A DNA stretch of 64,000 nt from Jannaschia faecimaris (GTDB taxonomy: Bacteria; Pseudomonadota; Alphaproteobacteria; Rhodobacterales; Rhodobacteraceae), in NCBI RefSeq assembly GCF_900107415.1, contig NZ_FNPX01000001.1, positions 310,001 to 374,000 of the forward strand, read 5' to 3'. The notes below the pieces were generated by a model that saw only the letters and a list, made by a program, of their open reading frames with translations, was not told the DNA's origin and did not search any database. Of the stretch, positions 1-64,000 are shown one piece after another; position 1 is the first letter of the stretch, and each line of letters begins with the position of its first letter. The translations under genes and the position numbers were made by a program.

Positions 1-1054
1 CCACCGCAGGGGGGCCATCCAACTCGACTGCATGCTGGTTCGTCAGGATCCGACGCAGATTGTTTGCCTGCGGTCCATTGGCGGCCATCATCTTGCGGAA
101 GGCATCGTGCGCACGGGCCAGCGGATGCCGAACGATCGTAAAACTGACGAATCCTTTGGCCTTTCGCATCCAAGGTCGCAATTGTTTCTGGGTGAGGCCT
201 TCGGACGGGGGCACCCCGTCGAGCGCGGTCAGCCAGTCGCGCAGCGATTCCTCGGGTCCGCCCGGAATAGGCAGCGCAAGAAGCGGGCTGTCGGCCGCGG
301 CCATGAACGTTGGCGTCGCGGGACCACGGGCGGGTTCGACGTTGACCGATCGCGACAGCAGAAATGGATCGAGCGTCGCGAGATGCGCGCGCATTTCGTC
401 TGGGTTCTCGACCTTTTCCTCGATTTCGCCGGGGTTTTGCCGTTTGAGCTTGCCCGGCACCTCCTCCAACCTGGCCTTGGACCCAAGGAACGCGGCAAGC
501 CCATTGAGAACATCTAGGTCGCCGATGTCGTCGTAGCCGATCCAGAATGCCGACTGGCCCGTCGTCTGTAGCTGTCGCTGGACCCGGTCACGGAAGCAGC
601 GCTGGCGGTCAATGAGCGCATCGAAGTCGGCGCCGACGAACGTCGCCTTCGCGGCCTTGGCCATCTTGGGGTTCGTCAGGCGCCATTGGCCCGTCTGAGA
701 TGCAATCGCCAGCGAGACATAGCTGTCCAGAGGATTGCGGCTGAGAATGACCTTGCCGATCTTCGGATCATCCAGAACCGCATCCAGTACGCGCGGGTCA
801 TGATCATGGAAAAACCGGAACCCGCTGACCCCTGTCTGCGCCACGATTTTCCGCAGCAGCGCTATCGGATCAGACTCGCGCATTTTCATGTCGATTCCGA
901 ACAACTCGGTCTGGTTTTTCGACCCTATGAAGACCGGGTTGAAAACTTCACCGAAGCTGGTGATGTCGGCCATTGTGTTGAGCGACTCCTCTAGGTGATT
1001 GGAGCCGGTCCGCATTTCCGCGAACAGGACGAAGGCGTCGAACCTAGTGGCCAT
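1..1054 (-). CDS. Sulfotransferase family protein (C-terminus beyond window)
   Basis: An open minus-strand frame runs from an ATG at 1054 off the left edge of the window, so about 351 N-terminal residues are visible and the C-terminus is missing. The N-terminus reads FVLFAEMRTGSNHLEE, a PAPS 5'-phosphosulfate-binding-loop type motif, followed by GEVFNPVFIG. A later segment, KVILSRNPLDSYVS, fits the 3'-phosphate-binding strand of the family. The likely role is transfer of sulfate from PAPS to a carbohydrate or lipid. Its start overlaps the stop of the upstream glycosyltransferase by 11 bp, so the two are probably cotranscribed and translationally coupled. The acceptor cannot be told from sequence. 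The neighbouring glycosyltransferases and galU suggest a sulfated surface glycan, which is inference. Confidence 0.8.
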   Translation of the reverse strand, partial: MATRFDAFVLFAEMRTGSNHLEESLNTMADITSFGEVFNPVFIGSKNQTELFGIDMKMRESDPIALLRKIVAQTGVSGFRFFHDHDPRVLDAVLDDPKIGKVILSRNPLDSYVSLAIASQTGQWRLTNPKMAKAAKATFVGADFDALIDRQRCFRDRVQRQLQTTGQSAFWIGYDDIGDLDVLNGLAAFLGSKARLEEVPGKLKRQNPGEIEEKVENPDEMRAHLATLDPFLLSRSVNVEPARGPATPTFMAAADSPLLALPIPGGPEESLRDWLTALDGVPPSEGLTQKQLRPWMRKAKGFVSFTIVRHPLARAHDAFRKMMAANGPQANNLRRILTNQHAVELDGPPAV

Positions 1055-2690
1055 CAAAGCTCCCCATCACCTGCGGCTTCATTCCCGCGTTGCGTAATTT
1101 TTGCAGGAAAACCGGGAAAGCGGACAGGTCGCGAATTTCGGGCAGGTCGGTCAGGCGGCGTGGGCCGGGTCCGGTGATTTCCCGCATCACGTTATTTACC
1201 TTTTCCTTTGGGTTCACGACGAAATCCGCAAGCGTCCAAAGGTGAAGGCGCGCAGCAACGCCGGGGGCCTTCAGCTCACGCAGGAAGGCAAGCTCGGCGC
1301 GTTGCAGGCGCGCAGCCTCGGTTTTCACCTCGTCGAACTCCATGTTTGACGTATGCAGCGGCACGGCCCATGCCCCCGAGATCACAACGAGAGTCGCGTT
1401 CGGATCTCGGGCCAGAAATGCCCCTATCTCGGGTTGGTCGTTCGGCCCGAAGAAGAAGCTCTGCCGCTCTCCTCGGGTGGACCACAGAAGATTGGTCAGG
1501 AACTGCTCCGGCCGATAGTCGCGCAGCGCGGCGCTGTCGGACAGACAACCGTTGATCACGGTCTCACCGCCCGCGAATTGAACACGGTCAGGGTGATAGA
1601 GATGCCCGTGCACGCGACCACCCAAACGCCGCGCGAGCCAGGGTTGGACCTCCTCGAACAGATCCTCGAACCCGCAGAAAACGTTGTAGCGCGCAGCGGT
1701 GATCCCGTTTTCCAAACCGGGCGACGGAAAGCGGGCCTGCGAATAAAGACCGGGCCGGCCCTGCCCCCGACGTTCGTTCGCCTTGGAAAACACGCGATCG
1801 ATCTTGCCCGGATTGGGCTCCCCCCGCCGAGTAACAGGACGGTTGTCATCCAGAAACGTCTGGTACAGCTTATCTGCCCGTGGCCAGATCTTGCGGGCGA
1901 CGAAGCAATCCGAGCGCTCCAGCAAGGGCTGGTGGTCATCGTAGAAGATATGCGGCTTTCCATACACGTCGAACTTGGACAACGTCAGGGAGCGGCTCTC
2001 GATACATGTCGAAAACCGTCGAACGAGAGACTGAAAATAGCTCTCGTCCGGAATCCAGACCTTGGAGAAATACGCATCCAGCTCCGCCCTGTCGGGGGCC
2101 TGAAGGATCGATTCAAGCGTCCGCCGCGTCAGACACCACCATTGGCTACCAAGGTGGGGCGACACCGTCTCGGGAATGCGCCTTTTCAGGCCGAGGCGAC
2201 GTTGGAGTCGGACGTAGGCGTCGAAAAGCTTCCGGTTCTTTCGCCACGAGAATGGGAAGCGCAGCGTGAACCGCTCGGTCTCCAGCCCGTCGACGGTCCA
2301 AGTGACCTGATCCGTTGTGACGCTTTCGATGAAGTCCGTCTCCGGCCTCTCATCAAGATAGTCGCGCAGCTCGGCCACAGGACGCAGCGGCAAGCAGGAC
2401 CCGGACGCCAGGAAGACGTGCCGCACCTCTGGAAACTCCTCCAGAAGGCGCGTTGATGCCTCCTGCGTCGCGCGAACCAACGACCAGGTGCCCCACTCCA
2501 CGCGGGTACGCCTGCAAAAGCGGATCGCGGGGTCGTCTTTGAAGCGGTCCCGAAACTCCCTGAAGACGCGCTGCTTGACCTTGCCATCCACGTGGATGAC
2601 CACAGGGCAGTCGTTTGCCGCGAAATAGCGCGCCACCTGCTCGGCCCGGTCAAACGCCGTGTGCACCAGAAGAACAAAGCCCAGCGTCAC
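1044..2690 (-). CDS. GT14-type beta-1,6-N-acetylglucosaminyltransferase with C-terminal DUF5927-like domain
   Basis: The 548-residue protein has an N-terminal core-2/I-branching (GT14, Branch) region: FVLLVHTAFDRAEQVARY at the start, then HVDGK, RVEWGTWSLVRAT and FLASGSCLPLRP, the last being the family hallmark. The second half matches the extra domain seen in Rhodobacterales members (DUF5927/5928), recognised from memory. I chose the GTG at 2690 as the start because its GTGA overlaps the TGA of the upstream gene (2687-2689). The frame is open further upstream to 2768, but that part lies inside the neighbour's coding sequence. The likely activity is adding branching GlcNAc to an exported polysaccharide. 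The family call is firm; substrate and linkage are inferred. Confidence 0.8.
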   Translation of the reverse strand: MTLGFVLLVHTAFDRAEQVARYFAANDCPVVIHVDGKVKQRVFREFRDRFKDDPAIRFCRRTRVEWGTWSLVRATQEASTRLLEEFPEVRHVFLASGSCLPLRPVAELRDYLDERPETDFIESVTTDQVTWTVDGLETERFTLRFPFSWRKNRKLFDAYVRLQRRLGLKRRIPETVSPHLGSQWWCLTRRTLESILQAPDRAELDAYFSKVWIPDESYFQSLVRRFSTCIESRSLTLSKFDVYGKPHIFYDDHQPLLERSDCFVARKIWPRADKLYQTFLDDNRPVTRRGEPNPGKIDRVFSKANERRGQGRPGLYSQARFPSPGLENGITAARYNVFCGFEDLFEEVQPWLARRLGGRVHGHLYHPDRVQFAGGETVINGCLSDSAALRDYRPEQFLTNLLWSTRGERQSFFFGPNDQPEIGAFLARDPNATLVVISGAWAVPLHTSNMEFDEVKTEAARLQRAELAFLRELKAPGVAARLHLWTLADFVVNPKEKVNNVMREITGPGPRRLTDLPEIRDLSAFPVFLQKLRNAGMKPQVMGSFDGH

Positions 2691-3697
2691 GCCCAGTTCC
2701 CCTTGGAGATCAGGCCCAGTATTTCCAGTTGCCGCCAGTTGATATAGCGCTCCGACCACTTGCACCACAGGTCGGCATCCGCATCGATCCCGTCGGCATA
2801 GACCTTGTATTCGTCGCTCGCGCGGTAGTGTTCGGACCGCTTCGCCTCCTCGGCGGCGCGGTCGACGAACAGGCTCAGGAACTTGGCGTGCAGCAGAACA
2901 CCGGTCGTCTTTTCACCGCCAGACGCGTCATAGGTCAGGTTCAGTCCGCGCGGCAGAAGGGCGTGCGTCGAGCTGATGTAGACGAATTCCTTTCTCCATT
3001 TAACAAGGGGAACCTTGTTGAGCGCGGGTGCCTTCCTTGGTGATCCGGCGAAGAATTTCCGTGCGCGGACCCCCCCTTGGATCCAAAGGTTTCCATAGGT
3101 GGAGTTCTTCTGGATCATGTAGTTTCCGCTGTCGAACCATGCGGCGATGTCGAATGGGTTTTGCCCCTCGCGGTAGGGCTGCGCGTAAAGGGGGCCCTTG
3201 GGATACATGTCCAGAAGCATCGACCCGAAACTGCGGATCGATGACGCGTCGAGCCAATCCGTCAGCGCCCGCAGCGGGCGGGTATCACAGAACGGGTAGA
3301 CCAGGAATTCGTCAATATCGACGGTCAGGCACCAGTGCCGGTGCGCGTGCAGTCGCATCAGCCAGTTCAGCCAGTCCACGCCGTACGCCGACTTGGCGTA
3401 ACTGGCCGTCGTCGTCCAGACCGAGACGTCGGGCTGGTCGGAAAGGTATTGCCGCGTACCATCATCACTGCCGTTGTCGACGATTAGAAACTGCTCGACA
3501 CCCATCTTGCGATAGTAGTCCAGGAAGAACGGCAGGCGTATCCGCTCGTTCCGGACCGTCGAGAAGGCGAGGATCGCGCCGGGCCTAATATCGCGTGTGC
3601 GGTCATGGACGACCGACAATTGCCGCCGGCGCCGGAAAGCGCGCGCACGCCAGTATCGCCGCCGCCAGCGCATTCGGTAGGACGAAATCAGCCCCAT
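2687..3697 (-). CDS. GT2-like glycosyltransferase (Glyco_tranf_2_4 type), copy 1
   Basis: The 336-residue protein has the start of a GT-A fold (AILAFSTVRNE, residues 41-51), a nucleotide-sugar binding DNGSDDGT at 74-81 and a metal-binding DIDE at 127-130. It is a clear paralogue of the next gene upstream (3828-4850): both have an Arg-rich N-terminus (RMRWRRR / KLRWRRR), the same motif spacing and a similar C-terminus. An upstream ATG at 3727 would add ten residues; the 3697 start matches the paralogue's N-terminus better. It ends in a 4-bp overlap with the GT14 gene. It probably acts at the cytoplasmic membrane in capsule or exopolysaccharide assembly. The donor sugar is unknown. Confidence 0.8.
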   Translation of the reverse strand: MGLISSYRMRWRRRYWRARAFRRRRQLSVVHDRTRDIRPGAILAFSTVRNERIRLPFFLDYYRKMGVEQFLIVDNGSDDGTRQYLSDQPDVSVWTTTASYAKSAYGVDWLNWLMRLHAHRHWCLTVDIDEFLVYPFCDTRPLRALTDWLDASSIRSFGSMLLDMYPKGPLYAQPYREGQNPFDIAAWFDSGNYMIQKNSTYGNLWIQGGVRARKFFAGSPRKAPALNKVPLVKWRKEFVYISSTHALLPRGLNLTYDASGGEKTTGVLLHAKFLSLFVDRAAEEAKRSEHYRASDEYKVYADGIDADADLWCKWSERYINWRQLEILGLISKGNWA

Positions 3698-3827
3698 CTC
3701 AGGACGCTTGCCCCCCTTGAACCACAAAAGAAATACCGCCCAACCTTGAGCATTGTTTCCAATCTGAGTGCAATTGCCTGGAACGCTGTCGCTCCGCGAA
3801 TGAATCCATTGGGCAACGGTTCCGTCA

Positions 3828-4850
3828 TCAATTCCACCCCCCGCGCGACAACAGGCCCAATCCCTCCAGTTGCTGCCAGCCGTGGTATCGCGTCGACTGA
3901 TCGCACCACAGCACCGGGTCGTCGGTCAGCGCGTCGTAATATCCTTTATAGAGCAAAGAGTTTTCGAAATGCTGACGACGCCGCTTTTCTTCGGCGGATT
4001 TGGCGATGACCTCCGGCAGGAACTTGGTGTGCAGCAAAACGCCCGTCGGTGCCTCGGAGCCATCGGTTTCATAAACGTGGTTCAGATGCCTTGGAAGCAG
4101 GGAATGTGTCGAGCTGACATAGGTATAGCGGCGGTTCCAGCGGACCAGCGGCACCTTGGACAGGGTTGGCGCGCGCCGGGGTTCGGCTTGGAAGAAAGCA
4201 CGCGCCCGCGGCCCGCCCTGAACCCAGAGGTTCTGCAATTTCGGCTGGCGGATCATGACGTAGTTTCCCGCATCGAAATAGGGCAGCGCTTTGATCGGGT
4301 CTGACTCCGCATCCTGCACGCCCCGTCCCAGCGCGCCCCGCGGATACATGTCGAGCATCAGCGCCCCCATCGATGGTCGCCGCGTCACGTTAAGCCAATC
4401 GGTGAGCGCACGCAGGTCGCGACGGTCATGATGGGCGTAGACTAACAGTTCATCGGCATCCAGCGTCAGGCACCAATGCCCGTGCCCATGGCGCATCATC
4501 AGCGCCGTCATCCAATCCACCCCGAACCGGGAGGCCTTGTAGCTGTCGGACGTGGACCACAGCGATACGTCCGGCTGTCCGGCGAGGTATTCGGCAGTGC
4601 CGTCATCGCTGGCGTTATCGATCATCAGGAAATGGTCGACGCCCAGCGCCCGATGATGGCGCAGAAAATGGGGCAGACGACCCATTTCGTTACGGATGGT
4701 CGAAAAGCAAAGGATCGCGCTGGGCGCGATCGTGGGGGTTCGGTCGACGACCCGCGTCAGTTGCCGCGCCTTGGCGAGGGATCGGGCCAGAAGGCCACGC
4801 CGCCGCCACCGCAATTTGTAGGAAGCCCAGAGGTCTCCGGCGCGCGGCAT
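3828..4850 (-). CDS. GT2-like glycosyltransferase (Glyco_tranf_2_4 type), copy 2
   Basis: This 340-residue paralogue of the downstream gene has AILCFSTIRNE near residues 45-55, DNASDDGT at 78-85 and DADE at 131-134, the GT-A nucleotide-sugar and metal sites. It starts 5 bp after the stop of galU, so it is likely in the same transcript as the enzyme that supplies UDP-glucose. A gap of about 130 bp separates it from the second copy and shows no gene. The tandem arrangement points to local duplication followed by divergence, possibly giving successive sugar additions. Its acceptor and donor cannot be assigned from sequence. Confidence 0.8.
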   Translation of the reverse strand: MPRAGDLWASYKLRWRRRGLLARSLAKARQLTRVVDRTPTIAPSAILCFSTIRNEMGRLPHFLRHHRALGVDHFLMIDNASDDGTAEYLAGQPDVSLWSTSDSYKASRFGVDWMTALMMRHGHGHWCLTLDADELLVYAHHDRRDLRALTDWLNVTRRPSMGALMLDMYPRGALGRGVQDAESDPIKALPYFDAGNYVMIRQPKLQNLWVQGGPRARAFFQAEPRRAPTLSKVPLVRWNRRYTYVSSTHSLLPRHLNHVYETDGSEAPTGVLLHTKFLPEVIAKSAEEKRRRQHFENSLLYKGYYDALTDDPVLWCDQSTRYHGWQQLEGLGLLSRGGWN

Positions 4851-4855
4851 GCGGC

Positions 4856-5737
4856 CTACTTGCTGCTTAGGCTGAGCGCCGAGAGGAATTCCGAAAGCTC
4901 ATCCCGCAAATCGGGGCGCGCCAGTCCGAAGGCGACGGTCGCCTGCAGGAAGCCGGCCTTCGATCCACAATCGTAGCGTTGCCCTTCAAACCGGAAGCCG
5001 TAGACACCGTCGCCATCCACTTCGCGCGCGATCGCATCCGTCAGTTGAATTTCCCCACCCGCCCCGGCTCCGAGGCCGGTGAGGTGCTTCATCACGCGCG
5101 GGCTGAGGATGTAGCGACCGATCACCGCCAGGTTAGACGGCGCGGTTCCCGACTCGGGCTTCTCGACCATTCCACGCACTTTCAGGGCTTGGCCTTCGTT
5201 GTTTTCGACATCCAGGATGCCATAGGAAGATGCCCGGTCGGGCGCGACCTCCATAGCGGCCACCATGCTGCCACCGGTTTCGGCATAGGCTTCGACCATC
5301 TGCGCAAGACACGGCTTATCCGCCGCAATCACGTCATCAGGCAGGATCACGGCAAATGGTTCGTCGTGAATCATGCGACGCGCGCAGGCGACCGCGTGAC
5401 CCAACCCCTTGGCACGGTGCTGACGGATGTAGGCGATCTGACCCGACTCCATCGTCGTCTTCCTGAGAACTTCCAGAAGCTCGGTTTTCTTCTTGCGGCG
5501 CAGCTCCTGCTCAAGAACGGGGGCATCATCGAAGTAATCCTCCAGCGCGGACTTGCCGCGCGAGGTGACGAAAATGAACTCCTTGATCCCGGCCGCGCGC
5601 GCCTCGTCGATGGCATATTGGATCAATGGGCGATCAACGAGCGTCATGATCTCCTTGGGCACGGACTTCGTCGCTGGCAGAAACCGGGTGCCCATTCCGG
5701 CCACGGGAAAAATCGCCTTGGTAACGGTTCGCTTCAT
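4856..5737 (-). CDS. galU: UTP-glucose-1-phosphate uridylyltransferase
   Basis: GalU makes UDP-glucose from UTP and glucose-1-phosphate. The 293-residue protein has the nucleotidyltransferase signature GMGTRFLPATKSVPKE (residues 14-29), VDRPLIQYAIDEA next, and a product-site VEKPE later, all typical of bacterial GalU and of usual length. I chose the ATG at 5737 because AAAGGGAAAAAC lies directly before it and MKRTVTKAIFPVAG is the usual N-terminus; an upstream in-frame start would add 16 atypical residues. It leads the minus-strand polysaccharide cluster and feeds the adjacent transferases. Confidence 0.95.
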   Translation of the reverse strand: MKRTVTKAIFPVAGMGTRFLPATKSVPKEIMTLVDRPLIQYAIDEARAAGIKEFIFVTSRGKSALEDYFDDAPVLEQELRRKKKTELLEVLRKTTMESGQIAYIRQHRAKGLGHAVACARRMIHDEPFAVILPDDVIAADKPCLAQMVEAYAETGGSMVAAMEVAPDRASSYGILDVENNEGQALKVRGMVEKPESGTAPSNLAVIGRYILSPRVMKHLTGLGAGAGGEIQLTDAIAREVDGDGVYGFRFEGQRYDCGSKAGFLQATVAFGLARPDLRDELSEFLSALSLSSK

Positions 5738-5809
5738 GTTTTTCCCTTTACTCAACCACCCAGAACGCAGGGCCTGAGGTGGCACGCAATTAAGACCACA
5801 ATTTGTCGA

Positions 5810-6607
5810 TTATGCTGTCTTTAACACCACACCCGGCGCCAATGCGATGAAGAATGGGTTTTCGAAGATCGGCTTGCCATAGGTAAGCGGCGTGTGGTCT
5901 TCGAAACGCACCACCTGACCGCCCGCCCCCGAAAGAACAGCGTGCCCGGCGGCGGTATCCCATTCCATCGTGCGACCCAGCCGGGGATAGATGTCCGCCT
6001 CGCCCGTGGCCACCAGGCAGAACTTCAGAGACGATCCAGCCGACTTCATGTCCGCGACCTGATACTTGTTGATATAAGCGTCGGTCGCGGCGTCGCGGTG
6101 CGACTTGCTGGCAACGACCAGAAGCGCCGAATTGTCCGGTTCAGAGACTGATATAGGGCTCAATTTGCCCGGTGTCTCTTTGTCGAAGGGGCCTGTCTCC
6201 TCGACGGTGGTGCCATCCGCCTTGGTCCAGAACAGCCGCCCCTTCGCAGGGGCATAGACGACGCCGCGCACGGGGACACCATCCTCGACCCAGGCGATGT
6301 TGACCGTGAAATCACCGCGGCGCTGCACGAACTCCTTGGTGCCATCCAGCGGATCCACGATGAAGAACGTGCTGACCTTCAAGTCGTGCGTCTCGGACTG
6401 CTCCTCGGTCACCAGTGCAGCATCGGGAAACGCGGCGCGCAAACCGGCGGAGATCAGCGCATCTGCCGCCTCGTCCGCCTCTGTCACGGGGCTCTGGTCG
6501 GATTTCGACTTCACTTCGAAATCGGGAGACGCATAGATTTCCATGATCTTGTCCCCCGCCTCGAGAGACAATTTACGGAGAACCACCATCATTTTGTCGA
6601 AATCCAT
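5810..6607 (-). CDS. cysQ: 3'(2'),5'-bisphosphate nucleotidase
   Basis: This inositol-monophosphatase-superfamily enzyme (265 aa) has the metal-binding sites VTEADEAAD (41-49), VTEEQ (66-70), DPLDGTKEF (85-93) and a late EWDTAAGHAVL, the full Li-sensitive phosphatase motif set. It hydrolyses PAP, the by-product of PAPS-dependent sulfation, to AMP. Its presence near a sulfotransferase gene makes functional sense, because PAP accumulation inhibits sulfotransferases. The start at 6607 (MDFDKMMVVLRK) was chosen over upstream in-frame starts that encode an atypical Lys/Asp/His-rich extension and run into the divergent permease gene. Confidence 0.92.
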   Translation of the reverse strand: MDFDKMMVVLRKLSLEAGDKIMEIYASPDFEVKSKSDQSPVTEADEAADALISAGLRAAFPDAALVTEEQSETHDLKVSTFFIVDPLDGTKEFVQRRGDFTVNIAWVEDGVPVRGVVYAPAKGRLFWTKADGTTVEETGPFDKETPGKLSPISVSEPDNSALLVVASKSHRDAATDAYINKYQVADMKSAGSSLKFCLVATGEADIYPRLGRTMEWDTAAGHAVLSGAGGQVVRFEDHTPLTYGKPIFENPFFIALAPGVVLKTA

Positions 6608-6694
6608 AGCTAATACCCCTATTGAAAATCTTCGGTCCGAAGGCAGGCTTATGATACGGGATGGCTTCAGGGCAAGCGCAGCAAGGGAAGAGCC

Positions 6695-7516
6695 ATGTTC
6701 AAGCCAGAGCGCCGCGACACCGCGCTGACCCGCGCCTTCACTCTTGGGGAGTTGGTGTATCACGCCACCGTCCGCAATATCCGCAAGGGCCATTCTACCG
6801 GCCTTCAGGCGCTGATCATGAACATCATGCAGTCGGTGATCTTCATCGCCGCCTTCGTTATCATGTTCACATTCCTCGGGCTTCGCGGGGCCGCCCTTCG
6901 CGGCGATTTCGTTCTTTATATCATGTCCGGAATCTTCCTGTTCATGACGCACATCAAGGCGATGGGGGCCATCGTCGGGGCCGAGGGCCCGGCGTCACCG
7001 ATGATGAAACATGCGCCGATGAACACGGCAATCGCCATCCTGTCAGCCGCATTGTCGTCGCTATACATCCAGCTCCTGTCAGTCTTTCTGATCCTGTTCG
7101 GCGTTCACGTCATCTGGCACCCCATCGTCATCGAGGATCCGGGCGGAGCCTTCGCCATGTTCATGCTGGCGTGGTTCACGGGGGCCGCCATCGGGATGAT
7201 CCTTTTGGCGCTCAAGCCCTGGTTTCCGAACTTCGTACAGATCGTCAATTCGATCTACAGCCGCGTGAACATGATCGCGTCCGGCAAGATGTTCGTCGCA
7301 AATACGCTGCCGTCCACGATGTTGGCGTTCTTTGACTGGAACCCGCTCTTTCATGCCATCGACCAGTCGCGCGGCTATACCTTCATCAATTACAACCCGC
7401 ATTATACGAACTGGGAGTACCCCCTCATGATCGGCGTGATCGCCTTGGTCATCGGAATGATGGGCGAATTCTATACCAAGCGTCACACCTCCGCCTCCTG
7501 GTTCGCCGGTCGATGA
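6695..7516 (+). CDS. ABC-2 type polysaccharide export permease
   Basis: The 273-residue protein has about six hydrophobic segments and the layout of KpsM/ABC-2 permeases: a short cytoplasmic N-terminus with an amphipathic LGELVYHATVRNIRKGHS stretch, then paired membrane helices and FFDWNPLFHAIDQSRGYTF before the last helix. It would form the membrane channel for capsular or O-chain polysaccharide export. No ATPase partner is in the window, so the partner must be elsewhere. A GGGAAGAG ribosome-binding site precedes the ATG. It diverges from cysQ and overlaps the next gene by ATGA. Confidence 0.8.
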   Translation: MFKPERRDTALTRAFTLGELVYHATVRNIRKGHSTGLQALIMNIMQSVIFIAAFVIMFTFLGLRGAALRGDFVLYIMSGIFLFMTHIKAMGAIVGAEGPASPMMKHAPMNTAIAILSAALSSLYIQLLSVFLILFGVHVIWHPIVIEDPGGAFAMFMLAWFTGAAIGMILLALKPWFPNFVQIVNSIYSRVNMIASGKMFVANTLPSTMLAFFDWNPLFHAIDQSRGYTFINYNPHYTNWEYPLMIGVIALVIGMMGEFYTKRHTSASWFAGR

Positions 7517-8100
7517 GGTGGCTGGTCGCGGCCATCTTTCTGGCAGTGCCGGCACAAGCTGACGGCGGGCGCTTGCCTGCGCTGTTCGATGTAGTGGGCG
7601 TAGCGGCGGACGATCGTCTGAACGTGCGCGCGCAACCCGATGGGTCGGCCGAAATTCTCGGCGATCTTGCAGCCAATGCCGTGAATATCGAAGTTGTCCG
7701 CCTGAATGCGAGTGGCGCTTGGGGCCAGGTGAATCTGGGCGAACGCGCCGGATGGGCATCTATGCGATTCCTGTCCCGGCAAGCCGGGCAACCCGACGAT
7801 CAACCACCGGCGATCACCACATGCTACGGGACGGAACCGTTCTGGTCACTGAATCTGATCGACCGTTCGTTCCGCACACCACTTGAAGAGCTTCCTATCG
7901 ATACCCCCGTAATCCGTGCCGCTAGCGGCCGATCGGAACCTTGGGGCATCATCGCTCAAACAGAGCGCGGGCCGATTCATGGTATTCTGTCAAGGAACAT
8001 CTGCTCGGACGGCATGTCTGATCAGCAGTATGGCCTGCAACTGGATCTGACCCACGCAGGGTCGGAAGTCTATACGGGGTGCTGCACTCTCTCACCCTGA
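7513..8100 (+). CDS. Secreted bacterial SH3 domain protein with C-terminal COG3650-like region
   Basis: The 195-residue protein begins with a signal peptide (MRWLVAAIFLAVPAQA) and continues with a bacterial SH3 fold (DRLNVRAQPDGSAEIL, then WGQVNLGERAGWASMRFL, about residues 25-90). The C-terminal half has TCYGTEPFWSL and ends in a CC-containing tail (YTGCCTLSP); it resembles the COG3650 predicted membrane/lipid-associated domain. It is translationally coupled to the permease by an ATGA overlap at 7513-7516, suggesting an envelope role. SH3b domains often bind peptidoglycan, but the ligand here is unknown. Confidence 0.7.
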   Translation: MRWLVAAIFLAVPAQADGGRLPALFDVVGVAADDRLNVRAQPDGSAEILGDLAANAVNIEVVRLNASGAWGQVNLGERAGWASMRFLSRQAGQPDDQPPAITTCYGTEPFWSLNLIDRSFRTPLEELPIDTPVIRAASGRSEPWGIIAQTERGPIHGILSRNICSDGMSDQQYGLQLDLTHAGSEVYTGCCTLSP

Positions 8101-8115
8101 TTGCCCGCCCAAAGC

Positions 8116-8739
8116 CTATGTCACGACCCGCAGTGTCAGGTTGATCCGTCCCGGCGCGTCCAGAAGAGTAGAGGTGCCAGGCGCGATCCGGTCGACCCCA
8201 TGGTGCAGAAGACGTGCCGGACCTTCCATCACCAGTACGTCACCGGATCGCAGCCACAAGCTCTCGGTCTTGCCGCCCCGCTCCGGGTTTCCGATGCGGA
8301 ACAATGCGTCATCGCCAAGGCTGATCGACACGACGGGCTGCGCGGGATCCGCCTCGTCACGGTCAACGTGCATCCCCATCTTCGCGTCCGGCCCATACCA
8401 GTTGACGAGACAGCTTTCGGGCGGGCGGGCCGTCGGAACGACCGCATCCCAGACCGCCCGGACACGTACCGGAATCGGGGGCCAGGGTTCGCCCGAAGGG
8501 TGTCGCACCTCGTAGCGGTAGCCCTTCTGATCGGTCACCCAGCCCAGCGCACCGGCGGACGTCATACGCACCGAGAGCGGCCGTCCACGCGGCGTCATGG
8601 GCCGGATAAACGGGGCCATGCGGGCGACGGCCCGAACGTCCTCAACAATCGCAACCTGCTCCGCGGTCGACAGAAATCCGTCGATAACACGCACACCCCG
8701 TACGTCACGTTCCCATTTTTCCGTCAAATTCACTCCCAT
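8116..8739 (-). CDS. alkB: AlkB-type Fe(II)/2-oxoglutarate DNA/RNA dealkylase
   Basis: The 207-residue protein has the dioxygenase iron ligands H124 and D126 in MGMHVDRDE, the distal H180 in LLHHGVDR, and the 2-oxoglutarate-binding arginines R198 and R204 in GRINLTLR, with spacing like E. coli AlkB. It repairs N-alkylated bases oxidatively. The ATG at 8739 sits 4 bp after AAGGA; a GTG lies one codon upstream. The gene diverges from dnaK. The -35 element of the candidate dnaK heat-shock promoter lies only a few bases before this start codon. Confidence 0.93.
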
Positions 8740-8745
8740 CACGTC

Positions 8746-8774
8746 CTTGCGACGTCAAATGCCTCTCCTTATAT
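8746..8774 (+). promoter_or_regulatory. Candidate sigma32 (RpoH) promoter of dnaK
   Basis: CTTG at 8746-8749 is followed 18 bp later by CTTATAT at 8768-8774. This fits the alphaproteobacterial heat-shock consensus (CTTG, 17-18 bp, CYTATNT). It lies in the alkB-dnaK gap, about 120 bp before the dnaK start. No CIRCE inverted repeat is visible here, so sigma32 rather than HrcA is the likely control. Confidence 0.65.
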
Positions 8775-8892
8775 ACCCCGTGATCCGCGGGGCGGGAAAT
8801 CTTCGCCCGGCATCGCTTTTAACCTGGGATTGGGACCGGGGCGCCTTAGAGGGCCTCGGGACGCGCAAATCGCCAAGAGAGGACTATTCGAA

Positions 8893-10812
8893 ATGGCAAA
8901 AGTCATCGGTATCGACCTCGGGACCACCAACTCCTGCGTCGCCATCATGGACGGCTCGCAGCCCCGCGTCATTGAGAACGCGGAAGGTGCCCGGACCACC
9001 CCCTCCATCGTCGGCTACACGGAAAACGAGAAGCTTGTCGGTCAGCCCGCCAAGCGGCAGGCCGTCACGAACCCCGAAAACACCGTCTTCGGTGCCAAGC
9101 GCCTGATCGGTCGTCGCTTCGATGATGAGCATCTGGCCAAGGACAAAAAGAACCTTCCGTTCAAAGTGGTTGCCGGTGGCAACGGTGATGCATGGGTCGA
9201 AGTTCGCGGTGAGAAGTATTCCCCCGCACAGGTGTCCGCACTGATCCTTCAGAAGATGAAGGAGACCGCCGAGTCGTACCTGGGCGAAGAAGTCACGCAG
9301 GCCGTCATCACGGTGCCCGCGTATTTCAACGATGCCCAGCGTCAGGCCACCAAGGACGCGGGCAAAATCGCCGGCCTTGAAGTTCTGCGCATCATCAACG
9401 AGCCGACGGCCGCTGCATTGGCTTATGGCCTCGACAAGAAAGAGACGCGCACCATCGCCGTCTACGACCTTGGCGGCGGTACGTTCGACGTCACGATCCT
9501 TGAGATCGACGACGGCCTGTTCGAGGTGAAGTCGACCAATGGCGACACCTTCCTGGGTGGCGAAGACTTCGACATGCGCATCGTGAACTACCTCGCCGAG
9601 GAGTTCAAGAAAGAGCATGGGACCGACCTGACGCAGGACAAGATGGCGCTTCAGCGCCTGAAGGAAGCGGCAGAGAAGGCCAAGATCGAGCTGTCGTCCA
9701 GCCAGCAGACTGAGATCAACCAGCCCTTCATCTCGATGGGTTCGAATGGCCAACCATTGCACATGGTCATGAAGCTGACGCGTTCGAAGTTGGAAAGCCT
9801 GGTCAGCGACCTGATCAAGGCATCGATCAAGCCCTGTAAGGACGCCCTGAAAGACGCCGGCATCGCCACCTCCGAGATCGACGAAGTCGTTCTGGTCGGC
9901 GGCATGACCCGTATGCCCAAGGTCGTCGAGGAAGTGACCAAGTTCTTCGGTAAAGAGCCGCACAAGGGCGTGAACCCCGACGAAGTGGTCGCACTCGGTG
10001 CCGCCATTCAGGCCGGTGTTCTGCAAGGCGACGTCAAGGACGTGGTCCTGCTGGACGTCACGCCGCTGTCGCTGGGTATCGAGACGCTGGGCGGTGTGTT
10101 CACCCGTCTGATCGACCGCAACACCACGATTCCGACGAAGAAGGCCCAGGTGTTCTCCACTGCCGAGGATAACCAGAACGCGGTGACGATCCGCGTGTTC
10201 CAGGGCGAGCGGGAGATGGCGGCCGACAACAAGATGCTCGGCCAGTTCAACCTTGAAGACATCCCTCCGGCTCCGCGCGGCATGCCCCAGATCGAGGTAA
10301 CCTTCGACATCGACGCCAACGGCATCGTCTCAGTCGGGGCCAAGGACAAGGGCACCGGCAAGGAACAGAACATCACGATCCAAGCCTCGGGCGGTCTATC
10401 GGAGGAGGATATCGAACAGATGGTCAAGGACGCCGAGGCGAACGCCGAAGCCGACAAGGGCCGTCGCGAGTTGGTGGAGGCCAAGAATCAGGCCGAGAGC
10501 CTTGTTCATTCGACCAAGAAGTCCTTGGAAGAGCATGGCGACAAGGTCGATCCCTCGACCGTCGAAGCCATAGAGTTTGCCGTTACCGCGCTCGAAGAAT
10601 CGATGGAGACAGAGGACGCCGGCAAGATCAAATCCGGTATCCAGAACGTCCAGGAAGCTGCGATGCGTCTGGGTGAGGCGATCTACAAAGCCTCCGCCGA
10701 AGCCGAAGGTGGCGACGAAGGGATCAACCCAACCGACGGACCTTCCGAAGGAGGTGATGACGGTATCGTCGATGCCGACTTCGAAGATCTGGATGACGAG
10801 AAGCGGGCCTGA
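8893..10812 (+). CDS. dnaK: Chaperone DnaK (Hsp70)
   Basis: The 639-residue Hsp70 has the phosphate-1 loop [13 protein letters not shown] at the N-terminus, the phosphate-2 loop [13 protein letters not shown], the adenosine loop [11 protein letters not shown], the linker [18 protein letters not shown] and an acidic tail, all complete. I chose the ATG at 8893; the frame is open upstream to 8101, but that part is antisense to alkB and lacks the family's N-terminus. With DnaJ and GrpE it runs the ATP-driven folding cycle in the cytoplasm. A hairpin separates it from dnaJ, and a sigma32-like promoter lies upstream. Confidence 0.98.
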
Positions 10813-10832
10813 GCCTCGGATTAGGACAAGAA

Positions 10833-10860
10833 GGCCGGCCCCTCCGTGGGCCGGTCTTTT
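10833..10860 (+). terminator. Hairpin and T-run between dnaK and dnaJ
   Basis: GGCCGGCCC (10833-10841) pairs with GGGCCGGTC (10848-10856) with one G-U pair, a 6-nt loop and a following TTTT. It lies just downstream of the dnaK stop and may partially terminate transcription, giving more DnaK than DnaJ. Confidence 0.7.
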
Positions 10861-10875
10861 CGTTGGAGTGAAATG

Positions 10876-12036
10876 ATGGCGAAACGTGACTACTACGAGA
10901 CGCTGGGCGTCCCGAAAGGTGCCAACGCGGACGAGATCAAGAAGGCCTACCGTAGTAAGGCCAAGGAATTGCACCCCGACCGCAATTCAGACAATCCAAA
11001 TGCTGAGGCGCAGTTCAAGGAAGCGAATGAGGCGTACGACGTCCTGAAGGACGCTGAGAAGAAAGCTGCCTACGATCGTTTCGGCCACGCCGCCTTCGAG
11101 GGCGGCATGGGCGGCGGAGGCGGTCCACGGCGGCCCCAAGGCGGCGGGCAGGGCGATTTCGCCAGCGCTTTCTCGGACGTGTTCGAAGATCTGTTCGGCG
11201 ACTTCATGGGTGGCCAACCCGGTGCCGGTCGCGGCGGCCGTACGCGCGCGACGCGGGGCTCCGATCTGCGCTATAACATGCGCATCACGCTGGAAGAGGC
11301 ATTCTCCGGTCAACGGAAGACCATCAACGTTCCCACTGCCGTGCAATGCGACACCTGCGAGGGCAAGGGCACCGAAGGCGCATCTGAACCGGCCACCTGT
11401 CCGACCTGTTCAGGAATGGGAAAGGTGCGCGCACAGCAAGGTTTCTTCACCGTCGAACGGGCCTGTCCGACCTGTTCTGGGGCCGGTCAGATCATCAAGA
11501 ATCCATGCAAGGCGTGCGGCGGCGGCGGTCGGGTCGAAAAAGAACGTCAGCTCTCGGTCAATATCCCCGCAGGCGTCGAAACCGGCACCCGCATTCGCCT
11601 CACCGGCGAGGGGGAAGCAGGGCTGCGCGGCGGGCCGACGGGCGATCTGTATATCTTCATCGACGTCGAAACCCATCCGATCTTCGAGCGTGACTCGGTC
11701 AATCTCTACTGCGCGGTGCCTGTGTCCATGACGACCGCAGCGATGGGCGGTGAAGTCGAAGTTCCGACTATCGACGGCGGGCGCAGCCGCGTGAAGGTCC
11801 CCGCCGGATCGCAAACGGGTCGCCAGATGCGTCTGCGCGGCAAGGGCATGCCAGCGCTTCGCGGCGGACCGGCTGGTGACATGATGATCGAGCTGGCGAT
11901 CGAAACGCCAGTCAATCTGACGCCCCGCCAGAAGGAACTGCTGCGCGAGTTCGACAAGATCGAAGCCGACAACAACCCGCAGGGGGATACATTCTTCCGG
12001 AAGGTTAAAGGCTTCTGGGATGGAATGACCCAGTAA
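10876..12036 (+). CDS. dnaJ: Chaperone DnaJ (Hsp40)
   Basis: The 386-residue type I J-protein has a J domain starting [12 protein letters not shown] with the DnaK-activating HPD in [10 protein letters not shown], a Gly/Phe-rich linker, four zinc-finger repeats ([32 protein letters not shown]) and the two C-terminal substrate-binding beta domains. It delivers substrates to DnaK and stimulates its ATPase. Two adjacent ATGs exist (10873 and 10876); the second gives the family N-terminus, with GGAG 7 bp upstream. Confidence 0.97.
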
Positions 12037-12042
12037 AGCGAC

Positions 12043-12076
12043 GGACCGCGCTTGCCCGGCGCAGCGCGGTCCTTTC
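12043..12076 (+). terminator. Terminator after dnaJ
   Basis: GGACCGCGCT (12043-12052) pairs perfectly with AGCGCGGTCC (12063-12072), followed by TTTC. It sits 7 bp after the dnaJ stop, between convergent dnaJ and maeB. Confidence 0.75.
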
Positions 12077-12108
12077 AAGACTCCCTTTGGCGCAAGCCGC
12101 CAGCGGAC

Positions 12109-14370
12109 TTAGCTTCCGATCCGGCAAGCGGCCAGCAGCGCCATATTCACGATATCCGACGAGGTTGAATTGATCGAGGCGATCTGAACCGGGTGGTCGA
12201 CGCCCGTCAGGATCGGCCCGATGATTGTTGCGCCCGCCATTTCCTGCATCAACTTGACCGAGATGGACGCCGAATGGCGCGCCGGCACAACCAACACATT
12301 CGCCGGGCCCGTCAGGCGCGAGAACGGGTACTGCGCCGCGACTTCGGGGTTCAGGGCAACGTCGACAGTCATCTCGCCTTCATATTCGAAGTCGGCACCA
12401 CGCGCCTCCAGCACGACAGGGGCCAAGTGCATCTTGGTCGCGCGCTCCGACACCGGGTATCCGAAGGTCGAGAAGCTGACGAAAGCGACGCGCGGCTCCA
12501 TGCCCAGCCCGCGGGCAACGCGGGCCCCCGCTTCCGCGATTGTGGCCAAATCTTCCTCGTCGGGCCATTCGTTGACCAGCGTGTCGCCCATCAACACGAT
12601 TTTCCCGCGATGCAGCAGTGCAGTGATACCAACCGCATCGGGGTTTTTCTGTATGTCGAAGACATGATCCAGCAGCCGGATCGCGTGGGCCGACTTGCGC
12701 GTCGCCCCCGTAACCAAACCATCCCCATGTTCATGCGCCAGCATCAGCGCCGCGAAGACATGCCGGTCACGGGACGCAAGGCGGTGCACGTCCTGTTGGT
12801 CGTAGCCCTGCCGCTGCAACCGCTCATAGAGAAACGTCTTGTATATTTCCAAGTGCCGGGTGTTTGCCGCGTTTACCACTTCCAGCTCCCGCGTCGCATC
12901 ACCCAGACCTGCGGCCTCCAGCTTGGCGCGCACATCATCGTCGCGCCCGACGACCAGTGCCTTGCCATAGCCGTTCCGCTGATAGGCCACGGCGGCACGC
13001 AGCACGCGGGGGTCGTCCCCTTCGGCAAAGATCATCCGCGCCTGCGCTTGGCGCGCACGGGCAGAGATGCCCTGCACGATGCTCGCCGTTGGATCCATGC
13101 GCGCCGCCAGACTGTCAGCATAGCCCGGCATGTCGACGATGGGGCGACGTGCAACGCCGGTGTCCATTCCCGCCTTGGCAACCGCCGGGGGGATCACGTG
13201 GATCAGTCGTGGGTCGAAGGGTGTCGGGATGATATAGTCTCTACCAAAGGACAATTTGCGCCCATATGCCACGGCGACTTCGTCCGGGACATCTTCGCGG
13301 GCCAGTTCCGCCAAGGCCTCGGCGCAGGCGATTTTCATTTCGTCGTTGATCGCCCGCGCATGGATGTCGAGTGCGCCACGGAAAAGGTATGGAAAACCAA
13401 GGACGTTGTTCACCTGGTTGGGATAGTCCGACCGCCCGGTTGCAACGATGGCGTCCGCGCGCACCTGATGCGCCTCTTCCGGCGTGATCTCAGGGTCGGG
13501 GTTGGCCATGGCGAAGATGACGGGGTTTTCCGCCATGTTAGAGACCATTTCTTGTGTCACTGCGCCCTTGGCCGAGACGCCGAGGAAGACATCCGCGCCC
13601 TTCATTGCATCGTCGAGCGTGCGCAGGTCGGTCTTGACCGCGTGCGCCGATTTCCATTGGTTCATCCCCGTAGTCCGCCCCTGGTAGATGACGCCCTTGG
13701 TGTCGCACATGATGCAGTTCTCGTGCCGGGCCCCCATCGTCTTGAGCAGTTCCAGACAGGCGATTCCCGCGGCACCGGCCCCGTTGAGAACGATACGCAC
13801 ATCCTCGATCTTCTTGCCGGAGATATGCAGCGCGTTGATCAGGCCGGCGGCGCAAATCACGGCCGTTCCATGTTGGTCGTCGTGGAAGACGGGGATATCC
13901 ATCGCTTCCTTCAACTGGCTTTCGATCATGAAGCATTCCGGGGCCTTGATGTCCTCCAGGTTGATCCCACCGAACGACGGCCCCATCAGTTTGACGGCGG
14001 CGACGAAGGCATCGACCTCCTCTGTGTCCAGTTCGATGTCGATGGAGTTCACGTCGGCAAAGCGTTTGAACAGGACAGCCTTACCTTCCATCACCGGCTT
14101 GGACGCCAACGCGCCTAGGTTGCCTAGCCCCAGAACCGCCGTGCCGTTGGAGATCACTGCGACCAGGTTCCCCTTGGTGGTGTAGTCATAGGCCAGTGCC
14201 GGATTGGCCGCGATCGCCTCGCAGGGGACAGCCACGCCGGGCGAATAGGCCAGCGACAGATCGCGCTGCGTTGCCATCGCGGTCGAAGCGTTGATCTCGA
14301 TTTTCCCCGGACGGGGGTCAAGATGGTAGGCAAGCGCCTCTGCGTCGGTGATCTTGCTGCGTCCGGCCAT
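12109..14370 (-). CDS. maeB: NADP-dependent malic enzyme with phosphotransacetylase-like domain
   Basis: The 753-residue protein fuses a malic enzyme (residues 1 to about 430: AYSPGVAVPCEAI, FHDDQHGTAVICAAGL, the NADP-binding VLNGAGAAGIACLELL and MANPDPEITPEEA) to a C-terminal phosphate acetyl/butyryltransferase-like domain, the usual MaeB architecture. It converts malate to pyruvate plus CO2 and NADPH. In studied MaeB proteins the second domain is regulatory (acetyl-CoA inhibition) rather than catalytic. The gene converges on dnaJ and diverges from mutS with an 82-bp gap. Length and domains are complete. Confidence 0.96.
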   Translation of the reverse strand: MAGRSKITDAEALAYHLDPRPGKIEINASTAMATQRDLSLAYSPGVAVPCEAIAANPALAYDYTTKGNLVAVISNGTAVLGLGNLGALASKPVMEGKAVLFKRFADVNSIDIELDTEEVDAFVAAVKLMGPSFGGINLEDIKAPECFMIESQLKEAMDIPVFHDDQHGTAVICAAGLINALHISGKKIEDVRIVLNGAGAAGIACLELLKTMGARHENCIMCDTKGVIYQGRTTGMNQWKSAHAVKTDLRTLDDAMKGADVFLGVSAKGAVTQEMVSNMAENPVIFAMANPDPEITPEEAHQVRADAIVATGRSDYPNQVNNVLGFPYLFRGALDIHARAINDEMKIACAEALAELAREDVPDEVAVAYGRKLSFGRDYIIPTPFDPRLIHVIPPAVAKAGMDTGVARRPIVDMPGYADSLAARMDPTASIVQGISARARQAQARMIFAEGDDPRVLRAAVAYQRNGYGKALVVGRDDDVRAKLEAAGLGDATRELEVVNAANTRHLEIYKTFLYERLQRQGYDQQDVHRLASRDRHVFAALMLAHEHGDGLVTGATRKSAHAIRLLDHVFDIQKNPDAVGITALLHRGKIVLMGDTLVNEWPDEEDLATIAEAGARVARGLGMEPRVAFVSFSTFGYPVSERATKMHLAPVVLEARGADFEYEGEMTVDVALNPEVAAQYPFSRLTGPANVLVVPARHSASISVKLMQEMAGATIIGPILTGVDHPVQIASINSTSSDIVNMALLAACRIGS

Positions 14371-14452
14371 GTTGTTCCTCCCTCAAGGCCCAGATGGTGT
14401 AGCGGCCCCGATCTGAGGGCGATAGGGTGCATTCGCTAACACCGGGGGTTTC

Positions 14453-17050
14453 ATGTCCGTCACGCCGATGATGGCCCAGTATCTGGAGATCAAGGCCGAG
14501 GCCCCCGAGGCCTTGCTGTTCTACCGGATGGGCGATTTTTACGAGCTGTTCTTCGACGACGCCGTCGCCGCCTCGGCGGCGCTGGACATCGCTCTGACCA
14601 AACGCGGCAAGCATCTGGAACAGGACATCGCCATGTGCGGCGTCCCGGTGCACTCGGCCGAGAATTACCTGATGACGCTTATCCGCAAGGGCTTTCGCGT
14701 CGCCGTGGCTGAACAACTGGAAGCGCCGGAGGAAGCCAAGAAGCGCGGCTCAAAGTCGGTGGTCAAGCGGGGAATCGTGCGGCTTGTGACGCCGGGCACC
14801 CTGACCGAAGATACGCTCCTGGACGCTCGCGCGCACAACTACCTTGCCGCGTGGTGCGAAGTACGCGGCAAGGGGGCCTTGGCCTGGGCCGATATCTCCA
14901 CCGGTGCGTTCCATGTGGCGGGTTCCCCGCGCGTGCGGCTGGGGCCTGACCTTGCCCGGATCGGCGTATCGGAGGTCGTGCTGGCCGAGGACTCTGGTGT
15001 CGAAGGCATCGTCGAGGACCTGGGCGCGGCGGTCACGCCGCTAGGGCGCAGCGCCTTTGATTCAGGCTCAGCACAAGGACGATTGCAGACTTTGTTCGAT
15101 GTCGGGTCGCTTGACGCGTTTGGCTCGTTCGACCGGGCGGAGCTTGGCGCGATGGGTGCCTTGGTCGAATATATCGAGATCACGCAACGCGGCAAACTCC
15201 CCATGATGCGGCCACCCAAGCGCGAAGCCGCGTCGACCCTGATGGCGATCGACGCCGCAACGCGCCGCAATCTGGAGCTGACGCGCGGGGCATCCGGTGG
15301 GCGCGACGGGTCGCTTCTCTGGGCGATTGACCGAACGACAACGGCCGGGGGTGGGCGGCTGCTGGAGCGCCGCGTTTCAGCGCCGTCGACGCAGGAAGAT
15401 ATCATTTGCGCGCGGCTCGACAGCGTGGACTGGGCCGTTACGAACGATACGCTGGCCGATGACACCCGGGCAACGCTGCGGCGTGCGCCCGACATGGACC
15501 GCGCCCTTTCGCGCCTTTCGCTGGATCGTGGCGGACCACGGGATCTGGCCGCGATCCGTGGTGGGCTTGAGGCGGCTGAGATGCTGTTTTCCCGCTTGTC
15601 AAAGACTGATTTGCCGCTCGATATCAGCGACCTGATCGGGCAGGAGGAGCTGCTTCGGCTGTTGGACGCGGCGCTCGTTGCCGAGCCGCCGCTTGCACTG
15701 CGCGATGGCGGTGTAATCGCGCCCGGTTACGACACCGAACTCGATGAAGCGCGCAAGCTGAGAGATGAGGGTAGGGGAGTCATCGCAGCGCTCCAAAAGG
15801 AATACGTCGATGCAACGGGCATCGGCTCGCTGAAGGTGAAGCATAACAACGTGCTGGGCTACTTCATCGAAACGACCGCGACCCATGCCGACAAGATGCG
15901 CACCGACGAGCGATTCATCCACCGGCAGACAACAGCCAATCAAGTCCGGTTCACGACTGTTGAATTGTCCGAATTAGAGACCAGGATCCTCAATGCCGGG
16001 GGTCGGGCGCAAGCAATCGAGGAACGGATTTTCGCCTCCCTGAGCAGTGCCGTTCTAGCCGCGTCAGACTCGATATTCGCCGCCGCGCGCGCCCTGGCCG
16101 AACTGGACGTTGCAACAGCGCTGGCCGACCTGGCACGCGGCGAAGGCTGGACCCGCCCCCGTGTTGACGGCAGCCGCGCGTTCGAGGTGACAGCGGGACG
16201 CCACCCCGTGGTCGAACGTGCCTTGAAGCGCGACGGCGCGCCCTTCGTGGCCAACGATACCGCGCTGACGGCGGAAGACGGGGCGGCAATTCGACTGCTG
16301 ACCGGGCCAAACATGGCGGGTAAGTCGACATGGCTGCGGCAGAACGCACTGCTTGCCGTGCTGGCCCAGATGGGCAGTTTCGTGCCGGCCGAGGCCGCGC
16401 ATATCGGGATTGTTAGCCAGTTGTTCAGCCGCGTCGGCGCGTCGGATGATCTGGCACGGGGGCGATCGACATTCATGGTCGAGATGGTGGAAACGGCCGC
16501 AATCCTGAATCAGGCAGATGAGCGCAGCTTCGTGATCCTGGACGAAATCGGACGCGGGACCGCCACGTACGACGGGTTGAGCATCGCGTGGGCCACGCTA
16601 GAGCACTTGCATGACGTGAACCGCTGCCGCGCGCTCTTTGCGACGCATTACCATGAGATGACGGCGTTGTCGGCCAAGTTGACCGGGGTGGAGAACGCCA
16701 CCGTCGCCGTCCGCGAGTGGGAGGGCGACGTCATTTTCCTGCACGAGGTATGCGACGGTGCCGCTGACCGCTCCTACGGGGTTCAGGTCGCCAAACTGGC
16801 AGGGCTGCCGGACGCGGTGGTCGCCCGGGCCCGCGCCGTGCTGACCGCGCTGGAGGAGGGCGAGCGGGAAGGGGGCACGAAACCCAAGGCGATGATCGAC
16901 GATCTACCACTGTTTTCAGCAACCCCGGTGCCAGTACCCGCCCCGAAAAAGGAAAGCGCAGCCGAAGGACGGCTGCGCGATATTCTACCCGACGAACTGA
17001 CGCCGAAACAGGCGTTGGATCTGATCTACGAGTTAAAGTCCCTGACCTGA
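14453..17050 (+). CDS. mutS: DNA mismatch repair protein MutS
   Basis: The 865-residue protein has the mismatch-reading FYRMGDFYELFFDDA motif near the N-terminus (the Phe-X-Glu wedge), the connector and lever/clamp domains, and a C-terminal ABC ATPase with Walker A GPNMAGKST at about residue 618, the ST.MVEM segment and Walker B VILDEIGRGT. Length matches the family. It recognises base mismatches and small loops and recruits MutL. The gene stands alone, divergent from maeB and convergent with grpE, from which it is separated by only 12 bp. Confidence 0.98.
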   Translation: MSVTPMMAQYLEIKAEAPEALLFYRMGDFYELFFDDAVAASAALDIALTKRGKHLEQDIAMCGVPVHSAENYLMTLIRKGFRVAVAEQLEAPEEAKKRGSKSVVKRGIVRLVTPGTLTEDTLLDARAHNYLAAWCEVRGKGALAWADISTGAFHVAGSPRVRLGPDLARIGVSEVVLAEDSGVEGIVEDLGAAVTPLGRSAFDSGSAQGRLQTLFDVGSLDAFGSFDRAELGAMGALVEYIEITQRGKLPMMRPPKREAASTLMAIDAATRRNLELTRGASGGRDGSLLWAIDRTTTAGGGRLLERRVSAPSTQEDIICARLDSVDWAVTNDTLADDTRATLRRAPDMDRALSRLSLDRGGPRDLAAIRGGLEAAEMLFSRLSKTDLPLDISDLIGQEELLRLLDAALVAEPPLALRDGGVIAPGYDTELDEARKLRDEGRGVIAALQKEYVDATGIGSLKVKHNNVLGYFIETTATHADKMRTDERFIHRQTTANQVRFTTVELSELETRILNAGGRAQAIEERIFASLSSAVLAASDSIFAAARALAELDVATALADLARGEGWTRPRVDGSRAFEVTAGRHPVVERALKRDGAPFVANDTALTAEDGAAIRLLTGPNMAGKSTWLRQNALLAVLAQMGSFVPAEAAHIGIVSQLFSRVGASDDLARGRSTFMVEMVETAAILNQADERSFVILDEIGRGTATYDGLSIAWATLEHLHDVNRCRALFATHYHEMTALSAKLTGVENATVAVREWEGDVIFLHEVCDGAADRSYGVQVAKLAGLPDAVVARARAVLTALEEGEREGGTKPKAMIDDLPLFSATPVPVPAPKKESAAEGRLRDILPDELTPKQALDLIYELKSLT

Positions 17051-17062
17051 CCGCTGGCCGGC

Positions 17063-17635
17063 TCAGTTAGCAGGCGTCGACGACACCCCAACTTGCGCGG
17101 GGCGCAAAAGGCGGTCGCGTAGCATGAAACCTTCAGCCGCGACCTGAATGATTTCGCCCGCCTTGGTGCCGGGCAGTGGTGCCTCGAACATCGCCTGATG
17201 CATCTGTGGGTCAAACTTGTCCCCCACCTCGGGTGAGACAAGGGTGATTCCATGCTTGTTGAAAACCGAAAGAATTTCTTTCAGCGTCAGTTTTACACCT
17301 TCGATGACAGCATCGTCCGCCTCGCCGGCTGCATCCAGCGCGCGGCGCAAGTTGTCGTAGACGGGCAGCATGTCACGCGCCAGCTTGGACCCGCCATATT
17401 GCTCCGCTTCGACCCGCTCGCGCGCGGCGCGCTTGCGGACGTTCTCGGCCTCGGCCAGCGACCGCATCAGCCGGTCGCGCATCTCGTCACGCTCGGCGAT
17501 GAGGGCGTCCATAGCCGCACGACCCGACTTCGGTGACGCGTCCGGATCTTCTTCCATCGCAGCGTCGAGGTCGAATTCTTCGTCCACCATCATTTCGGGA
17601 TCGTCGAGGAATCCATCATCCTTCGGCTCGGCCAT
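17063..17635 (-). CDS. grpE: Nucleotide exchange factor GrpE
   Basis: The 190-residue protein has an acidic N-terminus, a long coiled-coil-forming region (DALIAERDEMRDRLMRSLAEAENVRKRAARE) and the C-terminal beta domain ending GFMLRDRLLRPAQVGVSS, which reads close to the GrpE signature. It releases ADP from DnaK. It lies 18 bp downstream of hrcA on the same strand, so the two form an operon, and is about 7 kb from dnaKJ. Confidence 0.97.
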   Translation of the reverse strand: MAEPKDDGFLDDPEMMVDEEFDLDAAMEEDPDASPKSGRAAMDALIAERDEMRDRLMRSLAEAENVRKRAARERVEAEQYGGSKLARDMLPVYDNLRRALDAAGEADDAVIEGVKLTLKEILSVFNKHGITLVSPEVGDKFDPQMHQAMFEAPLPGTKAGEIIQVAAEGFMLRDRLLRPAQVGVSSTPAN

Positions 17636-17653
17636 ATCTAACCTCTATATTTT

Positions 17654-18718
17654 TCAGCGCTTGGGGGCGGACAGCATCCGACCAACCAGTTGTGCGGTGT
17701 AGTCGACGATCGGCACGATCCGACCATAGTTGAGACGGGTAGGGCCGATCACACCGACCGCGCCCACGATTTTACGGTCCGCGTTCATATAGGGAGAAAC
17801 GACCAAAGATGAACCGGAAAGTGAGAAGAGTTTGTTCTCCGACCCGATGAAAATACGAACTCCCTCACCGTCTTCGGTCAGGCTGAGGAATTCGGTGATA
17901 TCCCGCTTGCGCTCAAGATCGTCGAACAGGATCCGAATGCGGTCCAATTGCGCCGCGTCGCCGCCCTGCTCCAACAGGTGCGAGCGTCCGCGCACGATCA
18001 GGCGCTCAGACCTTTCACCCTGGTTTTCCCAAGCGGCCAGGCCTTTTTCGATCAGATCATGCGCCAGGGTGTCGATTTCCTGCCGCCGGTCGGCAACCTC
18101 CTTCAGCATCAAGTGCTGAAGGTCGGAAATCGTGCGTCCTTCGATCAGCGCGTTCAGCATGTTGGCGGCTTCCCGCATCGAGCTGGGCGTCTGACCGGGG
18201 GGCGGCACGAAGACGCGGTTTTCGACGTGGCCGTCCGCGAAGACCAGAACCACCAGCGCGCGATCCGGAGCGAGTGAGACAAACTCGATATGCTTGATCG
18301 GGGCCTCCCTCTTGGGGGCCAGCACCAACGATGCCCCCTGTGTGATACCCGACAGGGCGCTGCCCACGCGATCCATCATGGCGGAAACGTCATCTTCCGA
18401 TGAGCCCACGGTCGCCTCGATCCGGTCGCGGTCCTCATCGCCCAGATTTGCCTCCAGAAGGCCATCAACGAACATCCGCAAGCCCGCCTGCGTCGGAATG
18501 CGCCCGGCGCTGATGTGCGGCGCGGCCAGAAGGCCCATGAATTCCAGGTCCTGCATCACGTTTCGGATCGTGGCGGCGGAAACCTTTTCCGACATCGCAC
18601 GGGTCAGTGTACGACTTCCAACCGGGTCTCCGGTGCCCAGATACCCTTCGACAACCCGGCGAAAAACTTCGCGGGAGCGTTCGTTCATTTCTGAAAGGAT
18701 TTGGGCGTTATCGTTCAT
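17654..18718 (-). CDS. hrcA: Heat-inducible transcription repressor HrcA
   Basis: The 354-residue repressor has the N-terminal winged helix ([20 protein letters not shown] followed by [14 protein letters not shown] and the [12 protein letters not shown] motif) and the GAF-like dimerisation region, ending in the HrcA C-terminus [19 protein letters not shown]. It represses CIRCE-controlled genes, usually groESL in this group; no CIRCE element is visible in this window. The start at 18718 was preferred over more upstream in-frame codons because [19 protein letters not shown] is the expected N-terminus and a sigma70-like promoter lies 25 bp upstream. It is divergent from rph. Confidence 0.95.
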
Positions 18719-18742
18719 GTTGTGTCCGATGGGGGCGTACGG

Positions 18743-18771
18743 GATGTATGCAACCAGACCGCCCGGGTCAA
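18743..18771 (-). promoter_or_regulatory. Candidate sigma70 promoter of hrcA-grpE
   Basis: On the minus strand TTGACC (18771-18766) is followed after 17 bp by TACATC (18748-18743), about 25 bp before the hrcA start. The -35 is a good match; the -10 is weak. Confidence 0.4.
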
Positions 18772-18851
18772 TCCGCCAGCGACATTCCGGGGGGTTGCAC
18801 CGCGCAAGGCCGAGGTTCATGTCGGAGCCAACCACGACACAGGAGAGACAT

Positions 18852-19565
18852 ATGCGACCCTCAGGACGAGCCCTTGACCAGATGCGCGACATTTCGATCG
18901 AAACCAATGTGACGAGGCACGCCGAGGGATCCTGCATGATCCGGTGCGGCGACACCCACGTCCTCTGCACTGCATCGCTGGAGGAGCGGGTGCCCCCCTT
19001 CCTGCGCAACACCGGGTTGGGCTGGGTTACGGCGGAATATGGAATGCTGCCCCGCGCCACGACGACACGGATGCGGCGCGAATCCGCAGCAGGCAAGCAA
19101 TCGGGCCGCACGCAGGAAATTCAGCGCCTGATCGGGCGGTCCCTGCGCGCGGGCATCGACCGCAGCGCCTTGGGCGAGCGGCAGATCACCGTCGACTGCG
19201 ACGTGATCCAAGCCGACGGCGGCACCCGCTGCGCATCGATCACCGGCGGGTGGATCGCGTTGCGCCTGGCGGTGAACAAGTTGCTGAAGGCCGGAGACAT
19301 CGTATCTGACCCGATCATCGACCACGTCGCCGCCGTCAGCTGCGGTGTCTACGCCGGCCAATCGGTTCTGGACCTGGACTACCCCGAGGATTCCGAAGCC
19401 GGGACAGATGGCAACTTTGTCATGACAGGCGCGGGTCAGATGATCGAACTTCAGGCCAGCGCCGAAGGTGCGACGTTCAGCAAGGGCCAGTTCGCGGAGC
19501 TGATGGGCCTTGCCGAAAAAGGCGTGGGCGAGTTGGTCGCCGCGCAAAAAGCCGCCGTCGCATGA
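18852..19565 (+). CDS. rph: Ribonuclease PH
   Basis: The 237-residue phosphorolytic exoribonuclease trims the 3' ends of tRNA precursors. It starts [12 protein letters not shown], the usual RNase PH N-terminus, and contains [27 protein letters not shown] and [17 protein letters not shown], the RNA- and phosphate-binding core, then [28 protein letters not shown] precedes the ATG. It overlaps rdgB by ATGA at 19562-19565, indicating translational coupling. Confidence 0.98.
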
Positions 19566-20173
19566 GGACCTTCGAGGGGAAAGAGTTGCTGATCGCAACT
19601 CACAACCTGGGCAAGCTGGACGAGTTCAAGGCCCTTCTGTCCCCCCTCGGCATCACCTGCCGATCGAACCGCGATTTCGACCTGCCTGAGCCCGTGGAAA
19701 CCGAACAGACTTTCGTTGGCAACGCCCGCATCAAGGCACGCGCCGCAGTAGAGGCCACAGGCCTGCCCGCGTTGGCCGACGACTCCGGCATAGAGATCGA
19801 TGGTCTGGACGGGGCCCCTGGTGTTCATACGGCCGACTGGGCCGAAACGCCCGACGGCCGCGACTTCGTTATGGCGATGACCCGCGCCTGGACGGAGCTT
19901 GAATCGCGCAACGCGCCGGAACCGCGCACAGCCCGGTTCTGTGCCACGCTCGTCCTTCTTTGGCCCGACGGGCATGAGGAGGTTTTCGAGGGTCACGTCT
20001 CCGGCCACCTTGTCTGGCCGATACGGGGTACGGTCGGGCACGGGTACGACCCGATGTTTCAGCCCGACGGCTTTGACCTGACGTTTGCGGAAATGCCTAC
20101 GGAACAGAAGAACGCCATCAGCCACCGCTCCGCCGCGCTGCGCAAGATGGCGGCCTGCTTTGGGGCCAAGTGA
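19562..20173 (+). CDS. rdgB: dITP/XTP pyrophosphatase (HAM1/RdgB family)
   Basis: The 203-residue house-cleaning enzyme hydrolyses dITP, ITP and XTP to monophosphates. It shows [15 protein letters not shown] (substrate-binding S/T-x-N-x-x-K motif) at the N-terminus, [17 protein letters not shown], the metal site [21 protein letters not shown] and the C-terminal [10 protein letters not shown]. It is the second gene of rph-rdgB-hemW. Confidence 0.97.
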
Positions 20174-20231
20174 TGAGCCGGGTGTCAATCTACGTCCCGC
20201 ACGCAGTCAACCGTATCGCAGTCCGGGGTAC

Positions 20232-21395
20232 ATGATGGAAAACTGGCAGGAGGCAGGGTTCGGGCTTTATGTCCATTGGCCATTCTGCGCCGCGAAATGC
20301 CCGTATTGCGACTTTAACAGTCATATCACCGACCGCGTCGAGCAAGACCGTTGGCGCGCCGCCCTTCTGCGGGACATTGACTATTGGGCTGAGCGGACTG
20401 GGCCGCGAATTTTGACCTCGATCTTTTTCGGCGGGGGAACGCCCTCGATGATGGTGCCCGAGACAGTGGCCGCGATTATTGACCGGGCCCGCACCCGGTG
20501 GACCGCCGCAAACGACCTGGAAGTTACCTTGGAAGCTAACCCGACGTCCGTGGATGCTGGCCGGTTTTCCGGGTTCGTAGATGGCGGTGTCAACCGTATC
20601 TCGGTAGGTCTTCAAGCGTTGAACGATCAAGATCTGAAGCAGCTGGGCCGTCTGCACAGCGTCAGCGAGGGCAGGATTGCATTCGATCTTGCAAAAGAAC
20701 TTGTGGATCGCGTGTCTTGCGACCTGATCTATGCTCGACAGGATCAATCCGCAAAGGCATGGGAACAGGAGTTGGCCCAAGCGCTGACGTTCGCGGGCGA
20801 TCACCTTTCCCTGTATCAACTGACAATCGAGGACGGGACGGCCTTTGGTCGCCGGCACGCCGCGGGTCGCCTGCCCGGTTTGCCCGACGAGGATCTGTCC
20901 GTCGACCTTTGGAACATCACGCAGGATCTGTGCAGCGCAGCTGGCTACCGTCGGTACGAAACATCGAACCACGCGCGTGCCGGGGCCGAGTCCCGGCATA
21001 ACACGATCTATTGGCGCGGCGGCGACTGGGTCGGGGTTGGGCCCGGTGCGCATGGGCGCCTAACGATGCCCACCGCAAGGATTGCGTCGGAAGCGGCACC
21101 CATGCCGGATGCCTGGATTACCCGCGTCGAGAAGACGGGAACGGGCACGATGCGGGAGAGCGTACTTCCGCAACAAGAAGTCGCCGAAGAGTTTTTACTT
21201 ATGGGCCTGCGGCTGCAGGAAGGTCTGGATCTCGACCGCTATGCCCGCCTTGGAGGTTCAATTGACGCCGATGGGCTGTCTCGAATGATGGCCCAAGGGT
21301 TTGTCCGAACCAATAAAAACAGGCTCTATGCAACGGAATCCGGCACGCTGCTGCTAAATTCAGTCTTGGTCGAACTAAGCCCGGTCGAGGCCTGA
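20232..21395 (+). CDS. hemW: Radical SAM heme chaperone HemW
   Basis: The 387-residue protein has the radical SAM cluster motif CAAKCPYC in the HemW context YVHWPFCAAKCPYCDFNSH, FFGGGTPSMM, RISVGLQALNDQDLKQLGRLHS, and the HNTIYW motif of heme-binding HemW; the cysteine pattern distinguishes it from HemN. HemW delivers heme to target hemoproteins. The adjacent ATGs at 20232 and 20235 are the best starts; the frame is open further upstream but overlaps rdgB. Its 3' end overlaps the convergent parB by 21 bp. Confidence 0.95.
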   Translation: MMENWQEAGFGLYVHWPFCAAKCPYCDFNSHITDRVEQDRWRAALLRDIDYWAERTGPRILTSIFFGGGTPSMMVPETVAAIIDRARTRWTAANDLEVTLEANPTSVDAGRFSGFVDGGVNRISVGLQALNDQDLKQLGRLHSVSEGRIAFDLAKELVDRVSCDLIYARQDQSAKAWEQELAQALTFAGDHLSLYQLTIEDGTAFGRRHAAGRLPGLPDEDLSVDLWNITQDLCSAAGYRRYETSNHARAGAESRHNTIYWRGGDWVGVGPGAHGRLTMPTARIASEAAPMPDAWITRVEKTGTGTMRESVLPQQEVAEEFLLMGLRLQEGLDLDRYARLGGSIDADGLSRMMAQGFVRTNKNRLYATESGTLLLNSVLVELSPVEA

Positions 21396-22280
21396 CGACA
21401 AAAGCTGACACAGCCGGTCCAGATCGTCGAGCGACTTGTATCGAACCGAAATGTGCCCGCCGTCACCAGCAGTCGCATGATCAATCTTGACGCTCAAACC
21501 AAGCGCCGCTGACAGATCACCTTCCAGTGCCCGCGTGTCCGCGTCCTTCTCCGCCGACGACCGCCCGGTCGGTGCCGATGTTTCACCCCGAGGGTTGGTC
21601 GCTGCCTTCGCCAACCGCTCCGTTTCGCGAACGGACAGCCCACCACTCACAACGCGCTTCGCCAGTGCCACCGGGTCGGGCGCATTGATCAACGCGCGCG
21701 CATGGCCTGCGGAGAGCATTCCCTCGCGCAGAAGATCCTGCACGACGTCCGGCAATTTCAGAAGACGCATCAGGTTCGCGACATGACTGCGCGACTTTCC
21801 CAGGACAGTGCTCAACTTTTCCTGCGTATGCCCGAACTTCTCCATAAGTTGACGAAATCCGAGTGCCTCTTCAATCGCGTTCAAATCCGACCTTTGAATA
21901 TTCTCAATGATCGCGATTTCGAGGACCTCCGTGTCGTCCATGTCCCGGCGCACGACCGGCACCTCGTGAAGTCCCGCCCGCTGCGCAGCGCGCCAACGGC
22001 GCTCGCCCGCAACGATCTGGAAATCGCCCGGCCGCCCAGGGTCCGGACGAACAATCAGAGGTTGAATCACGCCCTTCTGCGAAATCGATGCCGCCAGGTC
22101 TGACAGGTCGCCTTCGTCGAAAGACCGACGTGGCTGCTCGGGATTCGGCCTGATCTTTTCGATCGGCATCATCTGATCGAGTGAGACGCCGCCGTCCATA
22201 TCAGTTGCCGAGACACCGACATCGGCCATCAATGCGGACAATCCGCGCCGCATCGCGCGTTTTTGCGGGACTTCAGACAT
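21375..22280 (-). CDS. parB: Chromosome partitioning protein ParB
   Basis: The 301-residue CTPase clamp has the N-terminal RRGLSALMADV stretch, the PNPEQPRRSF motif, the CTP-binding GERRWRAAQRAG box, the ENIQRSDLNAIEEA segment, a helix-turn-helix (TQEKLSTVLGKSRSHVANLMRL) for parS binding, and a C-terminal dimerisation domain. It overlaps parA by 8 bp. Two perfect parS sites lie 1.3 and 3.2 kb upstream, within rsmG and mnmG. The 3' end overlaps hemW. Confidence 0.97.
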   Translation of the reverse strand: MSEVPQKRAMRRGLSALMADVGVSATDMDGGVSLDQMMPIEKIRPNPEQPRRSFDEGDLSDLAASISQKGVIQPLIVRPDPGRPGDFQIVAGERRWRAAQRAGLHEVPVVRRDMDDTEVLEIAIIENIQRSDLNAIEEALGFRQLMEKFGHTQEKLSTVLGKSRSHVANLMRLLKLPDVVQDLLREGMLSAGHARALINAPDPVALAKRVVSGGLSVRETERLAKAATNPRGETSAPTGRSSAEKDADTRALEGDLSAALGLSVKIDHATAGDGGHISVRYKSLDDLDRLCQLLSSGLDRA

Positions 22281-23061
22281 GGGACACCTGCTTCACATTA
22301 TTTCGCTGTAAAAGTTCCGCCGCAAGACTGCGGTACGCGATCGCTCCGCGGGACGTGGGGTCGTAGTTCAAGACCGGCATCGCATAGCTTGGTGCCTCGC
22401 TCAGGCGAACATTTCGGGGGATCTTCGTCTGGAAAACCAGATCGCCCAAGTTCTCCCGCGCATCCTCCTCCACCTGGAGGCAGAGATTATTCCGACGATC
22501 AAACATCGTCAGGACAACCCCTTCCACCCGAAGATCGGAGTTCGCCGTCGTTCGCACCTCGCGAACCGTCAGAAGGAGCTGGGAAAGACCCTCCAAGGCG
22601 AAGAATTCAGCTTGTAGCGGGACCAGTATCGTATCCGACGCTACAAAAGCGTTTATCGTCAGAAGATTTAGAGATGGTGGGCAATCGATCAAAATATAGG
22701 AATATGGGGTATCTCGAAGCCGCAAAGCGTTTCGGAGGTGCATCACGCGCCGTGCACTGCTCATCAGTTCGGTGTCTGCCGAGCTCAGATCCATCGTGGC
22801 CGGTACGATCCACAAGTTCTCGACATCTGTCTGCTGCGCAATGTCAGAAGGCGCTGACTCCCCAAGAATGAGGTCATAAGTGCTTTGGTGCCGCGTCTCC
22901 TTCGAAACACCAAGACCGGTTGACGCATTCCCCTGCGGATCGAGGTCGATCAGGAGAACACGCTCACCCCGCATGGCGAGCGCTGCGCCCAAATTTATGG
23001 CCGTGGTCGTCTTTCCGACGCCACCCTTTTGGTTCGCGATGCTTATTATCTTTGGTTTCAC
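22273..23061 (-). CDS. parA: Chromosome partitioning ATPase ParA
   Basis: The 262-residue deviant Walker ATPase has KGGVGKTTTAINLG (Walker A from residue 12) including the signature lysine, LIDLDPQGNASTGLG (A'), and LIDCPPSLNLLTINA (Walker B). With ParB and parS it segregates newly replicated origins. It overlaps rsmG upstream (ATGA, 23058-23061) and parB downstream, so rsmG-parA-parB is translationally coupled. Length is normal for a chromosomal ParA/Soj. Confidence 0.98.
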   Translation of the reverse strand: MKPKIISIANQKGGVGKTTTAINLGAALAMRGERVLLIDLDPQGNASTGLGVSKETRHQSTYDLILGESAPSDIAQQTDVENLWIVPATMDLSSADTELMSSARRVMHLRNALRLRDTPYSYILIDCPPSLNLLTINAFVASDTILVPLQAEFFALEGLSQLLLTVREVRTTANSDLRVEGVVLTMFDRRNNLCLQVEEDARENLGDLVFQTKIPRNVRLSEAPSYAMPVLNYDPTSRGAIAYRSLAAELLQRNNVKQVSHV

Positions 23062-23666
23062 TGCTTGATCCGCCGCGCGTTTTTTATTTTCAAGATTACC
23101 GACCCGGTGCCTGCCGGGTTGTCAAAGACCTCCAAATCATACTCCCAATTCTTCCGCGCCACTAGATCTTCGCTACGCCAGTTCGCGCCCTTCAAGAAAA
23201 GTAGCGCACCATCTTCCGCCACGTGCCGCGCCGAAAATTCCAACAAACCCGGGAGTGGGGCGAGTGCACGCGCACTGATGACCTCAGCACGTTGTGGGTC
23301 AGCCGCCTCGATCCTTGAATTGACAATCTCGACACTCAGGCCCAACTCGCGCCGAGCCGTCGCCAGGAACGCGCACTTGCGGCCGTCGCTCTCGATCAAT
23401 TTTATGGGCCGCTTGCCACCCTCAATGATTGCAACGACAAGCCCGGGAAAGCCACCTCCGCTTCCCAGATCTACCCATTTCCCCACCCCTTCTCCGTAAC
23501 GAATTAGCGCAATGCCATCGGCGAAGTGTCGATCTTGAAGGGCGGCAAGCGTCGACTTGGCAACGAGGTTTATTCGCGGGTTCCATTTTCTGACAAGAAC
23601 TTCCAGATGATCCAATGCGTCCTGTGTTTCACGTGAAACATCGAAGTGTGTTGATATGATGCTCAT
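23058..23666 (-). CDS. rsmG: 16S rRNA (guanine-527-N7)-methyltransferase RsmG
   Basis: The 202-residue SAM methyltransferase (formerly GidB) has the RINLVAKST motif near residue 32, the SAM-binding WVDLGSGGGFPGLV, IESDGRKCAFL and the ISARALAPLPGLL segment. It methylates the 530 loop of 16S rRNA. Codons 9-14 contain a perfect parS palindrome that encodes VSRET. The start overlaps mnmG by ATGA (23663-23666). Confidence 0.96.
   Translation of the reverse strand: MSIISTHFDVSRETQDALDHLEVLVRKWNPRINLVAKSTLAALQDRHFADGIALIRYGEGVGKWVDLGSGGGFPGLVVAIIEGGKRPIKLIESDGRKCAFLATARRELGLSVEIVNSRIEAADPQRAEVISARALAPLPGLLEFSARHVAEDGALLFLKGANWRSEDLVARKNWEYDLEVFDNPAGTGSVILKIKNARRIKQ
23625..23640. promoter_or_regulatory. 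parS centromere site 1 (inside rsmG)
   Basis: TGTTTCACGTGAAACA is a perfect 16-bp palindrome, identical to the conserved bacterial parS site bound by ParB. It lies within the first codons of rsmG, close to parAB. Confidence 0.95.
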
Positions 23667-25540
23667 GCCGTCCGACGAGTCCCGTGTCGGATGGCCGCCA
23701 AAAGAACGACGATCGCTGCAGGCGTAATGCCCTCAATTCGGCCAGCCTGAGCCAACGTCTCCGGGCGAACAGTCTGGAACTTACTCCTCACCTCGGACGA
23801 CAGACCATCTATTGCGCCGAAATCAAACCCAGCCGGTATCGCTAGCCCTTCGTTTGCCCGGACACTCTCGATCTCCTTAAGCTGCCGCGCCACATAAGAA
23901 TCATACACCGCACCGCACCGAAGCTGCTCCACAGCGGCAATCTTCAGTTCGTGAAACGCTGGAACAGCCGCTATCAGTACAGCGGGATCACAATCTTTAA
24001 GCCGTAGCGTCTCATATCCACTCCTCGCCGGCGAGTCTGGACGGATGTTCAAGCCAAGATCGATCAGCGTTTTCGCCGATAGCAGCTCGCCCTCCATACT
24101 AGATCGATGGTCAGCAAGCTCTGCAGCCTTAGCACCGAACGTCGCAGCTCGCCGCTCCCCGACACACCCGATCTCAACACCACGCGGGGTCAAGCGAGAA
24201 TCCGCATTGTCCGCGCGAAGCAAAAGCCGATACTCTGCGCGTGACGTAAACATACGGTAGGGTTCGGTCACGCCCCGTGTCGTCAAATCGTCAATCATCA
24301 CGCCAAGATAGCCCTCCGACCTCGAAAAGCGGACGGCTTCTTCGCCGCGAACTGCCTTCACGGCATTGATGGCGGCAACAAGACCTTGACCTGCGGCCTC
24401 CTCATAGCCGGTCGTGCCATTAATCTGGCCCGCTAGGTACAATCCTCGGGCACCGTGAACCATAAGCCCCGAAGTAAGGCCCCTCGGATCTACGAAATCA
24501 TACTCAATTGCATAGCCTAGCTGCGCTATCTCCGCCTGCTCAAGGCCTGCGATGGAGCGAACGTAGTCAAGCTGCACATCCGCCGGAAGAGAGGTCGAAA
24601 TGCCGTTTGGATAGACCAGGTCGGACGTCAGACTTTCGGGCTCTAGAAAGATCTGATGCGACGTCTTCTCAGAAAAGCGTACCACCTTATCTTCAATCGA
24701 CGGGCAATAACGCGGGCCAGTGCCGTCAATCATGCCTCCGTACATCGCCGAACGATCAAGGTTCGCACGGATGATATCGTGAGTCCTCTCGTTTGTGTGC
24801 GTAATTGAGCAGGAAATTTGGGGCGCAAAAGCCTTATCATGGAGAAAGGAGAAAAGTGTCGGGGTCTCGTCACCAACCTGCTCTTCTAGGCCTTCGAATC
24901 TGATCGAACTCCGGCGAATACGCGGGGGCGTTCCCGTCTTTAACCGCCCGATCCGAACGCCAAGATCACGAATCCGATCTGCCAGGCGCATTGAAGCATT
25001 AGCGCCATGCCGCCCGCCAACGGTCTTCTCATCACCGATGTGCATCAATCCACGGAGAAACGTGCCTGATGTCAGGATCGTCGCACCTGCAGGAATATCT
25101 GTTCCGTCACCAAGCCTGACGCCATTAATCGTACCATCTTCCTCGGACAACAAGTCAACGACTTCAGCCTCAATCACTTCCAGTCCATGTGCCGCGTTGA
25201 TCTCCGATTGCATCGCGGCCTGGTAGAGCGCTCGATCCGCCTGAACTCGGGGTCCGCGAACCGCAGGACCTTTACGCCGATTCAGCAGCCGAAATTGAAT
25301 CGCCGCACGATCGGCGACACGACCCATGATCCCGTCAAGCGCGTCGATCTCCCGAACCAAATGGCCCTTACCTAGCCCCCCGATCGCCGGGTTGCACGAC
25401 ATGACTCCAATATCAGACTTCTGAAATGTGATCAGCGCCACCCTCGCGCCCATTCGCCAAGCAGCATGCGCAGCTTCGGTGCCGGCATGACCCGCACCAA
25501 TGACCAGAACATCGAAGGCTGTGTGTTTCACGTGAAACAC
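23663..25540 (-). CDS. mnmG: tRNA U34 carboxymethylaminomethyl-modifying enzyme MnmG
   Basis: The 625-residue FAD protein (GidA) has the dinucleotide fold VLVIGAGHAGTEAAHAAWRMG at the N-terminus, CNPAIGGLGKGHLVREIDALDG, the GTFLRGLMHIG segment and the GLYLAGQINGTTGYEEAAGQG motif. With MnmE it installs cmnm5 at wobble uridines. The start is a GTG at 25540; codons 1-6 (MFHVKH) are formed by the second parS palindrome, so the site and start codon overlap. It follows mnmE by 2 bp. Confidence 0.97.
   Translation of the reverse strand: MFHVKHTAFDVLVIGAGHAGTEAAHAAWRMGARVALITFQKSDIGVMSCNPAIGGLGKGHLVREIDALDGIMGRVADRAAIQFRLLNRRKGPAVRGPRVQADRALYQAAMQSEINAAHGLEVIEAEVVDLLSEEDGTINGVRLGDGTDIPAGATILTSGTFLRGLMHIGDEKTVGGRHGANASMRLADRIRDLGVRIGRLKTGTPPRIRRSSIRFEGLEEQVGDETPTLFSFLHDKAFAPQISCSITHTNERTHDIIRANLDRSAMYGGMIDGTGPRYCPSIEDKVVRFSEKTSHQIFLEPESLTSDLVYPNGISTSLPADVQLDYVRSIAGLEQAEIAQLGYAIEYDFVDPRGLTSGLMVHGARGLYLAGQINGTTGYEEAAGQGLVAAINAVKAVRGEEAVRFSRSEGYLGVMIDDLTTRGVTEPYRMFTSRAEYRLLLRADNADSRLTPRGVEIGCVGERRAATFGAKAAELADHRSSMEGELLSAKTLIDLGLNIRPDSPARSGYETLRLKDCDPAVLIAAVPAFHELKIAAVEQLRCGAVYDSYVARQLKEIESVRANEGLAIPAGFDFGAIDGLSSEVRSKFQTVRPETLAQAGRIEGITPAAIVVLLAAIRHGTRRTA
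25524..25539. promoter_or_regulatory. parS centromere site 2 (mnmG start)
   Basis: A second perfect TGTTTCACGTGAAACA palindrome covers all but the first base of mnmG codons 1-6. It is 1.9 kb from site 1, and both lie in the operon that encodes ParA and ParB. Confidence 0.95.
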
Positions 25541-25542
25541 TC

Positions 25543-26829
25543 CTATTTTCCGAGGCAGAAGGACGAGAACACTTCATCCAATACCTGTTCGATATCAACT
25601 CCGCCAATAATTTCTTGGAGCACGCTGGCCGCATTCCGAAGGCGCAGGGCAATAATGTCTGCGTCTTCCACACCGATATCCGCGATTAGTTCGGCCAAGA
25701 TGTCACGTGTTGCAACCAGTACACGCTGATCGCGCTCCTGCGAAACCAAGCCGCTGTCTGATACCCGGCACGAGAGCCGATCGCCAATCTGCGTCAGAAG
25801 CCGCTCAATTCCAATACCAGATCGCACGGAGATCGCACGCGGGTCCCCGTTCAGATCGCCTTTGCTTCGCACGACCATGTCATCGGGGAACCGGTCTACC
25901 GGCCAAGCTGGAGCAATCTCTTCCTCATGAAGGAGAATTCTCAAGTCAGCACTCTCTGCACGGGCCAGGGCCCGCGACACACCAATCATCTCGACGGTAT
26001 CTGTCGTCTTTCGGAGACCAGCAGTGTCAAGAATTGTTACAGCTAAACCGTTGATATCACACCTTACTTCAACAATATCTCGCGTAGTTCCGGCAACGTC
26101 CGTAACAATCGCAGAGTCGGTTCGCGTCAACGCGTTCAACAGGGATGATTTCCCGGCATTCGGCGCACCGATCAATGCAACCTCAAAGCCCGACTTAAGC
26201 CGGGCAACCCCAGCGGCCCCCGTAAGCTCGCGCTCGATCCCCGCCTTCGTAGTTGTAATCAGATCGAGCACTTCACCGAACACGTCTTCGGGCACCTCCT
26301 CGTCCGCAAAGTCGATTGTCGCCTCGGTCAGGGCGGTCGCCCGGATCAACTGATGCCGCCACATTCCCACTCGCTCTGCAACTTCGCCGCCAAGGACTCG
26401 CATCGCATGTTTGCGCTGTGCCTCGGTCTCGGCCTCGATCACATCCCCCAGACCCTGCACCTGAGTCAGATCCATTCGGCCGTTCATCAGCGCACGTCGC
26501 GTGAATTCTCCCGGTTCCGCCATGCGCGCCAACCCGGTATCGCCAATTGCGCGAAGAACGGCGCGTATGACCGCGACGCTGCCGTGCAGATGCAGCTCAA
26601 CGACGTCTTCACCAGTGAAGCTGGCGCCCGCTTCGAAATACAGAACGAGAGCATGATCCAGAATATCGCCGGATGCATCCGTCAGCTTGGCAAGTCGGCT
26701 CCCGCGGGGATCCGGTCGTTTGCCCCCGAGTTGCGACAGGGTCTGGACGGCCTGTGGTCCGGAAACCCGAACAATTGCGACGCCTGCCTTTCCCTGGGCG
26801 GTGGCCAGGGCAAAGATCGTATCTTCCAC
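25543..26829 (-). CDS. mnmE: tRNA modification GTPase MnmE
   Basis: The 428-residue protein has the N-terminal folate-binding domain (TIFALATAQGKAGVAIVRVSG), an inserted G domain (P-loop GAPNAGKSSLLN, DVAGTTRD, DTAGLRKT) and the C-terminal FCLGK, the family's conserved C-[LIV]-G-K end that carries the catalytic Cys. It partners MnmG. The start is a GTG at 26829. It lies 16 bp downstream of rho and 2 bp before mnmG. Confidence 0.96.
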   Translation of the reverse strand: MEDTIFALATAQGKAGVAIVRVSGPQAVQTLSQLGGKRPDPRGSRLAKLTDASGDILDHALVLYFEAGASFTGEDVVELHLHGSVAVIRAVLRAIGDTGLARMAEPGEFTRRALMNGRMDLTQVQGLGDVIEAETEAQRKHAMRVLGGEVAERVGMWRHQLIRATALTEATIDFADEEVPEDVFGEVLDLITTTKAGIERELTGAAGVARLKSGFEVALIGAPNAGKSSLLNALTRTDSAIVTDVAGTTRDIVEVRCDINGLAVTILDTAGLRKTTDTVEMIGVSRALARAESADLRILLHEEEIAPAWPVDRFPDDMVVRSKGDLNGDPRAISVRSGIGIERLLTQIGDRLSCRVSDSGLVSQERDQRVLVATRDILAELIADIGVEDADIIALRLRNAASVLQEIIGGVDIEQVLDEVFSSFCLGK

Positions 26830-26845
26830 CCTGTCGTCCCCCGGG

Positions 26846-28156
26846 TCAGGAATTCATAGACTCAAAGAAATCGTTGTTTGTTTTCGTCTGCTTTAGCTTG
26901 CCGATCAAGAATTCGATCGCATCGGTTGTTCCCATCGGGTTCAGGATACGCCGCAGGACGAAGGTTTTCTGCAGGTTCTTCGGATCGACCAAAAGCTCTT
27001 CCTTCCGCGTGCCGGACTTCAGGATGTCCATCGCTGGGAAGACGCGCTTATCCGCAACCTTGCGATCAAGGACGATTTCGCTGTTACCGGTGCCTTTGAA
27101 CTCCTCGAAGATCACCTCGTCCATACGGCTTCCGGTATCGATCAACGCGGTCGCAATAATCGTAAGCGATCCACCTTCCTCGATGTTACGTGCAGCACCG
27201 AAGAACCGCTTTGGCCGTTGCAGGGCATTGGCGTCCACACCACCGGTCAGAACTTTACCCGACGACGGGACCACAGTGTTGTAGGCACGGCCCAACCGAG
27301 TGATCGAGTCCAGCAGGATTACGACGTCTCGCTTGTGCTCGACCAACCGCTTGGCCTTCTCGATGACCATTTCGGCCACTGCGACGTGGCGCGTGGGCGG
27401 CTCATCAAAAGTCGAGGAGACGACCTCACCCTTGACCGACCGCTGCATGTCGGTGACCTCTTCCGGCCGTTCGTCGATCAGCAGGACCATCAGGTAGCAA
27501 TCGGGGTGGTTCGTCTCGATCGACTTGGCAATGTTCTGCAACAGTACCGTCTTACCCGTGCGCGGCGGGGCCACGATCAGCGACCGCTGGCCCTTACCGA
27601 TGGGTGCAACCAGGTCAATGATCCGAGCGGAGCGATCCTTGATCGTCGGATCCTCGATTTCCATCTTGAACCGCTCATCCGGGTACAGCGGTGTCAGGTT
27701 GTCGAAACTAACCTTGTGCTTGGCCATTTCCGGATCAGCAAAGTTGATCTGCGTAACCTTGGTCAGAGCGAAGTAATTCTCGTTCTCTTCCGGAGCCTGA
27801 ATGATCCCGTCAACCGTGTCACCGGTGCGCAGCGAATGTTGACGGATGACTTCGGGCGAGACGTAGATATCATCAGGCCCGGAAAGGTAGTTCGCCTCGG
27901 GCGAGCGCAGAAATCCGAAACCGTCCTGCAGAACTTCCAGCACACCTTCGCCAGAAATCTCCCAACCTTCGTCAGCCCGTTCCCGCAGAATCGAGAACAT
28001 CATCTCGCCCTTGCGCATGGTGGAGGCGTTCTCGATCTCAAGCTCTTCAGCCATATCGACCAGGGCCTTGGGCGACATCGCCTTGAGATCGCGCAGGTTC
28101 AACTGTTCCGGAGCCTCGTCGCTCTGGTTATCGTCGGGGGTATTGTCGTCACGCAT
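26846..28156 (-). CDS. rho: Transcription termination factor Rho
   Basis: The 436-residue hexameric RNA helicase has the N-terminal RNA-binding region ([36 protein letters not shown]), Walker [12 protein letters not shown], Walker [17 protein letters not shown], and the Q/R-loop region [20 protein letters not shown]. ATGs at 28162 and 28156 are both possible, with GGAG upstream; I used the second. It heads the minus-strand block towards parB. Confidence 0.97.
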
Positions 28157-28307
28157 GAACATGCTCTCCGCAGGGGACAGGCGACGCTGCCCATCCTTGG
28201 GCGCGGCCACGTCAGAAATTTCGAGACCCGATATCCAGATCAGAACGATCCATCGGTATAGGCCAGTTAAATGCTGCGTCGTTTCAAGTCAATCACGACT
28301 GAAATCA

Positions 28308-28742
28308 TCAGAACGGTCGGACAATCACTGCGACCACGATAACGAGCAAGAGCACTGTCGGAATTTCGTTCATCATGCGATATGTCCGACCGGATTTCAT
28401 CTGCCCTTCGGCCAAGCGCTTCCGTTCCCCGCCGCACCACATGTGGAACGCCGTCATTGCAATCACACAAACAGCTTTGATCCAGGGCCAGGCTGACCCC
28501 CAATCAACACTTCCCATCCCGACGATAGCGAGGCCGAAGACCCACGTCGCGATCATCGCCGGATTCATGATCGCCCTGAGAAGACGCCGTTCCATCACTT
28601 CCAGGACAGGAACCATTGCCGGAACCTTCGCGGCCTGCTCAGCGTGGTAGACGTAGAGGCGTGGCAGGTAAAAAATACCAGCCATCCACGCAATCACCGA
28701 GATCACGTGACCGGCTTTCAACCACAGATACAGATCGGTCAT
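28308..28742 (-). CDS. hemJ: Protoporphyrinogen oxidase HemJ
   Basis: The 144-residue, four-helix membrane protein belongs to COG1981/HemJ: LYLWLKAGHVISVIAWMAGIFYLPRLYVYH includes the conserved histidine of the family, and R-x-MNEIPT near the C-terminus is typical. It oxidises protoporphyrinogen IX to protoporphyrin IX. It lies about 150 bp upstream of rho on the same strand. Its leader contains a short AAAG/CTTT repeat. In related genomes hemE often sits close by; it is not in this gap. Confidence 0.9.
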   Translation of the reverse strand: MTDLYLWLKAGHVISVIAWMAGIFYLPRLYVYHAEQAAKVPAMVPVLEVMERRLLRAIMNPAMIATWVFGLAIVGMGSVDWGSAWPWIKAVCVIAMTAFHMWCGGERKRLAEGQMKSGRTYRMMNEIPTVLLLVIVVAVIVRPF

Positions 28743-29147
28743 CGCGGTCCCCCTTTACCCGGCCTTCCTATCTTAAAGAAAGAAAGAAAGAAGGATGAAG
28801 TTGATTGTAGGAGCAGTGGATATCGGGGATTAAATTTCGTTCAGGCAGATGCCCACAGAGACGATCGGCTTCGACTCTCACAGTTCGTAGACTGGGGATA
28901 ATCAGTCTACCTCTCAGCCAAAGAAGGGATGATGGCTGTGGAAGGCCTTGGGGAACGTAACTGGATACACGACGAACAGATCAAGTTGTTGCACAGCCCG
29001 AAGATGAACCTCGCCAAGCCAGAAAAGTTTCAGACGGATCGCGCAAAACCGATGACTTGTCCTCAGGCCCGGCAGGGTCCAATCCTGTCACAGGTTTTCC
29101 CACCGGGTTTCATACCCGGTTTTCCCCAGAGTTGCTCCGGTCCCTGA
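28743..29147. other. Intergenic gap, candidate replication origin (oriC)
   Basis: This 405-bp stretch has no convincing gene and is the widest gap in the window. Genes on both sides point away from it: hemJ-rho-mnmEG-rsmG-parAB leftward and maf-aroE-coaE-dnaQ rightward. Degenerate DnaA-box-like words are present: TGGGGATAA at 28893-28901 (one mismatch to TGTGGATAA), AGTGGATAT near 28816 and TTTTCCCCA near 29120 (two mismatches each). There is an AT-richer left part and a hairpin ACCGGGT-TTCAT-ACCCGGT near 29102-29120. Proximity to parS and parAB supports an origin. The DnaA boxes are weak, so this is a candidate only. Confidence 0.4.
28775..28790. repeat. AAAG tetranucleotide microsatellite in hemJ leader
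   Basis: Four perfect AAAG units, then AAGG, lie 33-48 bp upstream of the hemJ start (CTTT units on the coding strand). Confidence 0.8.
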
Positions 29148-29729
29148 ATGCTGATTCTTGCTTCCACGTCCCGCACCCGTCAGGAATTGCTGCGCAACGC
29201 TGCGATTCCCTTTCAGGCGCGCCCGCCCCGCGTTGATGAAGAGATGGTGAAGGAGGCGTTGCTTGCCGAAGGGCATCCTCCTCGCAATATCGCGGATGCC
29301 CTCGCGGAGCTTAAAGCGATGAAGGTTCGGGATGGAGACCTGGTCCTGGGCTGTGATCAAGTTCTTGATCATGCGGGGGCATTGATGTCCAAGCCCGGCA
29401 CGCCCGAGGAGGCCGTTGCACAACTGACAGCTTTGTCCGGCGATAGGCACCGTCTGCACGCGGCCGCCGTCGTGGCTGAAAACGGTAAGCCTGTCTGGCG
29501 ACATATCGCGACCATAGCGATGACGATGCGAAAGATGAGTGACGATTATATATCTGATTACGTTGAAAGAAATTGGGATACGATCCGTTACTCCGCCGGA
29601 AGCTACACGCTGGAGGGAGAGGGTGCGCGGTTCTTCCACCGGGTCGATGGAGACTACTTCGCGGTTTTGGGTTTGCCATTGCTGCCGTTGATCGACTTCC
29701 TCGCCAATCGTGGAGACTTGCGAATATGA
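29148..29729 (+). CDS. maf: Maf family nucleoside triphosphate pyrophosphatase
   Basis: The 193-residue protein starts MLILASTSRTRQELLRNA, the Maf substrate-binding motif (S-x-S-x-x-R), and has VLGCDQVL, SKPGTPEEA and the SAGSYTLEGEGARFF segment. Maf proteins hydrolyse non-canonical or modified NTPs (dTTP/UTP/m7GTP in subfamilies); the exact substrate is not clear here. It overlaps aroE by ATGA at 29726-29729, the first of three such overlaps in maf-aroE-coaE-dnaQ. Confidence 0.92.
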   Translation: MLILASTSRTRQELLRNAAIPFQARPPRVDEEMVKEALLAEGHPPRNIADALAELKAMKVRDGDLVLGCDQVLDHAGALMSKPGTPEEAVAQLTALSGDRHRLHAAAVVAENGKPVWRHIATIAMTMRKMSDDYISDYVERNWDTIRYSAGSYTLEGEGARFFHRVDGDYFAVLGLPLLPLIDFLANRGDLRI

Positions 29730-30544
29730 CTCTTTTGGCCGGTGTCATCGGCGATCCGATCGCCCAAAGCCGTTCCCCCCGTCTCCATGGTCACTGGCTT
29801 CGGCGCTATGGGATCGACGGGCATTATGTACCGCTGCATGTCAGGCCCGAAGTCTTGGAAGCGACACTGAAGGTGCTGCCCGATATCGGGTTCTCCGGGC
29901 TGAATTGCACGATTCCGCATAAGGAGGCCGCGTTCCGCCTGGCCGATGATGTAACGGACCGGGCACGCGCGGTTGAGGCGGCAAACACGCTGATGTTCAC
30001 GGAAGATGGAAGAATTATAGCCGATAACACAGATGGTTACGGGTTTATCGCCAACTTGAAACAGCAAGCCCCAGAGTGGGATATTACCAAGCCGGCCCTT
30101 GTACTCGGAGCTGGCGGCGCGGCACGGGGAATCGTTGCGGCCTTGCTGGAGGTGGGCGTGCCCGCGGTGACCATTGCCAACCGGACGCACACGCGCGCCG
30201 AGGGGCTGGCCGCCTTGTTAGGCGCGGATGTATTGCCGATCGAATGGGCCGGGGCTTCCACGGCGCTGGCTGATCATGGCTTGTTGGTTAACACCACAAG
30301 CCTCGGCATGTCTGGGCAGCCCCCGCTTGTCTTCGACCTGTCATCGATGTCGGACCATACCACTGTAGCGGACATCGTTTACTCCCCGCTGATGACCCCG
30401 CTCCTGACGGATGCGCAGGCGCGGGGCGCACAGGTCGTGGACGGGTTGGGCATGTTGCTGCATCAGGCCGTGCCCGGCTTCGAGGCTTGGTTCGGTCGGA
30501 CCCCCACGGTTGACGAAGAACTGCGTCGGGCGGTCCTTGCATGA
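29726..30544 (+). CDS. aroE: Shikimate dehydrogenase (NADP+)
   Basis: The 272-residue enzyme reduces 3-dehydroshikimate to shikimate. It has AGVIGDPIAQSRSPRLHGHWL (substrate site with SxS), NCTIPHKEAA with the catalytic Lys, NTDGYGF, and the NADP-binding VLGAGGAARGIVAAL and NRTHTRAEGL. I chose the ATG overlapping the maf stop; the frame is open upstream but antisense-like. It overlaps coaE by ATGA. Confidence 0.97.
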   Translation: MTLLAGVIGDPIAQSRSPRLHGHWLRRYGIDGHYVPLHVRPEVLEATLKVLPDIGFSGLNCTIPHKEAAFRLADDVTDRARAVEAANTLMFTEDGRIIADNTDGYGFIANLKQQAPEWDITKPALVLGAGGAARGIVAALLEVGVPAVTIANRTHTRAEGLAALLGADVLPIEWAGASTALADHGLLVNTTSLGMSGQPPLVFDLSSMSDHTTVADIVYSPLMTPLLTDAQARGAQVVDGLGMLLHQAVPGFEAWFGRTPTVDEELRRAVLA

Positions 30545-31107
30545 TACTCGGGCTGACAGGCTCCATCGGTATGGGAAAGTCCACGACGGCTCAGATGTTC
30601 CGCGACCTCGACGTGCCGGTGTGGGATGCTGACGCGACGGTCCACGATCTTTATGGACCCGGCGGTGCCGCGGTCGCACCAATGTCAGCGATGTTTCCGG
30701 ATGCGGTTCGCGACGATGCCATCGACAGGGCCGCGCTTCGCCGGATCATCACAGCGGATCAGACCGCCCTCAAACGGATTGAAGGTATTGTGCACCCCTT
30801 GGTTGCCGCGGACCGCAAGGCGTTCCTTTCAAGCAGCGACGGGCTAGTGGTGTTGGATATTCCGTTGATGTTCGAAACCGGGGCGGACGCCCTTGTCGAT
30901 CGCGTCGCAGTCGTCACCGTTGACCCGGAAACGCAGCGGGCGCGGGTGCTGGACCGGGGCACGATGACTGAATCTGAGTTCCACGCGATCCTGTCCAAGC
31001 AGATGCCCGACGCTGACAAACGGTCGCGCGCGGATTATATCATTCCGACGGACGACATGGAAACCACCCGCGCCACCGTGGCCGCCATCGTGGAGGAGCT
31101 GAGATGA
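30541..31107 (+). CDS. coaE: Dephospho-CoA kinase
   Basis: The 188-residue P-loop kinase catalyses the last step of CoA synthesis. Walker A GSIGMGKST lies at residues 7-15. It is followed by VWDADATVHDLY, the IEGIVHPLV segment and VVLDIPLMFETGAD, all characteristic of CoaE. It is coupled to aroE and dnaQ by 4-bp overlaps at both ends. Confidence 0.97.
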   Translation: MILGLTGSIGMGKSTTAQMFRDLDVPVWDADATVHDLYGPGGAAVAPMSAMFPDAVRDDAIDRAALRRIITADQTALKRIEGIVHPLVAADRKAFLSSSDGLVVLDIPLMFETGADALVDRVAVVTVDPETQRARVLDRGTMTESEFHAILSKQMPDADKRSRADYIIPTDDMETTRATVAAIVEELR

Positions 31108-31793
31108 GAGAGATCGTCCTCGACACCGAAACCACCGGATTCGAGCCTGAATCCGGCGATCGTATCGTCGAAATCGGCGCGATTGAGCTGATCAATCACG
31201 TCCGGACGGGTAAGGAGTACCACCAGTACATCAATCCCGAACGCAGCATGCCCGCCGGAGCTTTTGAGGTGCATGGCCTGGGCGATGATTTCCTCAAGGA
31301 TTATCCGGTCTTCAAACAGATCGGGCAGGCGTTCATCGACTTTATCGGTGATGCCAAGCTGGTGATCCACAATGCCGCCTTCGACATGAAATTTCTGAAT
31401 GCAGAACTCAAGTGGATGGGGTTGCCGGTCATGCACATGAACCGGGCGGTCGATACGCTCGCTATCGCACGCGCAAAGTTCCCGGGTTCGCCTGCATCGC
31501 TGGATGCGCTGTGCCGTCGGTTCGGGATCGATAACGCGGCGCGGGTCAAACACGGCGCGTTGCTCGACTCCGAGATCCTCGCGGAAGTCTACCTGGAGCT
31601 GATCGGGGGACGGCAGCCGACGATGTCGCTCGTCAGCCAGTCGTCGGGGGGCGAGGTCAATGCCTCTGGAACATGGACGCCGCGGCCCCGACCGGCCCCC
31701 CTTCCGTCGAGAGTGACAGAGGCAGAGGGCAAGGCCCATGCCGCCTTTATCGAGGCGCTGGGCGACGGTGCCCTATGGAAGACTGGCGGCTGA
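31104..31793 (+). CDS. dnaQ: DNA polymerase III epsilon subunit
   Basis: The 229-residue 3'-5' proofreading exonuclease has ExoI DTETTGFEP (D7, E9), ExoII HNAAFDMKFLN, and the ExoIII-epsilon HxAxxD pattern in KHGALLDSEILAEVYLEL. The C-terminal tail contains a poly-Pro linker, as expected for alpha-subunit binding. It is the last gene of the maf operon and converges with secB. Confidence 0.96.
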   Translation: MREIVLDTETTGFEPESGDRIVEIGAIELINHVRTGKEYHQYINPERSMPAGAFEVHGLGDDFLKDYPVFKQIGQAFIDFIGDAKLVIHNAAFDMKFLNAELKWMGLPVMHMNRAVDTLAIARAKFPGSPASLDALCRRFGIDNAARVKHGALLDSEILAEVYLELIGGRQPTMSLVSQSSGGEVNASGTWTPRPRPAPLPSRVTEAEGKAHAAFIEALGDGALWKTGG

Positions 31794-31808
31794 TCCGCGA
31801 AATGAAAC

Positions 31809-31835
31809 GGCCCGGCGCAGGATGCACCGGGCCGA
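31809..31835 (-). terminator. Hairpin between dnaQ and secB
   Basis: CGGCCCGG (31809-31816) pairs with CCGGGCCG (31828-31835). On the minus strand the stem is followed by TTTCATTT, so it fits termination of secB. A small plus-strand stem (AATCT/AGATT) with a T-run at 31841-31859 may serve dnaQ. Confidence 0.55.
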
Positions 31836-31857
31836 GATCAAATCTGTCAGATTCTTT

Positions 31858-32382
31858 TTACGAGACGGTGGCTGTCGCGGCCTCGGCCTGGGCGCGGCGC
31901 GTGAGTTCATTGCGGTAGAGCGTCACGAAATCGATGTTCTCAAGGTTGAGCGGCGGGAAGCCGCCATCGCGCGAGACGTCCGAAACGATACGGCGCAGAA
32001 ACGGGAACAACAGACGCGGGCACTCGATCATCAGATAGGGATGCATCTGGTTTTCCGGGACGTTGGAAATCGCGAAAACGCCGGCATAGTCCAGCTCCAT
32101 TGCGAAAACCGTATCGTCGGATCCCTTGGACTTGGCGGTCACGTTCAATTTTACGGCCACTTCGTATTGGCCTTCCGTCGATCGCTTCTTGGCCTCAAGA
32201 CCAACCTGGACGTTGATTTCGGGCTGTCCGTCCAGCGTCTTGCCTTTCTGGACTGCAATATTCTCAAACGACAGGTCGCGAATGAACTGACCCAGAACCT
32301 GCGTTTGCGGCATCTGCTGCGGAGTGGCGGGGGCACCGGCCCCGTTCGAGGTTTCAGGTGTGGTCTGATCTTCGTCGGCCAT
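31858..32382 (-). CDS. secB: Protein-export chaperone SecB
   Basis: The 174-residue tetrameric chaperone keeps preproteins unfolded for SecA. It shows FIRDLSFENIAV, INVQVGLEAK, ELDYAGVFAISNVPENQMHPYLMIECPRLLFPFLRRIVSDVSRDGGFPPL in its core, which is the classic SecB signature, plus the ENIDFVTLYRNEL C-terminus. The N-terminus is a Pro/Gln-rich unstructured tail. It stands on the minus strand, convergent with dnaQ, upstream of which fxsA also runs minus. Confidence 0.97.
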   Translation of the reverse strand: MADEDQTTPETSNGAGAPATPQQMPQTQVLGQFIRDLSFENIAVQKGKTLDGQPEINVQVGLEAKKRSTEGQYEVAVKLNVTAKSKGSDDTVFAMELDYAGVFAISNVPENQMHPYLMIECPRLLFPFLRRIVSDVSRDGGFPPLNLENIDFVTLYRNELTRRAQAEAATATVS

Positions 32383-32463
32383 GCTCTTCTTTCCTTGCGT
32401 CTGAATTAGGTTGACCTCGGTTACCAGACGCTCTCCTGCGTCACAACCGAGCCTTAAGGGGGC

Positions 32464-32931
32464 TTACTTTTGGGTCCAGCCGGAGGGACCGTCGCGGGGC
32501 GGGACCTCGACATACTCGGCCTCGACCACGTCATCCCGTGGGCTCGGCGGCGTGCCGTCCTGCTGTCCCATGGTGAAGGATTGCACCTTGATCCGCTTGC
32601 GGACCGCCTGCATCACCTTGTCGCGGACCCCCGGCACGAGCAGCAGAAAGCCGACAGCATCCGTAAAAAACCCCGGCGTCAGCAGCAGCAGTCCCGACGC
32701 CAGTATCATCGCTCCATGCGCCAGCGGGCGTGTTGGATTATCAAGCGTATTCAGCGAGTTCTGAATGCGCGCAAGCTCGGCAAGTCCTTGACGACGCACG
32801 AGATATGTACCAATCACCGCGGTGACGACCACGATTGCCAATGTGGGCCAAAGCCCCAGTATCCCACCGACCTGAATGAACAGGGCGATTTCGATCAGCG
32901 GGACGATGATGAACAAGGCCAACAGCGGCAT
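32464..32931 (-). CDS. fxsA: FxsA family membrane protein
   Basis: The 155-residue protein has three to four hydrophobic segments: ALFIIVPLIEIALFIQVGGILG, TLAIVVVTAVIGTYLVRRQG and GLLLLTPGFFTDAVGFLLLVPGVR. The last is the FxsA hallmark. FxsA suppresses F exclusion of phage T7 in E. coli when overproduced; its normal role is unclear. The ATG at 32931 gives MPLLALFIIV; further upstream the frame overlaps the divergent Tim44-type gene. Confidence 0.88.
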   Translation of the reverse strand: MPLLALFIIVPLIEIALFIQVGGILGLWPTLAIVVVTAVIGTYLVRRQGLAELARIQNSLNTLDNPTRPLAHGAMILASGLLLLTPGFFTDAVGFLLLVPGVRDKVMQAVRKRIKVQSFTMGQQDGTPPSPRDDVVEAEYVEVPPRDGPSGWTQK

Positions 32932-33031
32932 GGGCAACTCCTTCTCGGGGTGCGGCTTCCCTTGACCCCCTTGCGGTCTTACATATGTCCCAAGCACAGG
33001 ATACCAAGACCCGACCCTGCCGGAGCAAAGG

Positions 33032-33691
33032 ATGACCGACGCCGTGATACAACTACTCGTCCTTGCCGGGATTGCCCTCTTTCTGGTGCTCAAGCTGAAG
33101 AATGTCCTCGGGACGCGCACAGGCTTCGAAAAACCCCGGATAACCCCAACGTCCGATAGCACCGACGTGCGGCGGGATTTCGAGGTGATCGAAGGTGGCC
33201 CCGACCGCGACATTACCGATTTCGTGGAGGATGGCAGCGATAACGCCAAGGAGCTTGCCGCCATGAAAGGGGCTGAACCGGGTTTTTCCGTCAGCGAGTT
33301 CGTCGGCGGCGCACGGCAAGCCTATGAGATGATCCTGATGGCGTTTGAGAATGGCGACCTGTCCGAAGTTCAACCGTTCCTGTCGGAAGACGTGTACGAA
33401 GCGTTCCTGTCCGGCGTGTCGGATCGGGAGGACAAGGGCCTGAAGGTCCACGCCAGTTTCATCGGCGTCCGGGAAACAACGCTGCGCAAGGCGCGGTTCG
33501 ACGCGGCGGACAAGACGGCGGAGATCACGATCCGCTTCGTCTGCGAATTAACCAGCGTCGTTAAGGATAGCGAAGGCACCGTGGTTGAGGGCAACCCCAA
33601 CGAGATCAAGAAACAGCGCGATGTCTGGACCTTCGCCCGAAAGATGGGCACCGGCGATCCGAACTGGAAGCTGGTCGCCACGGGCGATTGA
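33032..33691 (+). CDS. Tim44/TimA-like domain protein
   Basis: The 219-residue protein has one N-terminal membrane helix (VIQLLVLAGIALFLVLKL) and a C-terminal Tim44-like domain (AYEMILMAFENGDLSEVQPFLSEDVYEAF, later RFVCELTSVVKD and DVWTFARKMGTGDPNWKLVATGD). Alphaproteobacterial TimA is the ancestor of mitochondrial Tim44; the bacterial function is poorly known. The adjacent secB, mltA and smr genes form a recurring alphaproteobacterial neighbourhood. Confidence 0.85.
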   Translation: MTDAVIQLLVLAGIALFLVLKLKNVLGTRTGFEKPRITPTSDSTDVRRDFEVIEGGPDRDITDFVEDGSDNAKELAAMKGAEPGFSVSEFVGGARQAYEMILMAFENGDLSEVQPFLSEDVYEAFLSGVSDREDKGLKVHASFIGVRETTLRKARFDAADKTAEITIRFVCELTSVVKDSEGTVVEGNPNEIKKQRDVWTFARKMGTGDPNWKLVATGD

Positions 33692-33692
33692 C

Positions 33693-34565
33693 GTGACCCA
33701 GGCAATGCAACCCCAGGCCGCCCCCGAAACGGGGCGGCTTTCGTTTTCCGACTTGCCGGGCTGGGCAGACGACGATCTGGATGCGACACTGGCCGCTCTG
33801 CGCCTGGGCGATGCGGCGGTTCCCAGCCGCGATGCACGCGCATGGTTCGAGGCAACGTTCAGGCCCGGTCCGGAGTTGGCCGGCCATTTCACCGGATATT
33901 ACGAACCAGAGCTCCAGGCCTCCCGCACGCGCAGCGAGGCTTATCCCTGTCCGATCCACACGCTTCCCGATGGTGGGATTACCGCACCGCGCGCCACGAT
34001 CGCGCCGCTCCTTGCCGGGTACGAGTTGGCCTGGCTGCGCGATCCGGTCGACCTGTTCTTCCTTCAGGTACAAGGCTCGGGGCGTCTGCGCCTGACCGAC
34101 GGGTCAACGATGCGCGTCGGTTACGCCGGCAAGAACGGTCAGCCCTATGTCTCGATCGGCAAGCTTCTGGTCGAGCGCGGTGTGTTCGATGCGGACATGA
34201 CGGCGGAGGGATTGAAGACTTGGCTGCGCGCGGATCCGGCGCGGGGGGACGCGCTGATGAACGAAAATCCCAGCTACGTCATGTTTCGGTCGGTCGAGCT
34301 ATCCACGGAAACGGGGCCGATGGGTACGCTTTGCCCGGTAACTGCCCTTCGCAGCTTGGCCGTCGATCCGGACCACACACCGCTGGGCACTCTCGTCTGG
34401 ATCGAAGTCGCGGGCCACGCGCGCCTGTGCATTGCGCAGGATACCGGATCGGCGATCAAGGGGGCAGGGCGGGCTGACCTGTTCTTTGGCACGGGCGCGG
34501 AAGCGGGAAGCCGGGCCGGGGCGTTGAATCAGTCCGGTCGCTTTGTTCCGCTGGTGCGGCGATGA
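33693..34565 (+). CDS. mltA: Lytic murein transglycosylase A (MltA/3D domain)
   Basis: The 290-residue enzyme has the MltA barrel motifs FTGYYEPEL, FLQVQGSGRLRL, YAGKNGQPYVSIG and ENPSYVMFR, and a 3D domain with the Asp residues in CIAQDTGSAIKGAGRADLFFG. It would cleave peptidoglycan to 1,6-anhydro-muropeptides. Start choice is uncertain (GTG 33693 or ATG 33705). Neither start gives a signal peptide or lipobox, which is odd for a periplasmic enzyme; the frame stays open upstream but without a leader. It overlaps smr by ATGA. Confidence 0.85.
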   Translation: MTQAMQPQAAPETGRLSFSDLPGWADDDLDATLAALRLGDAAVPSRDARAWFEATFRPGPELAGHFTGYYEPELQASRTRSEAYPCPIHTLPDGGITAPRATIAPLLAGYELAWLRDPVDLFFLQVQGSGRLRLTDGSTMRVGYAGKNGQPYVSIGKLLVERGVFDADMTAEGLKTWLRADPARGDALMNENPSYVMFRSVELSTETGPMGTLCPVTALRSLAVDPDHTPLGTLVWIEVAGHARLCIAQDTGSAIKGAGRADLFFGTGAEAGSRAGALNQSGRFVPLVRR

Positions 34566-35137
34566 AACGGCGACGGGGACTGAGTTTCGAGGATCGGGAG
34601 ATCTGGTCGCGCTACAAGCAGAGCGCGGATCCCCTGCATCCCGATCAGCCCGAACCGGAACCCGACTCCAATCCGATGCCGACCCCAAAGCGACCTCGCT
34701 ATGTTGCGCCCTTCGAGATGGGCAGCCGCGCCCGGCCGCGCACGTCTGGCCATGCGCTATTACCTTCGATCTCGGATCAGGTGAACAAGGCCCCGCTGCG
34801 CATGGATTCCAAGACGCACCAGCGGATGCGCGCGGGCAAATTGCGCCCCGAGGCCAAGCTGGACTTGCATGGCATGACCCTGGACGTGGCGCACCCGGCG
34901 CTGACGCGGTTCATCCTGTCAGCCCAAGCCGAGGGCAAGCGGCTGGTCATCGTGGTGACCGGGAAGGGCAAGGCCAAGCCTGATCATGGTCCGATCCCCA
35001 CGCGTTTGGGCGTACTCAAACACCAGGTACCCCAATGGCTGCGTCTGGCCCCGCTGTCAGGCGTTGTACTGCAGGTGACCGAAGCGCATAGGTCGCACGG
35101 CGGGTCAGGAGCCTACTATGTCTACCTGCGGCGCTAG
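34562..35137 (+). CDS. Smr domain protein
   Basis: The 191-residue protein has a charged, Pro-rich N-terminus and a C-terminal Smr (small MutS-related) domain: KLDLHGMTLDVAHPALTRFI, IVVTGKGKAKPD and HGGSGAYYVYLRR. Smr domains can be DNA- or RNA-nicking endonucleases, and stand-alone forms of this kind are common in alphaproteobacteria. Its 3' end overlaps the convergent MFS gene by 33 bp. Confidence 0.87.
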   Translation: MKRRRGLSFEDREIWSRYKQSADPLHPDQPEPEPDSNPMPTPKRPRYVAPFEMGSRARPRTSGHALLPSISDQVNKAPLRMDSKTHQRMRAGKLRPEAKLDLHGMTLDVAHPALTRFILSAQAEGKRLVIVVTGKGKAKPDHGPIPTRLGVLKHQVPQWLRLAPLSGVVLQVTEAHRSHGGSGAYYVYLRR

Positions 35138-36367
35138 GGTCGGGCGTGCGCGGATCACGGCATAAGCCGCAATGGCCGCCGATAGAACGAAATAGGCTGC
35201 GATTGCCGACATCTGTTCCGGGAAATCCAACCCGGCGTCGATCAGAACGCCGGTGAGGCCCGGCCCGATAGCGGATCCAAAAACCATGACCGCCATCGCC
35301 AGCGCCTTGATCGAACCCAGGTGACGCGTTCCATAGAATTCCGCCCAGAACGCTGTCGGCACGGTGGCCTGCGCGCCGGTGCCCAGCCCCAGAACCATCA
35401 GGCCCAGTGCGGCGACCCCCAGTGTCTCGGCCCAGCCGATCAGCATGAACGCGGCGGCAAATGGCAACAGGTAAACCGCAAGCAATCGCCCCGTCCCGAC
35501 CCGGTCTAGAAGGGCACCCGATGCAAAGGTGGTCGCGACGGAAACGGCCATGAACAGGGGCATCAGGGCGACGTAATCCAATAGGTCCCATCCTTTCACC
35601 TCGGTCAGGTGCACCTGGTGGAAGAACAGCGCGGTGCCGAAGGCGGGCGGCCCAAGCAACAGTGGGATAAGCAGCCAGAACAACCAGTGGCGCAACATCG
35701 CGCCCCGTGTCCAATGCAGGCCGTTCATCCCTGGCGCGGGGGATTCTGCCGCAAGCGATTGCGGTGTCCGTTCCGCCTGCAGCAGGCGCAGGATGATGGG
35801 CATGGTCAAAAGAACCAGTGCTGCCGCCACCAGCCAGAGTGTGCGCCACCCGGCGACGGCCAACAAGGCAACGAAGATGATCGGCAGCACTGCCTGACCT
35901 AACGCAAAACCCATGGAGGCGACGGAGAGGGCCTTGCCTCGTGTCGCAACAAACCAGCGCGCCATGGCAACGGCGGAGATATGGCTCATCATGCCTTGAC
36001 CGAACAGGCGCAGCGCCAGCACCGTCACCGTGAGTGCGATGGCCCCGGAGAGCGTCGCCATTGCGACGCAGGCCAGTGCCAGACCCGTGGCTGCGACCAT
36101 CGCCAAGCGACGCACGCGCAGCCGGTCCGTCAGGCCCCCGACAAAGACCATCAATGCAGCCGAAGCGGTGGTCGCGATGGTATAAATCAGGCCCCAGTCG
36201 CCGTCGCTCAGGCCGAAATCCCCCATGATCTCACCTGCGAAAAGTGAGATGAAAAAGGTCTGACCATAGCTCGACGTAAAGCAGATCAGCATCCCCGCCG
36301 ACAGGAACGCCGCGTTGTCGCGCAGAAACCTCAGATAGGCGGCGGGCCCGCCGGCACCGCCGGTCAC
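35105..36367 (-). CDS. Major facilitator superfamily transporter
   Basis: The 420-residue protein has about twelve hydrophobic helices, the inter-helix 2-3 loop GGLTDRLRVRRL typical of MFS proteins (variant of GxxxDRxGRR) and a matching second-half loop GALLDRVGTGRL. The N-terminal LICFTSSYGQTFFISLF resembles sugar-phosphate/organic acid carriers. It starts 4 bp after the hslU stop on the same strand, so it may be read from that transcript. No substrate can be assigned. Confidence 0.8.
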   Translation of the reverse strand: MTGGAGGPAAYLRFLRDNAAFLSAGMLICFTSSYGQTFFISLFAGEIMGDFGLSDGDWGLIYTIATTASAALMVFVGGLTDRLRVRRLAMVAATGLALACVAMATLSGAIALTVTVLALRLFGQGMMSHISAVAMARWFVATRGKALSVASMGFALGQAVLPIIFVALLAVAGWRTLWLVAAALVLLTMPIILRLLQAERTPQSLAAESPAPGMNGLHWTRGAMLRHWLFWLLIPLLLGPPAFGTALFFHQVHLTEVKGWDLLDYVALMPLFMAVSVATTFASGALLDRVGTGRLLAVYLLPFAAAFMLIGWAETLGVAALGLMVLGLGTGAQATVPTAFWAEFYGTRHLGSIKALAMAVMVFGSAIGPGLTGVLIDAGLDFPEQMSAIAAYFVLSAAIAAYAVIRARPTLAPQVDIVGS

Positions 36368-36371
36368 CGGG

Positions 36372-37670
36372 TCACAACACGTATCGCGATATATCGGTCG
36401 AGCGGGCCAGTTCGCCCAACTGCGCTTCCACGAAATCGGCGTCTATGGTGACTTCGGTGCCCGGTTTGTCGGGGGCGTCAAATGACAACTCCTCGAAGAC
36501 ACGCTCTAATACTGTATAGAGTCGGCGGGCTCCGATGTTCTCGACGCTGTCATTCACTTGCGCGGCGATGCGCGCCAACGCGGCGATGCCCGGTTCGGTG
36601 AAGGTGACGGTCACCTGCTCGGTCGCCATAAGGGCTGTGTACTGTCGCGTCAGGGCATTGTCGGTTTCGGTCAGGATGCGCACGAAATCATCCTCGGTCA
36701 GGGCGCGCAGCTCCACCCGGATGGGCAGGCGGCCCTGTAGCTCCGGCAGCAGGTCCGACGGTTTTGCGATGTGGAACGCGCCCGATGCGATAAACAGGAT
36801 ATGGTCGGTCTTGACGGTACCGTGCTTGGTCGAAACCGTCGTCCCCTCGATCAGCGGCAGCAGGTCGCGCTGTACGCCCTCGCGGCTGACGTCGCCGCCG
36901 CGGGCGTCGGCACGGGTGCAGACCTTGTCGATCTCGTCAATGAAGACGATTCCGTTCTGCTCCACCGCACGTATGGCCTCGCGCTTGATGGTTTCGTCAT
37001 CCAGCAGCTTGTCGGCCTCCTCGTCGATCAGCAGCTCGTAGGATGCGGCGACGGTCAGGCGTTTCTTGACGGTGCGTTGCATCATCTTTCCGAACAGATC
37101 GCCAAGGTTCGCCATCTGGTCCATGCCCGGTTGACCGGGAATGGCCATGCCCATCGGGTTCGAGGTGTCGGACACTTCCAACTCGATGATCTTGTCGTCC
37201 AGTTCGCCCGAGCGCAGCTTTTTTCGAAAGCTTTCGCGTGTGCCCTCGCGGGCATCGGTGCCAGCCAGTGCCGTGATCACACGGTTTTCAGCGGCCCCGT
37301 GTGCCTTGGACTTGACCTCGTCGCGCATGTGCTCCCGGATCATGGTGATGGCCGCCTCGACCAGGTCGCGGATGATTTGTTCCACATCCCGACCAACATA
37401 GCCGACTTCGGTAAACTTGGTCGCCTCGACCTTGAGGAACGGTGCGCGGGCCAGCTTGGCCAAACGTCGGCTGATCTCGGTTTTACCCACGCCGGTGGGC
37501 CCGATCATCAGGATATTCTTCGGATAGACTTCGTCCCGCAGGTCGTCGCCGAGTTGCTTGCGCCGCCAGCGATTGCGCAACGCGACTGACACGGCGCGCT
37601 TCGCATCCTTCTGTCCGATTATGAAACGGTCCAACTCGGACACGATTTCGCGCGGGGTCAGGTCGGTCAT
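36372..37670 (-). CDS. hslU: ATP-dependent protease ATPase subunit HslU
   Basis: The 432-residue AAA+ unfoldase has [25 protein letters not shown], Walker A GPTGVGKT (57-64), [18 protein letters not shown] (pore loop GYVG), Walker [10 protein letters not shown], the sensor region [12 protein letters not shown] and the C-terminal DISRYVL that docks into HslV. CCGGAGTGGCAA precedes the ATG. HslV lies 1.1 kb upstream but is separated from it by a gene on the opposite strand. Confidence 0.98.
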
Positions 37671-37946
37671 TTGCCACTCCGGATATTCGTTGCACCCTAC
37701 CTAAGGGGCGCTCACGGAAACGCAACGTCGGTCACGGCTGCGTGCGACCGGTCGCCTCGCATGGGGTGACTACGATCAACGTCAGGGATAGTCTGGTGCG
37801 CCCGCGTTTCATTTCCGGTTATTGCGCCAAGCCTTTCGAGCGCCGTCTCTGGCGAGGATCGGCCGTCATCGCACAATCCAACTTGACCGGTGCCTGTCGG
37901 CCGTCGTCATGTTCGAGGGGGTGAATTACATCCGGAGGAGGATAGC

Positions 37947-38759
37947 ATGCTCGATCTTGGCAACCGAACTTCGATCTACCAACCCGAACAGGAAGGGCTG
38001 ATCTTTCCATGGGAACCTGAATTCGATTCCGTCGAGGAGGAGCGTCGGTACCGCAAGGAACACCTTGTCGCTGCTTGCCGCGCCTTTGCACAGGAAGGCT
38101 TCGACTACGGTTTCGCAGGTCACCTGACGGTGCGCGACCCGGAGCGGCCCGAGCTTTACTGGACAAACCCAATGTGCGTGCATTTCGCCAAGGTGAAGGT
38201 GTCGAACCTGATCCTGGTGGACCACGTGGGCACGGTGATCGAGGGCGGTCATGCTGTGAATCGGGCGGGTTTCGTCCTGCATGCGAACGTTCACGAGGCG
38301 CATCCCGACATTATCGCCATGTGCCACGCGCATACGCCCTTCGGGGTGGCCTGGGCCGCGACTGGCCGCCCGATTGATCCGATCACTCAGGATGCCTGTG
38401 CCTTCTTCGAGGATCACGTGGTCATCGGTGAATCTGCTGGTGCGGTGGCCGTCGAGAACCATGCGGGCAATGATGTCGCCAAGGCGTTCAAGGGCGTAAA
38501 GGCCGCTATCCACCAGAACCACGGCCTGCTGACCGCCAGCCGCCACAGCATCGATGCCGCGGCATTCTGGTTCATCGCGCTGGAGCGGTGCTGCCGACAG
38601 CAGCTCGACATCGCCGCCACCGGGATCGAGCCTATCCGTATTCCTGAAAAGGGCGCGCGCTATAGTCGCGAACACGTTGGAAGCGATTATATCGGCTGGC
38701 TGCATTTCCAGACGGTTTGGAACCAGCTGATCGAGGATCAGCCCGACATGTTCGACTGA
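37947..38759 (+). CDS. Class II aldolase/adducin family protein
   Basis: The 270-residue protein has the aldolase II fold: NLILVDHVGTVIEG, an MCHAHTPFGVAWAATG metal site (two His), HQNHGLLTA (third His) and LERCCRQQLDIAA. The family includes L-fuculose- and ribulose-phosphate aldolases/epimerases and non-enzymatic members; the substrate is unknown. GGAGGA lies ahead of the ATG at 37947. The gene sits, on the opposite strand, exactly between hslV and hslU. No gene is seen in the 276 bp upstream. Confidence 0.82.
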   Translation: MLDLGNRTSIYQPEQEGLIFPWEPEFDSVEEERRYRKEHLVAACRAFAQEGFDYGFAGHLTVRDPERPELYWTNPMCVHFAKVKVSNLILVDHVGTVIEGGHAVNRAGFVLHANVHEAHPDIIAMCHAHTPFGVAWAATGRPIDPITQDACAFFEDHVVIGESAGAVAVENHAGNDVAKAFKGVKAAIHQNHGLLTASRHSIDAAAFWFIALERCCRQQLDIAATGIEPIRIPEKGARYSREHVGSDYIGWLHFQTVWNQLIEDQPDMFD

Positions 38760-38778
38760 ACCGGAAGGCGGTCGAGGG

Positions 38779-39336
38779 CTATTCGCCCTCGATCGTCTCC
38801 AATGTCAGGTTGCCGTTGGTATAAACACATATGTCGGCTGCGATGCCCATCGCCTTGCGCGCGACCTCTTCCGCCGAGAGGTCGGCCTCAATCAAACCGC
38901 GTGCTGCGGCCAATGCGAAGTTGCCGCCTGACCCGATGGCGGCGATGTTGTTTTCCGGCTCCAGCACATCGCCCGCGCCGGTAATGATCAGAAGCTCCTT
39001 GCCGTCGGTGACGATCAGCATGGCCTCCAGCTTTTGCAGGTACTTGTCCGTGCGCCAGTCCTTTGCCAGCTCCACGCTGGCGCGGGCCAACTGGCCGGGC
39101 ATGGCTTCCAGCTTGGTTTCCAGCCGCTCCAGCAGGGTGAAGGCATCCGCCGTTGATCCGGCAAAGCCTACGACGACGTCATGACCGCCGGGTGACATAC
39201 GCCGGACCTTGCGCGCGGTCCCTTTGATCACGGTCTGGCCCAAGCTGACCTGACCGTCGCCAGCTACGACGACGCGACCGTTCTTGCGAACTCCGATGAT
39301 TGTGGTGCCGTGCCATCCGGGGAATGTGTTGGACAT
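38779..39336 (-). CDS. hslV: ATP-dependent protease proteolytic subunit HslV
   Basis: The 185-residue threonine protease has a ten-residue propeptide ([10 protein letters not shown]) followed by the catalytic T11 in [21 protein letters not shown], plus [17 protein letters not shown] and the [16 protein letters not shown] signature. It forms two hexamers capped by HslU. The ATG at 39336 follows AGAGAGGTAACAAT; the frame is open upstream, but the propeptide context fits only this start. Two PpsR-type boxes lie 74-117 bp upstream. Confidence 0.97.
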
Positions 39337-39409
39337 ATTGTTACCTCTCTGGGCGTGGAACTCGGTGTGGTTTCGCCGGTTTGGCAAGTGTTCGAACCAT
39401 CTTGCAAAG

Positions 39410-39453
39410 TGTAAATCTTAGTTGACGTATTCTTCTGTACGTATAAGTTGACA
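39410..39453. promoter_or_regulatory. Tandem candidate PpsR/CrtJ operator
   Basis: Two 18-bp motifs of the form TGT-N12-ACA lie 8 bp apart. The second (39436-39453, TGTACGTATAAGTTGACA) is perfect; the first (39410-39427) ends ACG instead of ACA. Paired sites 8 bp apart are how the PpsR/CrtJ tetramer is known to bind at bchC-type promoters. The surrounding 265-bp gap (39337-39601) is AT-richer than its neighbours and shows no gene. The ppsR gene is 0.7 kb away. Confidence 0.6.
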
Positions 39454-39601
39454 GTGTCCGATACTCGAAGCCGTGGAATCGTCCCGATCGATTTCCGGTC
39501 AACACCGGATCTTTCCTGTCTTCGGGCGGGGATGCATGCCCGCACCGCGCGATCAACAGACTGGTCGTTCTCTGTCTCGCACGGTGCGGGTATTTCTCTT
39601 C

Positions 39602-40159
39602 TCAGGATGTTTCGACCGGCCCGAAGATCCGCGCATGGTGTTCGCGCAGGTAGATTCGAATCCACGGGGTAAAGAGGTCGGGGTTTGCTTCGATCTCTCG
39701 CATCAGCTCGGGCAGGGGGGCCCAGCGGGTCGCCTGCACTTCGTCTGGCGCGGGATCGACGGTCAGCGCGCCGTCAGCCTGACCCACGAAAACTTCGGCC
39801 ACTTCATGTTCGATCAGGCCCTGACCGACGTCGGCCCGGTATTCGATCGACTCGCGCTGGGTCAGGGGTACGCCGGTCACGCCCAGCTCATCGTTCAGCC
39901 GACGGATCGCGCAGGTCGCAGCATCCTCTCCCCAGTGTGGATGTGTGCAGCAGGTGTTCGCCCAGAGGTCAGGGGTGTGATATTTTCCCGCCGCGCGCTG
40001 CTGAATCAGCAGGCGGTCGCCCCACATCACGAAGACGGAAACGGCCTTGTGCTTGAGCCCACGTTGATGGGCCTCCAGCTTCTCGACGGGCAACAAGGTG
40101 CCATCGACCCAGGCAGGAATCATGATCGGCCCGTCGCGGGCCACGGTATCGGTGGTCAT
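39602..40159 (-). CDS. idi: Isopentenyl-diphosphate delta-isomerase (type I)
   Basis: The 185-residue Nudix-fold enzyme has HKAVSVFVMWGDRLLIQQRA, LWANTCCTHPHWGED with the catalytic Cys and metal His, the Nudix-like ATCAIRRLNDELGV and EHEVAEVFVG (catalytic Glu). It interconverts IPP and DMAPP. In phototrophic alphaproteobacteria type I idi often belongs to the photosynthesis gene set and boosts carotenoid and bacteriochlorophyll supply. It lies 35 bp downstream of ppsR on the same strand, so the two may share a transcript. Confidence 0.95.
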   Translation of the reverse strand: MTTDTVARDGPIMIPAWVDGTLLPVEKLEAHQRGLKHKAVSVFVMWGDRLLIQQRAAGKYHTPDLWANTCCTHPHWGEDAATCAIRRLNDELGVTGVPLTQRESIEYRADVGQGLIEHEVAEVFVGQADGALTVDPAPDEVQATRWAPLPELMREIEANPDLFTPWIRIYLREHHARIFGPVETS

Positions 40160-40194
40160 TGTCGTCTCAACGTCCCTTGGTTCAAGCCGGGGCG

Positions 40195-41571
40195 CTATTG
40201 ATCGCCCTTGTCCAGCAAGCCGAACTTTCGAAGTTTAACGTACAGGCTTTGACGGCTGAGGCCCAGCATTTCAGCTGCGGCGACACGGTTGTTCTGCGTC
40301 AGATTGATGGCGGCCTCGACGCAGTCCCGCTCGATCGTATCTGTCATGCTGGCGACGATATCGCGCAGTGGTACACGTCCGACCTGTCGCGCGGCGTCTG
40401 CACTGGCAAGGAGCGGCTGCTCGGCGGTTCCCTGTGTTTCCGCCGTGTCACGGATGACATTCGCCAGAGAGACGTCGCGCAGGATCAGGCCGTGCCCGCC
40501 GTCCGGCAGATCGGAAACAGTGATTTCGACCGGCAGGCGTTGACCCGTGAGTCCGACAACCTGCGTTGAAAACGTTCTTGGGCGATTCTGGTCGGTCATC
40601 GCCTTGAGGTCGATGGTCCCGCGCAGCAAGAAGCCGGTAATGCTCCGATCCGCCACCACGCTTTCGGATGCGGCACCGACCATTCGCAGAAAGGCCGGGT
40701 TCATACGCGTTATATGTCCTTGGTCATCAAGGCAGATCATGCTGTCCGGACTGGCCTGGGAGAGGGCAGTGAACCCCTGCGGCCCATCGGATGTCCCGGC
40801 GTCGGATAGGTGGGTCAGGCGACAGACCAGAATGACCGGATCGCTGGCCCGGCTCAGCTGCGGGCGCAGAACGACGGTTCCGTTGCTGCCGCGCAGTTCG
40901 GCCGTGACGGTCCTGTTTGAACTGGCGGCGGAGCACAGACTGTCGATGAACTCGCTGCGACGACGGCCCTCAAAACATTGGGTAAAAGCCATTCCGGTAC
41001 TGAACGCGCCGTGCGTATCGCTGGGCAGGCCCAGCAGCGCGACAGCGGGTTTGCTCAGGTCGAGGATGCGGCCTGTATGGGCATCGACAAGGACGATCGC
41101 GCTTTCAAGATGCGTCAGAAGAATACGGTTCAGACCTTTGGTCATGTGATCTTCTTCGTGGGCAGCCTCCAGCGCGGATTGCAGCCGGTCCGCCCGGGCC
41201 ACAGCGTCGGCGAGCGGGGACTGATCGAGGCCGACGATCTGATATCCGTCTTCTCGGGATCGCAGTACGACGGACAGTACCAGATCAGACCTATCGTCGA
41301 GCGGTAGCGAAATCTGGGTGCGGGCCCGTGACGACACACCCTCGTCGAGGGATTTTCGCGCACGGATGAACTGTGCCTGCGATGACCGGGACAAGATGTC
41401 GTAGATGCGCTTGCCGACCCAGTCATCGCTCTCCGGAAGTGGTTTTGATCCGTTGGCCCGGATCTGGACGATATGATCATCCGACGAAAGGACGAAAATC
41501 ACGTCCGCGATGCTCGTCTCCGCAGTAATGTGGTCAAACTCCCGAGTGGCCTCGGTCTTTCGGACGCTCAT
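40195..41571 (-). CDS. ppsR: Photosynthesis gene transcriptional repressor PpsR/CrtJ
   Basis: The 458-residue regulator has an N-terminal PAS-like region (VIFVLSSDDHIVQIRANGSK), a linker helix, two further PAS domains (ESAIVLVDAHTGRILDLSKPA, DSMICLDDQGHITRMNPAFLRMVG) and a C-terminal Fis-type helix-turn-helix (CVEAAINLTQNNRVAAAEML, then GLSRQSLYVKLRKFG). C417 at the start of that domain matches the redox-active cysteine described in R. sphaeroides PpsR. It is known to repress bch, crt and puc genes aerobically via TGT-N12-ACA boxes. The start MSVRKTEA at 41571 fits family length. No bch, puf or crt gene is in the window. Confidence 0.9.
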   Translation of the reverse strand: MSVRKTEATREFDHITAETSIADVIFVLSSDDHIVQIRANGSKPLPESDDWVGKRIYDILSRSSQAQFIRARKSLDEGVSSRARTQISLPLDDRSDLVLSVVLRSREDGYQIVGLDQSPLADAVARADRLQSALEAAHEEDHMTKGLNRILLTHLESAIVLVDAHTGRILDLSKPAVALLGLPSDTHGAFSTGMAFTQCFEGRRRSEFIDSLCSAASSNRTVTAELRGSNGTVVLRPQLSRASDPVILVCRLTHLSDAGTSDGPQGFTALSQASPDSMICLDDQGHITRMNPAFLRMVGAASESVVADRSITGFLLRGTIDLKAMTDQNRPRTFSTQVVGLTGQRLPVEITVSDLPDGGHGLILRDVSLANVIRDTAETQGTAEQPLLASADAARQVGRVPLRDIVASMTDTIERDCVEAAINLTQNNRVAAAEMLGLSRQSLYVKLRKFGLLDKGDQ

Positions 41572-41789
41572 TCGATATCCTTCTAGTCCGCCTAGGGCAC
41601 CCTCGCCCGCGGGATCTAGCGTTTCAAATAAGCAGTAAAATCTGGTATCCAAGGCGTAACGATGCGGAACCCACGCCCCTAATCTCCACACCCGAGTAGA
41701 TAACACACATTTTTGTTGCAGTTTAGCGTCTTGCAGTCTGACTGTGTCAGTCTAGGTCTGATAAGGAAAACGGAAGAGGGAGACTATAT

Positions 41790-42239
41790 ATGAAATTTGC
41801 AATCGCATTCGCCACGACGGCGCTTCTGGCCGCACCGGCATTCGCCGATGCGCACCTTGCCGCGTCCGGTGATGCCGCCGAGGGTGAAAAAGCTTTCCGT
41901 CAGTGCCAAGCGTGTCACGTGGTCGAGGATCCTTCGGGTGAAGTTCTTGCTGGTCGCGCCTCGCGCACCGGTCCCAACCTGTACGGGGTCGTCGGACGCA
42001 CCGCCGGTTCGGTCGAGGATTTCCGGTATTCGGATCTGATGATCGCCGCCGGTGAGGCGGGCATGATCTACGACGAGGCAAACTTCGTGCCTTACGTCAT
42101 GGATCCGACTGCGCACCTCAAGGAAGCCAGCGGCGAAACCTCGGGTCGGGGCAAGATGTCCTACAAGGTCCGCAAGGAAGAAGACGCCATCAACCTGTAT
42201 GCCTTCCTGGCACAGTTTCAGGACGAAGCCGCTCAGTAA
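41790..42239 (+). CDS. cycA: Cytochrome c2 family periplasmic electron carrier
   Basis: The 149-residue precursor has a signal peptide (cleavage after AFA, about residue 19), a single heme site CQACH (39-43), TGPNLYGVVGRTAG and the axial methionine M123 in GKMSYK. The loop lengths resemble Rhodobacter cytochrome c2 and Paracoccus c550, as recalled from those families. It would carry electrons between the bc1 complex and an oxidase or reaction centre. It diverges from ppsR (218-bp gap), has GGAAGAGGGAG upstream, and ends at a strong terminator. The c2 name is likely; other class I c-types are possible. Confidence 0.82.
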   Translation: MKFAIAFATTALLAAPAFADAHLAASGDAAEGEKAFRQCQACHVVEDPSGEVLAGRASRTGPNLYGVVGRTAGSVEDFRYSDLMIAAGEAGMIYDEANFVPYVMDPTAHLKEASGETSGRGKMSYKVRKEEDAINLYAFLAQFQDEAAQ

Positions 42240-42259
42240 ACGAACAGTATCGTTGCAGG

Positions 42260-42287
42260 GGCCCCGCCGATTGTGCGGGGCCTTTTT
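42260..42287 (+). terminator. Terminator after cycA
   Basis: GGCCCCGC (42260-42267) pairs with GCGGGGCC (42275-42282) around a 7-nt loop, followed by TTTTT. It is a textbook intrinsic terminator 20 bp after the stop. Confidence 0.9.
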
Positions 42288-42307
42288 GCGTTCACAGGTG
42301 GCCGCGA

Positions 42308-43000
42308 TCAGCCTAGGTAAGCCCGCAGCGCGGGAGGCGGGTTTTCGAACAACGGCCCGGTCGGGCTCGGCGCGGCCATCACCCCGTCATCAATCACGGC
42401 CGTGTGGTCAGCGACGGCGCGCGCATCCTCCGGCGCATGGGTGACCATCAGGACCGAGAGATTCTCGTCACGGGCCGTGTCGCGCAGCAGGGTGAGCATC
42501 TCGGATCGCAACGCGGGACCAAGCGCCGAGAACGGCTCATCCAGAAGAAGCCAGGGTCGCCCCCGCAGCAGGGCGCGCGCAAGTGCGGCACGGCTTTGCT
42601 GCCCTCCGGACAGGGCGCGGGGCAGCCGGGCCTCCATCCCTGTCAGGCCAACCCGCTCAAGCACCTCATCGCGTGCCTGACGTTGGGCCTGCGACAGGCG
42701 CAGGTCCGGTCGCAGGCCCAAGCCGACGTTGTCGGCGATGCTTAGGTGGGGAAACAGGTTCTGATCTTGAAACAGGATCGACAGGGGCCGGTCGCCTGGC
42801 GCAAGGGTGGTGATGTCCGTCCCGTCCACAAGAATGCGCCCCGTGGTAACGGGCTGAAAACCGGCAATCGCTGCCAGCAATGTCGACTTGCCCGACCCGC
42901 TGGCCCCCATCAACGCGGTGATGCCGCCCGCCGGGATCGTGGCATTTGCTGCCAAGTGAAACGTCCCTTGAATCAAGGTTACATCTTCAAGTCTGAGCAC
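42308..43000 (-). CDS. thiQ: Thiamine ABC transporter ATPase ThiQ
   Basis: The 230-residue ABC ATPase has Walker A GASGSGKST (32-40), the Q-loop in ILFQDQNLFPHLS, the signature ALSGGQQSRAALARALL and Walker B WLLLDEPFSALGP. It powers uptake of thiamin and its phosphates. It overlaps thiP by 14 bp and is the last gene of thiBPQ, controlled by the TPP riboswitch. Confidence 0.95.
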   Translation of the reverse strand: MLRLEDVTLIQGTFHLAANATIPAGGITALMGASGSGKSTLLAAIAGFQPVTTGRILVDGTDITTLAPGDRPLSILFQDQNLFPHLSIADNVGLGLRPDLRLSQAQRQARDEVLERVGLTGMEARLPRALSGGQQSRAALARALLRGRPWLLLDEPFSALGPALRSEMLTLLRDTARDENLSVLMVTHAPEDARAVADHTAVIDDGVMAAPSPTGPLFENPPPALRAYLG

Positions 43001-44522
43001 GCCGGCCCCCTTTTTCGAACAGCCAGAACAGGCCCAGAGACAGAGCCACGAGGACGAGTGCCGCCGCCTTGGCTTCGTCCATCCGGTAGGATCCCATCAG
43101 TTGATAGAGCACCAGCGGCAGCGTCGCCTGATCGGGCGCACCGAACAGGGCGATCACACCAAGATCGCCCGCCGACAGGGCTGCCGTAAGACCCGCCGCA
43201 AAGCCCAGCGGCCCGCGCAACCGGGGCAGCGCGACGAAGCGCGCCCAGGCCCAGCCCTTAATCCCGAGAGAGGCAGAGAGGCGACCGTAATCGGCCTGCA
43301 ACGTCTCTACCGCTGGGATCAGCGCCCGTAGCGCAAACGGCAAGGCCAGAACCACATTCACGAAGGCGGTCACCGGCAGTGCCAGCGCGACCGGGTTCGC
43401 GAAGGGCAGCAGGATCACGAAAAGGCCCGTTCCCAAGACCAGCGGTGATGCGGCGACAGAGAGCGTGCCGACCACCTCGACCCAACGCCCACGGCGGGTC
43501 ATCACCACGGCCTGCGCCATTACCAGGGCCACGCTCGTGGTAAGAAAGGCCGCGATAAGGGCAATGATCAGTGAGCGCAGTGCGGCCCACCACGCGATGG
43601 TCGGCAGATCGGACAGGTGTCGCACCCCGTCACCCAACACGAGGACCATGGGCAGCAACAGAAAGGCGCAGGCGAGCATGATTGCCAACCCGTCCTGTCC
43701 CCGCAGAAGCAGGGACTGACTGTCCCACCGCTGCACACCGCGGTCGAGGCCCGCGCCGAAGCCTGACGGAAGGGCAAATCGGAACGATACCATCGCCGCC
43801 CCCGCGCCCAGTGCCAGTTGAATGGCCCCCAGCAGCGCCGCGCGTGACAGGTCGAAATCGAAGCGAAATGCCTGGTATATGGCCAGCTCCACCGTCGTGG
43901 CCCCCGGCCCGCCGCCCAGCGCCAGTGCCACGGCAAACGACGTGGTGCAGATCAGGAAAATCACCAGGAAAATGCCGGGAACGACACTGCGAAGCATCGG
44001 CCACTCCAGCCGCCGAAACGTATCGGAAGGGCTGAATCCCAAAGATGCCGCAAGGCGTAATCGCTCGGCGGGAATCGACAGCCAGCCTTGCAAGATGAGG
44101 CGCGTTGCAAGGGGCATGTTGAAGAATACATGGGCGATGATCACCCCCTGCCAGCCATAGATCGACATCGGCTCCACCCCGATCCAGCCCAGCGCGACGT
44201 TTACCACGCCTGACCGCCCGAAGACGGCGATAAGGCCCAAGACGGCGACGATCACCGGCAGGATGAAGGGGGCCCCCAAAAGCAGGACAACGATGCCGCG
44301 TCCAGCGAACGCGCGCCGCGCCAGTGCCCGCGCCACCGGGACCGCCAGCAGGACCGAAAGCGTGGCGGAGAACACGGATTGCCACAGCGTGAACCACAGC
44401 GCGCCCCAGTCCGACGGGCGGATCCCTCCCCAGCCCTCCGCGCGCCAGGCAACCGCACTCAGCGGAAGCAAAAGGGCACCCGCCACGATGACCGCGGCAA
44501 TCAGTCCAAGACGGGGGCCCAT
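42987..44522 (-). CDS. thiP: Thiamine ABC transporter permease ThiP
   Basis: The 511-residue protein is a two-half BPD permease with about twelve helices. Each half has an EAA-like loop (MLRSVVPGIFLVIFLI after LAASLGFSPSDTFRRLEWP; LSASLGIKGWAWARFVALPRLRGPLG), the ATPase-docking motifs of a fused ThiP. It starts 5 bp after thiB and overlaps thiQ, consistent with a single operon. Confidence 0.93.
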   Translation of the reverse strand: MGPRLGLIAAVIVAGALLLPLSAVAWRAEGWGGIRPSDWGALWFTLWQSVFSATLSVLLAVPVARALARRAFAGRGIVVLLLGAPFILPVIVAVLGLIAVFGRSGVVNVALGWIGVEPMSIYGWQGVIIAHVFFNMPLATRLILQGWLSIPAERLRLAASLGFSPSDTFRRLEWPMLRSVVPGIFLVIFLICTTSFAVALALGGGPGATTVELAIYQAFRFDFDLSRAALLGAIQLALGAGAAMVSFRFALPSGFGAGLDRGVQRWDSQSLLLRGQDGLAIMLACAFLLLPMVLVLGDGVRHLSDLPTIAWWAALRSLIIALIAAFLTTSVALVMAQAVVMTRRGRWVEVVGTLSVAASPLVLGTGLFVILLPFANPVALALPVTAFVNVVLALPFALRALIPAVETLQADYGRLSASLGIKGWAWARFVALPRLRGPLGFAAGLTAALSAGDLGVIALFGAPDQATLPLVLYQLMGSYRMDEAKAAALVLVALSLGLFWLFEKGGRRAQT

Positions 44523-44527
44523 TGGTG

Positions 44528-45508
44528 CTACTGACCGAAGCCGGCCTGGAACTCGCCGATAACGGTGTCGCGCAGTGCGTCGGATTCGGCCGCGCTATAG
44601 ATCAGACCCTTGTCCGGCAGGGGCAATGTCTTGAAGCCGTCGGGCAATTGCTCAAACGGCAGTTTGGCTGGCATTGACCAGTTTCCCTCGGGGATGATCG
44701 TCTGGAACGCCTCGGTCAGGATGAAGTCGAGGAACGCCTGCGCCAGTTCAGGTTGATCCGTCTCGGCGACCTGCGCGACGGTTTCCACGTTCACGTAGTG
44801 GCCTTCGTCGAACAGAACGGCCTTCTTCGTCTCATCACCCTCCGCGATGATGTGATAGGCGGGCGAGGTGGCATAGCTGAAGACCATGTCGACTTCGCCG
44901 TCGGTGAACATACCGTAGGATTCGGACCATCCTCGGGTCACCGTTACGACCTTGGGGGCCAAGGCGGCCCAGGCTTCGGTCGCGTCGTCACCAAAGACCT
45001 TGTGTATCCACAGCGCCAGACTCAGGCCCGAACCGCTGGTGCGGGGGTCCTGAAGGGCGATGCGCAGATCGTTGGGGGCGTTGACGAAATCGGCGAATGT
45101 GGTCGGCACGGTGTCGAACTTGGTCGCGTCATAGACGAAGGCCTGATGGCCCCAGTTGAACGGCAGAAATGTCTCGTCCGTCCATTCGATGGGCATGGTC
45201 AGGTCGCCGACATCGACGTTGTGCGGTGCAAACAGCCCAATCTGGCGCGCCCGCTCGGCATCGTCGAGGGTCAGGCCGATCACCACGTCGGCGCTGGTGC
45301 GGTCGCCCTCCAGCCGCAGACGGGGCAGCACGTCGCCGGTCACATATTCGATCTTGCAATCGCAGGAGGCTTCGAACGCGTCCTTGATCGCGGGGCCGGG
45401 GCCCCATTGGCTGCCGAAGTAGTCGGGGGCATAGACCGTCAACGGCTCCGCGGCGGCGGAAACGGTGATCAGGGTCAGGCCCGTTGCGATGGTGGCGGTC
45501 AGTTTCAT
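44528..45508 (-). CDS. thiB: Thiamine-binding periplasmic protein ThiB
   Basis: The 326-residue solute-binding protein has a signal peptide (MKLTATIATGLTLITVSAAA), then LTVYAPDYFGSQWGPGPAIKDAFE and CDCKIEYV, and RTSGSGLSLALWIHKVFG, as in ThiB/TbpA. It captures thiamin, TMP or TPP for ThiPQ. GGGAGTGAGAG precedes the ATG. Its leader contains the TPP riboswitch. Confidence 0.93.
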   Translation of the reverse strand: MKLTATIATGLTLITVSAAAEPLTVYAPDYFGSQWGPGPAIKDAFEASCDCKIEYVTGDVLPRLRLEGDRTSADVVIGLTLDDAERARQIGLFAPHNVDVGDLTMPIEWTDETFLPFNWGHQAFVYDATKFDTVPTTFADFVNAPNDLRIALQDPRTSGSGLSLALWIHKVFGDDATEAWAALAPKVVTVTRGWSESYGMFTDGEVDMVFSYATSPAYHIIAEGDETKKAVLFDEGHYVNVETVAQVAETDQPELAQAFLDFILTEAFQTIIPEGNWSMPAKLPFEQLPDGFKTLPLPDKGLIYSAAESDALRDTVIGEFQAGFGQ

Positions 45509-45566
45509 CTCTCACTCCCATGGCGACGGACGGGGGTGAGGAGCATCTGATGTGTTTCAAACATCG

Positions 45567-45650
45567 CACCTTCCCTCCGCCGGTCTTAACCGGTTCAGGT
45601 TCAACGGGTCCGCGATTAAGCATCTCAGCCTGTGAAGGCCCCCCGAGGTG
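45567..45650 (-). ncRNA. TPP riboswitch (THI element) of thiBPQ
   Basis: Read on the minus strand, the segment holds GGCTGAGATGC, then ACCCGTTGAACCTGA, then CCGGTTAAGACCGGCGGAGGG in the standard THI-box order. The outer CACCT/AGGTG can close the P1 stem. It ends about 58 bp before the thiB start, so it likely controls translation or termination in response to TPP. Confidence 0.95.
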
Positions 45651-45776
45651 AGAGAAAGTCTAGCCTCTGCGGTGCCGGGCAGCAAGGGTGGGTGGTGGCA
45701 CCGTGGCATCAGGGGCACGTCTGATTGCCTTGCGAAGGGCCATGCGCTAGGCGGTTGCCGAAAGAAGAGGCCTTAT

Positions 45777-46880
45777 ATGTCGCTCAATTCCTTCGGTCAC
45801 CTGTTCCGCGTCACCACATGGGGTGAAAGCCACGGTCCTGCCCTTGGCGCGACGGTCGATGGCTGCCCGCCGGGAATTCCCGTGGATGCCACGCAGATCC
45901 AGCAATGGTTGGACAAACGAAAGCCGGGTCAGTCCAAGCACACGACGCAACGCAAGGAACCTGACGCGGTCGAAATCCTTTCCGGCGTCTTCGAGGGGGT
46001 TTCGACGGGCACGCCGATCCAGCTGATGATCCGTAATACCGACCAGCGCTCCAAGGATTACGGCGAGATTGCCGAGAAATTCCGGCCCGGCCACGCCGAC
46101 ATAACCTATTGGCAGAAGTACGGTATCCGCGACTATCGCGGCGGTGGGCGCAGTTCGGCGCGGGAAACGGCGGCGCGGGTCGCGGCCGGCGGCGTCGCCC
46201 GGTCGGCGCTGGGCTTGCTGGCTCCGACGGTGCAGGTCACGGGCTATATGGTTCAGATGGGCGAACTGGAGATCGACCGGTCGCGGTTCGACTGGGACGA
46301 GATCGGGCGCAACGATTTCTGGTGTCCGGACGCCGTTGCGGCGCAGGAATTCGCGGATCACCTGGACTGGCTCCGCAAGGACGACCACAACTCGGTCGGG
46401 GCGGTTATCGAATGCGTGGCGCGCGGCGTGCCCGCCGGCCTGGGCGCGCCGATCTACGGCAAGCTTGATACGGACCTCGCGGCGGCCATGATGTCGATTA
46501 ACGCCGTGAAAGGCGTGGAGATCGGCGAGGGCATGAACGCCGCGCGCCTGACCGGACGTGACAACGCCGATGAAATTTCCATGGGCTCCGACGGCCCGGT
46601 CTATTCGTCCAACCATTCGGGGGGCATATTGGGCGGCATCTCCACCGGGCAGGACGTCGTGGTGCGATTTGCGGTGAAACCCACGTCTTCGATCCTGTCC
46701 GAGCGACGCACGATTACGAAGTCCGGCGAAAACACGATGATCATCACCAAGGGCCGCCACGACCCCTGTGTCGGCATCCGAGCCGTCCCCGTGGCCGAGG
46801 CGATGATGGCCTGTGTCGTGCTGGACCACCTCATGCTTCATCGCGGTCAGGTCGGCGATGCGGGCGGGCGGATCGGCTAG
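45777..46880 (+). CDS. aroC: Chorismate synthase
   Basis: The 367-residue enzyme converts EPSP to chorismate with reduced FMN. It has the N-terminal [24 protein letters not shown] motif, [33 protein letters not shown] and [14 protein letters not shown], the three chorismate synthase signatures. The start at 45777 fits the usual N-terminus. Its stop overlaps that of the convergent EamA gene by 4 bp. Only the TPP leader region lies upstream. Confidence 0.98.
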
Positions 46881-47746
46881 GTCCGCTTTAACCGGCTCAG
46901 CTGTACGGCCAGTATCCCGAAGGTCACGATCAGCACGCCCGCCACGTCAAGCGGGCCGAGTTGTTCGCCCAACAGGGCCCAGGCGATGACCACGCCGAAG
47001 AACGGGTTGAGGAAGTGGAAGGTCGCCGCAGGTGTCGCGCCGATCCGCGCGACCAGCAGGAACCAGATCCAGGTCGCCGCCAATCCCGGCACCAGCGTGG
47101 TATAGGCCAGCGCGGTGATCAGGCGCGGCGTCCAGGTCACGTCCCAGGTTTCCATGGCAAGGCCAAAGGGTAGAAGCGTGGCCGAGCCGACCAACATTTG
47201 CAGGCCGACGACCATCAACAAGTTGCCGCCGCCTGACGCACCACGCACCGACAATGTGGCGACCGTGAGGGCGACAACCGCCAACAGGCAGAGCGCGATG
47301 CCGGTCAGATCCGCGCCGCCCTGCAAACGCGTACCCATGATCAACAGGACGCCCAGGGTGCCGGCCAACAGCCCGACCACACCCAGAAGCCGCGTGCGCT
47401 CCGAAAAGATCACCCAGTTCGCCAGCGCCACCAGAAGCGGCAGGCAGGAGGCGATGATCGCGGCCAGCGAGGCTTCGATCCACTGCATCGCCACGAAATT
47501 CAGGCCAAGATACAGGGCGTTCTGACAGATACCGAAGACCACGACCGCGCGCCATTGGCCCCGCATCAGGCGCATCCGTTGGCCGATCGCGTAGGCGATG
47601 GCCATGCCAAGAATGCCCGAAATGGCGAAGCGCAGCGACAACGACAGGATCGGAGGTGCCTCGGCGACGATGATCCGGGCCGAGGTGAAGGCCGATGACC
47701 ACATCAGGGCAAAGAGCAGGCCATAGGTGATCGCGCGGATATCCAT
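46877..47746 (-). CDS. DMT superfamily (EamA) transporter, copy 1
   Basis: The 289-residue protein has ten hydrophobic helices in two EamA repeats, typical of drug/metabolite transporters: [21 protein letters not shown] at the N-terminus and [33 protein letters not shown] in the second half. The substrate is unknown. ATG 47746 (MDIRAITYG) was preferred to 47800 because the extra 18 residues are not hydrophobic. It lies between HU and aroC. Confidence 0.85.
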
Positions 47747-47801
47747 GGCGCGACCCTGCCCATTTTGCCTGCCGGGACAAGCGCCGATAGAACGTGTCAT
47801 G

Positions 47802-47823
47802 AAAAAAGGCCCCGAAGGGCCTT
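47802..47823 (-). terminator. Terminator after the HU gene
   Basis: On the minus strand AAGGCCC-TTCG-GGGCCTT is followed by TTTT. The UUCG tetraloop and T-run make a strong intrinsic terminator about 40 bp after the HU stop. Confidence 0.9.
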
Positions 47824-47863
47824 AGATCATAGTGTGCGGTGCGGTGCCCCGTGGGGCCGCCGA

Positions 47864-48154
47864 TCAGGAGTTGACCGAGTCCTTGAGAGCCTTGGCGATG
47901 GTCATCTTGACCACCTTGTCGGCCTCTTTCTTGAATTGCTCGCCCGTAGCGGGGTTGCGGACCATACGCTCCGGACGTTCGCGGCACATGATCTTGCCGA
48001 CACCTGGCAGGGTCACGGCACCACCGTTCGATACTTCCTCGGTGATGATCTCGATGATCGAGTCGAGTGCGCCGGACGCCGACTTCTTGTCGGTGTCCAT
48101 CTTCTCGGCCAGTGCGGCGACGAGTTGCGTCTTGGTCATCGGTTTATTGGCCAT
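47864..48154 (-). CDS. hup: HU family DNA-binding protein
   Basis: The 96-residue nucleoid protein starts MANKPMTKTQLVAALAEK and has the HU arm region with PATGEQF in the signature GxxxVRxNPxTG form (ERMVRNPATGEQFKKEADKV). It would bend and compact DNA. The arm deviates from classical HU (RPERMVRNPATGE where GRNPQTG is usual), a common Rhodobacterales variant. GGGAAGGGAGAG precedes the ATG; the upstream leader contains a CTTGTCACAAG palindrome near 48218. Confidence 0.92.
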   Translation of the reverse strand: MANKPMTKTQLVAALAEKMDTDKKSASGALDSIIEIITEEVSNGGAVTLPGVGKIMCRERPERMVRNPATGEQFKKEADKVVKMTIAKALKDSVNS

Positions 48155-48271
48155 GTGCGGCTCTCCCTTCCCAGTGGAATCTTGCTTCGTTTGGCGGACC
48201 TTAACCTGTCCTTTTGGCTTGTCACAAGAAATTGTGAGGCCGAATGACCGATGTGTGGTCATAAAAGAGCG

Positions 48272-49756
48272 TCAAAGGAAGGCTGTTTCCTCGAAACTTC
48301 GCAATTTTCGACTGTGAAGCCGCTCCAGAGGCATTTCGCGAAGCGATTCCATGGCCCGGATTCCAATCATCAGGTGTCTGCTGACCTGTGTCTTGTAGAA
48401 ATCGGAGGCCATGCCCGGCAGCTTGAGCTCCCCGTGCAGCGGTTTGTCCGACACGCAAAGCAACGTGCCGTAGGGCACCCGGAAGCGAAACCCGTTGGCC
48501 GCGATGGTGGCGGATTCCATATCCAGTGCGATTGCGCGTGACTGCGACAGGCGCTGCACGGGGCCGGCCTGTTCGCGTAATTCCCAGTTGCGATTGTCGA
48601 TCGTGGCGACGGTGCCGGTGCGCATGATGCGCTTGAGTTCGTAGCCCTCCAACTCGGTCACCCGCTCCACCGCATCCTCCAGCGCGACCTGCACTTCGGC
48701 CAGTGCCGGGATCGGAACCCAGACGGGCAGATCGTCATCCAGTACGTGATCTTCCCGCAGGTAGGCATGGGCCAGGACGAAATCGCCCAGCGATTGCGAA
48801 TTGCGCAGGCCCGCGCAATGCCCGACCATCAGCCAGACATGGGGACGCAACACGGCGATATGATCGGTCGCGGTCTTTGCGTTCGACGGACCCACACCGA
48901 TGTTCACCAGCGTGATGCCTCCGCCATCGGCGCGGGTCAGGTGGTAGGTCGGCATCTGTGGCATCTTGGGCGGGTCGATCATGGTTGCGTCCGGGTCGCC
49001 TGCCGTGACCCGCTGACCCGCCGGGCCGACAAGTTCGAGGTAGCCCGAGTCCGGGTCGCGCAGAACCTGTCGCCCGTAGGAGATGAACTCATCCACGTAG
49101 AATTGGTAGTTCGTGAACAGCACGTGATTTTGGAAATCGGCGGGATTGGTCGCGGTGTAATGCGACAGCCGCGCCAGCGAGTAATCGACACGCTGGGCGG
49201 TGAACGGGGCAAGCGGGCGCGATCCGTCTTCGAAATGGAATCCCACGCCGTTCACGATGGCATCGTTCGTGGTCTCCAGGTCCGGCACGTCGAAGACATC
49301 GCGCATCAGGAACGGCAGCACGCCATCCTGCGGGACGTTCAGATCTGCGTCGTTGAGGACAGCAAAATGCACCGGGATCGGCGTCTCCGAAGGGCCGATC
49401 ATCACCGGGATATCATGTGACTTCATCAGCAAGGCGATCTGCTGTGTCAGGTAGTTTTCGAACAGGTCCGGGCGCGTGATCGTTGCCGTATATTGCCCCG
49501 GTTCGGCGACATGCCCGAAAGACAGGCGGCTATCGGTTCGCCCGTAGCTTGTCGTCGTGATCCGCACTTCGGGATAGTAGGCACGATAGCGGCAGTCCGG
49601 CATGACACCGCCAAGGGCATCTTGGAAATGCACCTGAAGGAACTTGGTCGCCTCGGTGTAGAGCCGTTTCAGCTCGGCCACGGCCTTGCCCGCGTCGGTA
49701 AAGGCTTGGGCTTCGCCAATCTCGGGCGTGCGGATTGGGGATGTCTTAAGGGTCAT
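48272..49756 (-). CDS. amn: AMP nucleosidase
   Basis: The 494-residue enzyme hydrolyses AMP to adenine and ribose-5-phosphate. The Amn-specific N-terminal domain is followed by a nucleoside-phosphorylase fold: GGGITLVNIGVGPSNAKTATDH, LMVGHCAGLRNSQSLGDFVLAHAY, and LDMESATIAANGFRFRVPYGTLLCVSDKP with the catalytic Asp. Its ATG begins immediately after the ade stop (TGAATG), so the two are coupled and can take AMP through adenine to hypoxanthine. Confidence 0.95.
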   Translation of the reverse strand: MTLKTSPIRTPEIGEAQAFTDAGKAVAELKRLYTEATKFLQVHFQDALGGVMPDCRYRAYYPEVRITTTSYGRTDSRLSFGHVAEPGQYTATITRPDLFENYLTQQIALLMKSHDIPVMIGPSETPIPVHFAVLNDADLNVPQDGVLPFLMRDVFDVPDLETTNDAIVNGVGFHFEDGSRPLAPFTAQRVDYSLARLSHYTATNPADFQNHVLFTNYQFYVDEFISYGRQVLRDPDSGYLELVGPAGQRVTAGDPDATMIDPPKMPQMPTYHLTRADGGGITLVNIGVGPSNAKTATDHIAVLRPHVWLMVGHCAGLRNSQSLGDFVLAHAYLREDHVLDDDLPVWVPIPALAEVQVALEDAVERVTELEGYELKRIMRTGTVATIDNRNWELREQAGPVQRLSQSRAIALDMESATIAANGFRFRVPYGTLLCVSDKPLHGELKLPGMASDFYKTQVSRHLMIGIRAMESLREMPLERLHSRKLRSFEETAFL

Positions 49757-51571
49757 TCAGGTCTCGATAAGATCGGTCAGTTCAAATTTCGTGACATCCA
49801 CAAGGCCTAGGTCGCTGATCCGCAGTTCCGGAATCACGACAAGAGCCAGCAGGGAATGCTGCATGTAGGCATTGTTCAAGGTGCAGCCCGCATCGCGCAT
49901 CGCCCCCATCAGGGCTTCGGCCTTGGCGGCGACCTCGGCGGCGGGGCTGTCGGACATCAGGCCTGCGATGGGCAATTCGACCAAGGCGCGCTCCGTCCCG
50001 TCGGCAAACAGCGTCACGCCGCCGCCGACCTGCCGCAGCCGGTTCGCGGCAAGCGCCATGTTCGCGCGGTCGGTGCCCACGACGATCATGTGATGGCTGT
50101 CATGCGCGACGGTCGAGGCCATGGCCATCTTGCCGCGATACCCAAAGCCCGAGACGAGCGCGTTCGTCACGCCGCCCGTGGCACGGTGCCGTTCAACCAG
50201 GGCAATCTGGCACGTATCCGGGTGCCCGGTCGTATCCACACGGCCATCGGTGACGGGCAGGGTACGGGTCAGAGCCTTGGACGGGGCCTGGTTCTCCAGC
50301 ACACCGATGACGCGGGCGCGGACTTCGTTTGCGCCGTTGGGGGCGGTGATGTTGAAATCTTCCGCACTCAGGTCGCGGGCCATGTTTACGGTTCGGCGCG
50401 CGGTGCCGGGCCAGTCGAGATGCGGGCAGTCGGCGATCAGCGTACCGTCCGTCGCCACCGTTTGCCCCAGTGCGATCACATGCTCGATCGGCAATTCAGT
50501 CAGGTTGGACGTCAGGATCAGGTCGGCCCGGCGACCGGGCGCGATGGATCCCATTTCACGTTCAAGCCCGAAATGCGTCGCGGTGTTGATCGTGCACATC
50601 TGAAGCGCGACCAGAGGATCGCACCCACAAGCAATTGCATGGCGCAGAACGCGGTTCATATGGCCGTCGTTCACCAGCGTGCCCGCCATACAATCGTCCG
50701 TGCACAGGATGAAGTTGCGTGGATCAAGGCCACGCTCGGCCACGGCCGTTATCTGCGTCTCAACGTCATACCAGGCCGAGCCCAGCCGCATCATCGACCG
50801 CATCCCCTGGCGCACACGGGCAACGGCGTCGTCTTCGCAGGTGCCTTCGTGATCGTCGGCTGGGCCACCGGCGGCATAGGCATGAAAGGCAGGGCCAAGA
50901 TCCGGGGAGGCATAGTGGCCCCCGATGGTCTTGCCCGCCCGCGCGGTCGCCGCCATTTCGGCCAGCATCTTGGGATCGCCGTTCACCACGCCGGGGAAGT
51001 TCATCATCTCCCCCAATCCGACGATACCGGGCCAGGCCATTGCCTCGGCCACGTCGTCCGGCGTGATCTCGTGCCCGGTTGTTTCTAGGCCGGGCGCGGA
51101 CGGCGCGCAGGAGGGCATCTGCACGAACATCGAACAGGGCTGCATCCGCGCCTCGTCGTGCATCAACCGCACACCCGGAAGGCCCAGCACATTCGCGATT
51201 TCATGCGGATCGGTGAACATCGCGGTGGTGCCGTGCGGAATAACGGCGGCGGCGAATTCGGCGGGGGTGAGCATCCCGGATTCGACGTGCATATGCGCGT
51301 CACAAAGGCCGGGTATTACATAGTGGTCTTTCGCCTCGATGATCCGGGTGTCCGGACCGATGCAGTGGCTGGCATCCGGGCCGACATAGGCGAAACGGCC
51401 CTGCGCGATGGCGACATCCCAATCAAGGATTTCGCGCGTGTGAACATTCACGACTTTGCCGCCGCGCACCACCGTTTCGGCGGAGGCGCGACCGGCGGCT
51501 ACGGCGATGAGGGTGGGGGCAGCATCGGGCCAGGAAGGGAGAGTCTCGGGTGTCATGGCGAAAGGTGTCAT
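49757..51571 (-). CDS. ade: Adenine deaminase
   Basis: The 604-residue amidohydrolase has the metal motif CDAHMHVESGMLTPAEFA, VIPHGTTAMFTDPHEIANV, the DDCMAGTLVNDGHMNRVLR segment and a C-terminal adenine-deaminase domain (MASTVAHDSHHMIVVGTDRANM, later PIAGLMS). It converts adenine to hypoxanthine and ammonia. ATG 51571 or 51556 are both possible; the frame is open upstream, but that part overlaps the HupE gene antisense region. Confidence 0.94.
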   Translation of the reverse strand: MTPFAMTPETLPSWPDAAPTLIAVAAGRASAETVVRGGKVVNVHTREILDWDVAIAQGRFAYVGPDASHCIGPDTRIIEAKDHYVIPGLCDAHMHVESGMLTPAEFAAAVIPHGTTAMFTDPHEIANVLGLPGVRLMHDEARMQPCSMFVQMPSCAPSAPGLETTGHEITPDDVAEAMAWPGIVGLGEMMNFPGVVNGDPKMLAEMAATARAGKTIGGHYASPDLGPAFHAYAAGGPADDHEGTCEDDAVARVRQGMRSMMRLGSAWYDVETQITAVAERGLDPRNFILCTDDCMAGTLVNDGHMNRVLRHAIACGCDPLVALQMCTINTATHFGLEREMGSIAPGRRADLILTSNLTELPIEHVIALGQTVATDGTLIADCPHLDWPGTARRTVNMARDLSAEDFNITAPNGANEVRARVIGVLENQAPSKALTRTLPVTDGRVDTTGHPDTCQIALVERHRATGGVTNALVSGFGYRGKMAMASTVAHDSHHMIVVGTDRANMALAANRLRQVGGGVTLFADGTERALVELPIAGLMSDSPAAEVAAKAEALMGAMRDAGCTLNNAYMQHSLLALVVIPELRISDLGLVDVTKFELTDLIET

Positions 51572-51591
51572 GGGTTGGCGGAGCGTGCAAT

Positions 51592-51647
51592 GGGGGCGTT
51601 GCCCCCGGCCTGCGGCCTCCCCCAGGATATTTTCGGCAAGAGGAAGG
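51592..51647. repeat. Extragenic double hairpin resembling a Rhodobacterales intergenic repeat
   Basis: Between ade and the HupE-like gene, GGGGGC-GTT-GCCCCC (51592-51606) is followed by GGCC-TGC-GGCC (51607-51617), then CCCCCAGGATATTTTCGGCA and AGAGGAAG. I recall very similar double-hairpin plus GGATATTTT strings in many Rhodobacteraceae intergenic regions. It may act as a terminator; copy number could not be checked. Confidence 0.55.
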
Positions 51648-51675
51648 CCGCGGGAAGAGGTACGACCCGGTGCAT

Positions 51676-52845
51676 TTAGGCTAGGTAGGGGATGTCTCCT
51701 GCCCAGCCGATCCGGTTCAGGACCCAGTATGCGGCGATCACCGCAATGACGACCGATATCGGGACCGCGATCCTGGCGCGATACCAAGAGCGCGCCCCGA
51801 ACGGCAGGCTGAACAGCAGGAAAGCAGCCGCGATGACGGTGATCTGACCAAGTTCGACCCCGATATTGAACGAGATGAGGGATGCGATGAAATGGCTGCC
51901 CAGCCCGAACTCTGACAAGACGCTGGCAAACCCCAGTCCGTGAAGCAGTCCGAAACCGAATACGACACCGATACGCTCCCACCCGATCTCCTTCTTCCCG
52001 CCGGACCAGATGTTCTCGACCGCGACCCAGACGATCGACAGTGCAATCAGCGCTTCTATGACCCACATCGTCGGCTGAACGATGCCCAACGTCGCAAGCG
52101 CGAGCGTAACCGTATGCGCGACCGTGAAGGCCGACACCTGCCAGAGCAGCGGGCGCCACGCGCGGGAGTAGAAGAAAAGACCCAGCACGAAGAGGATATG
52201 GTCGAGACCCTTGGGGATGATGTGGTCGAACCCCGACACGACGTAACGGTAAACAGCATCGCCCAGAGATGTCTGCGCCACGCCGGTGCGCGGCATCGGA
52301 TCTGAGAGCGCGCCATTTGTCAGATAGGCCTCGTAGGCGTCGTCGGTGCCTGCCGCGATCTGCCGGATGATCAACCCGCCCAGAGCCGCGTCCCAGCCGA
52401 AGACGACCGGATCGTCGCCTTCGGGAAGGTCCGCCACGAGGGTCAGCGTGGAATCGCGCCGGATTTCGATGTCGCCGACTTGGGGCACGTCCACTTCCGA
52501 GAGCATCGGCAGCAGGTCGGTATCGCCAGTGGTCAGGGTGATGTTTTCGGAAATTGAGGTCCAGCTTTCGGTCAGAGCTGCCGCCAAGTCCGCCGGTGGC
52601 AGCGCGCGCAACGCGTCGTTCTGGTCCGACAGGGGGGAGTCGTTGGTATCCTCAACCTCAGAAAGGTTCACACCGGCGATGATCGGCTCCACCGCCGTGC
52701 GCAAAGTTATGGTGACAGTGTCCGGCCCTATTTCAACGTCGGCAACGGCGGGCTGCACCTCGTGTGCCGTAGCCGTGAACGGCAAGGCCATTGACAGCAG
52801 CGCGAGGAGCACCACCCTGATTTGCAGCAGCAGGAGCTTTCCCAT
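51676..52845 (-). CDS. HupE/UreJ family membrane protein
   Basis: The 389-residue protein has a signal segment (MGKLLLLQIRVVLLALLSMALPFTATA), a roughly 170-residue extracytoplasmic domain with acidic loops, and a C-terminal six-helix HupE/UreJ_2 membrane domain with GLDHILFVLGLFFYSR, FTVAHTVTLALA and GLLHGLGFASVL (His-rich, metal-permease-like). The substrate is probably a metal ion (Ni/Co class), but this is inferred from family. GGAAGGGTGAAC precedes the ATG at 52845, whose CAT overlaps the divergent gene's start as CATG. Confidence 0.82.
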   Translation of the reverse strand: MGKLLLLQIRVVLLALLSMALPFTATAHEVQPAVADVEIGPDTVTITLRTAVEPIIAGVNLSEVEDTNDSPLSDQNDALRALPPADLAAALTESWTSISENITLTTGDTDLLPMLSEVDVPQVGDIEIRRDSTLTLVADLPEGDDPVVFGWDAALGGLIIRQIAAGTDDAYEAYLTNGALSDPMPRTGVAQTSLGDAVYRYVVSGFDHIIPKGLDHILFVLGLFFYSRAWRPLLWQVSAFTVAHTVTLALATLGIVQPTMWVIEALIALSIVWVAVENIWSGGKKEIGWERIGVVFGFGLLHGLGFASVLSEFGLGSHFIASLISFNIGVELGQITVIAAAFLLFSLPFGARSWYRARIAVPISVVIAVIAAYWVLNRIGWAGDIPYLA

Positions 52846-53653
52846 GTTCACCCTTCCGAAATCATATCTGGTAGCAATGTGCATCGTAGCGACCCCGCTT
52901 CAAGCCCATGAATTCTGGATCGAACCGCTCGACTACACGGTGGACGCCGGCGCGACGGTGCAAGCAACATTCCGAAACGGGCAGGAGTTTGCAGGCTCTG
53001 CATTGTCCTTCATTCCGAACCGGTCGGCACGGTTCGACATGGTGGTAAGCGGAAACCGAGCCGAAGTGCCCAGCCGCATCGGCAACAACCCGGCCTTTGA
53101 CGTCGAGGATCTGCCCGAGGGGCTTTTGACGATCATTCACGAGACGACGGACAACACGGTCACATATTCGGAATGGGTCAAGTGGGTGAACTTCACCAAT
53201 CACAAGGACTTCACTTTCGCGCAGCAAGGCCACCTGGATCGCGGTCTGTCCGAGGAAAACTTCAAGGAGAGTTATCGTCGTTTCGCCAAGGCGCTCGTCG
53301 CCGTCGGGGACGGTGCCGGGTCGGATGCCGATCGCGGTCTGCGGGTGGAGTTCGTGGCGCAGGCGAATCCCTATACCGACGACATGTCGGGCGGGCTGCC
53401 GGTTCTGCTTATGTTTGACGGCGCACCCAAGGTAGATGCGCAGATCGAAATGTTCGACAAGGCGCCCGATGGCTCGGTCGAGATCACGCTACACCGTACC
53501 GATGCCGAGGGGCGGGCGACGCTGCCGGTGGACGCCGGGCATGAATACCTGCTCGACTCGGTCACGATCCTGCCGATGGAGCCGGCAGTCGAAGGCGACC
53601 CGGTATGGGAGACGCTCTGGGCCGCGTTGACCTTCGCCGTCCCCGAGGAGTAA
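52844..53653 (+). CDS. Secreted DUF4198 family protein
   Basis: The 269-residue protein has a signal peptide (MFTLPKSYLVAMCIVATPLQA), starts mature with HEFWIEP, and has the DUF4198 fold: beta-rich, with LEFVAQANPYTDDMSGGLPVLLM-type text in the middle (RVEFVAQANPYT here). Members often sit near Ni/Co transporters and are proposed periplasmic metal proteins. AGGAG lies 8 bp before the ATG at 52844. The mature N-terminal His could be a copper or nickel ligand, which is speculation. Confidence 0.8.
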   Translation: MFTLPKSYLVAMCIVATPLQAHEFWIEPLDYTVDAGATVQATFRNGQEFAGSALSFIPNRSARFDMVVSGNRAEVPSRIGNNPAFDVEDLPEGLLTIIHETTDNTVTYSEWVKWVNFTNHKDFTFAQQGHLDRGLSEENFKESYRRFAKALVAVGDGAGSDADRGLRVEFVAQANPYTDDMSGGLPVLLMFDGAPKVDAQIEMFDKAPDGSVEITLHRTDAEGRATLPVDAGHEYLLDSVTILPMEPAVEGDPVWETLWAALTFAVPEE

Positions 53654-53683
53654 GTCACGCGGGAGAAATCCCCGGAGGGCCCC

Positions 53684-54289
53684 ATGGACAAGTTCAAGAC
53701 CATCACCGGCGTTGCAGCCCCCTTGCCGCTGATCAATGTCGATACCGACATGATCATCCCCAAGCAGTTCCTGAAGACGATCAAGCGGTCGGGTCTTGGC
53801 GTGAACCTGTTCGACGAGATGCGCTATGGCGACGATGGCGCGGAGTTGCCTGATTTCGTGCTCAACAAACCCGCCTATCGCAACGCCGAGATCCTTGTCG
53901 CGGGTGATAACTTCGGCTGCGGCTCGTCGCGCGAACATGCCCCTTGGGCCTTGCTGGACTTCGGCATCCGCGCGGTGATCGCACCCAGCTATGCAGATAT
54001 CTTCTACAACAACTGCTTCAAGAACGGCATCGTGCCAATCGTTTTGCCGAAAGAGCAGGTCGACGCGTTGATGGATGATGCCAGGAATGGTGAGAACGCC
54101 AGGATCACCGTTGACCTGGAGAACCAGACGGTCATAGGCACCGACGGCACTGCCTATCCGTTCGAAGTGGACAGCTTCAAGAAGCATTGCCTTCTGAACG
54201 GCTTGGACGATATCGGCCTGACCTTGGAGAAGGCCGCATCGATCAAGACCTTTGAGCAAAACATGGCGCAAGCCCGTCCCTGGGTCTGA
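53684..54289 (+). CDS. leuD: 3-isopropylmalate dehydratase small subunit
   Basis: The 201-residue subunit has [26 protein letters not shown] and [46 protein letters not shown], the aconitase swivel-domain signature. With LeuC (not in this window) it isomerises isopropylmalate. GGAGGGCCCC precedes the ATG. It is separated from leuB by two other plus-strand genes. Confidence 0.97.
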
Positions 54290-54344
54290 TTATTGCCAAC
54301 GCGTCAAGCGCCTTAAAGTCGAAACGTAAGATATTGAAATTAAT

Positions 54345-54371
54345 AAGCCTTCCTGTTTCTCAGGAAGGCTT
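54345..54371 (+). terminator. Hairpin downstream of leuD
   Basis: AAGCCTTCCTG (54345-54355) pairs perfectly with CAGGAAGGCTT (54361-54371) around a 5-nt loop, but only a short T-run follows. It lies 55 bp after leuD in a 258-bp gap that otherwise shows no gene. Confidence 0.65.
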
Positions 54372-54547
54372 TGCGGCTTTCTGGGCACACAAAACCTCTT
54401 AACGCTTTTCGTGCAACCTCAGCCGGTTGCGGGGTGAAGTTAAACAAGGCAAGTTGATGTCAAGAATGAGGCAGTCGCCCCAACGAGGGCAGAAGATAAT
54501 CAAGGCTCCATAAAAACCAGGGGCCATCCGGTAAGGATCGACAGGCA

Positions 54548-55393
54548 GTGATTTCGCAGCTCCCAGGTGCGTGCATTCGTGCGCTACTCATGGTGGCGAT
54601 GGTTTTGACCCCATCGCTGCTGCTGCCCGATGTGAATTCTCAGGTCAGCGATGCCTTCGTTCTGATTGCCCTGTTCGCCGCCGTCTTCGTAATTGTCGAA
54701 TATGTTTCGATCTATCCCGGCCTTATAGAATTCCGCAGTGCGCCGCCGTTCAATCGCGTCCGATTCCTGACATTGTTCACCACGCTCACGTTGATTGCGC
54801 TGGCCTGCTCCAGCAAGCACGAGCCGTCCTTGCTGGCACGGTTGATCCTGGCGGTTGGCGTGTTGCTTGGGCATTCAATGGACTTTCCGCTGTCGCCGAT
54901 TCGGCTGCTGATCTGGATCTTGCCCGAGGGCACAACGCTGGGTCAGGCGCAGATGGTGCGTGCCGCCGCCGGTCTGGCCTATCTGACATCGTTGGTCGGC
55001 CTGACGATTTTCGCGATCATGATCCGCGTTCGGGGCTGGCCATCGCCGACGGGCAGCTTCAACGTCTGGATCAACTTGCCGACATTCGACCCGACTGCGG
55101 GTGGCGATGTCGTCAAGCGGCTAAAACGCGACGGAGCCGTTAACATTCTGTTAGGTCTTATCCTGCCATACTTGACTCCACCCTTGGCCGTGTACATCGC
55201 GAATTCGTACGGGGTGTCGATGCTGGAAAGCGACTTGATGACGGTCTGGGTGATGGCACTGTGGGCATTTCTTCCGACATCCTTGTTCTTGCGCGGCATC
55301 GCGATGCGCCGTCTGGCCCTGATGATCTCGCAAAAGCGCCGTCGCCTTGTCTCGGAACGTGGCGTACCCGATCCGGCCTTCTTGCCGGCCTGA
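54548..55393 (+). CDS. Conserved polytopic membrane protein, unknown function
   Basis: The 281-residue protein has about seven hydrophobic helices: MVAMVLTPSLLLP, VLIALFAAVFVIVEYVSIYPG, LTLFTTLTLIALACS, LTSLVGLTIFAIMI, ILLGLILPYLTPPLAVYIA and WVMALWAFLPTSLFL. The basic C-terminus ends QKRRRLVSERGVPDPAFLPA. No domain is recognised. The start is GTG at 54548 with AAGGATCGACAGG nearby. It is followed by a nuclease-like gene; the pairing inside the leu locus is known to me from related genomes but its role is not. Confidence 0.65.
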   Translation: MISQLPGACIRALLMVAMVLTPSLLLPDVNSQVSDAFVLIALFAAVFVIVEYVSIYPGLIEFRSAPPFNRVRFLTLFTTLTLIALACSSKHEPSLLARLILAVGVLLGHSMDFPLSPIRLLIWILPEGTTLGQAQMVRAAAGLAYLTSLVGLTIFAIMIRVRGWPSPTGSFNVWINLPTFDPTAGGDVVKRLKRDGAVNILLGLILPYLTPPLAVYIANSYGVSMLESDLMTVWVMALWAFLPTSLFLRGIAMRRLALMISQKRRRLVSERGVPDPAFLPA

Positions 55394-55410
55394 TCTGTTG
55401 TTTCGGGGCG

Positions 55411-56331
55411 ATGGCCTCGGCCGATGCGATCCGCTTTGCGACTTTCGACACCGGACTGGGGCGCAAGGGCCCTGGCCTCATGCTGCGCGATCTGCGTTCT
55501 GGTAAGAACGATCAGGCTGAGGCGGCGCTCTCGATCATCGTCGCGGCGGATGCAGATGTGCTGATGCTGATGGATGTTGACTGGGACTATGATGGGGCTG
55601 GCCTTGATGCAGTGGTGCAGCGATTGGCAGGGGCGGGGTTGACGTACGGCCATACTGTCGAATTGCCGCCCAACTCCGGTGTGCCTTCGGGTGTCGATCT
55701 TGACGGCGACGGCACCACATACGAGGCGCGCGATGCGCTGGGCTATGGCTGGTTCTTGGGAGACAGTGGAATGGCCGTTCTGTCGCGGTACCCGTTCGGC
55801 GCGGTGGAGGATTTGAGCCACACGCTCTGGTCCGACATTTCCGAGGCGTCCAATGTCCTGCCGCCGGATGCACGCGCGGTCGTTCCGCTGGCTACGACGG
55901 CGCAATGGGTCATCCCCCTCCGTATAGGCGCGGAGGAGATCACGCTGATCACGCTATCCGCAGGCACGCCTGTTTTCGATGGCCCCGAAGACCGCAACGG
56001 CTTGCGCAACCGGGACGAGCTCGCCTTCGTGGCCAATCTTGTGGATGCGGCCCGGCGTCCGCTTGTCATGGGGCGCGCCAATCAGGACCCCGCGCGCGGA
56101 GAGGGCCACGCCGAGGCGTTGCACTGCCTTCTGGAGCATCCAGCCCTTCAGGACCCCCGCCCCCTGTCCGATGACGGCAGCCCGGCGACGGTCGAATGGC
56201 GGACTGCAGGGCGAATGAGGGTCGATTACGTCCTGCCGCCGCGTAGTCTGCGGGTTCTGGGCAGCGGCGTCCTGCATGATCCCGATGCCGGATCGTCGCG
56301 CCTTGTCTGGGTCGAGGTGGCGGTTCCTTGA
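55411..56331 (+). CDS. Endonuclease/exonuclease/phosphatase family protein
   Basis: The frame encodes an EEP-like domain of about 306 residues: AIRFATFDTGLGRKGPGLMLRDL, then ADVLMLMDVDWDYDG (where active enzymes have a catalytic Glu, here Asp), GMAVLSRYPF and RVDYVLPPRSLRVL near the C-terminus. The ATG at 55411 is only the first clear start; residues just upstream (LLAGLICCFGAMASA) look like a signal peptide that would need a CTG at 55390 or a far-upstream GTG. Nuclease or phosphatase activity is not certain because the central His/Asn motifs are weak. Confidence 0.7.
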   Translation: MASADAIRFATFDTGLGRKGPGLMLRDLRSGKNDQAEAALSIIVAADADVLMLMDVDWDYDGAGLDAVVQRLAGAGLTYGHTVELPPNSGVPSGVDLDGDGTTYEARDALGYGWFLGDSGMAVLSRYPFGAVEDLSHTLWSDISEASNVLPPDARAVVPLATTAQWVIPLRIGAEEITLITLSAGTPVFDGPEDRNGLRNRDELAFVANLVDAARRPLVMGRANQDPARGEGHAEALHCLLEHPALQDPRPLSDDGSPATVEWRTAGRMRVDYVLPPRSLRVLGSGVLHDPDAGSSRLVWVEVAVP

Positions 56332-56390
56332 CGCCTGCGGGGTCAGGGCTTACCCCACCGTCAACCAAACCCAAGCAAAGGCGCTGACCC

Positions 56391-57494
56391 ATGGCGAACC
56401 CTTCCCTTCTGATCCTGCCGGGCGACGGCATCGGCCCCGAAGTCATGGCCGAGGTACGGCGCGTGATCGACTGGTTCGGAGCAAACAAGGGCCTGACCTT
56501 CGACGTGTCCGAGGATCTGGTCGGCGGTGCCTCCTATGACAAGCACGGCACGCCACTCACAGATGCGGCGATGGCCAAGGCGCAGGAAGTCGACGCCGTC
56601 CTGCTGGGGGCTGTCGGTGGTCCGAAATATGACGACCTGGATTTTTCGGTAAAACCGGAGCGGGGCCTGCTGCGCCTGCGCAAGGAAATGGATCTGTTTT
56701 CGAACCTGCGCCCGGCGCAGTGCTTTGACGCGCTGGCCGATTTCTCCTCGCTCAAGCACGATATCGTCGCCGGCCTCGACATCATGATCGTTCGGGAGTT
56801 GACCTCTGGCGTCTACTTCGGAGAGCCGCGCGGCATCCACAAGGAAGGCAACGAGCGGGTTGGCATCAACACCCAACGCTACACGGAATCCGAAATTGCG
56901 CGCGTTTCCCGCTCGGCTTTCGAGCTGGCCCGCAAGCGGTCGAATAAGGTCTGCTCCATGGAGAAGGCCAACGTAATGGAATCGGGCGTTCTGTGGCGCG
57001 ACGTCGTGCAGGAAATCCACGATGCCGAATATCCGGACGTGGAGTTGTCGCACATGTACGCCGACAACGGCGCGATGCAGCTGGTTCGCGCGCCCAAGCA
57101 GTTCGACGTGATCGTTACCGACAACCTCTTCGGCGATATCCTGTCCGACTGCGCGGCAATGTTGACAGGGTCCTTGGGGATGCTGCCCTCGGCCAGCCTC
57201 GGCTTGCCGATGGCCAATGGTCGTCCCAAGGCACTTTATGAGCCTGTGCACGGCTCCGCGCCCGACATCACCGGTCAGGGCAAGGCGAACCCTATTGCCT
57301 GCATCCTCAGCTTCGCGATGGCGCTGCGTTACTCCTTTGACGAGGGGGACAATGCCGATCTTCTGGAAGGCGCGGTTCAGCAGGTTCTGGCCGACGGTGC
57401 GCGGACGGCCGATCTGATGGGGCCCGAAGGCGGCACACCGATCAGCACGACCGAAATGGGAGACGCGATTCTGGCCGCCCTCGACGCGGCCTGA
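56391..57494 (+). CDS. leuB: 3-isopropylmalate dehydrogenase
   Basis: The 367-residue enzyme oxidises isopropylmalate with NAD+. It has [48 protein letters not shown], and the substrate/metal motif [28 protein letters not shown] plus [18 protein letters not shown]. All key motifs are present. It follows the two non-leu genes and ends before a terminator. Confidence 0.98.
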
Positions 57495-57532
57495 TCATCG
57501 ACCCGGACCGCGCGTCCGCTCCAACAAAAACC

Positions 57533-57571
57533 GCCCCCGCCCGGCATCCGTCGCGGCGGGGGCATTTGTTT
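57533..57571 (+). terminator. Terminator after leuB
   Basis: GCCCCCGCC (57533-57541) pairs with GGCGGGGGC (57555-57563), followed by ATTTGTTT. It lies 40 bp after the leuB stop. Confidence 0.8.
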
Positions 57572-57690
57572 CCTCCCTCCCCCTTTCGGATCACCGCAAC
57601 TCGGGTTAGGCCGAATGGAGGGAGGAGATTTGGTCTCATACCGCGAACGCCCGACAGGGTGACCGTGGTGAACACAAACCGGAGGGCACC

Positions 57691-58674
57691 ATGCCCGAAC
57701 GTACATCTCCCTTGCCCGGTATCCTGCTGGCTTTGGCGGCTTTCGCGCTCTTTTCCACCCATGATATCGCGGTCAAGATGCTGGGCGGTGGCTACTCCGT
57801 CTTCCAGATCATCTTCTTCAGCGTCCTGCTGACTTTTCCGCTGGTCGTATTCATGCTGCTGCGCGACAGCGAGGCGAGCACCCTTATCCCGCGGCACCCA
57901 TGGTGGAGTGTGCTGCGCACCGTTGCCGCCGTGAACACTGGGTTTTGCGCGTTCTATGCCTTCTCCGTTTTACCGTTGGCGCAGGTCTACGCGATGATCT
58001 TCGCTTCGCCTCTCCTGATCACGCTGCTGGCGATCCCGATCCTTGGCGAGAAGGTCGGCATTCATCGTGGTGGGGCGTGCGTCGTCGGCCTGCTGGGAGT
58101 TCTGGTCGTCTTGCAGCCCGGCAGCCAGGAAGGCTTGGACCTTGGACTGGGCCATGCCGCCGCACTTCTGGCGGCATTCACCGGCGCGTTGGCCTCGGTC
58201 ATCGTGCGCAAGATCGGTCGGGATGAGCGCGCGGCCGTGTTGATGCTGTATCCCATGATGGCGAATTTCGCGGTGATGGGGCTATTATTGCCTTTCGTCT
58301 ACAAGCCGATGCCGCTGGGCGACCTTGGACTCTGGGCGATGATGGCTGGCCTCGCGTTCCTTGCGGGCCTGGCCCTGATTCAGGCGTATCGCCGGGCCGA
58401 CGCCGTTCTGGTCGCGCCTATGCAATACAGCCAGATTGTCTGGGCGGCGCTTTATGGCTGGCTGTTCTTCGGCGAAACGATCGACGCCGGAACCGCATTG
58501 GGTGCCGGGATCATCATCGCCTCGGGTCTCTACATCGTGTTCCGTGAAGGGCGCGGCAGGTCGCGCCATACGCCGGTTCTTCGAACCCGGACGCGGCCCG
58601 AAACAGGCACGACTTTCCGCATCGGACGAATGCTCTCCGAGGAGGCGCGTGCTGTCTCTACGGCCTACCGATGA
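57691..58674 (+). CDS. DMT superfamily (EamA) transporter, copy 2
   Basis: The 327-residue protein has ten hydrophobic helices in two EamA repeats ([64 protein letters not shown]) and a basic cytoplasmic tail of about 45 residues. It differs in sequence from the EamA copy at 46877. The substrate is unknown. An ATG at 57691 follows GGAGGGCACC. Confidence 0.87.
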
Positions 58675-58720
58675 TAGGTCTTGCCTAGGCCCACGCGGCC
58701 CGATAGGACGCGGCCACGGT

Positions 58721-58797
58721 CGGGCAGTGGCGCAGCCTGGTAGCGCACCTGCTTCGGGAGCAGGGGGTCGGAGGTTCGAATCCTCTCTGCCCGACCA
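58721..58797 (+). tRNA. tRNA-Pro (CGG anticodon)
   Basis: A 77-nt cloverleaf is complete with encoded CCA. The acceptor CGGGCAG pairs with CTGCCCG, the D stem is GCGC/GCGC, the anticodon stem CCTGC/GCAGG encloses TTCGGGA (anticodon CGG), and the T arm GGAGG-TTCGAAT-CCTCT has one G-U pair. Confidence 0.97.
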
Positions 58798-58913
58798 GAT
58801 CATTTAAGAGATGCGATTCCAGACACCGAGGCGCGTACTGCGCCCTTGGTCGGGCTGGCCTTTGAGGGGAAACGGCGGCACACCACAGGTATACCCGTAG
58901 AAGGATGTCGCCC

Positions 58914-59615
58914 GTGAAACGCTCCCGCATCAACGACCTTATCACCGAGGGCGACGAGATGATCCGCCGCCATGGGTTCGTGCTGCCCCCTTTTGCCTAT
59001 TGGACGCCGGACGAATTCCGGGCCAATGCAGCGCGCGCGCGCGCAGTCATCGACGCGCGCTGCGGCTGGGACGTGACCGATTACGGCGCGGGCCGCTACG
59101 ATCAGATGGGGCTTTTGTTATTCACCTTGCGCAACGGCCGGCTGGCCGACCTGCGGCGCGGCGGGGGCATGTGCTATGCCGAGAAGCTGCTGATCTCCAA
59201 ACAGGACCAGCTCAGCCCGATGCACACCCATGTGATCAAGGCGGAAGACATCATCAACCGGGGTGGTGCAACGCTGGTGATCGAGCTGTTCGGCTCGGAC
59301 AGTGAGGGAAAATTCGCCGAAGACCGGGGCGGCACCGTCTTCTGCGACGGCATTCGGCGCGATTATGCGCCTGGCGAAAAGCTCAAACTGACCCCCGGAG
59401 AGTCGATCACCCTGATGCCCGGTGATTGGCATGCATTCTGGGGCGAAGGTGGCGACGTTCTGATAGGCGAGGTCTCGACCGTTAACGACGACGAGACCGA
59501 CAACATCTTTCGCGAACCGATCGGCCGCTTTGCGCAGGTCGACGAAGACACAGCCCCCCTGCACCTTCTGGTCAGCGATTACGGGATGCATCTTCCGCAG
59601 GGCAGACGCGCGTGA
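58914..59615 (+). CDS. D-lyxose/D-mannose isomerase-like cupin
   Basis: The 233-residue cupin has PPFAYWTPDEF, the metal site QLSPMHTHVIKAEDIINRGG (two His and a Glu), and a third His in LMPGDWHAFWGEGGDVLIGEVSTVND, as in D-lyxose ketol-isomerases. It would interconvert aldose and ketose (lyxose-xylulose or mannose-fructose). I used the GTG at 58914 because AGAAGG lies 9 bp ahead; an ATG at 58905 is possible but has no spacing. It sits alone downstream of tRNA-Pro and before the transposase remnant. Confidence 0.82.
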   Translation: MKRSRINDLITEGDEMIRRHGFVLPPFAYWTPDEFRANAARARAVIDARCGWDVTDYGAGRYDQMGLLLFTLRNGRLADLRRGGGMCYAEKLLISKQDQLSPMHTHVIKAEDIINRGGATLVIELFGSDSEGKFAEDRGGTVFCDGIRRDYAPGEKLKLTPGESITLMPGDWHAFWGEGGDVLIGEVSTVNDDETDNIFREPIGRFAQVDEDTAPLHLLVSDYGMHLPQGRRA

Positions 59616-60056
59616 ACCGGCTGGTCAGCACAATCAGCGCCACGCCGACAATTCAGAGCGCAGCAATCAGCGATGAGTGGACGGTCTTTAGGTGTGTAGT
59701 CCCGGCATCTGGTGGATCGGATTGATAATGAATCTGTCCGGCTCTGATGTCCAGATTTTGCAAATGTATTCGTAGGGCATGAGCCCGCTGAGCGTCTTAA
59801 GCCTCCGTGCGAAGTTATAAGCTGCCATGAAGTCCGCGAGGTGCGTGCGCAGCTGGTCGTGACTGTCGTAGTGATATCGTTTGACGGTGGCCTCTTTGAT
59901 CGTGCGGTTCATTCGTTCAACCTGGCCGTTGGTCCAGGGGTGGTTGGGTTTGGTCAGGCGGTGTTCGATTCCATTCACGTCGCAGATCATGTCGAACCGC
60001 ATCTGCCGGGAAGATGCCGTGTTCCGGTTCCGGGGCTGCTCAGCGAACTGGATGCC

Positions 60057-60082
60057 GTTGTCCGTAAGGGTTGTCCGTAAGG
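60057..60082. repeat. 13-bp tandem duplication in the transposase remnant
   Basis: GTTGTCCGTAAGG occurs twice head to tail (60057-60069 and 60070-60082). On the coding strand it repeats the LTDN segment of the catalytic core and shifts the frame. Confidence 0.95.
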
Positions 60083-60303
60083 ATCGTGTGGATGTGATAT
60101 GGGACAACCTTGGGCAGATGCTCCACGGACTCCCACGCTGTCTTGCGATCCGCCTTGTCCACCAGTTGCGTGGCCGCAAACTTGCTGGTCCGGTCAATCC
60201 CGACGAACAGGTAGAGCTTGCCCTCAACTGTCTGAACCTCGGCGATATCGATTTGAAAGAACCCGATGGGGTAGCGCTTGAACTTCTGCCGCTTTGGCTT
60301 GTC

Positions 60304-60340
60304 CGTTGCCCGGCAACACATGCTTGCATGTGTGAGAGGG
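60304..60340 (+). repeat. Small palindromic insertion element, copy B
   Basis: This 37-bp insert begins CGT-TGCCCGGCA-A, continues with the perfect stem ACACATGC-TT-GCATGTGT and ends in GAGAGGG. It splits the transposase between the residues expected as ...DVEG and DKPKR.... Compared with copy A it is in the opposite orientation. Confidence 0.7.
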
Positions 60341-60632
60341 GCCTTCGACGTCCGGCAGGCGCGAGATGCCGTGCCGCTGCAGGCAACGATGTAGTGCTGA
60401 ACGTGTCAGGTGCGGGATCGAGGGCTGCAGGGCATACAGACAATCATCCAGCGGCAGCAGTGTATGTCTTCGGAAAGCGACGATCATCGCTTCCTCCGCT
60501 TCGGTGAGGACCGTGGAGCGCGGCTCTTTCGGCCCGGTCTTCAAGTCCTCGACCGTCTGCCGTTTTCGCCACTTGGCGACCGTCTTCGGGTTGATGCCCA
60601 GTTCTTGGCTCAGTTGCGAGAGCGAAGCTTGC

Positions 60633-60673
60633 CCCTCTCGGGATCATGCGTTTCATGACCCTGCCGGGCAGTG
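60633..60673 (-). repeat. Small palindromic insertion element, copy A
   Basis: On the coding strand this 41-bp insert begins CAC-TGCCCGGCA-G, continues with a bulged stem GGGTCATG-AAACG-CATGATCCC and ends in GAGAGGG. It interrupts the transposase after codon 22. Core, CATG arms and tail match copy B; the outer stem bases differ but stay paired. Confidence 0.7.
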
Positions 60674-60884
60674 GATCGCTGTATTGCAGCTCTGACGGCG
60701 TGCGTGGTCGTGGCGCTCCCGTGACGAACTTGTCCCATAATGCTTCCTTCCAGGCATTAGAAAGGATCGCACCATCAAACCGTGGGATCAAACAGCTAAC
60801 ACCTTGGCTTTTGACGCAAAGAACGTCGCGACCCACCGGCTCGGAAGCAAACATTGCTTAGGCGTTGCGATGATCGAATTAATG

Positions 60885-61010
60885 TCAGTCCAGTCGGACC
60901 GAGTCGGTGCTTTGCCGTTCGGCCGAGGAGAAGCCGATCCGGTCGAGGCCCACATCGGCCACGACGGCGATCAGCAGGGCGGCTGCAAAGGCGATGAACA
61001 TGGTTTTCAT
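60885..61010 (-). CDS. Small membrane-anchored protein linked to formate dehydrogenase (41 aa)
   Basis: A short minus-strand ORF begins 6 bp after the gamma-subunit stop. It starts MKTMFIAFAAALLIAVVADV, a single hydrophobic segment, and ends in a polar tail (SAERQSTDSVRLD). GGAG lies 9 bp before the ATG, shared with the end of the gamma gene. The strict spacing and typical codon use suggest it is real. Whether it is an accessory subunit, an assembly peptide or something else cannot be told. The IS remnant starts about 150 bp downstream. Confidence 0.65.
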   Translation of the reverse strand: MKTMFIAFAAALLIAVVADVGLDRIGFSSAERQSTDSVRLD

Positions 61011-61016
61011 TTTAAC

Positions 61017-62237
61017 TCACTCCGCCGGGGTTTGCTTGGGGTTCCGCTCGGCCATAACTTCCTCGGCCCAGATGGAATGGTGCTCAAGCGCCCATTGTTC
61101 CTCTACCTCACCTTTGCCCATCGCGTCATACGCGCCCTCCATGCCGATGGAGCCGAGGTAGATGTGGGCAAAGATGACTGCCGTCATGCCGAAGGCGACG
61201 ATGCCATGCCACAGTTGAGCGTATTGCATCTCTTCCTGCGGGGACATCGTGGTCGGGAGTTCACCAAGGCCGATGGCCTGCGGCAGTCCCCAGCCATTGA
61301 GCAGCTCGAACGTTCCGGCGAACATCGGCAACTCGAACGGGAACAGCAGTGAAAGCCCCGAAGCCGAAATCGAGACGCCGCCGATGATGACCACCCAGAA
61401 GATGATCTTCTGGCCGGCGTTAAACTTGCGCGCGGGCACATGGCCCCCGCCAAAGATACCGCCGCCCTTGGCGAGCCACTTCAGGTCGTCCTTGTTGGGA
61501 ATGTTCTGGAGCGTCCACATGAACAGCATCATCAAAATACCGATCATGAACGCCCAGCTGATGTTGTTGTGCACCCATTTGGAGGCGATCGCCATCGGGG
61601 CCCATGCCTCGTGTCCCAGAAGCGGAATAATCGCCACGCGCCCGAACAGCACCAGGATCCCGGTGATGGCGAGGGCGATGAAGCTGCCCGCGGTTAGCCA
61701 GTGGCCGAAGCGCTCATATGTCTTGAACCGCAGCAGGGTACGGCCCGTCTTGGGTCCGTCAATCTTGATGCGGCCACGGATCAGGAAGAACAGCGCCAGC
61801 AACGCCAGCGTGCCCAGCAACAGATAGCCACCATAGGGGCGCAGGATGTTGTCGCGCACATCCAGCCACCACATGCCGCCGTCCTGTATCAGGGTGGTCG
61901 CCGCAGGACCTCGGTTCTGCGTGTCGAATCCGACGTTGCTATAACGCACGCCGCGCCACAGGTCCGGGTCGGAGGCCCCACCGAGCGTTCCAAGCGGTTC
62001 GGTTATCGGCGCACCGGGCATTCCGGGCTGCGTCCGACGCTCCGTGGTGTCGATATTCGGCTCGGCCTGACCCGCGGCGAGCGCGTTCTGGCGGGCCATG
62101 ATCTCTTCCAACGTCGTCGCACCCCCGGTCGCGGACCGGTCGATGACCAAAGGGTCGTCAGGGCCGCCGGTCGGGACCGCGTCCTGGGCCATGGCGGGCA
62201 TGGCGAAGGCGATCAGAAACAAAAGTGTTCGAAGCAT
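61017..62237 (-). CDS. Formate dehydrogenase subunit gamma (cytochrome b-type)
   Basis: The 406-residue protein has a signal peptide (MLRTLLFLIAFAMPAMA), an extra N-terminal periplasmic region of about 130 residues, then the FdnI/FdoI-like four-helix cytochrome b domain: LRFKTYERFGHWLTAGSFIALAITGIL, WVHNNISWAFMIGILMMLFMW and LWHGIVAFGMTAVIFAHIYLGSIGMEGAYDAM, with the heme-ligating His residues. It carries electrons from the beta subunit to quinone. It lies 70 bp after the beta gene, with a hairpin between. Confidence 0.93.
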   Translation of the reverse strand: MLRTLLFLIAFAMPAMAQDAVPTGGPDDPLVIDRSATGGATTLEEIMARQNALAAGQAEPNIDTTERRTQPGMPGAPITEPLGTLGGASDPDLWRGVRYSNVGFDTQNRGPAATTLIQDGGMWWLDVRDNILRPYGGYLLLGTLALLALFFLIRGRIKIDGPKTGRTLLRFKTYERFGHWLTAGSFIALAITGILVLFGRVAIIPLLGHEAWAPMAIASKWVHNNISWAFMIGILMMLFMWTLQNIPNKDDLKWLAKGGGIFGGGHVPARKFNAGQKIIFWVVIIGGVSISASGLSLLFPFELPMFAGTFELLNGWGLPQAIGLGELPTTMSPQEEMQYAQLWHGIVAFGMTAVIFAHIYLGSIGMEGAYDAMGKGEVEEQWALEHHSIWAEEVMAERNPKQTPAE

Positions 62238-62264
62238 CAGGGTTCCCCATCGCGAGACGAATAA

Positions 62265-62292
62265 GGCCCGCCCCGATTGATCGGAGCGGGCC
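62265..62292 (-). terminator. Intercistronic hairpin between fdh beta and gamma genes
   Basis: On the minus strand GGCCCGCTCCGA pairs with TCGGGGCGGGCC (one G-U pair) around a 4-nt loop, followed by TTATTC. It may attenuate transcription or stabilise the alpha-beta mRNA. Confidence 0.55.
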
Positions 62293-62307
62293 GAAATTTA
62301 CCTTGGC

Positions 62308-62907
62308 TCAGTTGTCACGAGCTTCCGGACCATAGGCTGTGGACCAGCCCCAGGCACCGGAGCCGAAGCCACGTGCCACCACACGTTCGCGGTAGATGTC
62401 GGAAACTTCCGACGCATCACCGGCCAGCAGGGCCTTGGTGGCGCACATCTCGGCGCAGACGGGCAGTTTGCCCTCCGCGATCCGGTTGCGACCGTACTTG
62501 GTGAACTCGACCTCGGACATGTCTTCTTCCGGGCCACCGGCGCAGAAGGTGCATTTGTCCATCTTGCCGCGGCTGCCGAAGTTGCCGGCTGTCGGAAACT
62601 GCGGCGCGCCGAAGGGGCAGGCATAGAAGCAGTAGCCACAACCGATACACAGGTCCTTGGAGTGCAACACGATGCCATCGGCGGTCTGGTAGAAGCAGTC
62701 CGTCGGGCAGACCGCCATGCAGGGCGCGTCCGAGCAGTGCATGCAGGCAACCGAGATCGAGCGTTCGCCCGGCTGGCCATCCTGAATGGTGACCACCTTG
62801 CGGCGGTTGATGCCCCAGGGGACTTCATGCTCGTTCTTGCAGGCGGTGACGCAGGCGTTGCATTCGATGCAGCGTTCGGCGTCGACGAGGAATTTTGCGC
62901 GTGCCAT
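62308..62907 (-). CDS. fdh3B: Formate dehydrogenase FDH3-type subunit beta (4x[4Fe-4S])
   Basis: The 199-residue ferredoxin-like subunit has MARAKFLVDAERCIECNACVTACKNEHEVPWGINRR, CMHCSDAPCMAVCP, CIGCGYCFYACPFGAPQFP, and CTFCAGG with a later CAEMC, giving ligands for four Fe-S clusters. It moves electrons from the catalytic subunit to the membrane subunit. The ATG at 62907 follows GGAGACGAAAGAA. It starts 13 bp after the alpha stop. Confidence 0.93.
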   Translation of the reverse strand: MARAKFLVDAERCIECNACVTACKNEHEVPWGINRRKVVTIQDGQPGERSISVACMHCSDAPCMAVCPTDCFYQTADGIVLHSKDLCIGCGYCFYACPFGAPQFPTAGNFGSRGKMDKCTFCAGGPEEDMSEVEFTKYGRNRIAEGKLPVCAEMCATKALLAGDASEVSDIYRERVVARGFGSGAWGWSTAYGPEARDN

Positions 62908-62920
62908 TTCTTTCGTCTCC

Positions 62921-64000
62921 TTAGGCTGCGTAGATCTTGCAGAGAGTCGATTTCGTCTCCTGCATCTGCGTGACCGAGTCGTATCCGTAGGTTTGGGCCG
63001 TGTTGGTGGACTCACCAAGCACGATCGGGTCGGCACCTTCCGGGTAATTCTCCCGCAGGTCGCGCCCCTCGAAGATGCCGCCGAAGTGGAAGGGCATGAA
63101 GGCAACGCCTTCACCCACCCGCGGGGTCACCATCGCCTTGACCAGAACCTTGCCGCCTTCCGGGCCTTCGACCCAGACGTCGCCGCCCTCGCGCACGCCC
63201 AGGTTGTTGGCGTCACGCGGGTTGATCTCGACGAACATCTCTTGCTGGAGTTCGGCAAGCCACGGGTTGGACCGCGTCTCGTCTCCGCCACCCTCGTATT
63301 CGACCAGGCGGCCGGAGGTGAGGATGATCGGATACTCCTGCGAGAAGTCGTTCTCCTGAATGGAGGCGTAACGGGTCGGAACGCGCCAGAACTTCTTGTC
63401 CTCATAGGTGCCGTATTCGGCCACGAGGTCACGACGCGGCGTGTACAGCGGCTCGCGGTGCAGCGGGACCGGATCGGGGAAGGTCCAGACCACGGCGCGG
63501 GCCTTGGCATTGCCGAAGGGGGCACAGCCGTGGGCGATCGCGACACGCTGGATGCCACCCGACAGGTCGGTCTTCCAGTTCACGCCACCGACCTTTTCCT
63601 TGTAGTCGGAGGGCATTTCGCCCTGCTGCGATGTCTCTCCGACTTCTTCCTCACCGGGGCGGGCGTCGCGGAATCCGCTTACCCATTCGATCATCGCCCG
63701 CTCGTAGGGTGTCAGATCGGCGTCCCAGCCGAGGTCCTGAAGCATCTGCATCGTGAACTCGGGATAGCCGTCCTGGATTTCCGAGCCGACGGAGTAGACG
63801 CCTTCGGCCAGAAGGTTGTCGCCGTCCCGCTCCACGCCGAAACGGGCACGGAAGGTCAGGCCGCCTTCGGCGACCGGCAGCGACATGTCGTACAGGTTCG
63901 CGGTGCCGGGGTGGTTCATCTCGGGGTTGCCCCAGGCCGGCCAGGGCATACCGTAGTAATCCCCATCAGCCGGACCACCGACAGCGCGCAGCGACGTCTT
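62921..64000 (-). CDS. Formate dehydrogenase subunit alpha, molybdopterin type (N-terminus beyond window)
   Basis: The frame is open to the right window edge (reading KTSLRAVGGPADGDYYGMPWPAWGNPEMNHPG from 64000), so about 359 C-terminal residues are visible. They include EYPIILTSGRLVEYEGGGDETRSNPWLAELQQEMFVEINPRDANNLGVREGGDVWVEGPEGGKVLVKA, the C-terminal molybdopterin-dinucleotide-binding domain of formate dehydrogenases, and the CKIYAA end. The catalytic Cys/Sec region lies outside the window. It heads the alpha-beta-gamma-small ORF operon. Confidence 0.9.
   Translation of the reverse strand, partial: KTSLRAVGGPADGDYYGMPWPAWGNPEMNHPGTANLYDMSLPVAEGGLTFRARFGVERDGDNLLAEGVYSVGSEIQDGYPEFTMQMLQDLGWDADLTPYERAMIEWVSGFRDARPGEEEVGETSQQGEMPSDYKEKVGGVNWKTDLSGGIQRVAIAHGCAPFGNAKARAVVWTFPDPVPLHREPLYTPRRDLVAEYGTYEDKKFWRVPTRYASIQENDFSQEYPIILTSGRLVEYEGGGDETRSNPWLAELQQEMFVEINPRDANNLGVREGGDVWVEGPEGGKVLVKAMVTPRVGEGVAFMPFHFGGIFEGRDLRENYPEGADPIVLGESTNTAQTYGYDSVTQMQETKSTLCKIYAA

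Follow-up and report, generated by a model that had tools for sequence, protein, structure and literature searches.

A candidate new family of REP-like hairpin elements, frequent in transposase genes of one bacterial family

Toward one end of the window, by which we mean the whole 64-kb stretch of Jannaschia faecimaris DNA analysed here, lies an IS481-family insertion sequence whose transposase gene is a pseudogene (Table 1). Its lesions are two short inserts, a 13-bp tandem duplication and one in-frame stop, and one fragment of the transposase still matches the model NF033577 (E 3.4e-16). The original prediction had placed two frame-breaking insertions, in opposite orientation, inside this gene; their coordinates proved exact. 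The comparison with intact IS481 relatives that it called for was made at both sites, and L341, L404 (331 residues) and L405 (335 residues) carry neither insert. Because these intact relatives of 331-335 residues lack them, both are clean insertions without target duplication, and the empty relatives bear out the TC|GC junction that had been read at each copy. As to the predicted ends, GAGAGGG is the true end of the insert, whereas the last G of GAGAGGGG is a base of the target. The duplication lies near reference positions 369-378, where L149 holds another element. A search of positions 59600-61000 against Rfam gave two sub-threshold matches, neither over the inserts, and a known structured RNA was discarded as their identity. 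We call inserts of this kind class I.

Table 1. Features of the interrupted IS481 copy and its two class I elements (positions in the window; segment names as in the text).
Feature	Position	Strand	Remarks
Host IS481-family insertion sequence, transposase pseudogene	59688..60798	-	aligns as DNA with whole IS481 copies
13-bp tandem duplication GTTGTCCGTAAGG in host gene, outside element	60057..60082	.	insertion at reference position 369 vs L341
Copy 1 target left flank, TTGTC; next base G at 60341	60299..60303	+	found in empty relatives; fits YCRTC|G logo
Element copy 1, 37 bp	60304..60340	+	antisense to transposase; empty site in L341, L404, others; covariance model E 1e-4 (window)
Copy 1 leader	60304-60308	+
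Copy 1 P1	60309-60311	+
Copy 1 GGCA	60312-60315	+
Copy 1 P2 hairpin	60316-60333	+
Copy 1 GAGA	60334-60337	+
Copy 1 P1'	60338-60340	+
Element copy 2, 41 bp	60633..60673	-	sense to transposase; empty site in L341, L404, L405, others; covariance model E 1.5e-13 (window)
Copy 2 leader	60673-60669	-
Copy 2 P1	60668-60666	-
Copy 2 GGCA	60665-60662	-
Copy 2 P2 with bulged T	60661-60640	-
Copy 2 GAGA	60639-60636	-
Copy 2 P1'	60635-60633	-
Copy 2 target left flank, GCGATC; next base G at 60632	60674..60679	-	found in empty relatives

The boundaries seen in the window recur elsewhere. When flanks were compared across the fetched loci, 31 filled loci (some sharing a host site) had an element-free relative, and the difference in length was exactly one unit in 25 of them and off by 1-2 bases in the other 6. 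Aligning 132 sites, one row per host site, gave the target consensus YCRTC|G: C stands at -1 (80%), T at -2 (61%), A or G at -3 (81%) and C at -4 (58%), and the insert is followed by G in 86%, the last figure being inflated since some loci came from a pattern that required GAGAGGGG. YCRTC|G is a fixed short target on the left without target duplication, as in a derivative of IS200/IS605. In hosts of the insertion sequence type the sites often seem to hit aspartate codons of DDE catalytic motifs (for example in L009, L014, L018, L311 and L119), because on the opposite strand the target reads C|GAY.

Class I inserts mostly break the frame. Stem testing passed 133 of 271 pattern matches in a first set of loci, and the frame count left out 25 of these 133 for an off-consensus leader or base 13, although some of the 25 look real. 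The remaining 108 are 34 to 44 bases long (34 in two loci), and their lengths leave 0, 1 and 2 modulo three in 16, 51 and 41 cases, so that 92 of 108 are not multiples of three. These lengths do not support an in-frame coding insert of the kind found in Rickettsia palindromic elements (RPE). A later set holds 189 elements at the 132 sites, a few of them perhaps chance matches, and includes one element of 45 bases.

Each class I unit consists of a 5-base unpaired leader, CRYTG, followed by a single hairpin that runs up to P1': a 3-bp P1, an invariant GGCA/GAGA internal loop, a freely variable P2, in which a T is often bulged, and an apical loop. Among 56 distinct 41-mers, in which P2 comprises pairs 13-34 to 21-25, 98.0% of 504 cells are standard-paired (71.5% when shuffled), the covariation score is 0.629 against 0.164 in shuffles, and every slid register fails. 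Cells changed on both sides number 111, against 31.7 in shuffles; of the 9 pairs, 7 vary on both sides, and 300 of 500 shuffles give at least as many. The bulged base T31 is T in 51 of the 56. For P1 the evidence rests on a P1-free search, since alignment A3 consists of chosen variants: the pattern TG-NNN-GGCA-P2-GAGA-NNN, with NNN unconstrained, was run over 2.47 Mb of loci, mostly recruited by CCC/GGG patterns, and gave 216 matches, against 0 for the scrambled control. P1 is CCC/GGG in 186 and something else in 30, of which 16 are fully paired and 12 show a double compensating change; shuffles average 0.5 such changes with a maximum of 4, and none of 10,000 reaches 12. Paired variants are ACC/GGT (6), CAC/GTG (3), GCC/GGC, CGC/GCG and GCT/AGC, and unpaired ones such as CCC/GGA (4) and ACC/GGG (3) occur too.

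The compensatory stem changes proposed originally are thus strongly supported by covariation in both P1 and P2, but the two hairpins drawn there become one interrupted hairpin. Because the P1 pairs show compensating changes, GGCA opposite GAGA is one internal loop between two helices, and a separate hairpin around TGCCCGGCA was rejected, its CCC pairing with the terminal GGG. In the fold check that had been advised, single copies folded as DNA gave other minimum-energy forms of the conserved part in 3 of 3 cases, with z-scores from -1.25 to -2.10. Since single-copy folding favours other forms and the z-scores are modest, the structure rests on covariation.

Further copies, sought in this genome and its relatives as the prediction had advised, turned up in numbers, both by exact pattern and by covariance model. 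The pattern TGCCCGGCA, 10 to 30 bases, GAGAGGG matches twice in the 64-kb window (mean 0.00 in 100 shuffles) and 11 times in the whole genome, where the reversed pattern matches 0 times. The covariance model gives 18 matches at E up to 0.05, among them C11:88012, which spans only model positions 10-38, and one on C6 with E 0.013; this genome-wide count is without window copy 1, which scores E 1e-4 when the window is searched by itself. In all, the genome holds 17-19 class I copies. At window positions 17157-17178 on the minus strand, a weak covariance match (E 0.013 for the window) has leader, P1, GGCA and almost no P2, and may be chance or a remnant.

Beyond this genome, the exact pattern occurs in 13 of 20 members of the genus, this genome counted, and in 56 of 149 of the family, where the reversed pattern has 8 matches in all; some single exact matches have no stem and are chance, such as the sole match of G012. 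By covariance model at E up to 0.01, at least 72 of 148 family genomes carry class I, counts here being lower bounds (stricter filters, 44 candidates scored per genome). In a class-wide sample the exact pattern was found in 3 of 4 family genomes, against 1 of 285 others (three matches in that one, G361), and the reversed pattern had 2 matches. Class I thus occurs mainly in one bacterial family among the genomes sampled. It is also present on plasmids: one class I 42-mer matches 99 PLSDB records, and the ten commonest genera, which include Sulfitobacter, Leisingera, Phaeobacter and Dinoroseobacter, all belong to Rhodobacterales. The 42-mer found 0 matches among 50,697 phage records, and a phage origin was set aside on this ground; a pattern scan of IMG/VR gave at least 120 stretches, with at least 29 places passing the stem test, some by chance.

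Many hosts of class I are transposase genes, and these belong to several families of insertion sequences. Host reading frames were picked because homologues supported them within 60 bp of the class I copy, a choice that favours repeated genes and allows the element to lie outside the frame; 131 were obtained and 127 aligned, leaving out L166, L270 and two duplicates. At the 127 sites, frames in the flanks match models of IS3 (38), IS481 (32), IS5, IS21, IS630, IS1182, IS66, IS256, ISNCY and IS6, with members overlapping between models, and also match Pfam transposase families. Of 30 frames drawn at random from the 127, 14 score above the Pfam cut-off for transposase or integrase-core families and 3 below it, 3 have a helix-turn-helix domain only, 1 matches a short-chain dehydrogenase and 9 have no match. 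Of the 19 copies in the own genome, 12 are inside or next to IS481 (9), IS1182 (2) or IS3 (1); no family was found for the other 7 among the frames tried. Class I sits in both orientations relative to transposase genes, and both occur within single IS3 genes. Some copies (L291-L298 in genome G127, L051 and L068) have a repeated context, with TTCATCTTGC.AAATAAACTCCCG or similar before and GAGGC after, and perhaps lie between genes.

The prediction of a small mobile palindromic element is strongly supported by its many copies, by the 31 filled loci for which an element-free relative exists and by the stem covariation. A unit that is dispersed, has defined boundaries, structure and target preference, fills the same sites repeatedly in unrelated copies and abounds in transposase genes would, with slightly better than even probability in our judgement, be a new REP-like, non-autonomous family of hairpins moved in trans, probably as single-stranded DNA. 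Insertion falls between YCRTC and G, generally without duplication or loss of target, and mostly breaks the frame. We envision that the element moves as a folded single strand and that its leader and internal loop would be recognised by an enzyme supplied in trans. The enzyme may be HUH-like, or of another type that joins without duplication, and would not be resident in many carriers. The interrupted insertion sequences would mostly be dead and propagated by their intact relatives. A folded unit that inserts cleanly next to a short, fixed target is reminiscent of single-strand HUH transposition, with a putative enzyme; a simple hairpin transposon leaves the bias toward transposase genes unexplained.

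Which enzyme could act in trans? The original prediction named RAYT or IS200, and we consider it unlikely, yet the strongest of the rival ideas, that class I belongs to a Y1/RAYT (REP) system with a transposase that has since been lost or operates from other replicons. A tag with an imperfect hairpin and clean insertion 3' of a short target speak for it, and so does the family survey, in which the covariance, Y1 and Y2 searches are taken as covering the identical 148 genomes: a Y1 (IS200/RAYT) transposase match is present in 15 and a Y2 (IS91) match in 17, and class I was found in 12 of the 15 Y1 genomes against 60 of the 133 others (p 0.013, uncorrected). The corresponding figures are 12 of 17 against 60 of 131 for Y2 (p 0.07) and 22 of 29 against 50 of 119 for either (p 0.0016, without correction and with mobilome size as a confounder). 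A Y1-like gene lies some 550 bp from each of two class I loci, L420 and, at 70% identity, L082. Against this, neither Y1 nor Y2 has a match in the own genome, and the 72 detected carriers comprise 60 without Y1 and 12 with it, so that these data do not show RAYT or IS200 mobilisation as originally proposed, even if Y1 genomes carry class I more often. Among six Y1 loci examined, only L420 holds an element, and the DNA stretch around it recurs in L260, L280 and L061, where its Y1 gene has no match; the element of L082 sits in an IS3 copy. A resident Y1 transposase was rejected as mobiliser, being unmatched in the own genome and present in 15 of 148 family genomes, and so was Y2/IS91, present in 17. 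As the own genome and 50 of the 72 carriers have a match to neither Y1 nor Y2, the single-strand HUH step in our preferred account, a hairpin family moved in trans, is one we infer.

Several insertion sequences hold many inserts and still have a readable host frame, which raises the idea that inserts are removed, be it by exact excision from the DNA, by RNA processing or by ribosomal bypass, leaving the host transposase working and the insertion sequence able to tolerate several. The IS3 copy L284 (genome G094) has six inserts and a host of 408 codons without a stop, an IS3 element of genome G032 has four and likewise 408 codons, and L025 (IS3) has four and 406 codons. The G032 element exists in six copies 99-100% identical, with no full-length element-free copy among its 31 matches, and all three hosts show 3-4 changes at first or second codon columns invariant in the other rows, as unfilled copies do. 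We nevertheless find such removal quite improbable. Inserts lie in both orientations within one gene, so that removal at the RNA level is not easily possible; orfA of L284 has one extra base and orfB of L025 has lost 2; and stops, deletions or more damage mark the filled copies L288, L376, L024, L134 and L299. Copies within a genome that share inserts differ at first, second and third codon positions 17, 16 and 14 times (p 0.86 against uniform), in a pool that includes flanks perhaps beyond the gene ends (L282/L283) and has orfA positions assigned by hand. Three pairs of intact IS481 copies, a comparison set other than element-free copies within one genome, show a codon-position pattern unlike this one (p below 1e-6). 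Retained function had also been read from codon bias between filled copies, and this reading was dropped because the tree scatters those copies. The same sites are filled again and again: IS481 reference position 895 in seven aligned copies, position 603 in four, and IS3 site 353 in 7 of 32 copies, for which the tree requires 6 changes that do not separate gain from loss; a single clade is rejected (p 1e-42). One old clade of filled IS481 copies was likewise rejected, the empty L341 grouping as sister of the window copy. Gene conversion at hot spots, in which old inserts spread between insertion sequences by homologous recombination and not by transposition, would fit identical sites filled repeatedly, and fits site 895, where five IS481 copies, four belonging to the own genome, share a P2 subfamily and three have identical P2. 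It also fits L358 and L001, which have a common 2-base change beside the insert, and L287 (G094), where a single element has on its left the flank of one IS5 insert site and on its right that of another, as if two elements had recombined and deleted the intervening part. Yet identity is not raised around site 895, P2 versions and lengths often differ among elements at one site of diverged copies, and host frames firmly match many families, so we regard conversion as very improbable. Repeated filling is read most simply as independent insertion at preferred sites, although repeated loss or conversion may yield such counts too.

Known systems each share part of this description. IS200/IS605 elements move as folded DNA, insert cleanly beside a short fixed target and have hairpins at both ends; class I shares the folded unit and the clean insertion, and differs in its single hairpin, its size of about 40 bp and the lack of a transposase gene. 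It is unlike a DDE-derived MITE in having one hairpin without terminal inverted repeats and no target duplication (clean in 25 of 31 loci). The small dispersed repeats of Nostoc, reportedly described by Elhai et al. in 2008 and cited in PMC3116915, are very small mobile repeats, as class I is. Di Nocera et al. 2013 (PMC3733652) describe CGTC-tagged REPs as commonest in alphaproteobacteria, with heterogeneous stems and no dedicated transposase, mostly intergenic and paired but sometimes within genes; the tag is given as part of the repeat, stems start with A-T pairs and the tail fits CCA. Class I resembles these REPs, as portrayed there, in being small tagged hairpins with variable stems, no dedicated transposase and sometimes an intragenic place. 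It departs from that portrayal in that CRTC belongs to the target and not the repeat, because empty sites carry it; in a basal P1 of CCC/GGG (186 of 216) and a unit that ends at P1' without a CCA tail; and in the invariant internal loop and the many transposase-gene hosts. GTAG REPs and REPINs appear in PMC3116915 and PMC3733652 as small hairpins, not autonomous, which a single-strand transposase, RAYT, is believed to move in trans; class I resembles them in this, but has the leader CRYTG, no GTAG tag at the hairpin foot and no Y1 match in the own genome. Rickettsia palindromic elements, as described in PMC2229807, are 105-146 bp, in frame and inserted within genes; class I is likewise a palindrome within genes, but measures about 40 bp and mostly breaks the frame. 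No paper naming the class I element stood among the literature matches listed.

Class I is a structurally defined minimal mobile DNA that has sharp boundaries, follows a target rule and offers dozens of natural empty and filled pairs, and what moves palindromic repeats that have no transposase becomes testable on a 41-base substrate. That it is concentrated in transposase genes suggests that insertion sequences are subject to a layer of parasitism or control, and this may explain many broken-looking insertion sequences in these genomes.

Other tiny inserts accompany class I, in few copies each and with paired stem changes judged by eye. One could imagine, as a doubtful conjecture, that unrelated hairpin families (class I and those called here II and III) together make up a guild, hyperparasites or silencers, directed at the transposase genes of unrelated insertion sequences, that they insert through a machinery without resident HUH transposase or target duplication, and that they perhaps excise precisely and leave the insertion sequence mobile. 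Class II, about 42-43 bp, reads GGAGGRTCAG-RAAA...TTTC-CCGA with a stem-loop and some variation, and occurs near class I sites in the IS3 or IS481 copies L025, L024, L284, L345, L400, L376 and L396. Class III, 36-38 bp, reads CCATTGTCC...GGACAATGG with a similar loop and is found in the IS3 copies L025, L371 and L379, at reference sites 778 and 312. Finally, a 57-base insert at IS3 reference site 1005 in L376 and L396, from two genomes, apparently forms two hairpins, and paired changes are apparent by eye between the stems of its two copies.
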